From the NCBI GenBank assembly GCA_030248295.1, contig JASANH010001160.1, forward strand, positions 1 to 64,000: a stretch of 64,000 nt of DNA. The letters are read 5' to 3'. Position numbers and translations under genes: made by a program. Source of the DNA: Mesodorylaimus sp. YZB2_4. Its lineage: Eukaryota; Nematoda; Enoplea; Dorylaimida; Dorylaimidae. Shown here in pieces: positions 1 to 64,000 of this stretch; within the stretch, counting starts at the first letter, position 1, and each line of letters starts with the position of its first letter. Under the pieces are notes generated by a model. The model had not been told where the DNA came from. It was given only the letters and a program-made list of their open reading frames with translations, and did no database searches.

Positions 1-843
1 AAAGTGGACTCGTCTACAGATCAGTCGGAACAGCCAGAAGAGGCGGAGGATCATGCTCAGGCCCCGCCTGAAGTGCCTGTGAGTGTGTCGCCGCATCGCC
101 AACACCCTACGTATGATGAAGATCGCGAGAATACGAGTGCTTTGGAGTCCAGTGATTCAGAAATCGACAGTGATGCGACGATGGTCCCATCTCAAGACCA
201 GTCAGACCCGTCATCGGATGGAGAAACGGAAGCGAGGAAATCAGCCATTGCTATGAGTAAGTCGCCTATGCCAGCAGTTCGTCGAAGTGCGCGTTTGAAA
301 GCGAAAGTGGCGAACGAGCCGAGCGGTTACAGTATGCCGACGGCGAGAGCTCATGGCCCCCCAGGCCTGCGAAAGGAACCGGAACAGCAGAAGAAATACG
401 AAGTGTCATCGCCTAAGCAGGGGAAGAAGAGAATCAAGTTGGGAAGGAAAACGATTATGGCCGAGCCTTTGCCAGACAAATTAGCTACACCAGGCCGTTT
501 GGTATGGGTTTTCTATTATTCGGATAGTCGGCATCCGCTCCCAGCGGTGATCGTGTCACCAGATTCGATGGATGCCGAATTGATTCGTCAGTCGAAAGGA
601 TGGAATGAGAGTAAGCGAGCTGTGCGATTTTTCACTGGTTCGAATCGTCTATTTGCTGCCGCCAGAGGCAAAGTGTTCGATTATCGTGAATATCGATCGT
701 CATTCAGCAGCTCTGGAAAGGATTACAAGCAAGCCATTGAGTTGGCCGATCAGGAAATGGTTCGTCAAGACAAGAAATTGCCAGACCCGAATTTGGAATC
801 GTCAGCCTCGTCTACGTCGACGGCTGACGTTATCTCGGATTGA
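1..843 (+). CDS. PWWP-domain protein, 3' part (partial, enters from left edge)
   Basis: The frame is open from the first base and ends at TGA 841-843, so only the C-terminal 280 codons are in the window. The first ~100 residues are acidic and Ser-rich (disordered), followed by basic patches (around RRSARLKAK and KQGKKRIKLGRK). The C-terminal ~100 residues look like a PWWP domain: a start of the type GRLVWVFYY, then LPAVIVSP, a VRFFTGSNRLFAAARGKV strand and a following acidic helix. PWWP domains bind methylated histone H3 (usually H3K36me) together with DNA, so a chromatin role is inferred. The canonical P-W-W-P core is reduced to HPLPAV. No enzyme domain is visible in the part present. Confidence is good for a coding exon and moderate for PWWP. 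Confidence 0.7.
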   Translation, partial: KVDSSTDQSEQPEEAEDHAQAPPEVPVSVSPHRQHPTYDEDRENTSALESSDSEIDSDATMVPSQDQSDPSSDGETEARKSAIAMSKSPMPAVRRSARLKAKVANEPSGYSMPTARAHGPPGLRKEPEQQKKYEVSSPKQGKKRIKLGRKTIMAEPLPDKLATPGRLVWVFYYSDSRHPLPAVIVSPDSMDAELIRQSKGWNESKRAVRFFTGSNRLFAAARGKVFDYREYRSSFSSSGKDYKQAIELADQEMVRQDKKLPDPNLESSASSTSTADVISD

Positions 844-1609
844 CTACGAAACATGGATGAGGTATGGTGTTCAGGCCCCGCCTGTGACACCCTTGGATAT
901 GCCCTTGATTTTGGTTTTTCTCCCGATTTTGCCCCGTGTGTTTTTGGGTTTTGGCTTCGGGCCCAGCCCATGGTTGATCGTACAGTATTTAAATTTTTCA
1001 CGTAAAATTCGCTGGTATATGGTGTGTCAAAATTTTATCTAAGTGACTGATAATTTATCTAAGTGTCTGGACCCCGTCTGTTTTCGTCATCGCCTCAGCT
1101 TAGCCTTTCTTTTTGCCTAGTATGTACGCCCTCTTTTTGAAGTCAGAAATAGCCTCGTATGAGCTGTTTCTTCTTTTTGCCCTTGTTTTGTGTGCAGCGC
1201 ATAGTTTCCTGTTTTTGTGCTAGAGTTTGAGTGTCTCACGGCCCCTTTTGCTAGCGGCCGGATGCCTGCGTGAGATAGCGTGTGTTTTTGCTTTGTGTTT
1301 TGCTCGTTCGGCCCCGCTCGGCCGGCGCCGATCAAGTCGCCTCAGAACTAGCCAACGTCGATCTATTGGGCGCGCCCATCTGGTACTGGCCAGGCCAGAT
1401 GTGGCTGCGCGTGCGATTCTGGTCTCTCAGTGCATTTGCAGTGCATTGAGCGCGTCGGTCGGGCCCCGCCTGCGAATTGCGTCATTATTGCTAATTGCTA
1501 ACTGCTAATTGTCAGCTTATTGCCCATAGCTCAGAGTTTTCATCGTCAAGTATTTTCGTCGATAGCCCAGTCTTCATAGCTCATAGTCGTCGTGGGGTGG
1601 GGTGTAGCG

Positions 1610-2120
1610 GGGTCGCGCCCCCCCCCCATTCTGTGGCCGCGCGGCCCCCCGGTCCCCCCGCCCCGCGCCTCCCTTGCAACGCCCTTGCGCCCCGCCCCGG
1701 GCGGCGGCCGCCCCCGTTTTTTTGACCGGCCGGCCTCCCCCCCCCCCCCCCCCCCCCCTCCACCACCTGGTCATCATACTTTACCCCAATTATTTTCCCC
1801 CCCTATATATTTTCCCCCCCTTTTTCTCCCCAGATTCCCTTTTTTGTTTCCCGCGCCAAACCAATTTCCCCAGAAAACACGTAGAAAAAAAACAATCCCC
1901 CGCCGCCTCCGCGCCCACCACACACCAACCACAAAAAAACTAAACCTACCAAAACACCACCAAAACTACCACGGAAGAAGAAAGACACCCCCCCCCCCCC
2001 CCCCCGGGGGGTGGGGGAGGATGCTACATCTATACATCTATAGAACAAAAACAAGAAGAAAAAAAGGAGGGAGAGGATGGCGCGCGGTCCCCTCCACCCC
2101 CCCCCCCCCCCCCGGCTGCC
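1610..2120. repeat. C-rich low-complexity tract with long homopolymer C runs
   Basis: Runs of 22, 18 and 17 consecutive C are interleaved with GC-rich and A-rich stretches; the second run is followed immediately by a G run. It codes for nothing plausible. It could form quadruplex or i-motif structures, and run lengths may be unreliable in the assembly. Confidence 0.85.
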
Positions 2121-3405
2121 GAGTGATCGGAGAAATGGGGAGGAGAGGAGAGCAGCATCAGAGCCATCCATGCCTTAGTTATCGGTTTTGTTGTGTTTTT
2201 TTCTTTTCCCTCTTTCCTTCTTCCCTATTCTTTTCCTCCTATCATTCTCACATCTCTCCCTTACCAGCCCTACGGAGCAGTGTTCTTATTTATTTTTCGC
2301 TTTGCATATCGTATCTTCTTCATTCCGTTTCCTTCCCTCCTTCCCCCTCCCTCCTCCCCCGCCCTTCCCCGCGCCGACCCGCCTGTTAGTTATTTTTTTG
2401 TTATATTGTTATGGAATGGTATTTGGAATGTGGATATTGGATTGGAGTTAGGAGATGGAATTGGAAAAGTGAAAAGAGGTGATATGAGATGGTATTTTGG
2501 GTGGTAAATTTGTGAATTGTAACTACCTGAATTCTTATCCTTTCCATCCAAGCTAATGATTAGAAGATTCTCCCAACCCCGTTACCCCCAGCCCTCTTGT
2601 CTAGCGCGATCGTTATGAGCCTTATCTTTTGTGCTTTATGCTAGACCAGTGAGCTTATGCGCGTGGACAGTGAAGGTCCACTGAGGTTGGCAAGATAGCT
2701 ATGTGATGGGTGTACTGTTGTGAAATGCATCATTCCATGTCAATGAGTGCCATAGCTTATGCCTTTGAGTGCTCTTTTCTATGTTAGGAAGACACCCCCC
2801 ATCTTTATTGGATGTATGCCAGTGACATGGCCAGGTATCTTGCTTGCCGCCCCGTGGCCGCACCCTAGTCTGCCTGTCTAGCCTGTTTCCTGTTTCCTGT
2901 CAGCTCGGCGTCGTGCCGTCTCATGAGTGACTCGGTCAGTTATTGCTTTGTGTGTGCTCGTGTGTGGTTGTTTCGTGCGTGATCCCGCTAGGTGGCTAGT
3001 AAAGGACTGCTCTCTAGCGTGGGTTGCTTCGTATTGCGCAATAGCTCTGAGGAAGCCACAGCCAGCTTCCTACAATCGGGTTGTGAGCGCTAGATGCCAC
3101 GTTCGCTCGATCTTGTACTGAGACGTTTACAGAGCCGTCTGACGCCACGGTCCCGGAGCGGCCCCCAAATTGTAACGAATATACGCGTTCTTCACGATCG
3201 GGTAAAGGCTTGGTATTCCACTAACCCAAGTATGAGGACTCGAGTTAGGCGCTGGTTATATACGTACCGTAATGGATACCACGCTTGTAGACCATCTTCT
3301 ATCACTCACAATCACGTACGTAACCGACCGTTCTTTTAGACAGCAAACCCCCCAAAAAGACCCCCCGGCTATCAGCCCACACACGAATGCACGTCAACGA
3401 CCACT

Positions 3406-3735
3406 TTACACGCGCAACACATAAGACGCAAGGCACTGACACTCACGCAAGGTGGCGCCCATTTCGAACTTCGTCACACGCTTCAGCCTTCTGAATTTGG
3501 GCTCCTTAACAAGTTGTGCCTCCTCTTCCACAAGGCACTCTCGACAGGTCTCCTTTTTTACAAGGGCTGGAAAAATCGTGGTAACACTCGTGCAGGTGCA
3601 ACGTCTTTGTCTAGGAAGGCTCACAGGCTCGTAACAAGGCATCTCCCACGCTTGCATTTCTAACTTGTGAGTTTTCTTGCGGTGAAACGTGGATACTTGT
3701 AAAATAGTCACTTGTGGCGCTTGTAACACCTGCAA
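3406..3735 (-). CDS. Possible Cys-rich exon (weak)
   Basis: A minus-strand frame of 109 codons whose C-terminal half has CTC, CREC and CQC spaced as in small secreted disulphide-rich proteins (RRCTCTS, KKETCRECLVEEE, LRECQCLAS). No signal peptide is attached, splice partners were not established, and I do not recognise a family. It may be a remnant of a secreted protein gene or a chance frame. Confidence 0.2.
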   Translation of the reverse strand: MQVLQAPQVTILQVSTFHRKKTHKLEMQAWEMPCYEPVSLPRQRRCTCTSVTTIFPALVKKETCRECLVEEEAQLVKEPKFRRLKRVTKFEMGATLRECQCLASYVLRV

Positions 3736-3899
3736 GTGGCTCAGTGAAACTGGGCCCTGGTGTCTTGCTAATGAAGATATAAGCTCTCTGTTCTTTCTTA
3801 CGGTTTCTGACTGTACCTTCCCAGTTTTCCAGCAGGATCACAAGTTTTCATTATCGAGTATGACATTGTCCTGCACATCGAACCAACTACATTAAAAAT

Positions 3900-4655
3900 G
3901 CAAACTCATCACTCGGAGTTTTTGTCTTTGACATTTAGCCTTTACAAAGATCATGCATGAGTCCTTAGAAGGCAAAGCTCGATTGCAGGCAGCTGCATTG
4001 GGGCGCAAGTCATTTCGTTCAGTCGCAATAGCATATCCAGCAACCAAAAGCCCGCGTGATTTAAAAACATGATACACGAAATGGCGCATGGGATTTCAAA
4101 ATTAGCGCATCTTTGTGAAGGTAAGGTTTTGTATTAGAAAAGTTCGAGTCAGAAGAAAATTATCTCACGACCTCATCGAGGTACTATTTTCCTGGTCGAA
4201 TCCTATCAAAAGTAAGATAAGCGTAAGGGAAGAGGGTAAGAGTAAGGTAAGAGAGTCAGATTTTTGTTTTGTTTTGTTCCAGATTGATCTCCTAAATGTA
4301 CAAATATGCATTATCACCTAGAAGTATATGTCGTGATATACATTATTCTATAAGAGACCATCCGCTGAGTATGGTCTTAAGAGGGGCACTGTGCTAATTA
4401 GGTGTGCCGTCCATGAATAAAGCAAATGAAGACGATAACGAGCAAACAAAGGGGGCTTTATTCCTGGTCATGTTAGTGAGGCGAATGGCTTTAAAATACT
4501 TGCCCGCATACTGTACCTATGCACATCATCTAGCTAGAAGAACAGACCTGGCGGCTATCCGTGTCTTTGCACATTGAGCAGAATTGTGTTTTTCAGACAT
4601 GAATTACAGCAACAAAACTCTTTCCCACACGCCCAGCAAAACTGATCGCAAAGCA
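3900..4655. repeat. Diverged partial duplicate of the 6005-6900 region
   Basis: Three blocks match the upstream and 5' part of the receptor gene in the same order: 3930-3960 resembles 6030-6060 (tgacatttagcc..aagatcatgc), 4047-4110 resembles 6158-6225 (gcgtgatttaaaaacat, then catgggat and gcgcat), and 4598-4641 matches 6841-6884 (start codon, N-terminal codons including a shared ctctttcccacacgcccagc). The match is lost after about 14 codons, so this is a truncated duplicate, not a second receptor. Confidence 0.55.
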
Positions 4656-6800
4656 GCAGTCCTCTGCACGACATTATTTGGACCACCTCTTCAGGACAGT
4701 GGCTCTCTTTAGCAATGACGGATGGGTTCTAAGCCCTGCTCGCCTCCAACAGCAAGACCACCAGGGGACTTACCCAGTCTGACAGTGTTCAGAGCCCGCC
4801 TGCTGGTCCATGATTCCCCTAAAATGGAGGGGTACTAGTGGAGACGCTCAGAAGAACTCAGCTATGTTCGACTGCGCTACAAGTCCACAAATGACTCACG
4901 CTTCACCAAAGTAACCCATTGTGACTTCCGAATGTTGTGCTGCTTGTAACAAGAAGTATTCTAGGCCCACGGCCCCAATCTTCGATGCGAGCCTTGGTTT
5001 CGAGCAAGGACTCGATTGATCTTGTGCAGCTAATGCCTCCTAAAACATGACTTGTTGGTGAGAAAGTTCGACATAGCTGCAATCGATTAACCAGTGGGCA
5101 TATTCCCCAAAGGAGTAAAAAATTTATTTTTCATAAATATGTTCCCAATATCCACAGCGGTCGCATTGTGACACCTACAGTAGAGTCCTAAGACTTTGAC
5201 CAACCTGCCTATTCTGGGTCTGTCTGTGATTAGAAGTTCCACGACTTCCCTGCTAAGGTCAGCTATCGCTGGATTGTTTGACCCTTTTAAATGACAGAGG
5301 CTCAGGGCCCGAAGCATCTTTTTGGGGGTGAATTAGCCTCACTTTCTTATCAGATCGCTATGATTAGTGTTCATGCTTTAAATAGCAAGTACTAACTTTG
5401 TCTGCGCACTTTTAAGCCCCTTGCTAGTCGCTTTGTTTGCAACATCAGGTTGAAACTGTTAGATGCCTGTGCTGGGAGATAATGCTTCCTGTTCTGCAAA
5501 AATTCAGTAGGTACTTTACGTTTCAAACAAAGTTTACATGCTTCCAGAGGGTTTTTGGCGTCATTCGAGAACAGCGTAATTTTTTTCCAGTATGCGATAT
5601 ATAGTATGCGAGAACCATACGCTGGCATTGCCCGAAGTTTTAAATGGTTTGAAAGATATCGGCAGTAAACAACATCTAAAGTGTGGACACCTACACCGTA
5701 GAATGTGGGTCCGCAGCTTTTACCACTAAACGATCTCATTCCGATGACCCTGCGAAACATATTCTCCCCTCTCCAGCTATTCTATGGCTGCAAATACATG
5801 ATGAACATCTGCTTCATTAAAGCGAGGCTCCTCTAGAAAATAATGCTCCCGTCAATACAAAGGAGGTAGAGACACAAGCGGAAATGAACAAGGGAAAATT
5901 GTATGGTTTCTGATCTTACATTACCTTCCTGGCATTTCCCGTTAGGATCTTGGTTTGAATGATTGAGTTTGATATCGTGCTTCGTTTCCTTTTCTACGAA
6001 ATACATGAATCCATGACTAGAGCTCTTTGACCTTGACATTTATCCTATCCAAGATCATGCGTACACCATGTAACTTTATGAAAAAGACAGAATCCATAAT
6101 CGGGGAAGCTGTACTCAAAAATGTCTCCTCGGGTATGTCTAAACAGCCGGAAACGCGGCGTGAATTAAAAACATTATACACACAGATTACGGAAACGTCA
6201 CCATGGGATGTCATAATAATTAGTGCATATTTTGGGGGACAAAGGACAAGGTTAGATTCTATGCTATATAGTTCGAGCCAGGGGAAGTGTGGCTAACAAC
6301 AGCCCATCCAATCAAGCCGTCAACATACAGTTTTTCACGTTCGGAGTCAAAAGTATATCAACGGTAAGTAGGACAAATAAAAGTTTTTTCTTCCGAACGT
6401 ATTCGCAAGTGGTTAATCTATCAGCTTGTACTGTCAGAGAGAGATGACAGAGCATTTTACGCCTAATGACCTTTCAAAAACATGATAAGCGGCATCATTA
6501 GCAGTGGTCACTGCGACCATCAAGGCCCTTCACATTCCCTGCTTTTCTTAACAGCGAGACCAACTTTTTTAGGATGAGCACATGGTTTCACATCCTATCA
6601 CAGACCTGATTCCGATACTGTGCATGAATAATGCATTTGGAAGCGAGCAGAAACAAATTTGTTGGTCCCGTGACAATTACCCCACATGTGCCGTCTCCTC
6701 CACCATCCCATCAAATTTTTGTGTTTATGTCGTCATGGCCAATGATGTTGACGTATTTGTCTGCATGCCGCATAATCTAGAATAGGGGCAGCTCGGGAGC
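4656..6800. other. No clear gene
   Basis: Minus-strand frames at 5087-5317, 5392-5760 and 6017-6214 lack recognisable domains and convincing splice junctions. The 6017-6214 frame and the one at 3892-4089 share a weak VY.VF.SR pattern and belong to the duplicated blocks. Nothing else stands out. Confidence 0.4.
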
Positions 6801-6841
6801 TGTGATCAGTCGGTTGTGCACAGGCTGCATCTTTTTCAGTC

Positions 6842-7807
6842 ATGAATTCCAGCAACGAAACTCTTTCCCACACGCCCAGCAAATCCATCCTCATCTTCAC
6901 GATCGTGGGGCTGACTGTGTTCGGAATATTGGGCATAATCAGCAGCATCATCACAGCAATGGTCATTACCAAGAACAAGGCCCTGCACACTCCCTGCTAC
7001 ACCCTCATCGCCGGGGGTGGGATGGGTTCATTGGCAGTGGCTGCTCATTACTTGTCACGAGGCCTGGACAAGATCGGATTGCAGTTGGAGCTGTATGGAT
7101 TCGAGCCGAGTGGCATGGCGTGTCTGCTCTTGACCGGCACTCTGGGAATATGGGGCATCGCGTTTCACTCCCAAGTGTCCTGTCTAATCGCCATCGATCG
7201 TCTGATCAGCGTCACGACGCCGATGAAATATCGATCACTGGGGAAGAGATACTCGATGGGGCTACTGATCGGATGCGCCGTCTTTTGCGCAGTTCAATAA
7301 TTCATTGGTTTCGTGACAGCCAGTCTGCACGTTGATCTCCTGTGCACCGAATTCATGGACGTCCTGCACCCAGTCTTTATCAGAACCTACGCCCAAATCA
7401 ACTTGTTCTACTGCGTCCTCAACGTACTCGCGTACGGGGGGATGATAATCTGCTTCCGCTTCCGACATCTGTTCAGCGAGGCGACCACAATTCAAGACAC
7501 ATTCGCCAAGCAGCAACTGGCCGTCATGCCCACCGTCAAGCTGATGGTGGCCCTCTACTTGGTCACCGGAGTCCTTGCAGAGATATTGGTTAACGTCGGT
7601 CTCAATCTGCCACTGGACGATACGGCGTTCATTCTGCTCAGCGTTGGCACTATTTTAAAAAATGCCAGTTCTGTGGTCGAGGGCACAGCCTTGTTTGCCA
7701 GGAACAAGAAATTTCGGGAATGTTTTCGGGCTATGATTGGTTGGAAAAAGAATATTGTGACGGTTGGCACTGGTACTGCGACGGGAACTAATACAAATAG
7801 ACGGTAG
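6842..7807 (+). pseudogene. Seven-transmembrane receptor (nematode-like class), one in-frame stop in TM4
   Basis: An intronless frame of about 321 codons starts at ATG 6842 with two early N-glycosylation-type sites (NSSNETL). Hydrophobic segments follow in receptor order: TM1 (ILIFTIVGLTVFGILGI), TM2, TM3 ending in an AIDRLISV DR motif, TM4, TM5 (QINLFYCVLNVLAYGG), TM6 (VKLMVALYLVTGVL), TM7 (FILLSVGTILKNASS). A TAA at 7298-7300 interrupts TM4, but the same frame continues immediately with FIGFVTASLHV and runs on through TM5-7 to TAG 7805-7807. The DR motif and short loops are like nematode chemoreceptor families such as srsx; ligand unknown. The bases before the ATG (ctttttcag) look like a splice acceptor, so a non-coding 5' exon is likely. 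Either a recent pseudogene, a sequencing error or readthrough. Confidence 0.75.
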
Positions 7808-7810
7808 CAT

Positions 7811-9439
7811 GGAGCTTTGGGCGGAATTCCGGGAGTTTTCTATGTTGAGCATTTGTAGCCAAAGCGGATAGAGTGGCGTGTTAAAGCTTGGACTGTTACG
7901 GACTATGGGTGGATCGGCACTGCAGTGTGTTCTATCAACTCAAAGCCAGTAGCTTTTTGTTTTTCACACCCCCAATGATGATGAAAAGATGCGCACAGCG
8001 TGTGTAGATTGAGAATGTTTCGAGTACTGCTAAGCTACGCTAGAGTCGCACCGGCTGCGTTAGTCCAACAAACATGCACTTCCCAGGTCAACAATTTTTC
8101 TCAACTTTATCAGTATCAATAATTTCTTACCAGCTTTTCGGTTTTCTGAGTAATCTAGTCCACATACGAGGATAAATGCCAAGCAGCGTGCTCCAATCAG
8201 ACTTGCCTGCAATGCTGGCTTTTTGTGATCAATCCAATTTCCGTCTTGATATCAAAACAATAGACAGTCTGAGCCATCCTGGAAGTAGAAAATTCAGTTA
8301 TGAACAAGTCAATTATGAACAGCAAATTAAATCACATTACCAAGATTGCTTACGCGTTTATGTATGAATAAACCATGAAATGAATAAAGCATAACATGAG
8401 CTTGACACATTTCTTTTCTGCATTGACCTTCATCCAAAGCATAGGCTGACAGTGATGATAACTCATGGTGCGCCATGCAATAAATGTTTCTTTCAGTGTT
8501 TTTCAACGCGAAAAAGAATGGTATCGTTCCCCATCATTGGACCATCATTCGTGAACTAGCAGTCAATCAGAATGACAGGACACGGCCAGAAGCGCGCGGT
8601 AGACAGCGGGGCAGTGTAAAAGGAGGGAATGCAGTGTTCTGTCAGAAAAGTCACCCATGCTCTCAAAACTACTGGAGTATTGTACGTGAAATGAGTCCTC
8701 CCTCATCATAATGAGGCTACTTTACGCAGGCATCCAAAGACCATCATTATAACACAGAGCAGCAGAAGGCGACGCCATTCTGCATCGGCTGATAGGTTGG
8801 TTTGAGGATCAGAGAAGCACTGCCTACGAACATGGATCCGGGGACTTCACTGCTATTGTCTTGACTGGTCCGAACTGGTTGGACAGAATAAGTGGATATG
8901 TCGATTCTGTGAGGGGTGCAGTCTTCCTGTTTCGTTCCTTCCCGAATGAATATGAATGACTGATCTTCACTGGAGAAAACTATAGGTTATACGGACGTAC
9001 AGCAAATATGTAACACTGAAAGTGTTTATCTTTCGAGCTGACCTCACGTCTTCTCAATAATCAAGCATTTCGTACAAAATTTTATGAGTTCAGCGGTGAA
9101 TATGAGGTACAGTGAATGCGCTGACCAAATTTTAGAATGCGGTTCAGTAGAAGTGAACGCAAAGCATTCAACACAGTGATGGTCACCGCTCCAAGAAATA
9201 TAAATCTATGCAGTAGCAAAGGTGCAATTATCAGAAGCACACATACGGTATACGCACAGTATAAATTGTAATGGTATTTCTGAGGAGATTAGCACACAAG
9301 ATGTTCATTATTTGAACGAGAAGTCAATCGGAATGACAAGACACGGCTGGGAGCGCGAAAACACACCCCGTCCTATGAGAGAGTTGTGACAAATTGCACG
9401 TCTTTTGAGTTGAGCGGAAATTTCATTTCGTGTTGCCAG
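7811..9439. other. Intergenic, no clear gene
   Basis: Only short unconvincing frames (for example 8176-8367). A segment of about 45 bases at 8555-8597 recurs diverged at 9318-9360 (gtcaatc.gaatgaca.gacacgg), so some dispersed repeat material is present. The first exon of the four-repeat gene may lie in the right part. Confidence 0.4.
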
Positions 9440-12400
9440 AGACCGATTCGGACTCCAATGCTTTGGCGCAGTCATCTGAAAGAGGAGAGATAAACGAAAA
9501 AATTGCTAAAGGAAGGAAATCATTAGTTGGTTCCGTTGCAAAAAATGAAGCTTCGAGGTCCCAGGCTTCGTCAGCTGATGCCAATTTGCCAAGTTCTTAC
9601 TCTTTTCGGGTCGTTAGCAAAAATCAATGAAATGTCTTCATTTTTAGGCTTACTTTTGCAACAGGCTAACAGGATGGCATTATATTTTGGAACGGTCAGC
9701 TAAAATGTTTCGGACTGGGATGATCCAATTGTCGGTTTCTGGGCTCTTTAGTCATTCTGGCCCGTTTTGTAATACGAGTTGCTACAGGACTTTTTTGGAA
9801 ATTTTTGAGTATTCTATCCGAAGCAAATAGTTCTAGGAAATGGGCAAAAGTTATTCTGCTCCGTTGCCACACCCGACATCGGAATGTCCATATTTCTTCG
9901 TGGTCTTACGTCCTCCCAAGGCGTTAGTTCTCGTTTTTGCCAATGAGGATGTACGGCGTCTTGTCACTGATCGGCTACGTCAGTCTTGGTCGGCTGGTGT
10001 AAAAATTAATGATGGCAAATATTTTCAAATTATGCCCGATGGATCGTGCGAATATTTGCTAAAAGGTAAACCGTTTTCGAACACTATCGATTCAGGAAGA
10101 AAATCGGAATTGAATTTGTTATTTTGTAATTTATTGACTGATTTAAAATCAGTTGGATGGCGATTGATCACTAGTACTAAGGATTTGTCTCAGCCTACAC
10201 CGAATTCTTCCTGTTCAACATTATTCTTTCGCCGTTTGCAACATAAAAGTGCAGTCATCGATTTCGTAGAAGTCGCGAGTGATAGTGAGTTTATTTGCAT
10301 AAGTTCAGGCGGACTCGGCGATCCCGCCAATGTGCTTAAAGTCATCAATGCTCCCACGAAATTGGTCGCCGATTTAGCCGGCCTCGTGGAGCCGAGCGGG
10401 ACATGCAGGCTGGTCGGGAGTAGCCAACACGTATGTACCTTGAAAATGGATGAAATGATGTGGGCCGAGTGCGAATCGGTCTACTCGAGACGATTTTTGG
10501 TCAAGGTACTACAGTACGCAAGCGGGTTTTAGCCCTTGCTGCTATGAGAATGAGACAAGTACTGTGGGTTTTAGAGGCAGGCATTGTAAAGGAGAGCTGC
10601 AGTAGGCGGAGCTTAAAGTGCGTTAGCCAATTGGAATGTAGAATTACAAAAGCAGAAAACGACAAAAGACTGCGGACAAAACAGTATCTTTTACTTGACT
10701 GGCATGAACACCATTACACCAAACACTGCTGCAGTTGTCTCATCTGTCCATATTTTATGCTTTAATCACCTAGGCACTTAGGCATTCTCGCACCTTCATT
10801 GCCTCGGCTACGAATTCTGCACGTCTCTCAGCCTCGATGGTACATCGGACGCGGCCTTTTTCGATCGTGGTCACTCAACAACGCCTAAAATCGCGAGTCA
10901 TGCACCCGCATCACTGCACGATAGGGAAGCGATTTTGGAAGAAGACGAAGAGGAAGCAGAAAATGAAAACGTCCCAGCACTGAAAAGCGATGGTGACTCA
11001 GAGACGGAGGATCGCACAACTGCCCATTCTGCATCGGGCAGTTCCCCTTCTTCCAATTCTTCCTCGTCTCCTGGCGCACACTTCTTCATCTTGGATGTGT
11101 ACAAAAGCAGCACTCGATTGCGCGTAGTCAGGGTTCCTGTGAGAGTCCTTTTTCTGATCAGGTCCACCATCACGCTGCAATGGCCTTTCGGATTGAGATC
11201 AGTTACTCGTCTGGATGTGGACGCCTGCGAGTTCGTCCTGGGCATCGGTTCTGGTGATCGAGAGCGCACAGGTGCGTCTGCACCGGGTGCTAGTTCGGCT
11301 GTGTTTATGTGTCGGCTGCTTCACACGCTACAAATTCATGGATGGAATCTACTTGCTTGTTTGGATCTGAGCCATCAAAGCGATAAGAATAGCTTTGTAT
11401 TTCACGATTCCACATGGGATAACGAGCCGAAGTCGCGTCCGACAGGAAATGCGTAAGTTTTGTTCAAACTTTGTATTTAACGCGCCTTAACTGTTTCTGG
11501 TATTCTGCATACAATCCTTCACAGAGAGAGGAAAAGGGCGTAAATACCAGTCCATACATTATTTAAATCCTGACTTCTTGCACCTCCTATGCACCTCTTC
11601 TCACATGCTAGGAATCTCATACAGCGCAGCATGGATAACAGGAAGCACATGGACAAGCTTACTGTACACGGTACGATTGTCTGGGGCTTGGAAGATGGAT
11701 GATCGGCTGTCTGGATAATCTAGACTAGTCATACCTGGACAACCATTATTGCTTTCTGTGCTGTGACTGTTGCCGCTTAAGGGTGCGGCTTGGGCAGTTG
11801 GCTTGGTGGGGAGGAGCCAGGCAGTATAAGAAGCCTGGTTGAGATTAGGGCTTTCCCTTGGTTTCTTTCGCTCGATTCGTTTCGATCTAATTGTTCTGAA
11901 TTCGTGGGGAGACACCCTTCGCAATTGTCTTACCCATTTGGCAGACCTGTGGGGTGGGCCAGGCGCCTTCGATTAGCATACTCTCAAGGGGCCTCTGCGG
12001 TCGTAGTCCCTTTGGCTCTTGGCCCGCCCTAGGATAGACTATGGCTGACCAAAGGATGGCTCAAGCCGCAGGAACAATCCCACGCAGTCCACGGACACTT
12101 CGTGTTATAGGTTATCACCACAACACAAGGGCCGTGTAGACTCACGCTTCAGGGGAGTAGCCGCAAGTGCCGACCGTCAAAAATTCTGACAGACCTGAGC
12201 CCGGAGTGCTCAAAGAGCAAGTCCAGACCAGGAACTCAAGACCAGTCCTCTGCTGATGCCTGCAAACCAAACTGGACACTCGATCTCGTGCCGGCCCTGA
12301 CTCAGGAGAGGCAGACCGGCTCCCTGAACCAGTGCACCAATGGGCGGGGGAGCATAGTACATGCCTATTACACATTCGTGTGTTCTTAAAGGATCCTCTG

Positions 12401-13553
12401 GTGTTGGCTGAAGTCTTTACTGCGCCATCGACCGCGGAACTGGTTGCCAGCGTTGGCGTCTGAGGACTGGGTGCATTCGACCCGCAACCAGGCTAATATC
12501 ATTGCACAGAGCAGTTGCACTCACCCAGAGGCGCGGCATACACGCTTGAGGGGTTGTTGCAGGAATCGGGGTCCTAGTGAACGATACTCTGCAGGAATAA
12601 GCCTTTCAACCGGGCTTGGGCAATGGAAGACCTTGGACCGCTCACTTGTAAGATCAGCTCAACCCCGCCGGCACGTGAACATACCCGTAGAATATCTGTC
12701 GCACGTTCGCAACAACTGTGAGACCTACCAGGAAGACCTGTTTCCGTCAGACTGTTTTCCCGCTATCCACTGCTAGCTGTATCCGACTGTCTATAGCCAA
12801 GAGGTGATAGACGTGTCAAAAGTTAGGATTTTTAACAGGATCGATTATGGATTATTATCCTAGACAGAACCAGAAATGTCTGCTCCGTTGTCCAGGATGG
12901 AATGACCAGTGATTGCTTTTAGACCTGGGCTCCAGTATGACCAGCACGTGCACTCATCGTTGACCAGCATTCCAAACGGTCGTGTGTGGTGCATATGCAT
13001 GAGCGGTCCGTCCACAGTGACCATTCTGAATGCCCACTCGGAATTGCGGAACAGTGTGTGCGAGCTGATCACCCGATACTGGCCTCGGGGTGTGAAGAAC
13101 GTTGTTGAATTTGGTGGCAATCGTCGTATCCGGTTAGTCGGCCAACCCTGGATACCCTCAGTGCACTCAGACAGTGCTGACCAAGGGGACGGCGAGGAAT
13201 TTCGAGAAAATGAGGACTTGCTGGCTAGAAGTCTCATTTGCATTTTGTTGTCTGAACTTATGGAAAACTTTGACAGTCAGCCACTGTGTATGGCATCAAT
13301 CGCGTGGAAGATAGGAACTAATGATCGCAATCAATTATCTGATGCCCACTGCTCCTGGTTTTTCGTTGACCCTCATGCCGATGAGACGGATGAAGAAGGC
13401 GGTAGTGTGGAGAGTGGACCTGTTCAAGGACCCGGGGGAAGAATGTTCAAAAGGAGATCAACTATGTGAGTGCCTGTACTGACTTCAGAACAGGTTGTTG
13501 ATTTCTCTGAGTTGATGCAACTGACCATCATGCTTTCCGTTTTCAGATGCTGA
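9440..13553 (+). CDS. Uncharacterised protein with four tandem ~110-residue repeats
   Basis: Exons 9440-9609, 9837-10505, 10782-11452, 12923-13465 and 13547-13553 join in phase (0, 0, 2, 2) and end at TGA; the true first exon with ATG is not identified (an ATG at 9840 is an alternative start). About 686 residues. After an acidic/Ser-rich lead come four diverged units: unit 1 from PYFFVVLRPPKALVLVF; unit 2 from EFICISSGG, split by the intron after 10505; unit 3 from AHFFILDVYKSSTRLRVV; unit 4 from RVWCICMSGPSTVTILNA. Each has a beta strand, a V(I)NA-like strand, a helix ending near W..G, a F.L.G strand, then a helix L..L...GW.L..S.DLS and a closing FF/FV strand. Units 2 and 3 are separated by an acidic linker. 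No catalytic motif, signal peptide or membrane segment is seen. Family not recognised; function unknown. Confidence 0.7.
11453..12922. other. Intron of the four-repeat gene
   Basis: A 1,470-base intron running from gtaagttt to a gattgcttttag acceptor. Frames inside it on both strands show no recognisable product. Confidence 0.5.
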
Positions 13554-14704
13554 ATTGAATTCGATGCCAGATGGCAAATTTTTCTGCCAACATCCGCTTC
13601 GTCGAGCAGTGAAGATTGCTCGGATAAAATGTGCATTGTTGACTCAAAGATCAGCGATAGCAAGCGTACTGTAGATACTAGTACTGTGTTGCTGTAGGCT
13701 ACGATGGTTACTTTGCGCACATTAGCTGCTCTCTCTGGCACTGCTGCTTGCTTAGCTTTCCACAAGTTCATACACAGTATTAGTACAATCAGTGCTGTCT
13801 AGTGGGTTCCCTTTCACAAATTGCGACGGCCAACCATCCAGTGCTTGCACGAGACGAGGTGCCGCACTGACCAGTCAAGGCCCTGTCACAGGTGCTGCAT
13901 GCAAGAAATGGGCGTCTCAGTCTGGATAGAACGTTATCTTTTGTACTTTCCACGACGGTTTCAAAAAAGAGGACTCGATTGCACAGAAGATGGTCCTTTA
14001 TCCAACCTTGCAAGGCATGGAGGTGTTGCCTGCAGTGATTTATTTCAGTGAAAATAGGAAAATCCATTTTCCTCTTAAAGTCAAATCCATATTTAAAAGC
14101 TATCGGTAGGTCAGAGAAATCTGGGAAAAATAAATCATCTGTTTTTTCAATAAGCCAAGTGTAAAAAACGAGCAGGACTTCTCTCTTCCATCGTCGACCC
14201 AGTGGACTGCCCTCACACCTGGCGATACTGTCCCTCTCTCAGCTTGCCCGAGCCCTCGGAGTGGGCATGCCAGTTCGAGGAGTGCACTGCCCTCATCGTC
14301 GAAGGGGCCTCAAGTCCGAGGTGCAAGAGAAATGAATGCGGGGGTTTAGTCTAGTCGGCTGAGATCTCCATCTTTGTTCTCGCTGGTTGTAAATTGGGTG
14401 TGGAAAGGTCGATGCAAAAGGAGAAGCTGCAGTAATCCAAGCAAATCGGAAAATTATCTCGGGTTCGAATTCTATCAGGAGAATAATGCACAAGACCACG
14501 CTAGCTGCTCTTATTGCAGAGCAAATCAAGGGCGTTTCATATCGGCAGACTCCAGTGGCTCGCCTGCTGATAGGATTCATAATAATCTGATTATTCAAAA
14601 GCCTCAGAGCAAATTCTCGAACCCCCAGGCCTCATTGTCAGTCCCACCTGCAACTGCTATGTTTGTAACAAAAACAAGCTAATCTGATCAAAAATCAAGT
14701 GCAT
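13554..14704. other. Intergenic, convergent gap
   Basis: Between the stop of the four-repeat gene and the stop of the minus-strand WD40 gene. Short frames here (for example 14293-14682 on both strands) show no domain and I support none. Confidence 0.5.
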
Positions 14705-15805
14705 CTAGTCATCAGCGACCACCTTTTTCTTTCCCATAATTTTCCGTTTCTTTTTTGCCATCCGTCCATTTATATCCAACTTTAATTTCTTCACTTTCTT
14801 TTCCGCCTTCTTCCCATTCTCAGCCTTGCTCTGGTTGGGCTCATCGTCAGCATGCGCGTCCTGAACTGTCGTGGCCATGCTTATAATTCTTGCACCCACA
14901 TTCGTAGACGCCAACTGTTCGATTGCCAAAGTGCCATTTGCCCGACAATATCGAAATACTCGAAGCCATCCAGTGCTGCTTGCCGAAGTTACGAAACCAC
15001 CATCCGAGGAGGACTTGATCGCGTACAATGCCTTCACCCGGCCGTTCTCAGCCGAGGACTCAAGAAGCACTGAAGACTCCCCTTCATCTGATAGATAAGA
15101 TCGGATCTGTCCACTTTGAAATCCAACCACCACAAATTCCATTTCTGGCATGAAAACGGCGCAAGTTGCGTTCGAATCGAAAACGGTGCTGTTTCTCAGC
15201 TCGCAATTGGCCGTATTGTACACACATAACTGGCGAGTGTACAATACGCCATAAAACTGACCACTAGTCGACCAAAAAGTGCAGACGGGATCTTGATTCT
15301 GCTCGCACGGAACACACGCCGCTTGTCGCAGATTGATCAAATCCCACGTTCTCATGGTTCGATCACCCGACGCGATAGTCAATGCCAATCGCCCCGATGG
15401 ATGGATGGATAAATCCAATGGTGCACATCGTTTATGCGTTTTCGGAAAAGTGTGCAATGGTGCTTCGCAATCGGACACTTTCCAAATGCACATGGAGCCA
15501 GCATCGTCCACACTCATAAGTCGATCATCGCCAATAAATCGAAGACACGTGATCGATGATTCGTGCGCGTGAATACTACCCACTTGACGAGGCCGATCGA
15601 AGAGGCTGCAAAATAATTGAAGCGTTTCATCCCCGCTACCCGATGCGAAATAACGACCTGATGCGGAAATGGCTACGGCCCGTACGCTTCTGGAATGAGA
15701 CTGATCGGTGAAGACCAATTTGAGGCAGGCAGACGAAGGGTCGAAACGATAGCATAGAAATAAATTTTCGTAGGTACCAATCAACAGATAGACCGATTTC
15801 GTCAT
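14705..15805 (-). CDS. PAK1IP1: WD40 protein, PAK1-interacting protein 1 / MAK11 homologue
   Basis: A single 366-codon exon starting MTKSVYLLIGTYENLF. The protein is a short WD40 propeller: units of the type RAVAISASGRYFASGSGDETLQLF, ITCLRFIGDDRLMSVDDAGSMCIWKV, LDLSIHPSGRLALTIASGDRTMRTWDL. The order, the opening strand (GTYE..L..Y) and the Lys-rich C-terminal tail (KKAEKKVKKLKLD, MAKKKRKIMGKKK) match the PAK1IP1/MAK11 family, which acts in the nucleolus in maturation of the 60S ribosomal subunit and, in mammals, binds PAK1. The length fits the family (about 390 residues). It lies head to head with the NADAR gene, start codons 319 bases apart. Confidence 0.85.
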   Translation of the reverse strand: MTKSVYLLIGTYENLFLCYRFDPSSACLKLVFTDQSHSRSVRAVAISASGRYFASGSGDETLQLFCSLFDRPRQVGSIHAHESSITCLRFIGDDRLMSVDDAGSMCIWKVSDCEAPLHTFPKTHKRCAPLDLSIHPSGRLALTIASGDRTMRTWDLINLRQAACVPCEQNQDPVCTFWSTSGQFYGVLYTRQLCVYNTANCELRNSTVFDSNATCAVFMPEMEFVVVGFQSGQIRSYLSDEGESSVLLESSAENGRVKALYAIKSSSDGGFVTSASSTGWLRVFRYCRANGTLAIEQLASTNVGARIISMATTVQDAHADDEPNQSKAENGKKAEKKVKKLKLDINGRMAKKKRKIMGKKKVVADD

Positions 15806-16124
15806 GATTTCGATAGAAGAATTTCAAGAAAATCATAGAATCAGATCTGACCTTCGTCCGATCGAGTTATATACTGTATCAACCAGACAATTCCGAATAC
15901 AGACTTCTCCCGCTTGCAGCAGACAAATTTCGATCAGACATTAGTACCTGAATATCATACAGTTAAGCGATAATAAAGTGTAGCGTTCGGCCGCTGGGTA
16001 CTCCATCGTCGCTCTAACATTATACAGCTAACACTTATAGCGATTACCAATAGCGCTCGTGACCATCGATCGATCTGCAGTTTTGTCTAAAAATTTATCG
16101 TAGACGAGATCGAATTCAGAAGCA
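15806..16124. promoter_or_regulatory. Putative bidirectional promoter, PAK1IP1 / NADAR gene
   Basis: A 319-base gap separates two divergent start codons. It is rich in TCGATC-type words and must contain both 5' ends unless there are distant non-coding exons. No defined core promoter motif could be assigned by eye. Confidence 0.4.
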
Positions 16125-19100
16125 ATGGATTACGGGGTTGATTCGGGTATCGTCATTGTTCACGGTTCTAATGACATTTTGAATTCTTCCTACTTATCGC
16201 CAATAAACGATGGAAAATTAGAATTTCCATCAATCAATCACTTTTGTCAATTTCAAATTTTGTTACGAGCTGGTTTTCAGACCGAAGCGCAAGAAATTTT
16301 GGAAACTTTGAATCCTCGATCACGATACAAACTTGTTCGTAATTGTATCATTGGTCGATTCTGTCAAGGCGATATGGGAAGAGGAAATCGATATTTGACC
16401 GATGCCACTGACGAATTCTTACGAATCGGATTAAGTCTAAGATTTGGACAAGATCCTTCGTTTCGGCGAGCTTTGATGGACACGGGACGAGCTCTATTAG
16501 CGCATTGCGATCCAGAAGATTTCCAATACGGATTAGGTATGGATGAAAAAATGTTTTTGACTTGGGTCGAATCGCAAGGATTAAAAACGGATATTTTATT
16601 CAATTGGTTCCGACGTTACGATTCGTGTCCATGTCGAGAAATTGTAGGCAATAACAAATTAGGTGTTTTTTTGATGGAAATACGGGCCGAAGAAATCGAA
16701 CGATTGAGACGACTCTCGCCGCCCTTGGCCCCCATTGGATCACTGGCACCGTCAGCGCCGTTTGGACATCCCCAACCTGCCCTCCCATCACGATCTGCTA
16801 TGAGTCCTAGTTTGCCGCAGTTGCCGCACGAACAGCCGATTCCGTATCGGCCAACTCCTATGGATCTGCTGCCACCACCACCCCCGAGATTATTGAGCCA
16901 AGCGGAGATCGATGAATTTTTATACCAGCCCTATGTGATATCGGTGTCGGAAGAAGGGGATGAGGATGGCGATTGGATCGTGTCCGATCAGATTTTGGCT
17001 TTAGAAGGACCATTCGCCGTTTTAAGCCAGTATTATCCAACACCGTTCGCCACTCGAAAAAGACGCTATCGATCGGTCGAACATTACGCCTATCAAAAAT
17101 TTTTTCGCAAATTGAAATTGGATGGAAAAATAAAAGAGAAATTGGTGACGACTCCTGATCCGTCCAAAGTGAGTGGGTTGGCCAGACGATTGTTGATGGA
17201 GGTTTGGAAGGAAAAGAGACAAGCAGAGGAAGGAAATAAGACAGGTACGGCATGCTTTTGTCTAGTGCTCTACGCATCGCATATTCAGAGTGTAAAGTGG
17301 GAAGGGTTTGTAGGGTCCTGCCCCACCCTTGAGGTCTCGCGGAAAAGTATTTATTACTCCTACCCCTAGGATGTTAGGATAACCTATTTACAGAAAGTGC
17401 CATTATCGAACGTTATTTGTAGTAAAAAGCAAAAACCGTTCTCATAAAATTAATCCCTTCAATACAGAAAACTTAAAATAAGAGTGGCGGGAAAATGTGT
17501 ATGACTTTTCATAAATTCAATGTTTTATTCTTTTAGCCACAAGTTCCGACAAAGTCAAGTCCGAATCAGTGGATGGGTCAAACCATGACGAAACGAATTT
17601 CTACGATGCTCTTTTGGAATATTACGAGCGAGCGACGAAATTGAAATTCGAACAATATCCCGTCTTGAAACGACTTTTGGTGGCCACTGGTGATGCCCTC
17701 TTGGTCGAGACATGTCGAACGACTGATACGACAGCCGCTAGCCAATGGACGACGCGCGTTGATGAAAGCGAACTTCAACGTTTTCTCACTTCATCGCCGT
17801 ATAATACCAGCGATTTATTACGTTTATTTTTGAACTGGGATAAAAAATATTTTCGTTATTTTTCGGGAGTAGTTGGTCGAAATCGAGCTGGTTTGGCATT
17901 GATGCGATTAAGAAGAGAATACAAAAGAGCCAATGTGGAATTACTTCATTTACCACCACCACCGCCGACGGGAGGAGAATTGGATGAAAATAGGACCATT
18001 TGTTTCACGAATACGAGTATATTCCATCCGAATTATGTGGCACCATTTTGGACAAAAGAAGGCGATATTTACACTAGTGTCCAACATTTCATATGTTTGG
18101 CAGCGGCAAAAAAGTTCAATTTTTCGGAATCGATTCAAAAGAATTTAGTCGGATGTGATGCGAGCCAAGTTGAGTCGTGGTTATGGTGGTACGTCTATCA
18201 ACGATTCCCCGGGCCCGAACCGTATTTGGAATGGTTGTGGACTGGCGGGCGAGACGAGATGTTCAAAATGGGGAGTCGACTCAAATTCGAGAAACATCCC
18301 GATCTGATGAGGGCCTTATTGGAAACTGGCAATGCCTTGTTGGTGTATTGCAGAGGCCGATTCGAAACGGAGGATACGGAATGGTCGATCGGCATGAGCG
18401 AATATGATCTGAAATTATGGATGCAGGAAAGTAGATGCGATTGTCGAACGTTATTGAAACGATGCCTGTCGCCGTTGCAAAGACGGCCGGCGTTTTTGGG
18501 TGGAAATCGAATCGGAGCATTGTTGATGGAATTAAGAAGGGAGTTCCGATTGCGAGGAATTCAGCCTCATACGCTGCCCAAATTGGCCATACCGCCGCAA
18601 GTGGTGCTAGGAACAGGTGGGTAATGGGTGACCATCTCCCCCATCAAGGGGGTGTTGAACCCTAATATTTCGCATGAAATGGTGTCGATGGTACAGGCAA
18701 GGTGGGAAATCAGTTGTCGTTGGCGTTGATGACACGCCATCACTGTCTGGGCAGTGTATAGACTAACTGATTTCCCAGTTTTGGCTGTAAACAATCCTGA
18801 GCGCAAATAACAATCCAGAATAAAAAATTATGCGTGGCATTGATTGATTGCCCAAGGATTAGGTGTCTCATTTGGGAGTACACGTGAAGTGAGGATAGAA
18901 GACGTTAGGGATGTACCGAGCCAGCATCGGCCGAACCGACCCACCGATCCGGGCCGGATCGGTTTGGGGGAACCGACTCAAGCTGTGGGTCGGCCGGATC
19001 GGAATTTTGAGTTCCCGCCAAAATATCTTCTCTGGCGCCCAGTCATGTCTTCATGCAGGCAGCTAGGATCGACGCTTCAACCCACTTGACTGGCCGCCCA

Positions 19101-22100
19101 TGCATGACATCGACGTTCTTTTTGCAAGTTTCGATCCCACTCACCTTCTGTCCACATGGGAGCGCGGGGGCTCATTTAGCTTGTGAGAGGCTGATTGGAG
19201 GCAACCCTGACTGAAACGCCTTAGCTCTATTCTGGCTGAAGACGTCAGTTTAGGACACCCGTTTTAGAGAACTGGCTGTGGGCGATTTACCAGGAATTCA
19301 ATTAGAGGTGGAAGTGGTGCCCTCGATTGAGAAAACTGGTCCTAATTGCCAGTCGGGGCCCTCCGTTCTTGCCCTCTATCATCCAGAAATCCTGATTCTG
19401 GCGCAGGATGCCCTCGGCGGTGATGCTCCAGCGGAGCAGCTCCAAGTGAGGCCGTCAGAGGGAGCCTGCCGTGAGTTGATCGCCTCACACATTGCCGCAC
19501 CCGTCATGTTGAATGCTGGCTGGCAACTGGCAAAACCCATAGGAAATTGGGGCAGGTAGGGGCCCAGCCCAAAAACATCTAAAAGCTGTCCTCATACTGG
19601 CCACCTCCCATCTAAGAAGTCAAGTCTAGAAGCGAAACGGGATATTGCAAGTGCTGTTTGACAGTAAAAATTTGTGAAATTCTACGCTGTCGCCTCAGAC
19701 AGCATGGGGCAAGGGACGAGCACGTTAACTCAGTCCTAAAGTACTCCTCCCCTGTCCGTTTTTGTCCGAAATCCGTCAGGCCCTTCTTCCTTAATGTGGG
19801 TGTCTGTTATCGATGGTTATCGACCGAAGAAAGAATGTGCATCATGCCAGAAAACAAATGAGTGGGCGCAATACAACGTTGGGTCGGGTGGATCGGGTCG
19901 CTTTGGGTCGGGTCGGTCGAATCGGGTCGAGCCGATCCAGACCCCGGGTCGGGTCGGTTCGGTTTGGTGACCTCACACCCGGGTCGGTCGATGCTGGGTG
20001 CCGAGGCTGGCAGGCGTAGGGGTAGGACCCTGCTTGGATGGCTAAGAGGCTGTCGAGGCACCCTGTACTTGTTTTACCCCTGCCTGGGGTTTGATGGAAA
20101 AGTTGTAACGGGTCACTTCTGCATGGGTTTTTATCCCCTATGTCGTGGGTGACCTGAATTTAAATTTTGGCAGACCTCACCTGCGCGGCCGCGCGTTGCA
20201 GGCGGTTCGGCATCCGTTTACCCGTATTGCTTGTGAGCGAGTGGCTGGACTCGTCCTGGGTTCGATCCCCGGTGATGGAGGTTGGTTTGCGAACCATAAA
20301 CCCTCGCTGACCTTGCACGCCAGGCCGTGGGTGGCTCACCAAGTACCACCGAGATGCTCCGAGTGGTGAGACGGACGCCAAACGAGGGTACAGTCTCGGC
20401 TGTCGAACACCGTCAGAGTTCACAGCCCGCCCGCCAACGTCCGAGGAAGTCGGCATACAGCCGATGCAGATCGACTGTACTAGATCGGCTGATATGCCGA
20501 AATATGTGTTACTAGAACATTGTTCTCTTCAAATACTCAACCACATAGTTCGTGCTGCAGATGGAAGTAGATAAGAAATAACAGGCACCAAAAAACACTC
20601 TTTGAAACTCATAATAATCCCACTCCTTTTTCCCCTGGTCGCACGCTGTTATATGGTCTCGTGGAGGGTACCCTTCTTGGGCTTAGGGCTGCTCGGCTTT
20701 TCAAGTGCAAAGGATCTGTCTGTTTTGTGAAAAATATGAATTTTTTATTTGCTTTCTGGCCAGCCGGATATTTTGAATCTGAGTAATCAAATGTGGGCTA
20801 TCGATCGGATCCCTGCTTTTTATGCACAGACTTCATTTTAGGCTTTGAAAGCGACAACGACGATGACATGGACGATGATGGCTCGGGTACTGTTTGGCCA
20901 AGTAAGATGGTGCGTTTTGGTGGTCACTGTTTTTATGCAATTTACGCTCATTTTCAGGCCCCCATTTTCTATTGTCTAAGAAACGTGGATTACCAATTTT
21001 GGATCGTCCAAATAAGAAACGCAAACTGAATGATTATTCGGGTTTGGCAGCATCAACAGCAACCACGTTGGATTCGCCACAAAAATCCAGTTCAGCGATC
21101 GTAGCTTCGCTGAACTTGGAGCAACTGAAAACGACGGCCATGCAGTTTGTGGCGAAATTATCACAAATGCGGAAAGAAACTGAATCGGAGAGTGAAAAGT
21201 TAAGGTGAGCTGGATGGCATAGAAACTTGGGACATCGAAGACAGTCACCCGAAATCTGTGCAGATAAATTTTGGATGGAAACTTGATGATTTGCCGGTGT
21301 GCAAATTTTCCCGCCATTTATACATTTGAATTTTTTAAGTTTCGCCTGCTGGCTGTTTCAGTTGTTTTCTCTGATTTTGGCATCTTTCAGGGGAAAACGT
21401 GCACACACGTTGATCCTTGCTGAGGAAACGGGTGCCCTTGGCCTCCTATGTGCTTGAAGTCCTGTGCTGTCATGGGCTTTCCTGACTTTGGGGCAAGTGC
21501 TAACTGATCGTGGGTTCAGAAAAAGGATTCACGAGGTGACTGACTTTTTAGGAACTTGCTATGCGAGCTGTCGGAATTGCGTGATCTGGTGCCAGTCATC
21601 GAGACAGCCGTACAAGCTGACGAGTCGACCGAGTCAGCGGGGGCGGAATCGAATCAAGAACGAGCCCAACCAGCGCCCGCGCAATCAGTAGCAGACCAGA
21701 AAGAAAAATGGTTCGCCTTCGAATCGGGTCTTTTATCAATGCTGCGTAAAGTAACAGGCAAGGAAGAAAAGATGGAACTGCCGAGTGATGACGAATCCGT
21801 ATTCAATTCGAAAAATTGGGACGAGAAATTAATTCGGCCATTGGTCGATCGAGTATGGCCGCATTTGACCATTCGAGAAAGACGTACGGCATCCGAATGG
21901 TTGTGGTACACTGTCGGCAAACTGGAGACCATGAGACGGGCTAAGCAGTTGGAAGGAGAGGGGCGAGGAGTGGAGAAAGGAGTCACTTATCTCGTGCCCA
22001 TGGAAAAGACTGAACCAAAATGGGTCATGCCTCTGATGAAAGTGGTCATGACACAGAAATCGAATGAGGCCAATGAAGCTCGAGCTGCTACGCCGCAAGG

Positions 22101-22197
22101 CGAAGGCACAATTATCGATGCCCTGAAGTATAACGTCGATTGGACGATTCCTGAAACAGGACTTTACCCAAAGATTATGTCCCCTGCGTCTCCGTAG
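16125..22197 (+). CDS. Triple NADAR-domain protein with long C-terminal extension
   Basis: Five exons: 16125-17244, 17537-18616, 20842-20901, 20958-21204, 21552-22197, all in phase (1,1,1,2), giving 1,050 residues. Domain 1 (about residues 5-200) runs from VIVHGSND through SINHFCQFQILLRAG to NNKLGVFLMEIR. Domain 2 (about 280-510) has RSVEHYAYQKFFRKLKL and GRNRAGLALMRLR and is split by intron 1. Domain 3 (about 525-720) has YTSVQHFICLAAAKKF and GGNRIGALLMELR. NADAR (YbiA/RibX, COG3236) enzymes hydrolyse N-glycosidic bonds; some remove ADP-ribose from guanine. The signature E-H pair is kept only in domain 2 (VEH); domains 1 and 3 have NH and QH. Then come an acidic stretch, a KKR nuclear-signal-like patch and a helical region. 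Linking the NADAR exons to the last three rests on phase agreement across a 2.2-kb intron; they could be two genes. Confidence 0.75.
18911..20011. mobile_element. Non-autonomous foldback/hAT-like element with GGTCGG subterminal repeats
   Basis: The left part (18911-19005) carries CCGAGCCAGCATCGGCCGA followed by ACCGACCC-type repeats; the right part (19880-20011) carries GGGTCGG repeats and CGGTCGATGCTGGGTGCCG, the inverse of the left end. About 900 bases of unrelated sequence lie between. The outermost bases and target duplication are not clean, so limits are approximate. No transposase frame. Confidence 0.5.
20185..20440 (+). mobile_element. tRNA-derived SINE, copy A
   Basis: Begins GCGGCCGC and shares with copy B (28373-28680) a near-identical core: a B-box-like GGTTCGATCCCCGGTGA, then CATAAACCCTCGCTGACC and TTGCACGCCAGGCCGTGGGT. 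The A-box part is degraded here. Two copies in unrelated introns show dispersal. Confidence 0.65.
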
Positions 22198-22539
22198 CGT
22201 GAATAATTGTTGGCGTATTTGGATTGTACATATTCGACACGATGAAATAATCAATCAATTTTTGCTGACACACTCAACAAAAACAAATCAAAGTTCGTCT
22301 CATTCTTAAAGAAAAAAAACTTAAATTGCCAAATCAGGCTTGAATAACTAACTACTCTATGGTTGAACCAAACAAAAATCTACTTCTCACTTGTAATCCG
22401 AAAGTGAAACGAAAGTGTCAACGCTAGAAAAATTCCTAGAAAGGCTGAATTAGGAAAAAAACTGAAAACAAAATTAGAACCAAGAAATTTTTCATTCCTT
22501 CCCCCTTTCCCTACTCCTTCCTCTTCATTCGACCAAACT

Positions 22540-25420
22540 TCACTGAGGCCGCACAGTATGTTGCGGAATAGGCGGCGGTAGAGACATGACTGCCATGGGT
22601 GGCCCAATCGATGGGTACGGCTGCGAGGATAGAGCGACTGGCATTTGATACTGAATAGGCACTACTTGCGAACAAGGAGATTCGGCCAAAAATTGACGGA
22701 AATATTGACATCCGCCCAATTGATAGAATTGTCGCAATGTGGTCAAATCTAAAATAAAGTTAAGGGTATTAGGGAGAGAGGAAACCCCTTTAGCTGGTCT
22801 ACGCATGTCCACCGCAGTCATCACCAGCAAGTCCTCGCACGGTTATTGCAAAAAATTCACATTTAAAACTAGCGGGAAAAATTGCTTTCTCTTACAGGAT
22901 TCATACAAAGAGCTGAATATATTATTTCCATGACTTTTCCAGGTTTCCTAGACAAAAAGTTTGATTTTTTATTTACCGTCCGAGCGGTAATACACTGATT
23001 TAAACTGCTTTACTGACTTCCAGTATGATCAACGGGTACGCAAAAAAGGCGGGTGATTCGAAATTTGAAACCCAGAAATGCGACCTCTTAGGTTTCCCTG
23101 ATTTCTATTAAAAAAATCCGATTTTCTCTGACATCCGCAGGTTTCCCAGATTCCCTGACTTTTAGCCAATTCTCCCGACCAGCACTGTATTCCCTGTCCT
23201 AACATCTGGACCTTGCCCATGAATAAACGATGTAGACTAGTCAGCTCCTTCTGTACAGACCCCAATCCACTGGAAATCGAGCTCCGATTTAGTCCCTTGG
23301 GATCTCACGTCAGCCTACACAATTGTCTGCACAACCTGATGCCATACGCACGCATACCTTCTTCAGTCGGTTGTTGCTCGGTGGGTCCAAACAGTTGCAC
23401 ACTGAAATTTTGTTGTTGCGTCGTCGCACTCGGCTGTTGCATGGGTGGTGGCACGTTGAACGAAGCCGGAGGCTGCGAAGGCCATAGAACACTCGATTCC
23501 ATAATTGGCGGCGGTGGCGGAGCTCTCGGCGAGATCGGGCCTTGAACCATCAACGGATAACGAATCGGAGATTGAACTACTGTCACTGGCGCGGCACGAG
23601 ACGAAGCCGGGCTTGTCGACTGCGAGACCATGTTTTCTCTAAAATTTAAAAAGAACTATATCATTTAACCAACTAAACCTCCGCTTACTTCTGAGGAGCA
23701 GGATTGACAGTCGGTACTTGATGATTTGGTGGCGCCCAATTGTTGACAACTGGTCCGAATGGCACCGAAAGAGCAGACGTCGCTGGCCAAGAATAGGAAG
23801 TATTTTGCCGACATTCTTGCCCCTGAGTCGTTGAAGTCCAAGTCGAATGACGAGTTCGAGACGCCTGCTGATTTGGAAAGTGAGTCTCGTGAATACGCAA
23901 TGGATTACGCGGTCCACCTTCCAAACGATCCATTTGTACTTGCAGCCTAAATTTTAAGAAAAACCGCACATCAATTTTTCTAAATTGCCACATCTTACTT
24001 CTGGCCCGATTGAGGCAAATATACGACGGCCATTTCTAGTTCAGGATCGACTTCTTGAACGATACCGAAATATGCTGTATTATCAGCATTGTCCAATCGA
24101 ATGAAACAATTTGTTCCAGGCGGGAAAGGAACGCCTTCGAATGCGCTATGCATCGAACGGAAGCGAGCTAAATAAACATCCAGGTATTAGTGCCAAGACA
24201 TAAGCATGGCTCGTTTGGCTAACAACAAGAGTCATACCTTTCTTTTCCTCCAACCAAACATCATATTCGATGTTTCGATAAACAACTGGATCGAGCGCCT
24301 TGGCCACACGATACGGGAATGGAGGACCAGTGATCGCCATTTTAGCTTCTTTAGTTCGAACATTCTCATCCACTGCGGGACGCCGAATCGCTGGAGCCCC
24401 CAAGTAGTAGGTCGCTGGGTGCGCATTCGGCCCTTCAGGGATAGGCGGATTCGATCGCTGACATTCACTTCCATTGGTCGGCTTGGCCTCAACAGGGCCA
24501 GAGGCCAAAGCAGTTCGAGCCATGCGTGAATATTGCGGATTAAAAGACCTAAATCAAATCAATTTATAAACGATCGAGGAGTAAAATCAAAACAAAACCT
24601 CTCCAAATCGAACGAGCCGTGCGGAGCCATCGGAGAATATCCAAGACTCAAATCAGCCGTCTGACCTTGCACGCCTGATATTGAACGAGTCAAAAACGCG
24701 TTTTGTTTGCGGATCAAACCGATAGCGGCCGATACTTCCGTGTCCATATGGAATATTCCTTTGTAAACTATCTCGTATACCAGAGCTGCAACCAATAAAA
24801 GCTTTGACAAATGGGATAAAAAGGCAGTAAATATGACCAACTTTGACAGATAGCCGCCTTTTGTTGAAATGAACGAGGATAGACGCAATCGAAATGATTA
24901 CCAAATGATTCGCATAAAACAACCTAAAAATAGAAGAATCGATAATCAGATCACATATCTCTGCAGATTAATCAAAGCAAACCTTTTTCGGAAACCCATA
25001 ATTCGTTACATTTACTGGAGGTTTCGATATTTCTTGATAGATCAAGAAATCGCGTCTAAAAATCAATCGATCGAATTATAATCAATAAAAAAATCGATTT
25101 TTTCACCTGTATAAAATGGCAAGGGCATGAATATAAGCCCGAGCTTCATTATAATCTTCAAATTTCTTTGGATTTCGACCGATATAATCCGAACAACATT
25201 GCTGCAATTCGCGATAAAACTTTTGAGTCGAATAGATCTAAAATCGCAAAACAAATGTTGAACTACTGTAAATACACAAAAAGAAATGCGATCGAACCTG
25301 TTCCGAAGCGGCTCGAAATAAACTCGTTTCATCGGTCGCCACTGGTTTTCGAAACAATGCCAATGACGCTAAGTAATCATCCATGGGATAACTACGGTAA
25401 CTTATTCCGCGGAAAGCCAT
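22540..25420 (-). CDS. otu: Otu/OTUD4-like OTU-Tudor protein with Ser in place of the catalytic Cys
   Basis: Ten exons in phase: 25420-25298, 25237-25107, 25055-24983, 24923-24842, 24785-24599, 24548-24238, 24167-23999, 23946-23689, 23638-23358, 22748-22540; 607 residues. The OTU domain starts [29 protein letters not shown] in register with Otu/OTUD4; continues RRDFLIYQE and [16 protein letters not shown] (catalytic-type His). Residues ~250-310 form a Tudor domain ([30 protein letters not shown]). The tail is Pro/Gln-rich and disordered. Active OTU enzymes have D-G-x-C-L-F-R; here it is TDETSLFR, so the nucleophile is Ser, as I recall for Drosophila Otu. OTU-Tudor proteins act on ubiquitin and RNA, and Drosophila Otu works in oogenesis. 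Start lies 689 bases from the divergent DHHC gene. Confidence 0.85.
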
Positions 25421-26109
25421 TCTTCCGACACCGAATATCGATCGGGATTATTCGTTAGTGACAACCGAACCAGAACAAGAAAACCCGGGAAAAAGACGAT
25501 CGAGCAATCTAGACGTTAAACAAACCAAACCACAACACGCGACAAAATATTTCGCGCACCCCGACAGTCGACTTCGTACCCGCCAAGGCTAGCTGACAAT
25601 GATTAGCATGGAGCCCTCCCTAGTTCTGTAATCATCTGCCGGAAAACTGGGACAATAAAAACCACTCGCGGATGGAAAAACACAAAATCAATTTCTTTTG
25701 TGGTAATATGCAAACAATGCCAGAAAATCAACTTTATTTGCTTCGTTCGTCGGCCTTTTTCTCGCAGTGTAAAGTGATCGCTTCAGCCCGCGAAATCGAC
25801 TGCTTATGACAAAAGTGGATGGATCGAATTGGGAAAAGGGGTGTGCGCGTACACAGGGATCGCCCCCTCCGCCCATATTGGGGCCTATTTGGTAGTGTAG
25901 TGATTCATTGCAGCGAAGTTCGTTTCGCTCTTGCCTCTGAATAAGTCTTCTTAAACCAAGAGTGAATCGTTATTCTAATGTGTTCCAAACGAAGAAAATC
26001 GGGCCGAAAATCAAAACTGCTTGAACTGTTTGGTAACCATTCGAATAAATCATCATTCTCGATTTGATGAATCCTTGATCAAACATCCGCCAAAACCTGT
26101 TGCACGAAA
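25421..26109. promoter_or_regulatory. Divergent intergenic region between Otu and DHHC genes
   Basis: The 689 bases separate two head-to-head starts and presumably hold both promoters and 5' UTRs. No specific motif can be assigned. The minus-strand frame at 25688-25876 is not supported as a gene. Confidence 0.35.
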
Positions 26110-29100
26110 ATGGCGCTAAAAATCAGCCGTTGCATGCCCGCAATTTTTGCTTGGATTCTTCTTCTTGGAGTTTCTGGAGCGTTTTATAGTTTGGTGTAAG
26201 TGCTGCTGATTATATAAAAATCTGATGATTCTGAGGTTTTAGCTTAGCTTTGCTTTTAAAACTTTCAGAATCCCAAAATTTACCGAGGAATTTGGAATTT
26301 TCGGAATCGTCGCTTCGATCCTAGAGATGTTATTATTCATATCCGTCGTAGCGAATTTCTTGGTGGCCACTGTTATGGACCCCGGAGTTATGCCTAAAGG
26401 TACATTGAGTGTGAGCTATCACTTTCAGTATGGATCCAATTCTAATTTTTTGGTGTACGGCCTCAAATAATCGGCTGCGAGCTGTATGATCGTTTTTAGC
26501 CACGGACATGGAAGAGCAACAGCACACCGAATTTCGAGCACCCATGTACAAAACGACGGAAATTTACGGTATCAGTGTGCGAATGAAGTGGTGTACGACT
26601 TGTCATTTTTATCGACCTCCGCGATGCAGTCACTGTTCAGTTTGTGACTTCTGCATTGACGTAAGTATTTTGGCGTGTCATCCATCGCCAATGCCGATCT
26701 GTCTGGGTTTGTCCAAGCTTGAATTGTTAGCTTCTTTATCCTCATTCCCACGATATTTTTTCTTACCTGTTCGGACTTGGAAAATTTTTAGGTGCTCCCT
26801 AAACTACATTAGTTTCCAATTTGTCATCATATGGTTTTTCGTGTTGCAGAGCTTTGATCACCATTGTCCGTGGCTCAACAATTGTATTGGTCGTCGAAAT
26901 TATCGTCATTTTTTCGTGTTTTTGCTAACATTGACAGTACATATTATTTGTGTATTTTCCTTTTGCTTCTTCTATACATTGCGAACCAAGTAAGTCACTC
27001 GTCATTTATTCATCTTGAAACAACAAATATGTTATTTCAGAGAGAACTTATTGACCACATACAACATCAGTTCTATGGTAATTATGGTTCTTAGTGGGGT
27101 CATCTTCATGCCTGTTATCGCCTTGACTTCATTTCACGTTTTCCTCGTTGCTACTGGCAGGACAACCAATGAGCAAGTGAGTCATTTGTTTCTCAATCCT
27201 TCTCACTTTATCTCCGTGACAGAAGAGGGGATTTATGCGTGACGTCTTCGACGTTGTTCCTAGTTTTCTTCCTGAGAAAGCAATACCTAAAAGCTCTTTG
27301 CCACCTAAGACGCTAAGGTTTTAAGAGGCTTAGCAGGGGCGAGTTAATGCGCGGATCTGTGTGTTTTGTCGCAAGTGCACCTGTTCTTAACGATATTTTA
27401 AAAACTTTCTTGTCTGGATATTAACAGGATGTTTCTATTATGGGTTTGTCCTTCTAAAAAGCCAGCTAATTAGTTTTTAAATGTTAAGGAAGCTATTTGC
27501 TTTGAATTCTTGGTCCTGGACAGCCAGCCGTTAAAAGCCGTTGCTAAGAGAAACGAATATTTCCTTTTTAGGTGACTGGAAAATATCGAAGCGGATATAA
27601 TCCGTTCAATAAAGGATTTTGTAGAAATATAGCTCAAGTTTTCTTTGGACCACAATATCCAAGGTAAACTTTTTTGCGCATTAAATGGGATGTATGTGCT
27701 GTAGAAATGTAGAGGATAGTCAAAGGACGCGTTTGGGAAAGTTGCTTGCATGGTCACTGGTCAACGTTAGGAGCAGGTTTCGTATTTTCGCCAATGAAAG
27801 TGCTTGGAGATGGGTCATGGTTTGATGGGGTGGACACCCAGAAGCTTTGGAATTATACAACCTTTCTTTGATTAATTAGAAAGCTCTATCAGAGCTCTGG
27901 CCATTGGCAGGATGAAAGAAAGGGTCATGAAAATAGTTTTAGAAACCGCGAATCTTTGACCGCTGACCACGCAGATGATGACGCAAAAAAGTCAGAGGAC
28001 ATATCTCAGCGAGCTGACCTCGTAATAGATGGCTGTGATGCGCATACTAGATTCGGTTTTGTAGGTTTATTGATCTTGTTGGCCGACAAGAAGCACCAGA
28101 TTTTCACAATTCGATAGCAGCTGCTCGAGAAAACGGTAGGCTGGGTGACACGGCAGTGCCAGCGATGGCTTCGACACCACTGTCATCGATCGAACCTCAG
28201 CAAGTGCATGTCTACACACCGGAAGATGAACACGGCCCCAGTGGATCGAAGAAACACGGCCACGATGGATTCATCGAGTATAAACCTGTAAGTTTGGGAT
28301 GTCTTAGGGGTTGGTGGTTTCCAATCAAGGGGACTGGTTGCATGTTGATCATCTCATTATCTGCACAAGCGAGCGGCCGCGGTGGTTCAGTGGCTCGGCA
28401 TTCGTCTCCCTCTATTGCTTTGGAGCGAGGCTGGGCTTGTCGCGTGTTCGATCCCCGGTGACGGTGCTCGGTTTGCAAGCCATAAACCCTCGCTGACCTT
28501 GCACGCCAGGCCGTGGGTGACCCACCCGGTCCCCGGTCGTAGGCAGTCGACTTTCGAACACCGACAGGGTTCAGCCGTGAGTCCTCCTGCCATCGTCATG
28601 AAGTGGGTGCCCAGTCCAGGACTCCCTCGCGTGGAGGTGCTCCCAGTGAAGGAACGCTGCTGAGTGTGGGTCCCCGCACAGCTTTGCTTAGAGGGGTTGA
28701 CTGCTGGCTAGCTATAGGCTATAGACTGGTTGGACAAAAACTTTAAGAATACCAAGTGATCGAACAACTTTTGCCAAAAAGTAGTGGAGTGATTGTGGTT
28801 TCGGCATGATTATTAGCGATGTGTCGTTCGGGATCGGGACTGTCTCAATCCCGACCAGGATCGGGATTTTTAAAGAGTTCGTTTGTTCACTTTTTCTTAT
28901 TCGCTATAGATGACCTACAACCCAACCTGAGTAGCCAACCAATATAGAGCCAAAACCTCTGTTTCATTGCGTACAGTATTTATGACTGCATTCAAAATCA
29001 GTCTCTCGAAAAAAGCGGAAAAGCAGGTTATGAATTGAAAAACAAAGCCCTTCTTCCCTTTTTATCAGTTCGAACATCGCTAAATTTTCTCCAGTTTTCC

Positions 29101-30262
29101 TCTCCGAAACGTCTCCGCGCAACCACTTTTTTATCGGGATCGGCTTCTAGAGGGGCGATCTTGAACGAATGCTAATAGGTTGGGATCAGGGCAACCCTGA
29201 TCGGGATTTTTTCTAGCGTTCTGGTTTTTTCGTAACTGTGAGCCTAGTTTCCTCGCTAAAGCACACTTTTCAGTCATACAGCTTTTTTGGACTTGGATAT
29301 GCCAGACCAGTCACCCCTAGAATTGCGCAAAAGGCGCTACAGGTTATATAAAACAGACAGTACTTTCCAGCCTAGCGTGCCTTTACGCCCTTGCAGAATC
29401 CCCGTGCCTAAACTTCGGGATCCTGGTCTGTCGCTAGTGATTCCAGATCAAGGGTTGATCCAGAAAAGAATGTCTCTTGTCAAAATTTGGTGGTTGTTTA
29501 CCATTTTCTTTTCCTTTTTAGCTGAAAAAGCAACCGATGGATTCACTGAAACCTACTACAATGGACGTAGAAGAGGGTCGATCAAATTTTGACGATATTA
29601 GTCGCGACTCGTCGTTGGTTACAATTGGACGATATTTGAAAGATGGGAGCGGGATTGGCGAGGATGATAGTGAACTCGGTTTGGACGCTCAGGGATCGAA
29701 ATGTAATTTATTGGATGAAAATGAATCTGCTTTGGATGGTTCGGCCATAAATTATAGAAGAGGGCGCGATGTTGAGACGGGATTTGTGGAATATGGAGAC
29801 GATCGATATTCATCGCCCGGAAATGAGCGCTATTTGCAAATGTTGAAAGAAGCTTATAGCGGTGCTGATCCGAAGCAAAAGTCGCCCGCTCCTGGTAACG
29901 GTGGGCCATTGGTGAATGGACCGAGTAAGAATGTAAATTATGAAGACCAAACGACGAATGCTGCACGAGCCATGGGAGGGCCGCCGAAATTCGCCTACGT
30001 TCCTGCATCGGCAATACATCAGTCGTGTGTGAATAAGAGTCAATCGATGGATGCATTGAAAGGCAATAAGAGAGGGGAGAGCGAGATATCGAGCATACCC
30101 TCTCGATTAACGCCCGTTAATGATGCCAATTACAAGAGACCTTTGTCATTTACTCAAGCTGTTCAACTTCACGACTCGTTGACACAATCTGATGCGAATA
30201 CGAAGAGTGGCAAGCGATGTGCGCATGGAACGGGTAGCACTGTGAACGAGATACGTGTCTAG
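26110..30262 (+). CDS. ZDHHC8: DHHC palmitoyltransferase, ZDHHC5/8-like
   Basis: Eight exons in phase: 26110-26195, 26269-26399, 26500-26660, 26850-26989, 27041-27176, 27572-27663, 28065-28287, 29522-30262; 569 residues. TM1 ([16 protein letters not shown]), TM2 ([15 protein letters not shown]) and the DPG motif precede a Cys-rich domain ([24 protein letters not shown]) with the catalytic [14 protein letters not shown] spanning the exon 3/4 junction; TM3 and TM4 follow and the TTxE motif (TTNEQ). It transfers palmitate from acyl-CoA to protein cysteines at membranes. The long disordered tail and domain order fit the ZDHHC5/8 group. The last residues NEIRV end in a hydrophobic-x-hydrophobic pattern that could bind a PDZ domain. 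The subgroup assignment is inferred. Intron 7 carries a SINE and a MITE. Confidence 0.85.
28373..28680 (+). mobile_element. tRNA-derived SINE, copy B
   Basis: Begins GCGGCCGC, has an A-box-like GGTTCAGTGGCTCGG at 28383-28397 and a B-box-like GTTCGATCCCCGG at 28446-28458, the spacing of a tRNA promoter, then a tRNA-unrelated body shared with copy A (CATAAACCCTCGCTGACC, GCACGCCAGGCCGTGGGTG). It sits in intron 7 of the DHHC gene. Confidence 0.7.
28815..29174 (-). mobile_element. GATCCC-type MITE, copy 3 (inverted, old)
   Basis: The left end TAGCGATGTGTCGTTCGGGATC and right end GATCTTGAACGAATGCTA are diverged inverted repeats of the ends at 34126-34813. The interior, read in reverse, matches copies 1 and 2 (ggctactca ggttgggttgtaggt-type block at 28908-28935). 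The target duplication is no longer visible. In intron 7 of the DHHC gene, beside SINE copy B. Confidence 0.6.
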
Positions 30263-31047
30263 TGGTGAGTGTGTGCTGGTTTCAGTGTCCTATGGCCTGT
30301 AAAAAGAAGGGAAGATTATGTGTAGGGTATTCTGATCTGCCTTTCATCGGGATATTTCTCGTGGGTTTCCATTGTTGTGTTCTCTTTTGACCACACACCT
30401 GCGTGACCTTTTTTTGGTTATTACTAATTATTTTCTAGTAGATAGGCAAAAATTACGTGCGGCCAAAAAAGTATTTGGGGTGCGCTATGAGTACGAGTAT
30501 GTTTTATCATTTGCACCCAGTTTTTCTGTTTTCCTTGCTCACCAAGTTTTTTCTTGCCTATTATGGGTTTGTATATTGGATCTTCCCTCGCACATCCAAT
30601 GCATTTGGCTTTGTTGCTAGGAAACATGTTTGGTGATCCTTTTTGACCTGTGCAGAATGCATCCGATGCACGGTTTTGTTCGTATATGAAAGACTAGCCA
30701 TATTTGCCCATCTGCTCAAAACAAGCCACCCGCACGCCCATTCCGCTGAAGACCCGCGCTGAAAAAATGGCCGATTTAGAAACAGGTGGGAGAGGAAAGC
30801 GACCGGCGTAGAGGCTAAAAGTGAGACCTAGTTTACTCAGGGAACTAAAGTCAGCTACTGGGGCCATACACGTTTGCACAGTCACGAAGGCAAGAATAGA
30901 ATGGTTCACTCGGGAGGCGGACAGCGTAACCCTATGGTCTACGCAGATGGCACAAAGGGCACTGAAACTTAGCTCGAGGACGATATACGAGAGTAGCTCG
31001 CCGCGCAACAGGATGCCATAAAAATACCATCTTTTATCACCAGACTT
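30263..31047. other. Convergent intergenic gap
   Basis: Between the stop codons of the DHHC gene (+) and POFUT2 (-). It presumably holds both 3' UTRs. Frames such as 30694-31008 (-) show no recognisable product. Confidence 0.5.
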
Positions 31048-34000
31048 TCAGGACTGGACAATCTTCCATTTTGCTGGCTGCTCGCACTCGTCTATTTGAT
31101 CATCGGGACATAATCGATTGAAAGTGGTGGACGGATCAAAGCCGAGAATCTCACGATCGTCTTGAATTCGAAATGAAAACGTCGACACATGGCTGCCAAT
31201 GAAATAACGTGCGTGTGCGCAGATCCATTGATCGATAATCGAGACACCACCATCTTTGTATTTCTTCAAAATATCCTCGGGTGGGATATATCGTTTCAGA
31301 GTAATCGGAGATTCGTTAATCGTGTGTGGCTCGAGAGATTTGGAAAGTTGTTGGATTTCTGAAAAACATAGATTTGGTCAAGGCGAATCGCCCAGTCAAA
31401 CCATTCACCACAGGGAGGCTCGTACAACTACTCGCTTTCACACAGCCCATGAGAAGTGATATGACAGGCCAGGCCGGGTCGGAGTAATGGGGTGATGATA
31501 ATGGATTTATCGACTGTGTTGATATGTATCAACGCTCTGTCAACTACGCTATACCCAAGGCGAATTCAACCTGTGATTCCCCCTTGCCAATTCAAGTTTA
31601 AACTACGGATTAGTCCAAGACAGGTGCCGCCACCTCCTAATTGGCACTTGTGTAACCAGAATTCCTGGGCGGTGGGGAGATCGACACTCTTTCTGGCTGA
31701 GAGACGTCAACCTGGGAAGCAACAACCGAAGAGGGTGACGTCTCCAATCCAGGGAGTGTATCGATCTTCCGATCGCCCAGGAATGCTGGTTATACTTGAC
31801 ATCTTCCAGCACCAATGTTCAGAGGCGTTGACAGCATTCCTATGGTATGATCGTACACTGTTGGGCGGTGAGAGAGGATAGACTGAGCAGCCAAGTTGGT
31901 ATCGGCGGTTGGTTAGAATGCATACTGTATGCCTTTGAACACCATTCTTCTCGGAACAATGACGTTTGCCGTAAATTCATGCGCTTTGCGCAAAAAATTT
32001 CTCACGTTACGGCCCTTACAAACAACTCGCAGCAGAGTAGCTTACAAAGATTGTAGAAACCACTTCCAACATTTAGTGTTCACTCCACTGTAATTTATTG
32101 TGCCTTGTTTTTTCTGTCGATCCCATCCCGAATTACTGTTTCCCTATTTTTAAAACTGTTCTTAACCGCTCAGTTCACTTACCACTACGACTCGTGTCAA
32201 ATCGCACAATGTCTCCTAGCGTCAACTGATGCACAGACCTGAGAGGATCGATTATCTGCACAGATTCCGCGCAGGTGGGAGCATCACACAGCCAGGCATA
32301 GGAGGCTGGAAGACTCGATCGGCTGCGCTTGGTTTTAATTTTGCTCGACCAGCCCTCCTTTAATCATTTCGGTCTACGACCCCTGACTGCGCTACTAGAG
32401 TCTGCCTCAAAGTATTACCTTAACTCCTGGAGCCAGTTCGCCTAAGACATGTCCTTAATATTAAGACATCTAAAGTCCTATCTTACATCATTGAACTTCG
32501 ACCGTCCTAGCTGAATGTGAAAGTACCCTCTGATCTCTCAAATAGGGTCAACTAGGCAGTTCCTATCCTCGTTCAGATAATGGACGTATGACCTTGGGTC
32601 TGTGCCAACAGTGAAGCGTGCTTGATAACATCTTTCGCCCCCCCCCCCCTTGCTGGTGATAAAAAATTGAACTGCACGGATTGGCGGTGTCCTGGCCCAA
32701 GTTCTAGATCTAGTGCGCATTACATCATGTTTTAGCTTTAGAGCCTGTAATCCCTGTAAGGCACTTAGCTGACTAAGGCAACACCCCACCCCTCCCAGGC
32801 CCACCTTGACCTTTTGCCCCTCATATTTCCCCTTTTCCGGAGGTTTCGGAAAGCGAACCCAGTTCTGTACGTACCACTATCAGGCGCATCCGTTGCCAAA
32901 AATACAATTGATAAATTCCACTTTCGCAATAATCTTTCGATTTGCCTGGCCGTTCCTTCGATGCTTGGTAATTCTTTCCGATGGGCGTGCACAAAATCTT
33001 TTCGGCGCCAATGAACACAAATGAACGAACCACCCGTCGCATCGCCGTGCTTTGTCTAAAAAAAACATAATTTCAAAGCTATGTGTTGTGACAGCATGGG
33101 CACTTTACCTTATGCTCTCTCCAATCATCGGGCAAAACGGTCCCGTCGGTTTCATCGTCAGAGTCCAACTCGATGCGTCGAAACTCGTCCGCAATTCTTT
33201 GCAACTCTTTGTTGTATCGCATACTTTTGCGAGCCTAAATCGGTCAGTGTACAGTCTATGTGCTGATAGGATGCAGAACAAGAACTTACGTTCCAATAAT
33301 GGATATCTCCGAAACTATCATGCAAAATCGTCTCCGCTCGGTCGATCATAATTGATCTGAAACGCAGAGTAGAATGACTCATGGGTTCTCCATCTAATCA
33401 CGCACATCCGTACAGCAGGATATCGATCGGGAGATCGATTTCTGATTTTCGCTACACAAATCGATATCTGATTATCCAGATATCGACCAATTTCCTGATT
33501 TAAGCTGAACAGTCTACGCTATCAAGCGATTGCATCAATCAATTAATCGATATCTGGTTCTCCTGATGTCGACTGGTCAGATCTATCGATTGATATCAGA
33601 AAAATCGAAAATCGATCGATAATTTCCAACGCAATATCCTAACCACGAATCCAAGAAGCCGCAGGTTAGGAAGAAGTAAAGGCCTTCCAGCCACTCACCT
33701 CGCTGTGTTATTTTCTGCCAATATCAATGGCAATATGGTGGAAGTATGGCCTTGAACAGAGATGCAGTGCAGAGATTTGGCTGAAACGTAGTCCTCGTAA
33801 CTCCAGAACCAGCCTCGCCAAAGCCCGTCTGATTCGGACTGATAATAATACCGTATGTCAATGCACGGCCTGAAATCCCATTTCTCTTCCCATTTCCCAT
33901 CTTTCCATCCTTCAGCATAGTGTTGAAGATAATAAATAATATCGATCTGAGGCTTGCCAGTTTCTAAAAAGATAAAAAACAACGATTAGGTAAATAAAGG

Positions 34001-35936
34001 GAATGGATCTCGTGGGATCGAAAAAATTTCAGGAAGAAAAGAGCTTGAGAGGAGGACTTATTGATTATTGCAATCAGCAGAAGTGATCAGTGCCATGGGT
34101 CTGATGGGGTTTTAAATATGGTACCTAGCGTTCGTTCGGGATCCCGGTCCCGATCCCGATCCCGGTCGGGATTGCCCCTCCCGAACCCGATCCCGATCCC
34201 GATAAAAAGTGTTCGGGATTGGGGACTGAATATTGTGGTGATAGAATGTTTTTATTGCAACAGGGAATGGGGCTGGTGTATGGGAAACGAGCTGTAGGGG
34301 TGACAATGGCATGATCGGATGAAACTACCCCCATAAAATGCACAAGTCCTGCTTTTTCTGATGCACGATTTGCGCCCAGTTGGATACAGTAACAGCCCGC
34401 ATTTGCCATCATTAGATGGTGGGCCTGCTGCAGAAGCTGGCGACATTCTGCTTGACACTGACTCAGATGGTCATGGCCATCAAAATATTTCAGAAGGGGA
34501 AATATAGAGACCTTGGCGGATGATTGAATTGATAGAGGAGAAGGAGTGGATTTGTTTGCTAATTTGTAACTGATTCTTCGCTTGCCTGATTTTGAATGCA
34601 ATGATAAATACTGCACTAAAAATTATCCTAGGAAAGGGAATCTGTGGCTTTTAATTTGCTGGCTACTCAGGGTGGGTTGTAGGTCATCTATAGCCAATGA
34701 AAAGCGCTCTCTTCACAAAATCCCGATCCTGTCCCGATCCCGATCCCGGTCGGGATTAAGCGAGTCCCGATCCCGATACCGATCCCGAAAATAATGATCC
34801 CGAACGAACGCTAATGGTATCTAGAATAATAGAACGAGCCCGCAAATAAAGCTTGATAAATGCTCTCTCACGCGTTATTCGCATAAAATGGGGGCATGGG
34901 GGGATGGGTAGGAGAAACAAAAGATCAACATCGAAACAACTAGCGGGATTCGAACCCTTCTCAAATTCACACATACACCTTACCTCACCTCACCTAACCC
35001 TCTAGGCCAGTACCAGAGTCCTTCAGTATTCCTCCACCTACGTTTCCACCCCGCTAATTATGACGTCACACATTCACACCTGCACCCTGCCATTTTCGAG
35101 CATACCTTCCACAAATGTCTCAAATTCTATTGCGGGCACAAATCGATTTAGACTTTCCAAATCGAAAAATAAGCTCCACGGGATCTTCGTTTGAGCACCA
35201 AGAGCTTTTGATTGCCAATGATAGAGTGCGCTCCACGGTGGCAGAACTAACACAAAATTTTCGCCTTTATCTCGCAATTGTCGAACTACATTCGCAACCC
35301 GCATGTACACATCTCGACGCAAATTGAACCCTTCGCCGTGATTCACGTCATAGAGGAGGTATCTGAAAACAGCAAGCTAAAATGTCGTCAAGATTTATTT
35401 TCCCTGCGCATGTTTTTATCTTTAATCCTTGCAACACCATGTTTTACTTCTGGCCCTCAGACGACAAGGCTACGTATGTAGAGGAAAGAGAGATTTGTCA
35501 AAAGTAACGAGGCACAGTTTTTCGCTACGAAAGTGAATGAAAATTTGCTGCAGTGGGCGGCGAAAACAAATCACTGCGACATTCAAGGGGGATAAAAGCG
35601 AGATTCAAGGGGGAATTACAGCACCCGACTTCTCTTGTCACCAACTTTTTTAAAAAATCTCTGCCATCTCTTATACTTCCCAGGTCCCTGACTTTTCTAT
35701 CTAGGTTAGCGCCGCGCTATAAACTGGCAGCCAACACACAAGGACACCTGGTAAGCTCATTACATCAGGGGCCCTTCTCATCTCAACTCTTACCTACGAT
35801 CTTTGGCAACTGAAAATCGATCGAGATCAACTTGAGACAACGTTTCGTGATCGGCGAACGAAAACATAAACAATACCCATAACAATGAAATGAAACAAAT
35901 GCTAGCAAAAGTCATCGTTTTGATCGAAACTGGCAT
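31048..35936 (-). CDS. POFUT2: GDP-fucose protein O-fucosyltransferase 2
   Basis: Seven exons in phase: 35936-35794, 35362-35106, 33963-33699, 33356-33290, 33234-33109, 33055-32875, 31358-31048; 449 residues. An N-terminal signal peptide ([20 protein letters not shown]) targets it to the ER. Family landmarks run in order: [20 protein letters not shown] (with the Glu used in catalysis in this family), [80 protein letters not shown] (donor-binding Arg region), and [20 protein letters not shown] near the C terminus. POFUT2 adds fucose to Ser/Thr of folded thrombospondin type 1 repeats in the ER. Length is slightly above the usual ~430. Intron 2 carries a complete MITE. The start lies 557 bases from the divergent SNX gene. 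Confidence 0.93.
34126..34813. mobile_element. GATCCC-type MITE, copy 1 (hAT-like)
   Basis: Inverted ends TAGCGTTCGTTCGGGATC and GATCCCGAACGAACGCTA are perfect complements over 18 bases. Each is followed inward by repeated CCCGAT/GGGATC units. Flanking 8-mers are ATGGTACC (34118-34125) and ATGGTATC (34814-34821), a one-mismatch 8-bp target duplication as made by hAT transposases. The element is 688 bp, with no transposase, in intron 2 of POFUT2. Confidence 0.85.
34941..35016 (-). other. tRNA-like promoter relic
   Basis: On the minus strand an A-box-like TGGCCTAGAGGG is followed about 50 bases later by a good B box GGGTTCGAATCCC. The acceptor arms do not pair, so it is not a functional tRNA; more likely a tRNA-derived repeat or pseudogene. 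In intron 2 of POFUT2. Confidence 0.35.
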
Positions 35937-36493
35937 CCACTTTTTGGGTTACCATATATGTAGGTAGAGCAGCAGGGCGGGGCAGCGACTTTTGATCGCG
36001 ACCAGCGACTTTACAGTAGGAAGGTAATAATGCGGTTAGATTCAGATATAAATCGCTAGAGGAAAAAATAGAACTAAGTTTCGCGGATAAAATGTTCTAC
36101 GTATTTGTAGTTTTCCAAGGAATTTATGTAAATATAACCTATCTCATGGAGAAATTCCTCTCCTTGTACTACTGATCTGAAACTTAAATTTACTACAATT
36201 CCTATGCGCAGAATAGGTTTTGCGGTTAGAAGTTGTCTTTCGTCTTTAAGGCCATGGCGGGCTTTGCTGTACTATCCAGGTGTTAGCTACTTCGTACTTC
36301 AGCCTCTTTCATTCTCCGTCTTATCAGCTTTTATTGACACTGGTTCTTGTGCCAGTTCCCTCTTTGTATCAAATTTGGTTGATTGCCATATCATTCGCCA
36401 AATGTGCTTTCACTAGTGTCGATCAGCGGAGGGCGCTGAAACTTTTTTTGGTCATTAGACCTAGTGGCTAGTGATTCTTGGGATTTCGGTTCG
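35937..36493. promoter_or_regulatory. Divergent intergenic region, POFUT2 / SNX
   Basis: The 557 bases lie between head-to-head start codons. A splice-acceptor-like sequence just upstream of the SNX start (tttttttggtcattag, 36443-36458) suggests the SNX gene has a 5' exon here. No core promoter motif is assigned. Confidence 0.35.
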
Positions 36494-38674
36494 ATGAGTC
36501 AACATCATATGATGCCGCATGTTAGCGTGGAAAGTCCAGTTACCCATAATTCGTGGGAAGATGGAAAATATACGACCTACGATATCGTCGTAAATGTAAG
36601 TTGTCCGTGGAGGGCTTGTCTGATTCTATTGTTCAGCTTATCAGTACGTATGCAGGCACCCGTATATGGCCACGTGTTCTACTCATGCATGGATATAGGC
36701 CTACTCAAGTATATCCATGCTTTGACGTGATCACGATCAGTCGATTCCCGTCGTCTCTACTGCAGTCTGTCGAATAGCTCTGTTTTGAGCTGCTAGAACG
36801 TCTATTTTTAGGCCACACAGTCAGAGACACAATAATCAATGAGGCTAGAATGGCATATCATTTTCGTTACACAATGTTATTACTCCCGCTGGCTTCCGGG
36901 TTCTGTCATTTGCTACTTGATATTAGCAATAGGAAAGCAAGAATACCACTGTTTATCTGCCATTGCACGTCATTACTTTCAGTGCGAAGATGACTCGTGT
37001 CCTTTATTTGCTCTTCCCCGCTCAACGGTCAGTCGTCGATATCGTGAATTCCGGTGGCTGCGGAAACGATTATGTTCAGTATCTTCACCGCATATGTAAG
37101 TCACTTTTTCTTGAATATTTCCGATCATGTGACTCATCATTAGCTAGCCATTGAGCAAATTCTTTGTCATCGTGGATATTGACTAAACACAAAAAAATGT
37201 GCGTCCTTTTTACGTTGATATTAGTCGTACGCAGTCGACATACGCCTTGGGTGGTATGGTGTGGTGCGCTGTTGATACCTGATCAGGTCATCGGACAGGC
37301 ACGTAGGCACTATGCACTACCCCAGGCAGCCTTGTATTGACATGGCTGCCCGATGTTCCCGCCCGAAGATAGTGCCTAGCGATAGTGTATACGCGGGTGT
37401 ATGTACCTCGCAGCTGAATCTATGTCGAACCGAAATATGATGTAGGCGCATGCTCGATTGCATCATTTAGTGCCGTAAAAGTGCCTTTTTCAGAAGACGT
37501 GTTCCCATATTGCCTACAGTCGGCTGCCCTCTATTCGATGATAGATTTTCGCCAGACTTTATCGAAAATCGACGTCGTGGTTTGGAACAGTTCTTACAAG
37601 GGTATGTGCTCTGTGGATTGACTTTCACGCCATGTCTATCCTCGCTGCCGATCGGGCCCTTGCGAGAGAAGAACCTGTTTTGTTGTAGAATGTATCTTAC
37701 GTGTATTTGAGACATGAATTTTTCAGTGTTATTTCTTTTTAGAGTATGCGCCATTCCAACATTATTATCAGAAGCGGCACTCCATCTTTTTGTTCAAACC
37801 GACCTGAGTATAACGGAAATTGATGCTTATGTGAAACGAAAATGGGGTCGACAAGAAGAAGTCTACGATGTGGTCATATCTTTGAATCGACAGAAACAAA
37901 CTGAAGAACGAGATGAAATTGCGAGGTAAAGAAAGGAGATGATTTTGAGCTGGATGAATCACCTTTATATTTTTCTTCGACCTTAGCTTAGCATCGGTTG
38001 GTCGTTGGTCCGAGGCGTCTCTGGTCGATTTGGGGCACGAATCGTCGAATAATACATCGTCGACATCGTCAGCCAATGTTCCGTCGAAGAAAACGCAACC
38101 TCGATCAGTGGTATCGCGAAGACAAGTATTGGTGGCTGATGGAGAAGTGATCAGCCCAGTTTTGGGTTTGTATTTGCCTCCGGACGAGAGTGAAGACTTG
38201 GCACGATCCGCCGAACCAGTGACAATTCGAGTGCCGCGAAGTCAAAGTAGAATTGCATCGAGTGTTCCGGTTGGATTGGATAGTAGGAATGGTGGACGAA
38301 GTAGATCTGTACAGATACGCATACCGAACGAGATATCGACGTCGGCCTCGTCATCGTTATCGCCCGGGAGTTATCAGCAACAATCTCAATTATCCTCATC
38401 GCTTTCGCCCAATAGTCGAGAAGGTGACGATGAAGCCTTGAAATCTCCGACATCGATCGATATTTATAATCGTCGTCGTCGTGGCAAATCACCCGCCGCT
38501 ACTGCTAGCCCTAGTATTCCATATTACTGTTCGAATGCCGTCTGGTTGTCATCAGCATCCAATGATGCGCCACACCGTCGTCCCCCTCCGATCCTAAGTA
38601 ATGAAAGCCAAGCCACGTCGTCCTTGTCGCCGCCCTCATCATCTCCGACTTCGTCGAGTAGTGGTCGTCGGTAA
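36494..38674 (+). CDS. PX-domain sorting nexin, SNX10/SNX11-like
   Basis: Exons 36494-36595, 36983-37095, 37494-37601, 37743-37925, 37987-38674 in phase; 397 residues from the first ATG in frame (MSQHHMMP). An extra upstream exon is possible because the frame stays open to an acceptor at 36458. The PX domain covers about residues 15-150: YTTYDIVVN, STVSRRYREFRWLRKRL (the Arg-Tyr pair and RR(Y/F)S/REF motif that binds phosphoinositide), FIENRRRGLEQFLQG, then LSEAALHLFVQTDLSITEIDAYV, the helical extension typical of SNX10/11. These proteins bind PI3P on endosomes and work in endosome-vacuole traffic. The C-terminal ~230 residues are Ser-rich and disordered, longer than in the vertebrate proteins. 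SNX10 and SNX11 cannot be told apart here. Confidence 0.85.
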
Positions 38675-39146
38675 TGTGGGACGGGGTCGACTGGGGAGGT
38701 GAGTGCCACTGGTTATGCCTGCCGTAATCTTCCTGGGGTGGAAGTTACAGAGTGTTTGACCGTGTGTGGTTCTACTTAGACAATCGCCCGTGTGGGAATC
38801 TTGGCTGCCCTTGGTTGAAATCTTATTTTATGTGAGTTCTAAGTCTGCATTTCAATGCGTGTAATGTAGTTTGGGTTCCAGCTTCATTGCGCGGGTTCGC
38901 CAGGATTTCTTATTTGATTAAATCTTGAAGGCTAGCTGATTACAGACTGTAGGGACTGGATGGTAGGACAGAGATTGGGATAATTTGGGATTGATCAGTA
39001 TTTGTACTTTGTAATGGTATGGTATTGTGAGTAAAGCCTTTTCGTGCTATATGGGATTTATGAATGAAGACTGTCAATTCGGGCGTACTTTTGGATGGAC
39101 TGATGTTTCAGGGCTGTCAGGGTTTGATTTTAGAAACGGATCGAAG
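38675..39146. other. Intergenic, same-strand gap
   Basis: Probable 3' UTR of the SNX gene and upstream region of PFDN5. A tttgattttag acceptor-like site at 39122-39132 just before the PFDN5 start suggests a 5' UTR intron or trans-splice site. No gene is seen. Confidence 0.45.
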
Positions 39147-40854
39147 ATGAGCGTGACAACAGCGTCGAGTGATGGTGCCAAGACGCCCGGCAATATGACA
39201 GTGATTGATGTCAGCCAATTGAGTATACAAGAATTGGGTGGTTTTCAAGAGCAACTGGACAATGTAAGTTTAAACGGGGGAGGGACTAGAACTCGGGCCC
39301 CATACCCTGTTAATGTGAGTGTGCATTTGTACCAGCCTCCTAAGGGAATGCCATCGTCCTACAGTTTCTGTAAAAACAAATGAAAAGTTGCGGGAAAGTT
39401 CTCAAATACCATTCCTTTTTTCCCGAGTTTGGGACTGATGAAGAATAAGTATTTGTTGGTGTTTGCAGGAGCTAGAATTCTTCGTGGAATCGTTACAGCA
39501 ATTGAAGGAGATTCAAGGCAAGTTTGCAAATTCGGGTGAATGTCTGGCTAAGGTCAGTGAGGAGAATAAGGGAAAGGAGATCCTCATTCCGCTTACGTCC
39601 TCGGTAAGATTTGGGTTTCTGGTGGGGTTGGACTGGAGTGGTTGAAAAAGGTGTTGTTTCAGATGTACGTACCTGGATCGTTGAGCAATGTGAACACGGT
39701 GCTGATCGATATTGGAACGGGTTATTATGCGGAGATGGTGAGAGGAAATAGACATCAGATCCCGATCCCTGTCAGGATTTGACCCCTTCCAATCCCGCCA
39801 TTGAGGCATTGTGATTCAGCATATGTACATATAAGCAGATGCACGCTAGGTACACTCTGATCCATCATATTTGCGATGAAGCAGTAGCGATGAAGAGGCA
39901 GCTGAAAGATCAGCTCAAATCGATGATAACGATGGCAACACTGATGTTGCTTGAACCTCGGCTGACCTTGCTGAACGTGTATCGGAACTGCAAATTTACT
40001 GATCCATTTCAGCTTATATATAATGATTGAAAATCCGCCTTAGAAAAAGCTTAAAATGGATGACTAAAAAGTGTGCCTTAGTGAGGAGAATAGGCACACA
40101 GGCAAAGAACAGAAAAATGCAACAATCTTGGTCCCGATCCCGAAAAAAGTGATCCCGATCTATCCCTAAGAAGAAAATGTGCTGGTGAGAATTTGCTCAT
40201 GATAGTACTCGTGAGATGGGCCTATTGGATCATAGGGGCACGGCCTTGTTGGGAGGAACAGTCAGATACCCCCTTAGTGTTTTTCGCGGCTATACTTTAC
40301 ATGGATTTTTCCAGAGCGTGGAGAAGGCGAAGGAGTATTTTCAGCGTAAAACGCAGGACATGTCGAAACAAATCGAGCGTCTTCAAGGGCTGGTTCAAGA
40401 AAAGCAGCGTGTCAAATCAGGTGCGTCTCTTAGTCCACTAGGTTCGTGGGCTAGGATAGATGTCTGTGTTTCTGTTAAACCACATCATAAAGACCAGGTA
40501 GGCAGCCCATGGGTGATTGGATGCATTGTTGACAAAATGATTTACCAGGCGGTGAGTTGCACACTCATTGCTGAATGCGAACCCACCAGACCCACTGGAC
40601 CACAAGTTGGATAGGCGTGACGAGGATTAGGTGTGCGCCTCTGACACTGGTTGCACACTGGGTATGGGTGTTCACCCTCAAAAACGCATATCAGCGTTTG
40701 GTGACTTGATAAAGCGTGAAAATGTTGGCCTTTCCTTGAAACATTTTTTGTAGTAATGACCGAAGTTTTGCAAACAAAAGTGCAACAAGCATTGTCGGCT
40801 GCCCAACAGCAACAACAACAAACAGCGCCAGCGAAACAACCATCGCCGTCTTAA
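39147..40854 (+). CDS. PFDN5: Prefoldin subunit 5
   Basis: Exons 39147-39263, 39469-39603, 39663-39737, 40315-40420, 40754-40854 in phase; 177 residues. This is an alpha-type prefoldin: two long coiled-coil helices (QLSIQELGGFQEQLDN.ELEFFVESLQQL and VEKAKEYFQRKTQDMSKQIERL) around the beta hairpins EILIPLTSSMYVPG and VNTVLIDIGTGYYAEM, the landmark of PFDN5. It is one of six subunits of the cytosolic prefoldin hexamer that delivers unfolded actin and tubulin to the CCT chaperonin. The C terminus is Gln-rich (AAQQQQQQTAPA) and slightly longer than in vertebrates. Intron 3 holds GATCCC repeats of the MITE kind. Confidence 0.93.
39755..40170. repeat. Degraded GATCCC-repeat element in PFDN5 intron 3
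   Basis: GATCCCGATCCC at the left and TCCCGATCCCGAAAAAAGTGATCCCGAT at the right resemble the ends of the MITEs at 34126 and 50952, but both ends read in the same direction and no TAGCGTTCG tip or duplication remains. Probably a rearranged or very old copy. Confidence 0.4.
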
Positions 40855-41098
40855 ATATGCGAATTTGGGGACAGCTAGGTATCGAACGATTAGTGATTTG
40901 TTGGAATGGTGTTCGGGCGGTGAAGTGGCGAGTAAATGTGTTTCGCTTTAGATGGGTGTATTGCGGAGGCGAGGGGGTGGGGCAGCCGAATAGTCAGAAT
41001 TCTGACCATGTGTCGTATCACTCTTAGAAGGGTTGGATTTATTGTTCGCGCTTGATCATCTTCATACGAGCAACGTGACTTGGTACTTGTCTATGTGA

Positions 41099-44020
41099 TC
41101 ACCAGAAACAGCACTCGCTCGCTTGATCGAAGAGGTTATAGTTACCAATGTACTGCAAGTGTTTTAGGTCATTCAGTTTGCGGCACGTGACCCGGCCTTG
41201 CACAATCTCGTTCATGGTGTTCACCAAGTCGTAGCACCCTCGCTCGCCCAGAATGGAGCCTTCGCTGTGGTCGGGATGCCGGTGCACAAACTCACGCATA
41301 AATCGGGCCAGCGTCCACAAGTCGCCTCGGGCACGGCCTTGGATCAGTCTGAAATGGAGGGGCCACTGAGGCTAAGGAAGTCCGGACCGGTCACTTACGT
41401 GAGGTACTGCTGAACCTTGCACCTGGTTCCAGTGTCCACGTCGACAGAATCGAGGTATTCTTGGATCATAGGGATAAAACCAGGGAAGCTGGGGGATCCG
41501 TTGATGATCTCGTCCAGGGACAGCTCAGGGTAGTAGTCGTGAGCGGAAATCTGATCGACTGTGTGATCACCGAGGCTCGGTGGAGAAGTGTGTGTTGGTG
41601 CGGAGTATGGACAGCAACGAAAGAAGAACTTCGCCTGAAAGGGAAGGGGCTTGAGTAGGTTTGGAGGGTGCGTAGTCACAGACTCAGGTATCTTATGTGG
41701 TAGTGGGCAGTGGATATCAGGTCCTTGTGACTCCGAACCCAGGGCAATCTTATCAGAATACGAAATTGCACCCTAAAGCACAAGTGCATCATCATATGAG
41801 GCAGAAGCAGACGGGCGCCATCAGGGAACCAGAGGGGTGTGTCGCACGCACGGCTGTACATAGAGGAAGTCTGTCAAAATACTGACTTTAAACGCGTCGA
41901 CCCGCTGCATTCGTCTGGCGGTCGACCCGCTTCACAGAAGGTGGGAACTGCACCCGTCAGGATGACGTTTTAGCCATTGATTAGTTGGAAGATTTGATCG
42001 CCTTGGCTGGGGTGCATACTGTAGCCCATTGCTGGTAGGCCATGGCGAGTGGGAGAGAGTAATCGATACTCTCCCCTGGCTGGTAGGTGTCAACCCCTCG
42101 GGTTGATGTTTCAGCCGTAGGTATAGTCGTAAGACTAGCCTACTCCAGTTGGAGTTATTGTGCCGCTGACTTTGGTCGGCCACACTCTCCCCTACGCCTG
42201 ACCGGCAAGATTGCACTACTCCACCGGGCACTCTCTCCAATAGCAGGTACAGACTCACAATCGGGCTGTCAGTGGGTGTGGTCTACTGGTGCCAGTCACG
42301 ACCGCATACAGTACCTTGAGAACGGCGTCCCGTTTCGATGCCCTGTTCATATTCTCATTCGCCTTGCTAATGGGTATCAGAAGCGGCAGGTGCGATGATA
42401 CGATGACCCGCGAGAGCAGCACTATGAAACAGGCGTAGGCAGCATTTTCGAAATCGGTCAATTGAATATCAGTGGCTCGAAATTGCAATATCCATCCTCG
42501 TGGAGGACTGTCTGTCGGAGGCAGTAGCCTAAATCAAGGGGCAGTAAGTAGGACAGTTTGACTGGTGACTCCGTTCAGTATCCCCACCTTACACCAGACA
42601 ACGACTGGAGCTGGTCGAACTGTGGATCGTCCTCAGTTATGAGTCCATATTGTGCCGCTCTCCTGTAATTTTCAGTGACATGTGCAGCTAACGGTCGATC
42701 CAACCCAGCGTCCAGCAGTCGTTGCACGACTCGTTGATCATGGCCTGGCGAAATCTGCGGATATAAAATGAGATGATTATCAGTATAGTTTACATGAATT
42801 GTAACAGAGAGACCCATCCAGGATTCACCAGAAGTCAATGCATCCATATAACACAGAGATGAGAAGCCGACCACCGTAAGAGAAATGACCAGTGTCCACT
42901 TCCACAGTGCGAATCGCCTCCTAATTCTGAGGGCATCCCAAGCCCTTCGTCACCATAGTGCTAAGGCCATCCCAAATTTGGGCCATGTCCCATATGATCG
43001 TGAAAGGGCCCCCTGGTAGTCAGAACATCAGACATGGATGCATGACGAGCTGTCTATCTCGCACTAAAGTCATGTCGTGTCTGTGCTCAGTAGGCAGCAC
43101 TTACATCGTTGTAGATAGCACTGTGCGGATGCAAGTAGGAGTCGACCGCGCAGACTCTACTTTGACCACTGTCCACATCTGTCACTCGTCCATCATTGAT
43201 TGGACACCCGGCTGACAAAGCTGTCATGATGGGTGCGATAGGGATGAGTTGATCATGAAGAAACAGTGCCTCGTCCAAGTTTGCTGCCTGAATCAGCCTT
43301 CTGTGCAATAGATCACAGACTGAACTGCGGACTATGCCCACCTGTAAACTGACTTTCAATCCATACCGATCGCAGCCTACCCCTGCGTGACCCTCACCAT
43401 TTTGATGGAGCGATAAAGAAGTGGAGAGGGGCGAGAGAACTGGTATTGTCATTGCAGTTCCAGTGTCCCCAAGGATTTGCATCAACCGCAGGCGCCGACT
43501 TGCCATGCTGCATTCGATTTCGTTGAGAGACTGCGTACTGCCGCCGCTGTAGGGGATGCCTTAACAGGAAAGACAGCAGCACTAGAAGGCAGCTTGACAG
43601 TTGGGGGCTCGATCAGCCTGCACATTATCCTATTGAGAGAGAATGTGCATTGCAGCCAAGGAGACACTATCGACATGCTAATCTCCAGTCATACTGTAAC
43701 TGCAATGGCTCCCTAACCAGACACCACTCCACCTTACCTGCCGTACTTCCAAAAACGTATCGGTCCAGTCCTAATTTCCAAGCCTCGCCATCCTCAGCTC
43801 CATTCACCAACCCATCCAATACATCAGGCGGCCATTGCTTGAGCCTGGTGCGTCTGTTCTTGTGGTCGAAGTGAACGCAGACGAAGTCAATTTGATCGTC
43901 CCATTGGAAACGGTCATCTTGCCTCGACTGATCCAGGTGGTAAGCGTGGAGAAACCTTTCCAGAGCTAAATTCCTCCCGCCACTTCCACTAACGTCGTAC
44001 ACTTCTGCCACCAAACCCAT
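41099..44020 (-). CDS. Glutamate-cysteine ligase catalytic-subunit homologue, shortened and diverged
   Basis: Seven exons in phase: 44020-43738, 43559-43342, 43287-43105, 42754-42588, 42528-42315, 41634-41399, 41348-41099; 516 residues against about 640 in animal GCLC. GCLC order is kept: FLHAYHLDQ, FQWDDQIDFVCVHFDH, AGIPYSGGSTQSLNEIECSM, LDEALFLHDQLIPIAPIMTALSAG, LQFRATDIQLTDFENAAY, LSLDEIINGSPSFPGFIPMI, LWTLARFMREFVHRHPDH. GCLC makes gamma-glutamylcysteine, the first step of glutathione synthesis. Oddities: the metal-binding acidic pair of WGDEVEYM reads WDDQIDFV; about 100 residues that in GCLC contain the Arg-rich RHRRG segment are missing from exon 2; the D-x-RW segment after the second block is not recognisable. 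It may be a non-catalytic paralogue or a decaying gene. Intron 2 is only 54 bp. Confidence 0.75.
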
Positions 44021-45078
44021 GCTTATACACCCAATACGTCCACTCGATTTGCTACAGTGATGCAACACAGCGAAACATTTACGTCACCGCGCATTTTAGC
44101 ATTTGTGTGAAAAAGCGCTGTTTTTCGGGAACAAAGTCCTCATCTTCAGGAAAAAGGCCAAGTCTATCAATTTAAATTTTCTATTCTTGAATTGTGAGTG
44201 ATAAATGACCGTCAGTTGGCGGATGCGAAGCAGCATTGGTTTATCTCGAAAATGGACTAAGGTTCAAACCAGGCCGCAGCGTCGACATTTAAAAATGCGC
44301 GTCTGGTATACGTACGTCAATATGTACTGCAGGCGTCCGGTATGCTAACAATTAGTTGAGATTCAGCACAGTGGTTTGATTTGATTGCGCGCTCAACGCC
44401 ATCAACTCACCGTTAGTACCTGCACAGAATACTGAAATGAAGAGGCACTGCTGACATGAACGTGAAAAGACCTACTGTACACACATACTAAATCATTGAG
44501 GAGCGTCTGAGGCGACTTACGGGTATGTCGAGAGAGCATAGCATACGCTTCTTAACGGGCAGCATTACAATTCGCAGAACCGCTTGTGGTTCTGTAAATC
44601 CATATGCATGCTGATCACCCTAATAAGACTTGGGTTTCCGCTGTCGATCGGCATAGATCCATCAGAATTACCAGCTAGATCGATTGAAAATCAGTTGATC
44701 AGTTCTGGACTCCATACAGTTCCGAGCACCATCCGTCGTCTAATTCCAGCTGTGACCTTATGACGCATATAGGATCCATGAAGAGCGTGGAAATCAGCGG
44801 ATTTATGGAGAGCTTTGATCCACGGCGGATCTTTCTGCAGAAGGGAACTTCACGTTTGCCATCTCAGAAAATCTTTTACCTGGATGCATGTTTCATGGAA
44901 TAACCCTAGCTCATTGTTGTTCAACTATTCTCCGCCTCGCTGTCTTCCCTGATTGTGCTCAAAACTGTCATTGCGCGTTGCACTACCAGCTTCTGTTTGC
45001 CTGTCACATCTGGAATGTCAGACGCATACCAGAAGCTGCAACATGTACCGATCTCCGACTACCTGAAAGCGTAATTGA
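44021..45078. other. Intergenic, no clear gene
   Basis: Upstream of the minus-strand GCLC-like gene; must contain its promoter. Only short frames (for example 44888-45085) with no domain. Confidence 0.5.
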
Positions 45079-45086
45079 CTTGTAAG

Positions 45087-46111
45087 CCAGGGTCGACCGT
45101 ACCGACTTTTTAGACCGTACCCGTACCTGCGGCCTGGTACGGCCGTACCGTACCGTACCGAACTAAAAAAACTCCATCTTGGCAGCCGAAAATCTCGAAA
45201 ATTTTGTCGAAAGATTTTAAAAGATTTGAAAGATTTGAAGTAAAGGCTTTCTAGCTCTGGTGTGCATCTCGAAAATTGTCATGCCCAATCTACTCCTTCG
45301 CTGTGACCAGTTTGATCACCGTCGTCGATACAGTATCGTAACCAAGAACAGCAATGAAGTAGATAAGAGCCCAAAATCCTTGACTTCAAAGCGGTCTCCA
45401 CTCCTTTGATATCGCAGATTACCAGAAATTCTTTGTCTCTACCATGCTACTGTACCTACAGTGTAGGCTCAAAGACCCTTCCGGGATCTTTGAACTCATG
45501 CTCTACACCTCCAATGATATGAGACCGTGATATAAATCTGTGCCGCGATCATGCTCATACTGTAGTCGATCCAGAAGCCTCCTGTTTCGATGTCTCGCGC
45601 ATAGATTCCGACAAAATTTTTAAATCAAGATAGATGAGAGAACATTTTGGGAAACATCTGTTTAAATTTGATCAACATTGGGTTCCCTGACCAGCGCTTC
45701 GAACAACTGAAGGCAAGGAATTTCTATCGTGTGCTCAAGTCTTTCATGGACGAATTCATAGCATGGCAGGCGCCTTAAATGCAGCAACAGCGACTACATG
45801 AATGACCACATTTCAGTTCAAGAAAGCTGCATTTTATAGAAAGATGCTTTGCGAGTAAATGATTGAAATTTCGGTCACTTTTTAGATCAGTTATCTGACA
45901 ATAGTTTTGGATTATAAGCCAACAGCTGGCAGATTTATTTTCTCTTCATAAAAATTGGCCGCTTTGAAGCGACTCAAATTTACCCGAGCGTTAAATTACA
46001 CAAAATATTATAAAACTCGGTACGGCCGTACCGGCCTATTTTCAGTGCCGTACCCGCACCGTACCGTACCCCCCCCCCCCCCCCCCGGTACGGCGGTACG
46101 GTCGATCCTGG
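45087..46111. mobile_element. Non-autonomous hAT-like transposon with GTACGG subterminal repeats
   Basis: The left end CCAGGGTCGACCGTACCG and right end CGGTACGGTCGATCCTGG form an 18-bp inverted repeat with one mismatch. The same 8-mer CTTGTAAG flanks both sides (45079-45086 and 46112-46119), the target duplication size of hAT elements. GTACCG/CGGTAC repeats follow each end, and the right end includes a run of 18 C (46069-46086). The element is 1,025 bp with no transposase frame. Confidence 0.9.
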
Positions 46112-46119
46112 CTTGTAAG

Positions 46120-47166
46120 CCAAAAGGTATTCTTTTACAAGTTTCAAGGTGAGAGTATGTACATCTTTCGTTAGGGAACTTTGGCTAAAAAAAACCACGG
46201 ATTCAGTCAAAACAAACGTGTCCGGCGCCAGAAAGTCGGCGAGCCGCGCGAAGGAGTCGTCTAGTCAGGACAAAAGCCAGCAACAGGAACTGCGTGCACG
46301 TGAAAAATATGCATTACTGGGGCCGTGTCGCTGCGGGCGGCGGCGAAAAAGAGGAAATTCCTTCAGAAATCCATTGACCCGGCAACATCTGACCCTCCCA
46401 TCAACGGTCTGCTACGAGGCCGTCGAGAAGACAAAGCCGACGCAAATAAATCCTTTCCTGCACGGCGACCTAATCGCGCGTATCGTACGTCCCGCACGGA
46501 GTTCGATAAAGTGCACAAGACAAGATTGACGCAAAGATTAAGATCCCTTTTCTATTCCTAGACTCGCCCCTCCACCTGCTCCTCTTTACAGCAGGCATGA
46601 GAAAACCAAAGTAGACTTGCGAATTCTGCGACCCCTGGTCCACATGCCAGACACACGCTACACTTGGTCCAGCTAGTCTGAATGGTCCGAGCACATCGCT
46701 TTGCAGAGGGGCTCTTGAAAGCAGAGCAGGAAATGTGCAGTTGAAGGTCAGTGTCTTGGTGAGAACGACTAGCTGGACATTAAACATCTGTCATCAGGTC
46801 AGAATAAATGCAGTTTTCGCAACCCATTCCTGAACTGGCAAGTTTTATTATGGGTGTGATGACCGTAAAAGATGTGTTTATTCAAAACACAAGAGGAAAT
46901 ATCAGGAATCACTAACGATCCATGTACTTGACTAGCTGGGTACTTTACACTGTCTTATCCTGCTGATCAAAACCCGCGTTCATACCACAATTTCAAATAC
47001 CTGAATTTCCCGCCCTTTTCGCGACCGCAAGGCGCGGCCTTTACCCTTTATTGAACGGTGCGAGAATGCGTAGCAAATATTGACCCAGCCGCGCGAAGAC
47101 GCCCTCCTTTCTTCCCCACGACAGAGTCTATCCATTCGTGAGCTCGTCGTCCCCCCGCATCGTACT
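46120..47166. other. Region with an unresolved coding-like segment
   Basis: Bases 46190-46560 look coding-like: a Ser/Lys/Arg/Gln-rich frame (KSASRAKESSSQDKSQQQ) runs to about 46330 and a second frame (AAAKKRKFLQKSIDPATS) continues to TAG 46559-46561, but I found no intron joining them. It may be an exon pair of a basic protein or a frameshifted remnant. The rest shows nothing. Confidence 0.3.
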
Positions 47167-47469
47167 ATGGCGAGCTTGGCAGGAGTTCGACTGCCGGAAA
47201 TAATGTGTACAAGTGGTAAGTGAAATGAGCCCTCGAATCTACACTTTTCCCCCATTATTCTTTCCAACTGCTTCTTTTTCAACTAGAATCCTGCCATTGT
47301 TGAGAAAAGTCATCAATATCACAGCGTTTTGAAATTTTAGGAAGACCGCGTATCAAACGGATATTTCCGACCGAAATCCGTGTGTACACTCATGTGCGAA
47401 ACCAGTGGTGAGATAAGGCGTTGTTTTTATGCATATGTTTCTAACATCCATTTTTTCAGGCAAAATTAG
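47167..47469 (+). CDS. Small basic protein of 41 residues in three exons
   Basis: Exons 47167-47215, 47341-47407 and 47460-47469 have GT-AG borders (gtaagt, gtgaga donors; attttag and ttttttcag acceptors) and fit in phase 1 and 2. The protein starts MASLAGVRLPEIMCTSGRPR, continues with IKRIFPTEIRVYTHVRNQWQ and ends in N before TAG. It is basic, without a signal peptide or full membrane helix. An AATAAA follows at 47655-47660 after an A/T-rich 3' UTR. Proteins of this size and charge are often mitochondrial or ribosomal accessory subunits, but I do not recognise it. Two tidy introns in such a short frame argue for a real gene. Confidence 0.5.
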
Positions 47470-47654
47470 GGGTTCGTGGTAACAACCGGCGTACGAACCT
47501 AACCACGAACCCAGTGAATATCAAGCTGCCACATGTATGGGTCTTTTTAAAGGCCCATACATTAAAACAATTTCTACAATTTTTTGTAAATATTGTATAT
47601 ATTTTGTATATTTATGTAAATATTTTTGTAAATTTAATTTTTTTGTAAACTGTA

Positions 47655-47660
47655 AATAAA
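47655..47660 (+). terminator. Putative polyadenylation signal
   Basis: AATAAA in an A/T-rich stretch about 190 bases after the stop of the 41-residue gene. Confidence 0.5.
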
Positions 47661-48987
47661 CTATACTGCAAAATTTTGTTTTTGTCTATTCAACTTTAAA
47701 TTGTAGTTCCGAAATTCACGCGTGGGAAAAAAAATTAAAGCGCCGAAATCAGGAAGGTGACTAAGTAAAACGTAATTCTGATGCCTGATCCTTAATCAAA
47801 GACATCCACTGGCGTCATTAGCTTAGTTTCCGCCCGAAAATTACGTAAGCATGATTCATTTCTAGAAATACTGACTGCATTCTGTTGTGAATCGCTCGCG
47901 TCAGTGCTGTCTTTAATCAATCCTTCAAGTAGGCTCCACCCACAGGAGGAGGGCACTGTAGTAGATTAGCTGAGAACTACCTATCTAGTTTCCATCCATT
48001 TATAGGTGGCAGCCACCCGGCTGGTTCGCTGTCCTGTTGTTTCGTCTTTTCAATTACCAGTGAGCGTGTCAGCCAGGGTTAGCCATTAGGAACTGTCTCT
48101 GATCTTGGCCGCGGCTGGCCAATGAAACGCTTTACTTTCGATTCTGCTGAAGGATTTGATTTGCGCAATTCATAGCGGCTACAGTAGTCGCGGCGCACTT
48201 CTCGCGCAGGCTGCGAACTACTTATGACGTTTCGGCTGTGTGTCGTCGCCTAATTCCATCGCGCAACCTGCCGCTTCTTCCGTTTTTCTTGATTATTTTT
48301 CGTAATATCTGATCCTAATCGATCTTTTTCTTCCGCATCCGACCTACCCCACTGGTCACTGGTTTCTAGAAGATATGTCTGCGCTTTTTCACTCCAGCTC
48401 AGTACAAATGGCAGGTATGAACGCCGCTGAACTAGCGTTATTAGTTGTGCTAAACTACGCAAATAAACTTTAAACAGATGGAAGGACTTGCTGGGGTGTT
48501 AAATTTAATTATGGGGCAGGTCGAACCCAATTATTAGCAATTTCCCCTGAGAAACCACGTTTTGCAGCTAATATGTGGTTTTATGCGCTGCAGCGACACT
48601 AACTTTGTTGTGCAGGCATGAGGTAGCCTATATCCGCACTGCTAGTGAAGTATTGTATGCTGTCATGTATCTGCTACATAATGCATAGCGCACCTATTTG
48701 GTTTATAACACCATTTTATGTTCTAGATGAGTAAGATATCATTCATACCGATATGCGTGGGTGTATACATATAGTATGTCTCTATATTTAAAGGCATACC
48801 TCAAAAAAATTAATTATGCGTACATGTACAATAGCAGCGCATAGGTGACATATTTGCGTCACACTACCCCATATTTGGCTCCATTTGATCTTAGGCATTT
48901 ATAACCAGAAATGCCATTTGGTCATTCTCAAGCCTTGATTTTGAAAAAGCTCCTTCTTATTTTCGCGGTTTGTCACACAATGCAGTT
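47661..48987. other. Intergenic, no clear gene
   Basis: A minus-strand frame at 48250-48462 has an N-terminal hydrophobic/basic part and a charged tail but no ATG start and no known family. The sequence just before 48988 (tttgtcacacaatgcag) resembles a splice acceptor for the zinc-finger gene. Confidence 0.4.
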
Positions 48988-50858
48988 ATGATGCCCTCTT
49001 TAGAAATGGCCACGATTAAGCCTGATGGACAAAGCGATACTTCCGGTTTTCCCCCTGAATCCAAGACCATTCGGGTTCCATTTGCCTTTCTCACCAGCAG
49101 TGATGAAGGCAGCTTAGTAAAGCCCGAATCATACCAAGACTCACCAAGTGAGTCAGATGAGGACGACCAGTTTGCCATCAAATTATCCAAATCACTATTG
49201 GTCCACAAAACCGCCGTTGGAATTTGGTGTTATTCGTGCAAGCAATTCATCCCAGCATCATGGATGAAACTCATCGCGCACTGTGTCAAGCCTCATTCGC
49301 TTGCAACCCCTGAAATTCAATATTTCTGCAAGGAGTGCAAAAGTCAAATCCTTTTCTTTACCTTGATCGATGACCACTTCAAAAACAATCACCCTAACAT
49401 GGAAATCGCTGATAGATTTGTCATTATTTCCTACAGCCAAGTGACCATAAAGCGAGTACTTCGCCAATGTTTTGATCCTGGCGATCGGCACGAGACTACT
49501 GACAACGACGATTCGAGCGAAGATGATGAATTGTCAAAAAACGCAGCAAAACGTCCAAAACTGGAGGTGGGATCTGGCAAGGATCCACCTGATCGTCGAG
49601 GCGGGACACACAACAGAGCAGGCACCATAGCTGGAGACAGTCGTGGTAGTTCTATTGGTCAATACTCCCTTGGTACGACGCCACCTCCACCGCCAGGCGA
49701 TGTAACAACTGACGAATCTCCTTTTTGGAAATATTGGCTCTTACTAAAGCAACGTATTCCCATGAATGGAATGGTGAAATGCTGTATATGCAAGGAGAAT
49801 ATTAAGTTAAAACTAAAAAAGAATGGAAAATACAAGAAACCATACCTTGCCATCCGACATGCTCTCCAGCATCTCGACGATCTGGCAAGTTTTCATTGTC
49901 GTTTTTGCGCAACGAGATTCTCCACCATAAAGGAAATCTCACCACATTATTTGAGCAGCCACAAGGGCAAATTGCCTGCGCAATCATCACCTGTGGACTC
50001 TATCAAAGAAGCCGGTCAAATCACTCATCAGTTGCAGCGGTGTTTCGGTCCACCTCCTGATCACACCAGTGTCCATACTGGGGTTTTAAAGGATCATTCT
50101 TATTGCAAGAATAAACAAAAAAGGTCATTTTTGTAATAATAAGAAGGGCAATTCGTCCCTTATATTCTGCATCTTTTAGGAAAACTCTCCTGAGTAAGTC
50201 AAGTGACGAGAGTGGTGGATCGGACAGCCAAGAGCGAGAGGCTGTGGGGATGGTTGGAAACTGTGTTTCAACTTCCCCTAATTCAGTGTAAGTTGTATTG
50301 ACTTCTTCGTGCAGAGGATGTTTTGGCAGTACTCTCTCTAGGGCACCTGCTGGAGATGGAAACCAGACATCAAAATTCGGTGAGGCCTTGAAAGTAGCAA
50401 CATCGACCTCCAAACCATCTTCTCGGCTAGCTTCAATATTTTCAATGTGCAAAAACGACATCCAGCCCTTTGTAATGGGCAAGTATCTCCATTGTTTCAT
50501 CTGCGCGGATGACTTGGTTGTATGTCGCACTAAGAATGGCAAGTCATACATCCAGTCCAAGGCCGTAGATCAACATTGCATGAGCCATGCTGATTTGCCA
50601 ATTTATGTCTGTCGCCTATGCGACTTTACGGCATCGACCGAAAGCAAGATCCAAACTCATTTGGAGACCCAACATTGTGTAATAACATCTTTTGGTCATC
50701 ACTATATCAATAAACAAGGGGATTACCAAGGAGTACTTATTGAGCAAATGAGGCGCTGTTTTAACCCCGACTTTACTCCAGTTGGAGATACTGCTGGGCT
50801 GGCAAGCGTCGATGTTGCTATCAATAACGTGATAGCGGCAGCTTGTGGACAGAAGTAA
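48988..50858 (+). CDS. Zinc-finger protein with three C2H2-like paired-CxxC repeats
   Basis: Exons 48988-50123, 50180-50287 and 50315-50858 in phase; 595 residues. The protein has an acidic/Ser-rich N terminus and three diverged modules. Module 1: WCYSCKQF, H, YFCKECKSQI, H...NNH, then LRQCFDP. Module 2: KCCICKENI, H...H, FHCRFCATRF, HYLSSH, then LQRCFGP. Module 3: HCFICADDL, H...SH, YVCRLCDFT, H...TQH, then MRRCFNP. Each module thus has two Cys pairs, each with His ligands, plus a closing [Q/R]CF motif. Acidic Ser-rich linkers separate them. Such modules bind DNA or protein; a nuclear role is inferred. The stop at 50856-50858 may be skipped: AA at 50853-50854 followed by gtaagc can splice to an acceptor at 51405, replacing the end with about 11 residues (stop 51437-51439). 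Confidence 0.75.
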
Positions 50859-50951
50859 GCATTTCATTTCTAGTATTAGTGCTCGCAAAGTTAGTCGAGG
50901 GGACACGATAGGAACCAGATCCTGTGAGTCGGTGATGGCAGGCCACAACAC

Positions 50952-51349
50952 TAGCGTTCGTTTGGGATCGCCCCTCCCGAACCCGATCCCGATCCCGATA
51001 AAAAATGGTCGGGATTGAATGTTGTGGAGATGTGTGAAGAAGGGCAAGGGGAGAGGAAGATTCGGAAAGGGAGTGTTCCCGGAGGGTAAGCTGGAAAAAT
51101 TTTGGTGGATGATTGAACTGGTAAAGAGGAAGTGGGGGATTTGTTTGCTAATTGGTGACTAATTCTAGGTCTTTCTGCTTGCATGATTCTGAATGCTATG
51201 ATGAATACTGCGCAAAAAAGTTTTAAGCTCTATATTTGCTGGCTACTTGGGACGGGTTGTAGGTTACCTACATCGAATTAAAAACGAAAAATTAACACTA
51301 TAAAAATCCCGATCCCGATCCCGAAAAAAGTGATCCCGAACGAACGCTA
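50952..51349. mobile_element. GATCCC-type MITE, copy 2 (hAT-like)
   Basis: Ends TAGCGTTCGTTTGGGATC and GATCCCGAACGAACGCTA are inverted repeats; flanking 8-mers are identical (CACAACAC at 50944-50951 and 51350-51357). GATCCC repeats lie inside both ends and the interior shares ggctact..ggttgtaggt with copies 1 and 3. It is 398 bp, just downstream of, or in a 3' intron of, the zinc-finger gene. Confidence 0.9.
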
Positions 51350-51574
51350 CACAACACAGCAGTTACACATAGTTTAAGATTTACCGCTACGCTTCTTTCT
51401 TTTAGCCATGAATCCAGTGAATATGATCACTCCGCCTGAGCCATCTTTCGTATATGCAACTTCCTGCGCAACAGCACAACCATCGGCTCTCCATCTTTTC
51501 ATGGACACCTTATGATTTCAATCATCAAACCATTGATCTTTTGGCACCAATTTCGTTTGTGATCAGCACTCATA

Positions 51575-51840
51575 TATACACACACCACCTAGTCCACCTG
51601 ATCGTCGAGACGGGACATGCAACAGATCGGGTACTACAGCTGGATACAGTTGTAACACGATGATAGTCTGCGTCGCAATGGCAACAACATTGTCAGGTTT
51701 ATGAAGTGTTATGAGTAATTTTGTTTGGCATTTGGGGCACGCTATTTTATAATCGGTGGCAAAGTAGGTTCCATGATGCAGGTCGTAACCTTCGCGCAGC
51801 ATTTCATTCATTAGGATTTTGCATTGCATATTACGTTCGT
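51575..51840. repeat. Possible fragment related to the zinc-finger gene
   Basis: Bases 51590-51650 (ccacctgatcgtcgagacgggacatgcaacagatcggg..agctgga) resemble 49588-49640 of the zinc-finger exon. The minus-strand frame next to it has a CPKC pair. Probably a decayed duplicate. Confidence 0.35.
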
Positions 51841-52219
51841 ATCGTCTGGTTATGAAATGCTTTCAATGACTGCCTGGGCTAGAAAATGACATGCGTAATT
51901 TATATGTTATTGGTTAAATGTGCCGCGACATTTGTTTTTGAGTCATAATGCAAATTAGATCGCTATATAAGCAATTGTATGTTCGGGTTTGGGGTCGGAT
52001 GCCTAATAAGTAAATGGTGAGTAGAACTCGGAAGTCGGCGCTTTAGTAGTGCTGTTACACAGTTGTGATAGTTTTACTGGTTGGTATTCCCCCACACACA
52101 AACACCTACAGAATAATTCATACGCGCAATACATAGAGACATTGTATATAACAAAATACATCATGTGAATATTCTTTGTGCGTGCATTTCAATTGCGGTG
52201 AAACTTCCCATGTTATTTA

Positions 52220-52483
52220 AAGGGTTACGGGAAGCCTGAAAGCCTGAGAAGCCTGAAAAAAGCCTAAAATCCTGGATTCTCTGCCCAAAAAAGCCTTAAT
52301 TTGCGTGCACTATCGCGACCAGCGTCGTCTTCTAGTCCGAATTTTGAACTTAGAAGGTAGATTCGTACGTCGTCCGCGTCAAATATTTATCATCGTTACC
52401 AGAATTTTTGAGTTTTTGGCTTATTAGGAGCCTTAAAAAAGCCTTATTTTAAATTTTTAAAAGTCCGTGGGAACCCTGTATCT
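52220..52483. mobile_element. Short hAT-like MITE with AGCCT repeats
   Basis: The left end AGGGTTACGGGAAGCCTG and right end CGTGGGAACCCT are imperfect inverted repeats; (GA)AGCCT(GA) units repeat inside the left end and GCCTTA units inside the right. Flanking 8-mers TTATTTAA and GTATCTAA agree at 6 of 8 positions. The hAT-like tip pattern (AGGGTTCCC) supports the call, but the copy is degraded. Confidence 0.45.
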
Positions 52484-52774
52484 AAGCCAAGCTATCCATA
52501 ATTTTTACAGTGTACTATGTTAGCTGTCAAAACATGCTGCTCCTATTAAATGTTAATCCAGAAACTGGTCTTTCTGTGGTATAGCTTATCAGTTCTGTGG
52601 TGCACCCGCTTTTGACATCGCACAGAATCGCAGACATTCATTATATATCCTTCAAGAAGACAAAACTGATGGACGACTCCAACCCGACGCCCGTTGAGGG
52701 TTTATGTTTGCCGCCTATAAATCCATGCCGAACTGCTTTATTCAAGACAGTGTCTGCGAACGATACCGTGCACT

Positions 52775-53391
52775 ATGTCACCTGGATTTGTGTTAGCACT
52801 TCTTTTTGGAACACTAAATTTCATCATCTTACTGCCAAGGTCGCAATGATGCCTAGCCTACAAACTCGGATAAAGGACACTGCCTTTTTAGGAATAATGC
52901 TCTCTCTGACAAGTACAAACGTTTTCAAAGTCAACAAAGTCGTGTAGTGTCAGCTGCGGTGAGGGCATGCTAGTTCAATCTGGGTCTAAAATCAGCTGAC
53001 TTGATTATTTCAGGGAATTGATCCACAAAGAAATAAAAAATATTTTGATTATTTTGATAAAGACGTAATCCATTCTGCCTGCTATTGCGTTTTCTGCGAA
53101 TGCGGAAGTTTGGAGTATTCTGGTTTCGTGACAATAATTCATGAAAGGTCGTGTGACACTAATCGAATATACCACGCGCAGCAGAATGTCTACAGCTGCA
53201 CCATGGGCGATAATCCACCACACTGCAAGGAGGCCATTGGCAAGTTCGCAGACTTGGCTTTGTCTATTAACGAAAGAAAATTTTTTAGTAGAAGTGACTG
53301 TGCTTTGTGGTTAGGCATGTGCTATGGATGGTTCCTAGAAGAAGCACTTTTGCAAGGGCATTACATGCCGCTTATTATTAATGAATCATGA
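52775..53391 (+). CDS. Small Cys-rich secreted or type II membrane protein
   Basis: Exons 52775-52839, 52892-52958 and 53014-53391 in phase; 169 residues; introns of 52 and 55 bp. The N terminus MSPGFVLALLFGTLNFIILL is a signal peptide or signal anchor. The rest has about ten cysteines, including ACYCVFCECGS, ERSCDT, VYSCTMGDN, HCKEAIG, DCALWLGMCYGW, suggesting disulphides in an extracellular or ER-lumenal domain. It ends YMPLIINES. The family is not recognised. The frame was found by following splice phases; a longer frame in another phase (52597-52947) covers the first exons and is probably a shadow. Confidence 0.55.
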
Positions 53392-56379
53392 ATTATTTAA
53401 AGTTAATATGAGACATCTGTAGCTTGTTGCGTAAAACTCGTGACAAGCCAGTTCGTTCAGGCAACTATATCCTACTGTGCTGTATGCGTGCGTTCGTTGG
53501 CACCGCTACTGCGCACCACCCATTTGTGCGCGGCCTTATTGCTGCGCCTCACAGTGCGGATCAACACACTTGAAAGTCCATGGATATAGCTGCAGCGAGT
53601 AGGGCGGTGTACAAGTAGTGCGCCATGTACGACATCATGTACAGTACATGTGTGCCCTTGGCTTTGCTCCTAAAGTAATCAGAGCCAGTAAAATATTATT
53701 GGAGTAAGCGATTGCTATGTTAATAACGTCTGGCGTTGCCGATCGTAAGCTTCGAGTCGAGCGGTTAGGTCGCGAGTGGCCATATTATGAGAGTTCTACT
53801 ACAATCCCCACGTCCTGCCAGAATTGGTCAGCGCCGCTGACATAAGGCCAGAAGCGACCTCTTATTTGTCTCATCATCTTACTGTAGTTAAAAGGGGCAG
53901 GCAGCTCATGAATTACTTTAGCTCATATCTCGTACATGTGCACACATTGTGTGTCTCCGCCGAATTTGTTGGGGGCTTGTCGGACAAGATGGGAACATTT
54001 CGCATCAGATCGGATCATGTGAAATACACGTAATTTTTTGAACAAACAATAACGCATTAACATTTTTCGGAAGACCGCCTACAAGGTGGTAAAGTAAAGT
54101 AAAGAAAGTCTAGGCTGCTCATAAATGCATGACTTCAAATTTTTTCATAAAAACGGATATTTTTAGTAAGTTTCCACTCACTAATATTTCTGCCATCCGA
54201 CTTCAAATAATTTGTGAAATCTGAGTCATCCATGTTTTCTCTGATCTCAAACAATAATAATGAGAAGCCATGGTCTGTGTGATTATGAGCAGAAAAAAGA
54301 AACATCAAAGCAGAATATCGATCTCATCTCATTCATTAAACTAGTTACTCTGTAGAGTGGTTGGAGAAAGGCTTGGAAGAGTTTATTGCAAACGCCATCG
54401 GCTTAGAATTTTGGATCAGATAGTTCAGATTGCATCGGATCCAATCCGAATTTTGGGATGGTGATTTTTGGGATTGGATATTTGTTCCGATCTGGCCGCG
54501 ATTCTGGTTTCTTTAGCTTGCCCACGTGTGTAAAACAGCTCGATGGTGGGACCAGTCTTTCTAGTGTTCATGTGTGACATCGCTCGTGTGTTTCGAAACC
54601 TATAACAAAATTATCTGCATCACCCACATCTGACAGAATGATTTATACTCGCTAGCAATGCGCAGCCAGCGTGAGAGGCGGACTCCTAGCTACCTGTAGA
54701 CCATGAGCTGGATCTTCATGTGACCCTCTTCTCATTCGCTCAGTCGAGCTGCTGATATCACACTGAAAAACAGCTTCTTCTCAGCAACTTTCCTAATCAA
54801 CCATGGTTGCTTCTTGCAGTGGCCGAGTATCCTGAGCCGTTGGTACCCAATGTGCGCATTGGATGGTATAAAAGTTTCTCATCTTTCATAGCAGACTTGG
54901 ATGTGATAACCAAAGCTCTCAGAACTGTGTATCAGCTGTCGTACTTGAATTCTCTGCTGCCCCGCCAGCTAGAATGAGTCGAGGCAGGGCTGGTTCACGA
55001 TAAAGTTGCTCGAGGACTGGCCCTCTGCAATCATTGGTGCTCCATGTGAGGAATTAATGAATGGGCGACCAATTGTCAGCTCAATCTAGTTTGCTCTGGT
55101 GATTGAAAACTCATTTTCCTTCGATTTTAGCCGCGTCCGGTATCACTCTGAAATGCTGAAGATTCATTGGCTCTAGTGCGCCGTAAAGCGAGCTCATGGC
55201 CCATGTAACTATATCTAAAAGGCTTCAATTAGCCAACTTTGTTCATAAATGGAATGCATCTGCACTAAAAATAGGTCATAAACAACCACCATTCGGTACT
55301 ATCCAGGCCGATGATTTATAATACTGCTGGTTAGACCAGCTCGTCCGAACACTGTATACCACCCTAGCTACTGCAGTCGAATTTTTCTCTCGCTCTCAAC
55401 ACATCGACATCGTCGCAACCATGGAATTGGGGACGAATCACTGATCGTGAGTTTTCAGAGATGTACGAGGGTTTTGTTTCTTCACAACGTCAGAACAGGC
55501 TGTGCTTGAGCCCTCCTTATTTAGACCGTCTACATCGCCGAGGATATTCTCACCGCCTCTTTCTGACTGTCAGTATCTGCTGGCCAAGTAGTTCCTCTGG
55601 ACTGAAGCTGAATAAGCAAGAATTCGTTGACGCTTTCAAGAACCAACGGCAATGCTGAGAGTGGTAAGTGGCATCCTGCCAAGTCTGCAGTGCAATGCAT
55701 CTTTCCATTCACGGATTGGACTTCATAGAGATCGTGCCCGCTTGAAGGTCGTTAGAGTGTTAAGGCAGCTGCAGCTGTAACAAGCCCCCCGATCACGGCT
55801 ATGCAGTGAGTATTTCCGTACATTCCGCCTCCCCCCCGCGCATTGACCCTGGCGGCAAGTGACGTAGTGCCCGCACCGCGCAATGTCAAAGTCCGACTAC
55901 TGGACTGGTGGGTTGGACGGTTTCTAGCGAAAGACTGAGGCGTTTTTGAGGCAGCTTAAGCAACGTTACAGTAAAAAGTGAGAGTAAAATTTTTGGTGTT
56001 CTGGGAGATGGGAACAATGATATCATAACGCTTGCAAATCTTATGGTGTCGTTACGTTACTGAGCCGCATTGTACACTACCACAACCTGTTACTGAGACA
56101 AAGTACGGTAACAAAAAATTTCTCAGTTTCTTCCTGAAAATTTGATAAAGGCACGCCGCAGTAAAACCTGTTTTCTTTGGGAATAGACACGCCTGCCGCG
56201 CTAAAGAGTAGTCCTCGTGTAATTCCCAAAGAAAACAGATAATAGTCTTCACTGCCCCCGCTTATAGCAAGCACAAACACGTCTCATTGTCCTGTGCACC
56301 TTTCATCCTTTCCTTTCCATCCTCCATTTTCGCGCAGGATAATGAGGAGAAGGGTTAACTTGCTAGACATATGTATGTA
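53392..56379. other. Long intergenic stretch
   Basis: No gene supported over 3 kb. Frames are short and without domains. One perfect inverted repeat (56168-56184 / 56222-56238) is listed separately. Confidence 0.45.
56168..56238. repeat. Perfect 17-bp inverted repeat with 37-base loop
   Basis: CTGTTTTCTTTGGGAAT (56168-56184) and ATTCCCAAAGAAAACAG (56222-56238) are exact complements and would form a stable hairpin in RNA. Function unknown. Confidence 0.85.
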
Positions 56380-57663
56380 CGAGGGAAGTTCAAAAAATTC
56401 GTAGCCTGACCACATTTTAAAATTGGACTGTACCATGCTATATTAATTTTTTTCGACATAACATCCCCTGAGACTAATGCACTTGTTCAAACTTTGATGC
56501 AACGCGTGCATACTCGTGAAAAGAAATTTCACTCACATGCCTCAAAAAACGCTATAGTCGCTGGTTTCACTTCCTCATCACTCGAAAATCTGTACCCTCA
56601 AACTTTTTTTTGGATTTTCCGATTAGGTAGTAATCGCTGGGTGCCAGGTCTGGACTGTATGGTGCATCATCAAGCTGTTTGAGTCCCCGTTCATCGATGG
56701 CAGCCTGAGCAACACGTGCTTTGTGAACTGGCTCGTCGTCAATCAGCAGCAGCACCTTCTCTTTCATCATCCCGCGCCGTTTCGATTTGATCGCTTCAAG
56801 CAATCGGCGGGTAACATCAGCAAAATATTGCCCAGTGATTGTGGTCTTGACTGGCAAATAATCAATCACTAACATTTCACTGCAGTCCCAAAAAGTTGTT
56901 GCCGTGACCTCGCCCAATGACTGCTGAACGCGAAATTTTTTGGCGGATGTGCACCCTTTGGCAGCCACTGTATCGATTCGTGTTTTGACTCAGATCAAAG
57001 TGGTGAGTCCTGGCTTCATCATCCATAACCGTTCTTTGTAAAAATCATCTGGATCAGCCGCGATCCTTGCCAAAAGCTCCTTTCACGTTTGAACTCTTCG
57101 CACGTTTGCCAGGTCTTTTGGCACACATCTCGCGTAGATCTTGGATAAATTCAATTTCTTTTTTAAAATTGTTTCGACGCTACCCACTGAAATGGCCATG
57201 TTCTCCGCTATCTATACATCGTTTGTTCGAAGGTCTTCTCTCCCAATCTTTGCCACAACATCGCATTTGTTGGCCAGTGTCGCCTCAGTTGGTCGGCCAG
57301 ATCTTGGGTCATCTGCAATCGATTCTCTCCTATGTTTGAGCAAAGCAGACCACTATTTCATTGACGGCACTTTAGGTGCATCATTGCCATACACTAAGAC
57401 AATCCGACTGCTCATTTCTGTGGGCTTCAAGCCTTCTTTTGTTAATAACTTAATGACAGGCTGATGCGCAAAATTTGTCAAATTTGTAATTTCTCCGTCC
57501 CACTTCCAAATAGATGACCAGATCTCGAGAACGCATGAATGGATCAGCGTGATTTTTTGCTGGGATTCTAGTGGGATGTGTGGCAGTATAAAGTACAAAT
57601 TTCACTGCTGCAGGTCATGCGAAAGGTACTCAGGCTACAAACTTTTTGAAGTCGTTCTGTGTG
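56380..57663 (-). mobile_element. Mariner-like DNA transposon, decayed
   Basis: The ends CGAGGGAAGTTCAAAAAATT and the inverse at 57630-57663 (aggctacaaactttttgaag..) are imperfect inverted repeats flanked by TA, giving 1,284 bp, the usual mariner size. The minus-strand frame 56968-56567 encodes the C-terminal half of a transposase: FWDCSEMLVIDYLP (first Asp), LLLIDDEPVH (second Asp) and YSPDLAPSDYYL (third Asp) with 34 residues between the last two, the DD34D mariner signature. The N-terminal half is broken by stops and frameshifts, so it is inactive. Confidence 0.85.
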
Positions 57664-57901
57664 TACAATACATACTAGTCGCTGCCATTTTTTGTTTTTT
57701 CTTTAATGTAAAAGAAGCAACTAAAAAGTGCCTTAAAAACAGTAAGAGCAAACTTAATTTTGTGAAATTTTTTTGAAGTCCTGATTGGCGTTTTTTCGAA
57801 CGTTTGTCAATGCGAGTACTGTATTTGTGCATGATGTAAGAAGAACTCTATCAAAAAAACGGGAAAAGACCAGTGCCCGCCATTGAGTTGCACTTTTTTA
57901 G

Positions 57902-60900
57902 CTTTATGCCATTCGGAAACCGACCGGTTTTATTGCTGAGTTTGTCATTTTGTGCGTATTTATTTTTGCACTGATAATTAACCGACCATTTGTCCGTGGA
58001 GAAGTTTTCAGTTCCATTTCCGCCTTGCAAAAACTGCTCGATGCAGACACGAATATTCAGCCGATGATCGATAAGTACATTGAAATGGAAGTGGAGCGAC
58101 ATGGGGAATTGAAAAAGTTAGTCGAATCTACTTACTTGATTAGACTTGATTAGTGTGCTGACTTGATTAGTCAGAAATTTGTCACGATAAACTGTGGAAA
58201 TTCGTATGTTCACAATTCTCGCTTTTGTTCATACCTAGTACAGTACACTGTAGAGTTTATTGAATGAACAAGTTTTTCAGGATTGCAGCAAAGTTTATGA
58301 CAGAAACACGAGAATGGGCAAAAACTATTGATGTCAGCTATCTGGAAAATCCAGTGTCTGCTTTTTTAATTCTAAGGCGAATTTACTTTGGATGGAAAGA
58401 AATCGAGGATATCATGAAATCTAATTCTGTCGATGGTGAAGAATTGTGGAATATATTTCTTTGCCGAGTAGAATGAGTTTTGTGAAGCAAAACACTTTTT
58501 TTTAGATGTCATGAATGAATTCGACGACAGTATTCTATCGAGAATACCCAACCAACGTGATACAGAGGGGGCAGCATTGGCGCTGATGCGACTTCAAGAC
58601 ACTTATCAAATCGAAACCGACCAACTCGCCAATGGCTACTTGCCTGGTGTGCCTCGATACGGTAGTTTGTCTGGTAAGTGGTACTCGATTCAAAATTCCG
58701 TAGAAATTTTATTTTCGCTGTGTCGGGAATGGTGTAAATCTGAAGAAGAACAAGAAAAGGAAACATTTTGAGCTTGGTGGCTTGCTTGCACTTAGCAGCG
58801 CAAGAAATAAAAGCGCGGAAAAGGTAAGAAAAATGCTGCATATGTACTGTACATGAAGCGGAGAGGCAAAAGGAGACTCAAAGATCTCCTGCCAAAGCAG
58901 TGAAATACAAGAAGTACCTACTACGAAGTGCGAACAAAATTTGTTAAAAGCTTCAGATAAGGTTTTTGTGGTCGTAAAATAATCGAAAAGACCCCAAAAT
59001 TTTTGCATTCTTTTTTCTTTTCTGAGAATTGATTTTCAGGAGCTTGGGACACATTAGCCCTGTTTCTTTCATGCCATAGACTTAAGAGAATAGAGAAGAG
59101 AATTATAAGGTATCGAATGTTTTTTTTACTTTAAACTGTCCACGAATCATTATGGATCTGAAAATTTTAACAATTGAACAATGAAAAATTTCCTTGTCAG
59201 TCGGGACCTGAACCTTGATTTTCTTTCACATAATCAACTCGTGGACGATTCAGAAATCTGTTGGGAAGAGAGGGATTTTTTTAATTTTGCTGGCTGCTCA
59301 CTGCGCCGCTCCAAATCCCCCAGGCCATTTCCAAGCCGCCTTGCCTATATCTGGCCAGCAGTCATGGTATGGCAAGCGAAGCAACCAACTTTCACAGCAA
59401 ATTCCCTGACATGTCCACTAGGAGCACCGCCGAGAGGGAGTTCGGTGCCTCCACAAGCATTCGCGATGATAAAGGTCGAGAAGGGAGGGTCATTCCCGAC
59501 TGGTGTTCGAGAACCCAAGAATCAGCTTCCTGAATTCTGCTCGTCCGGCATCTACCACTTGAGGGTCCTGGGTCCAGTCAGACTTGCATGCTCAATGCCA
59601 GACACTCTTACTAAATCACTGTGGAAGACCATTCCCTCTCTGAGAACGCATACTACTGTGTTCCTTCCAGCCTGAATAGAACTGCGGCCTCCCATTCAGG
59701 GCTGCTGGCCCTAAGCAATGCAGAACCAACTCCAACTGATGCACCAGGAGAGAGAGGCGATATCGCATAGGTACAAAATATCAGCATCTTAGGAGAGACT
59801 GAAGGAAGAAAATTTTTACATAACTTTTTTCTGACATTACCTTGGATCATAGTTCATATTTTACTGCAAGCCCAAGCAGCTAGCGCTCAGACGGGAGCAG
59901 ACACAAAAAAGTAGTAGTAACCACTAAACGATAGGAAAAAATACCCTGCGCCAGATCTATGTCACTCCATGAAAATGCATCTAATTTTAACCCAAAACAA
60001 GTTTTGGGCAAAGATGTATAGTGCTGTAAGAAGATTTTGGGATCCTTGAGACATCGCTTTTTGTCAATTTTAGCTAAGGATTGCTTCGATATCGGCATGG
60101 TCGCTTACATTGAGGGCGACGACTATCACGCAGTGCTTTGGCTGGAGGAAGCATTGCAACTTATTGGAGTGGAGGGAAAGTCATCCAGTGTGCAAGAGTC
60201 TGAGATTCTAGATTATTTGGCAGATTCATATCTTCATCAAGATTTGACAACTCCCTCTCTCGCCCTCACTAAACGACTTCTCGAATTAGAACCGAATAAT
60301 ACAGAGGCAATTAAAAGTTTAAAAACTTTGGAAGCGGCTATGAAGGAGAAAAATGGGGAGAGCGAGGCGATGCTGATGGACAGAGCAAGCACTGACTCGA
60401 TGTGTCGGATTCAATATCTAGAACGAAACATATCGGATGATCAACGTCTTTACGAAGAGCTCTGCCGTGGGGAAAACAATCGGCCAGTAAGTGCATGAAA
60501 ATGATCGAGTTTATCACTGAATAAAATATTTGTTTTTCAGATTGATCGATTGTTTTGTTTTTACAAACAGGATAATCCATTCCTGCGATTAGCTCGGATT
60601 AAAGTCGAAGAAGTCAATAAAAAGCCTGATATTTTGTTGTTTCGAGATGTCATCAGCGAAGAGGAAGTGAAGAAGATTAAAGAATTATCGTCGCCCAATG
60701 TAAGCTAACATCGTTCACTCGGCACATGGCCCACTGCCGGTCTAGTGAGCTTGGTTTCTTTCAGCTGACGCGATCAAAAGTGGCTGGCACGAATGCAACT
60801 CATCCTGTCGACTCCAGGATTAGCCAAAAGTAATGCATCTGATTGATTGAGTGATTTACTTCTAAGCAAAACGCAATATCGCGGATGGCGAAGGCACTTT

Positions 60901-62929
60901 TTGGGTACCAAACTGGAGCAAAAAAATGGAAATGGTTTGCACGTGGGCCAGAAGGGAGGGTTGCTCTGAAGCATCCTCCCCCCTTCGTTTCCTGTTGTAC
61001 TGTAGCAGGAAAGATGGCATCCAAGAGGTGTCGGCTGCAGTCCTTTCGCACCTTTGTCACCATGCCGCTCTCCTGCTGTAGTTTATCCTCAGAAATCCTC
61101 TCTGCACTACTTATAATGCGCTTCTTGGCCCAGAGATTATGCGACTTCGAAAGTTTCAGACACGGGGTTGAGGGATGCCACATACGAGGGCAAGCCACTG
61201 CGCGGGTTTAGAAGACAAATTCAACGACAAACTATTTTTGGCAAAAGCACACTAGGGCAGCTCGGTATGGGTCAGTCAACAGATTGGCCTAGACAAGAAT
61301 TTGCTAAATTTATGTGCAGACAATAATTTCCACTAGCTCTCTGATAATTTCAAATACTATCTAAAGATTAGATCTTTATGAAAACCTACTGTGGCCCAGA
61401 AGCGATAACATAGTAAGGTGACACGAAATTTAGCGCGTGGCTCGAAGACGGCGAGGATGAAGTGGTCGATCGTTTATCTAGACGTGTTGGGGATATGACC
61501 AGCTTGGATATGCAAGACGCGGAATTAGCTCAAATTGCAAATTATGGTCTTGGCGGCCAATACGAGACACACCACGATTCTGCATTACATTATCAGGTGA
61601 GGGTGTGTGATTGGGTTCAGCGATTTGAAACCCCTGTTTTGGGAGTTTGTGTTTTCTTGTTAGCCATGTGCTTTTTTAGTTTTTACTGCTTAAAGATTTT
61701 TGACAATTCTGATTTAGTGAAATTACTGTATAGAGTATTACGAGTATCATTTAGTCCCCCCCCGCCCAGGACGTTTTTTAATCATTTCACCCCCCCCCCC
61801 CCCCCCCCCAAATAGTTTTCCCATGGTAGTGTGGGCACCTGTGTAATGGTACAGAATCCGTATGTGCCATGACCTCCCACGCCCACCCTGTCATGATGCT
61901 TAAGATAAAGAAACGGAAGGTGAAGAAAGTGTGCTCATCGCATTGCCTGAACACGCACTTGCAGTTGTCACTGATTTTGGAATGAAAACGCAATTTCTTG
62001 GATACTAGAGCTTAGATTCTAAAATAGGTACCTTGAAAATCTTACTCTACCATCCTTCCTTTCAGCAGGTTCCCGCCTTGGACCTGTTTAAAATCCAATT
62101 TTCCTGGAATGTTGAGAGCTATTGCGGTATCTGGGATTTCATTTTTGCCTTTTCCCCTGATGTACCACGTGCAATGAAAAATGCATAATGGGATAGAAGT
62201 GTTTTTTGATTCGCTTAAAGTTTCGCCTAAAATTGGCCCTTTATAATGTGGCATGGTATGGTAAATGCGTTTGGTCGCACACATAGCCACGTTCACTGTC
62301 ACTTTTGCTTAAACAGTACAATAAAACGACCGACCCATTTTTGTACAGTATAATCTGCTGGACCAGAACCAGAATTGTTGGAGTATGACCATGAAGGTGG
62401 TTGAAACCGCGGAAACTTATCAAAATTTAAACTTGTTTACCAAGTCAAAATGGTGTGCTTACAATTTAAAATTTTGAGGTAGAAATTCGACATTTTTCTG
62501 TTGTTGCAGTCTGTCGAAGAACAAGAGAAGCAGATTGCAACCCGCTATGGTGAAACCATCGAAGCATTCGAAGGCGAAGTCGAGGAACGCATCGCCACGG
62601 TGATGTTTTATGTAAGTCATGGCCACGTTTATTTCGTACTTTGGCCTGGGGAGGGGGGGGGGGGGGATGAATTGATAGAGGTTTGATTTCAGTTAACTCG
62701 GCCAGCCTCCGGCGGCGCCACTATCTTTCCAGAATTGAATCTGACTTTGTTCCCGACAGCTGGCGATGCTGTATTTTGGCACAATTCGCTAAGGAATGGT
62801 TTCCAAGATCCGAACGTTGTCCACGCTGCTTGTCCCGTTTTGGCTGGTTCGAAATGGGTTTTAAATAAATGGATATCGGCTCGTCATCAAGAATTCAATC
62901 GTCCATGCACTTTAAATGAGGAAGAATGA
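57902..62929 (+). CDS. P4HA: Prolyl 4-hydroxylase alpha subunit (collagen type)
   Basis: Exons 57902-58116, 58281-58435, 58506-58673, 60074-60486, 60541-60699, 60765-60829, 61434-61596, 62510-62611, 62693-62929 all in phase; about 558 residues. The N-terminal domain (FSSISALQKLLDADTNI), the peptide-binding TPR region (RDTEGAALALMRLQDTYQ, CFDIGMVAYIEGDDYHAVLWLEEAL) and the catalytic double-stranded beta-helix are present: GLGGQYETHHDSA (H-x-D iron ligands), ASGGATIFPEL, HAACPVLAGSKWVLNKW (distal His, 2-oxoglutarate Lys). It hydroxylates proline in collagen in the ER, paired with protein disulphide isomerase. The 5' end is odd: the exon has no in-frame ATG, while ATG 57906 in another frame reads a good signal peptide (MPFGNRPVLLLSLSFCAYLF). 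Either an upstream exon is missing or there is a frame error. About 25 extra residues (EEQEKQIATRYG..) follow the HxD strand. Confidence 0.88.
58674..60073. other. Intron 3 of the prolyl hydroxylase gene
   Basis: A 1.4-kb intron from gtaagtgg to a ttttag acceptor. Frames inside (for example 59181-59675) show no domain and may be repeat remnants. Confidence 0.5.
61597..62509. other. Intron 7 of the prolyl hydroxylase gene with C homopolymer
   Basis: Contains runs of 8 and 20 C (61756-61763 and 61790-61809). The next intron has a 14-base G run (62653-62666). No coding content. Confidence 0.6.
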
Positions 62930-63751
62930 AATGATTTTGCATTTTCAGAAGGAACTAGGGTCAACTTTGGTATTGTTTCGATGATGCGATGTACTGTATA
63001 TGAGCACATTTTATTGAATCAGCAGCGTTTTATTGTATAAATTTTCAGGGTTGTGTTTTCTATTTGATTACTGCTCTGTTGATCTTGGTATTTTTTGGTG
63101 TTCCTTCTCTTTTTAATGCTACAGTTACACTCTAGAAATCGACTTGGCTTTCGTGACATCAGACTCATCAAATTCGGTGAGTGTCGCCATGGCCGCTTCC
63201 CTCGTCATCACAGCGTATTCATGGCGCAGGTGCCACGGTCTACTTTAGAAGATGACTGGCAAGAAATATGCTGCAATTAATTGTCGGGAGTCGGGACTTG
63301 TAAAAGTATAAAGTGAAGCCACAAATAAACTTTGAATATTATTTTGTTTATGGGAGTATATTGTGGGAGTGGGAGCAGATCCGAGTATGTTTGCTCGACG
63401 TGGGGCAGCCATCTTGGTGGGGGTCATTCCTGTTTGACAGATGAAGGAACCGAAGTTTAGGGATGGCCAGCGTGAACACTGTCTAGTCGAGACAATCTTG
63501 TTACTAATCCTAAGAAATCGAAATGTCATCGTTGAGTCAGGCAGCAGGTTTTGTTCTGATGTCCCACTGTGACCACCCGCCTGGTGCCCAAGTCCGTCGC
63601 GCTTCGATGTCACCCACCATAAATGGCTTTTGTGCCATATTTCTTCACACTTCTGTCGGAAATTACACATCCAGCCCGCGCGCCTATTGGAATTTTAAAA
63701 GTCAAGCAACGGCCCGTTTTTGTTGAACGTTTGGGTGCAGCAAGTTAGAAA
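62930..63751. other. Intergenic with putative polyadenylation signal
   Basis: AATAAA at 63324-63329, about 400 bases after the prolyl hydroxylase stop, is the likely end of that transcript. Frames here show no domain. Confidence 0.4.
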
Positions 63752-64000
63752 ATGGCTTCATCCGACAAAGTGAACGAAACGTATTCTCCCATTCAATTTG
63801 ACGAATCAGACACCCTGGAGTTCATAAAATATGCTTTCTTTTATATGACAATGACTGCAGATATTTTCAGCGTTCTCTCATCCGCTGTCTCAATCCTTAT
63901 TTTCGCCCATCTTAAAAAACAATCCGCTTTTTATTTACTTCTTTTTGTTCTGGCTTTCACTGAATTCATGTTGGCCTTTTTGGACACGATCGTCTACGCG
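63752..64000 (+). CDS. Seven-transmembrane receptor, N-terminal part (cut by right edge)
   Basis: ATG 63752 opens 83 codons to the window end. An extracellular-type N terminus with an NET glycosylation site precedes TM1 (MTMTADIFSVLSSAVSILIF), a short loop HLKKQSA and TM2 (FYLLLFVLAFTEFMLAFLD). The layout is that of a rhodopsin-class or nematode chemoreceptor. It is not closely similar to the receptor at 6842. The rest lies outside the window. Confidence 0.6.
   Translation, partial: MASSDKVNETYSPIQFDESDTLEFIKYAFFYMTMTADIFSVLSSAVSILIFAHLKKQSAFYLLLFVLAFTEFMLAFLDTIVYA

Follow-up and report, generated by a model that had tools for sequence, protein, structure and literature searches.

Q4D6Q6 of T. 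cruzi, called kinetoplastid-specific in the title of its structure paper, is a propeller-like tetramer with its strands (b) and helices (a) in the order bb-a-bb-a-bb, and the available passages of PMC10899635 describe T. brucei Q586B2 as a one-domain protein of 115 aa, with a homotetramer formed or predicted for Q4D6Q6/Q586B2. As excerpted, PMC7618933 assigns a common fold to the C-terminal domain (CTD) of KCTD1 and to GFRP, both of them pentamers. The retrieved text of PMC13361646 lists the H1 domain of KCTD8 as a tetramer and that of KCTD12 as a pentamer, while the excerpt of PMC8699099 reports a radically different organisation in a crystal of a KCTD8 domain. Ring-forming relatives of the fold are also covered in the available part of PMC6851490; a search of two papers on mitoribosomes (PMC11785013, PMC12885271) for ring or tetramer terms gave no relevant passage.

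The locus considered here lies in a window of 64,000 nucleotides (positions 1 to 64,000 of contig JASANH010001160.1) from the nematode Mesodorylaimus sp. YZB2_4, and encodes four diverged copies of a domain of about 110 residues, all in one chain. The four-in-one arrangement is new; the underlying fold is already known. Word searches of the open-access literature found no description of this four-unit family.

Gene structure

Three exons (9840-10505, 10782-11452 and 12923-13469) form a single spliced frame for a 627-residue protein:

9840..10505, + strand: exon 1 (222 aa), in open frame 9837-10532; MGKSYS N-terminus, all of unit 1 and most of unit 2
9840..9857, + strand: predicted N-myristoylation signal MGKSYS (G2, S6), an M-G-x-x-x-S motif
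10506..10781, + strand: intron 1, GTACTA...CACTTAG, inside the stretch of unit 2 that aligns with helix 2
10782..11452, + strand: exon 2, in open frame 10782-11456; remainder of unit 2, linker (acidic, Ser-rich) and unit 3
11453..12922, + strand: intron 2, with a GTAAGT donor at 11453 and a TTTTAG acceptor
12923..13469, + strand: exon 3, from open frame 12906-13469 and junction sequences; unit 4 and C-terminal tail

The splice joins 10505/10782 and 11452/12923 of the original prediction keep one frame, and intron 10506-10781 lies inside unit 2, which had been said to be split. The proposed span of 9440-13553 needs revision at its start, as a TAG stop stands two codons upstream of ATG 9840, the first in-frame ATG. 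This stop, together with an N-terminus (MGKSYS) similar to the starts of paralogues, rules out a coding exon at 9440-9839; a non-coding exon may lie upstream of the ATG. The gene ends either at TGA 13467-13469 or, given use of an extra GTGAGT/TTTTCAG intron at 13466-13546, at TGA 13551-13553, and it is in the latter case alone that the proposed end at 13553 stands. Within 9000-14000 there is no Rfam match at gathering scores. Intron 2 holds, at about 11781-12716, a dispersed high-copy repeat with at least 77 matches in a DNA search of the genome itself (40 of 1468 candidates scored).

A second contig, C68, carries a 95-97% identical copy of exons 1 and 2. Comparison with the window gives no gap column over 1337 exon bases and 23 gap columns in intron 1, a distribution that supports exons 1 and 2. 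The copied exons are free of stop codons, and dN/dS between the two copies is 0.49 (P 0.07). Exon 3 is absent from C68, with no match on the contig and none in the ~1.95 kb inspected past the break. Past the lost exon, the sequence resembled the terminal part of a non-LTR reverse transcriptase; Pfam gave no match, and no such identification is claimed.

The four units

Scoring of the window used a family profile of 36 units from other loci and profiles for each position class (u1 to u4), all built with no window rows. All four units were found at nearly the places first proposed for them:

9882-10238, + strand: unit 1; family profile 68.0 bits, class-u1 profile 74.2 bits
10248-10505 joined to 10782-10871, + strand: unit 2, as spliced; family profile 20.5 bits, class-u2 profile 21.7 bits
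11073-11408, + strand: unit 3; family profile 44.5 bits, class-u3 profile 49.3 bits
12975-13370, + strand: unit 4; family profile 53.5 bits, class-u4 profile 63.7 bits

The best scores of shuffled sequences against the 36-unit profile were 6.6 bits for u1, 7.6 for u2, 10.1 for u3 and 7.7 for u4 (1000 shuffles each, of which 679-817 were reported). A smaller profile, of 12 units from three other loci, finds u1 at E 3.9e-16, u4 at 1e-13 and u3 at 1.3e-9; with it u2 is not detected as a unit, and the next best other frame of the window stands at E 0.58. Unit 2 is the most diverged of the window's units. Its C-terminal part (10782-10871) contains DGTSDAAFF, at a place where the second units of many paralogues carry KGTAD or KGTSD and then FF or the like. 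Between u2 and u3 runs an acidic, Ser-rich linker of about 67 residues. Of the four class profiles, the one for a window unit's own position always gives that unit its highest score; u4, for example, reaches 63.7 bits in class 4 and at most 37.6 in the others.

A genome-wide family

The four-unit plan is that of a genome-wide family and is not private to the window gene. The family has at least 24 loci in the genome, 21 of them with four units, and none of the counted loci showed a fifth. At five loci (on C112, C132 and C22, and two on C35) all four units lie within one open frame, of 527 aa on C112 and 540 aa for a C35 locus; these paralogues rule out separate genes without shared repeats. 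Unit envelopes in the C112 protein (17-125, 135-242, 249-368 and 373-490) leave short linkers. Several of the 21 four-unit loci have stops inside the matches (e.g., C100), for which introns or decay are possible explanations. A weak match of the first census (C22:452541-452765, E 0.71) was dropped as chance.

In a tree of 57 units the position labels need 6 changes, against a mean of 32.0 when shuffled (0 of 200 shuffles as low), and window unit 2 pairs with unit 2 of C34 (SH-aLRT 95); few forks of this tree are resolved, and C132 u4 and C35b u1 are placed on the u2 side. The tree suggests that the split into four positions is older than the spread of the genes. Searches of prokaryote genomes with unit 1 and of viral contigs with the class-4 alignment returned no relative, short queries of few sequences being of a kind that would miss distant ones.

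Sequence-library searches

The prediction of an undescribed repeat family is borne out by the libraries searched, as 39 units received no convincing assignment in Pfam (best E 0.0097) or NCBIfam (best E 0.014), where matches were scattered over families, each hit by one or two of the units, or in PHROGs, which gave one isolated match (E 2.6e-4). The spliced 627-residue protein matches no Pfam family at E 1 (hmmscan), and so has no BTB match and no match to GFRP (PF06399). Single-sequence searches stayed at chance level, the best being PsaD at 0.16 (Pfam) and hepsin at 0.033 (PDB). The sole viral-library match under E 1e-3 is a pandoravirus BTB/POZ protein (E 7.3e-4).

When the 39-unit profile was run against 177,635 PDB sequences, Q4D6Q6 ranked first at an insignificant E of 1.4, with an alignment that runs collinearly through positions 23-109 of the 110; the only other match was the RuBisCO small subunit (E 1.7). 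One of the 39 units matches Pfam GFRP at E 0.032 (the curated cut-off of PF06399 is 25 bits). By hhalign, the family profile matches the genome's own GFRP pair over 51 columns with 40.7% probability (P 2.9e-4), and nine unrelated window proteins, run as single sequences, gave 0.0-0.7%. This profile-profile comparison lends weak backing to a GFRP relationship, in agreement with the fold assignment below. GFRP matches above the Pfam cut-off occur elsewhere in the genome, on C371, C23 and C30.

Predicted fold

AlphaFold models were made of window u1 and u3 separately, from alignments consisting of window rows only. The u1 model has pLDDT 73.6 and pTM 0.68; the u3 model has pLDDT 80.0 and the order bb-a-bb-a-bb, its elements being E4-10, E15-19, H23-36, E41-48, E51-56, H71-88, E92-98 and E105-111. 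The u1 model has one fewer strand of at least 3 residues.

In Foldseek searches of 350,542 chains, Q4D6Q6 chains take ranks 1-6 for both units. The best match of u1 is 6xyb (E 4.7e-5, prob 1.00), with TM by query of 0.58-0.66 over the Q4D6Q6 chains; that of u3 is also 6xyb (E 1.6e-3, prob 1.00), and u3 has nothing at E 1e-3 or better. Over both units TM by query is moderate (0.50-0.66), with an rmsd of 4-6 Angstrom. KCTD entries come at ranks 17-24 for u1 (E 9.2e-3 to 9.0e-2, prob 0.91-0.99; KCTD8 H1 at 9.2e-3) and at ranks 11, 12 and 14-20 for u3 (E 1.8e-2 to 0.11, prob 0.87-1.00; KCTD12 H1 at 1.8e-2). KCTD1 entries rank after the H1 domains of KCTD8 and KCTD12, some further KCTD12 chains score lower, and mitoribosomal small-subunit assembly chains (6sga, 9hny) fall between Q4D6Q6 and the KCTD entries. 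Since Foldseek also scores sequence letters, its ranking is not wholly separate from that obtained by sequence. The models make a strong case that these two units have the fold of Q4D6Q6, probably shared with the KCTD C-terminal domains. The earlier view that no known domain could be assigned gives way, as structure comparison places u1 and u3 with Q4D6Q6 and, less firmly, the KCTD C-terminal domains, and there is weak profile support for GFRP.

A probable single-chain ring

The reading we favour, and hold to be probable, is that the gene encodes a lipid-anchored scaffold with four in-line copies of the GFRP/KCTD-CTD/Q4D6Q6 fold, acting as a single-chain asymmetric ring adaptor. Relatives with one copy per chain make their rings by homo-oligomerisation, as in the tetramer of Q4D6Q6 and the pentamers of KCTD12 H1, the KCTD1 CTD and GFRP. 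Because the four subunits are here fused, and each position has its own conserved sequence, one chain would most likely close into an asymmetric pseudo-tetrameric ring. KCTD CTDs and GFRP form five-fold rings, and four copies alone therefore do not dictate a ring; the strong divergence of u2 (20.5 bits), the u2-u3 linker of ~67 residues and the moderate confidence of the models have also been counted against the ring reading.

N-myristoylation follows an M-G-x-x-x-S/T rule at the N-terminus. The strict PROSITE pattern excludes lysine at position 3, as found in the window motif; neuronal calcium sensors start MGK. Of 17 family N-termini read, 12 have M-G-x-x-x-S and 5 lack it. Judged from the motif, the N-terminus is probably myristoylated and would tether the ring at the membrane, where its outer faces may bind partner proteins in the manner of an adaptor. 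KCTD proteins bind G beta-gamma, which is, by this analogy, a candidate partner.

Instead of closing into one ring, the four domains might lie like beads on a string, each with its own partner, or several chains might build larger rings. The long, acidic window linker would suit such an arrangement, as would a fold that tolerates several assemblies, with KCTD8 H1 a tetramer, KCTD12 H1 a pentamer and the KCTD8 crystal organised differently again, as excerpted (PMC13361646, PMC8699099). We think it rather unlikely: both the recurrence of four units, at 21 of the 24 loci, and the shortness of the linkers in single-frame paralogues suit a compact closed body, and position-specific divergence suits fixed neighbours. 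Less likely still is that the resemblance to Q4D6Q6, KCTD and GFRP reflects chance or convergence on a common alpha/beta sandwich, in which case the domain would form a fold family of its own and serve a different function. The sequence match to Q4D6Q6 has RuBisCO small subunit close behind it (E 1.4 and 1.7), and the TM values of 0.50-0.66 are moderate; yet Q4D6Q6 came first in one sequence search and in the structure searches of both u1 and u3, none of the nine controls comes near the GFRP profile match, and the element order of u3 is that reported for Q4D6Q6.

It seems to us extremely unlikely that exon 3 belongs to a different gene from exons 1-2, or that the window copy is a decaying pseudogene. 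The loss of exon 3 from C68, the dN/dS of 0.49 (P 0.07), the divergence of u2 and the high-copy repeat in intron 2 all fit such a history; the gap-free, stop-free exons of the C68 copy, the class-4 score of u4 and the paralogues with u1-u4 in a single frame do not.

If the single-chain ring is correct, what other lineages assemble from identical subunits is here a single chain whose four positions are each specialised, and the family offers a natural experiment in the passage from symmetric oligomer to asymmetric machine. A far-reaching extension, which we regard as unlikely, is that nematodes evolved a large family of lipid-anchored covalent four-domain rings from the single-domain oligomers of other eukaryotes (GFRP, KCTD CTD, Q4D6Q6); with a separate sequence at each position, the symmetric ring would have become an asymmetric hub that binds partners such as G beta-gamma at the membrane and tunes receptor signalling, and the 'kinetoplastid-specific' protein would belong to a eukaryote-wide superfamily. 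The comparisons give a nematode family of at least 21 four-unit loci, missed by the domain libraries searched, its first predicted fold and an assembly that can be put to the test, and they suggest that the 'kinetoplastid-specific' protein belongs, along with GFRP and the KCTD C-terminal domains, to a fold superfamily of broader reach among eukaryotes.

Comparison with known systems

Q4D6Q6 (PDB 6xyb/6xyd) is the closest of the known systems, being the top structural match of u1 and u3, with equal order of strands and helices and collinear motifs. Q4D6Q6/Q586B2 has one domain and forms, or is predicted to form, a homotetramer, whereas the window protein has four diverged domains per chain and a lipid-anchor-like N-terminus. 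Separate mitoribosomal assembly chains of 215-277 residues (6sga FQ-FU of T. brucei; 9hny FQ, FR, FT and FU) match u1 at E 2.4e-4 to 3.7e-3, with fewer matches for u3. Next come the C-terminal/H1 domains of KCTD12, KCTD8 and KCTD1 (for KCTD1 the entries do not give the part aligned), from proteins with a BTB and one C-terminal domain that are usually pentameric, unlike the 627-aa window protein with no BTB match. GFRP, weakly matched to the family by profile over 51 columns, differs as a single domain without repeats that assembles as a pentamer.

Gene structure and neighborhood

Joining 9840-10505, 10782-11452 and 12923-13469 gives, on reading and translating the region, a single frame of 627 residues, and translation of these three exons bears out the four repeated units of the original prediction:

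9882-10238, + strand, unit 1 (u1)
10248-10505 and 10782-10871, + strand, unit 2 (u2), split across two exons
11073-11408, + strand, unit 3 (u3)
12975-13370, + strand, unit 4 (u4)

The start once placed at 9440 is not supported, because a TAG lies two codons upstream of the ATG at 9840 and the N-terminus read from that ATG, MGKSYS, is like those of the paralogues; the predicted gene end depends on the use of a small last intron (13466-13546). Intron 2 contains a high-copy dispersed repeat at 11781-12716 (1468 candidates, 40 scored). Because a piece of it at ~12018-12373 is absent from many scored copies and elsewhere matches by itself, its sequence suggests one repeat nested in another.

Contig C68 (158800-164418; L010/L044) carries a 95-97% copy of the gene's 5' half, either a recent duplication or a divergent haplotype, which matches window 8540-12035 and breaks off inside intron 2, leaving it without exon 3. 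Exons 1 and 2, 1337 bases in all, differ by 29 substitutions and show neither gap columns nor stops. Intron 1 differs by 11 substitutions and 23 gap columns, and there are 140 gap columns upstream and 10 in the aligned part of intron 2, gaps being counted as columns, not events. The dN/dS of exons 1 and 2, 0.49, is not significantly lower than 1 (Fisher P 0.07); the comparison is better evidence for the exon boundaries than a measure of constraint.

Features flanking the gene are:

6806-7300, + strand, Srsx-type chemoreceptor (Pfam E 1.3e-8)
7301-7807, + strand, frame adjoining the chemoreceptor, of membrane-spanning look, without a Pfam match
14708-15823, - strand, single-frame WD40-repeat protein, next after the four-unit gene, which we take to resemble PAK1IP1
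16104-17366, + strand, open frame with NADAR domain (Pfam E 9e-17)
17515-18621, + strand, adjoining open frame with NADAR domain (Pfam E 2.5e-18), in two matched stretches

The span 16104-18621 is a predicted tandem of NADAR genes or domains.

A family of four-unit genes

The window gene, on contig C230 of a 145-Mb assembly, is a member of a family and not a lone gene. Two features point to a nematode as the source: the cuticle collagen N-terminal domain, which marks nematodes, has 133 matches in this genome versus none in 14 control genomes (not stated to include a worm), and an Srsx-type chemoreceptor lies at 6806-7300. Own-genome searches with the window exons and two paralogue proteins, followed by a profile scan of fetched stretches, together gave at least 24 family loci, the search counts being lower bounds:

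Several loci per contig: C100 (four), C112 (three), C15 (three), C35 (two)
One locus per contig: C22, C34, C44, C51, C57, C68, C92, C113, C132, C230 (window), C266, C412

Four units occur at 21 of the 24, some in intron-like pieces, and none of the 24 loci showed a fifth. For three C100 loci and parts of C15a, C44 and C266 the unit count comes from how much of a four-unit query they cover. The second units of C34 and the window gene score below the profile-scan threshold and were accepted from position-class scores and the tree. Because several matches contain stop codons, the 21 are not all demonstrably intact genes. The remaining three loci, C68, one C112 copy (pieces with stops) and C113 (only one fragment matching in the genome search), are incomplete. 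At five loci all four units lie in a single open frame: C112 (527 aa), C132 (574), C22 (654 in the fetched stretch, 662 in the genome search) and C35 (540 and 577).

Homology and order of the units

Each window unit was scored against a 36-unit profile and four position-specific profiles (classes u1-u4), all built without window rows.

Scores of the window units, in bits
Unit; 36-unit profile; best of 1000 shuffles, same profile; own-position class; other classes
u1; 68.0; 6.6; 74.2; at most 36.3
u2; 20.5; 7.6; 21.7; at most 17.5
u3; 44.5; 10.1; 49.3; at most 37.2
u4; 53.5; 7.7; 63.7; at most 37.6

Every window unit scores highest in its own-position class; the class u2 profile ranks window u4 (33.7) above window u2 (21.7), yet u4 itself scores best with the class u4 profile. 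From 57 units of 17 loci a maximum-likelihood tree (quick search, SH-aLRT) was made; two near-copies (C68, C112b) and one fragment (C112c) were left out. Position labels change six times on it, the minimum possible being three; shuffled labels average 32.0 changes, and none of 200 shuffles is as low as six. The tree has 54 inner branches, of which 31 are open and 7 carry a star; it does not resolve the placement of window u3 and u4, and it puts C132 u4 and C35b u1 on the u2 side. Read most simply, the genes spread after a single quadruplication.

Identity of the domain

Two AlphaFold models were made with window sequences as the only input, for u1 (pLDDT 73.6, pTM 0.68) and u3 (pLDDT 80.0, pTM 0.72), and compared by Foldseek with 350,542 PDB chains. 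The u1 model has 12 matches at E 1e-3 or better. Seven are chains of the T. cruzi protein Q4D6Q6 (best E 4.7e-5, probability 1.00) and the other five are mitoribosomal assembly chains; KCTD8/KCTD12 H1 and KCTD1 entries come next. For u3 the same groups lead, with a top E of only 1.6e-3. The AlphaFold2 weights are older than the PDB release of both 6xyb (2020) and 6g57 (2019), which should mean that the match does not come from memorised structures. A viral library yielded a single match under 1e-3, to a pandoravirus BTB/POZ protein. A Q4D6Q6/KCTD/GFRP-type fold is highly probable.

For 39 family units, Pfam (best E 0.0097; one unit versus GFRP at 0.032) and NCBIfam (best E 0.014) gave no recognised family, and PHROGs matched a single member, to a family of no assigned function (E 2.6e-4). 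The family profile placed Q4D6Q6 on top of the PDB sequences, at E 1.4. In hhalign two GFRP proteins of the same genome reached 40.7% probability with the family profile (P 2.9e-4, 51 columns), against 0.0-0.7% for nine unrelated window proteins entered as single sequences. GFRP matches over the Pfam cut-off lie at C371:31264-31512, C23:375544-375807 and C30:45630-45834, one of these places being two adjoining pieces.

A possible one-chain ring

Published work describes Q4D6Q6 as a propeller-like homotetramer, with the same predicted for Q586B2 of T. brucei (PMC10899635); a common fold and pentameric assembly for the KCTD1 CTD and GFRP (PMC7618933); a KCTD12 H1 pentamer binding G beta-gamma 5:5 and a tetrameric KCTD8 H1 (PMC13361646), the latter resembling GFRP (PMC6851490); and G beta-gamma interaction for nearly all of 25 KCTDs (PMC9976452). 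The theme common to these relatives, as so described, is that they assemble as rings and that the rings bind partners. Four fused, position-specific copies would most simply let each chain close into a ring of its own, a covalent equivalent of the Q4D6Q6 tetramer, a reading we somewhat favor.

An M-G-x-x-x-S N-terminus was read at 12 of 17 loci (C68 left out as a near-copy, six further loci outside the sample), being present in the window, C34, C112, C35 (twice), C412, C44, C51, C92, C266, C57 and C15c and absent from C132, C15a, C15b, C100d and C22. Its methionine is the first of the open frame in 11 of the 12, C412 having an earlier one. Because this motif predicts N-myristoylation, the ring may act at the membrane as an adaptor, and a membrane anchor seems reasonably likely; G beta-gamma is an improbable partner. 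The C-terminal tails of the C34 (L029) and C112 (L015) proteins contain PPPY plus PPAY and PPRY, respectively, the window protein being without PPxY; these motifs are possible WW-domain binding sites, and would suit WW-domain partners.

No description of the four-unit family was found in the open-access literature. As far as these searches show, a single chain of four units, its N-terminus of lipid-anchor type and the expansion of the family in nematodes are undescribed, the fold being already known: Q4D6Q6 is a tetramer of separate chains, whereas the window protein carries four fused, position-specific copies in one chain.
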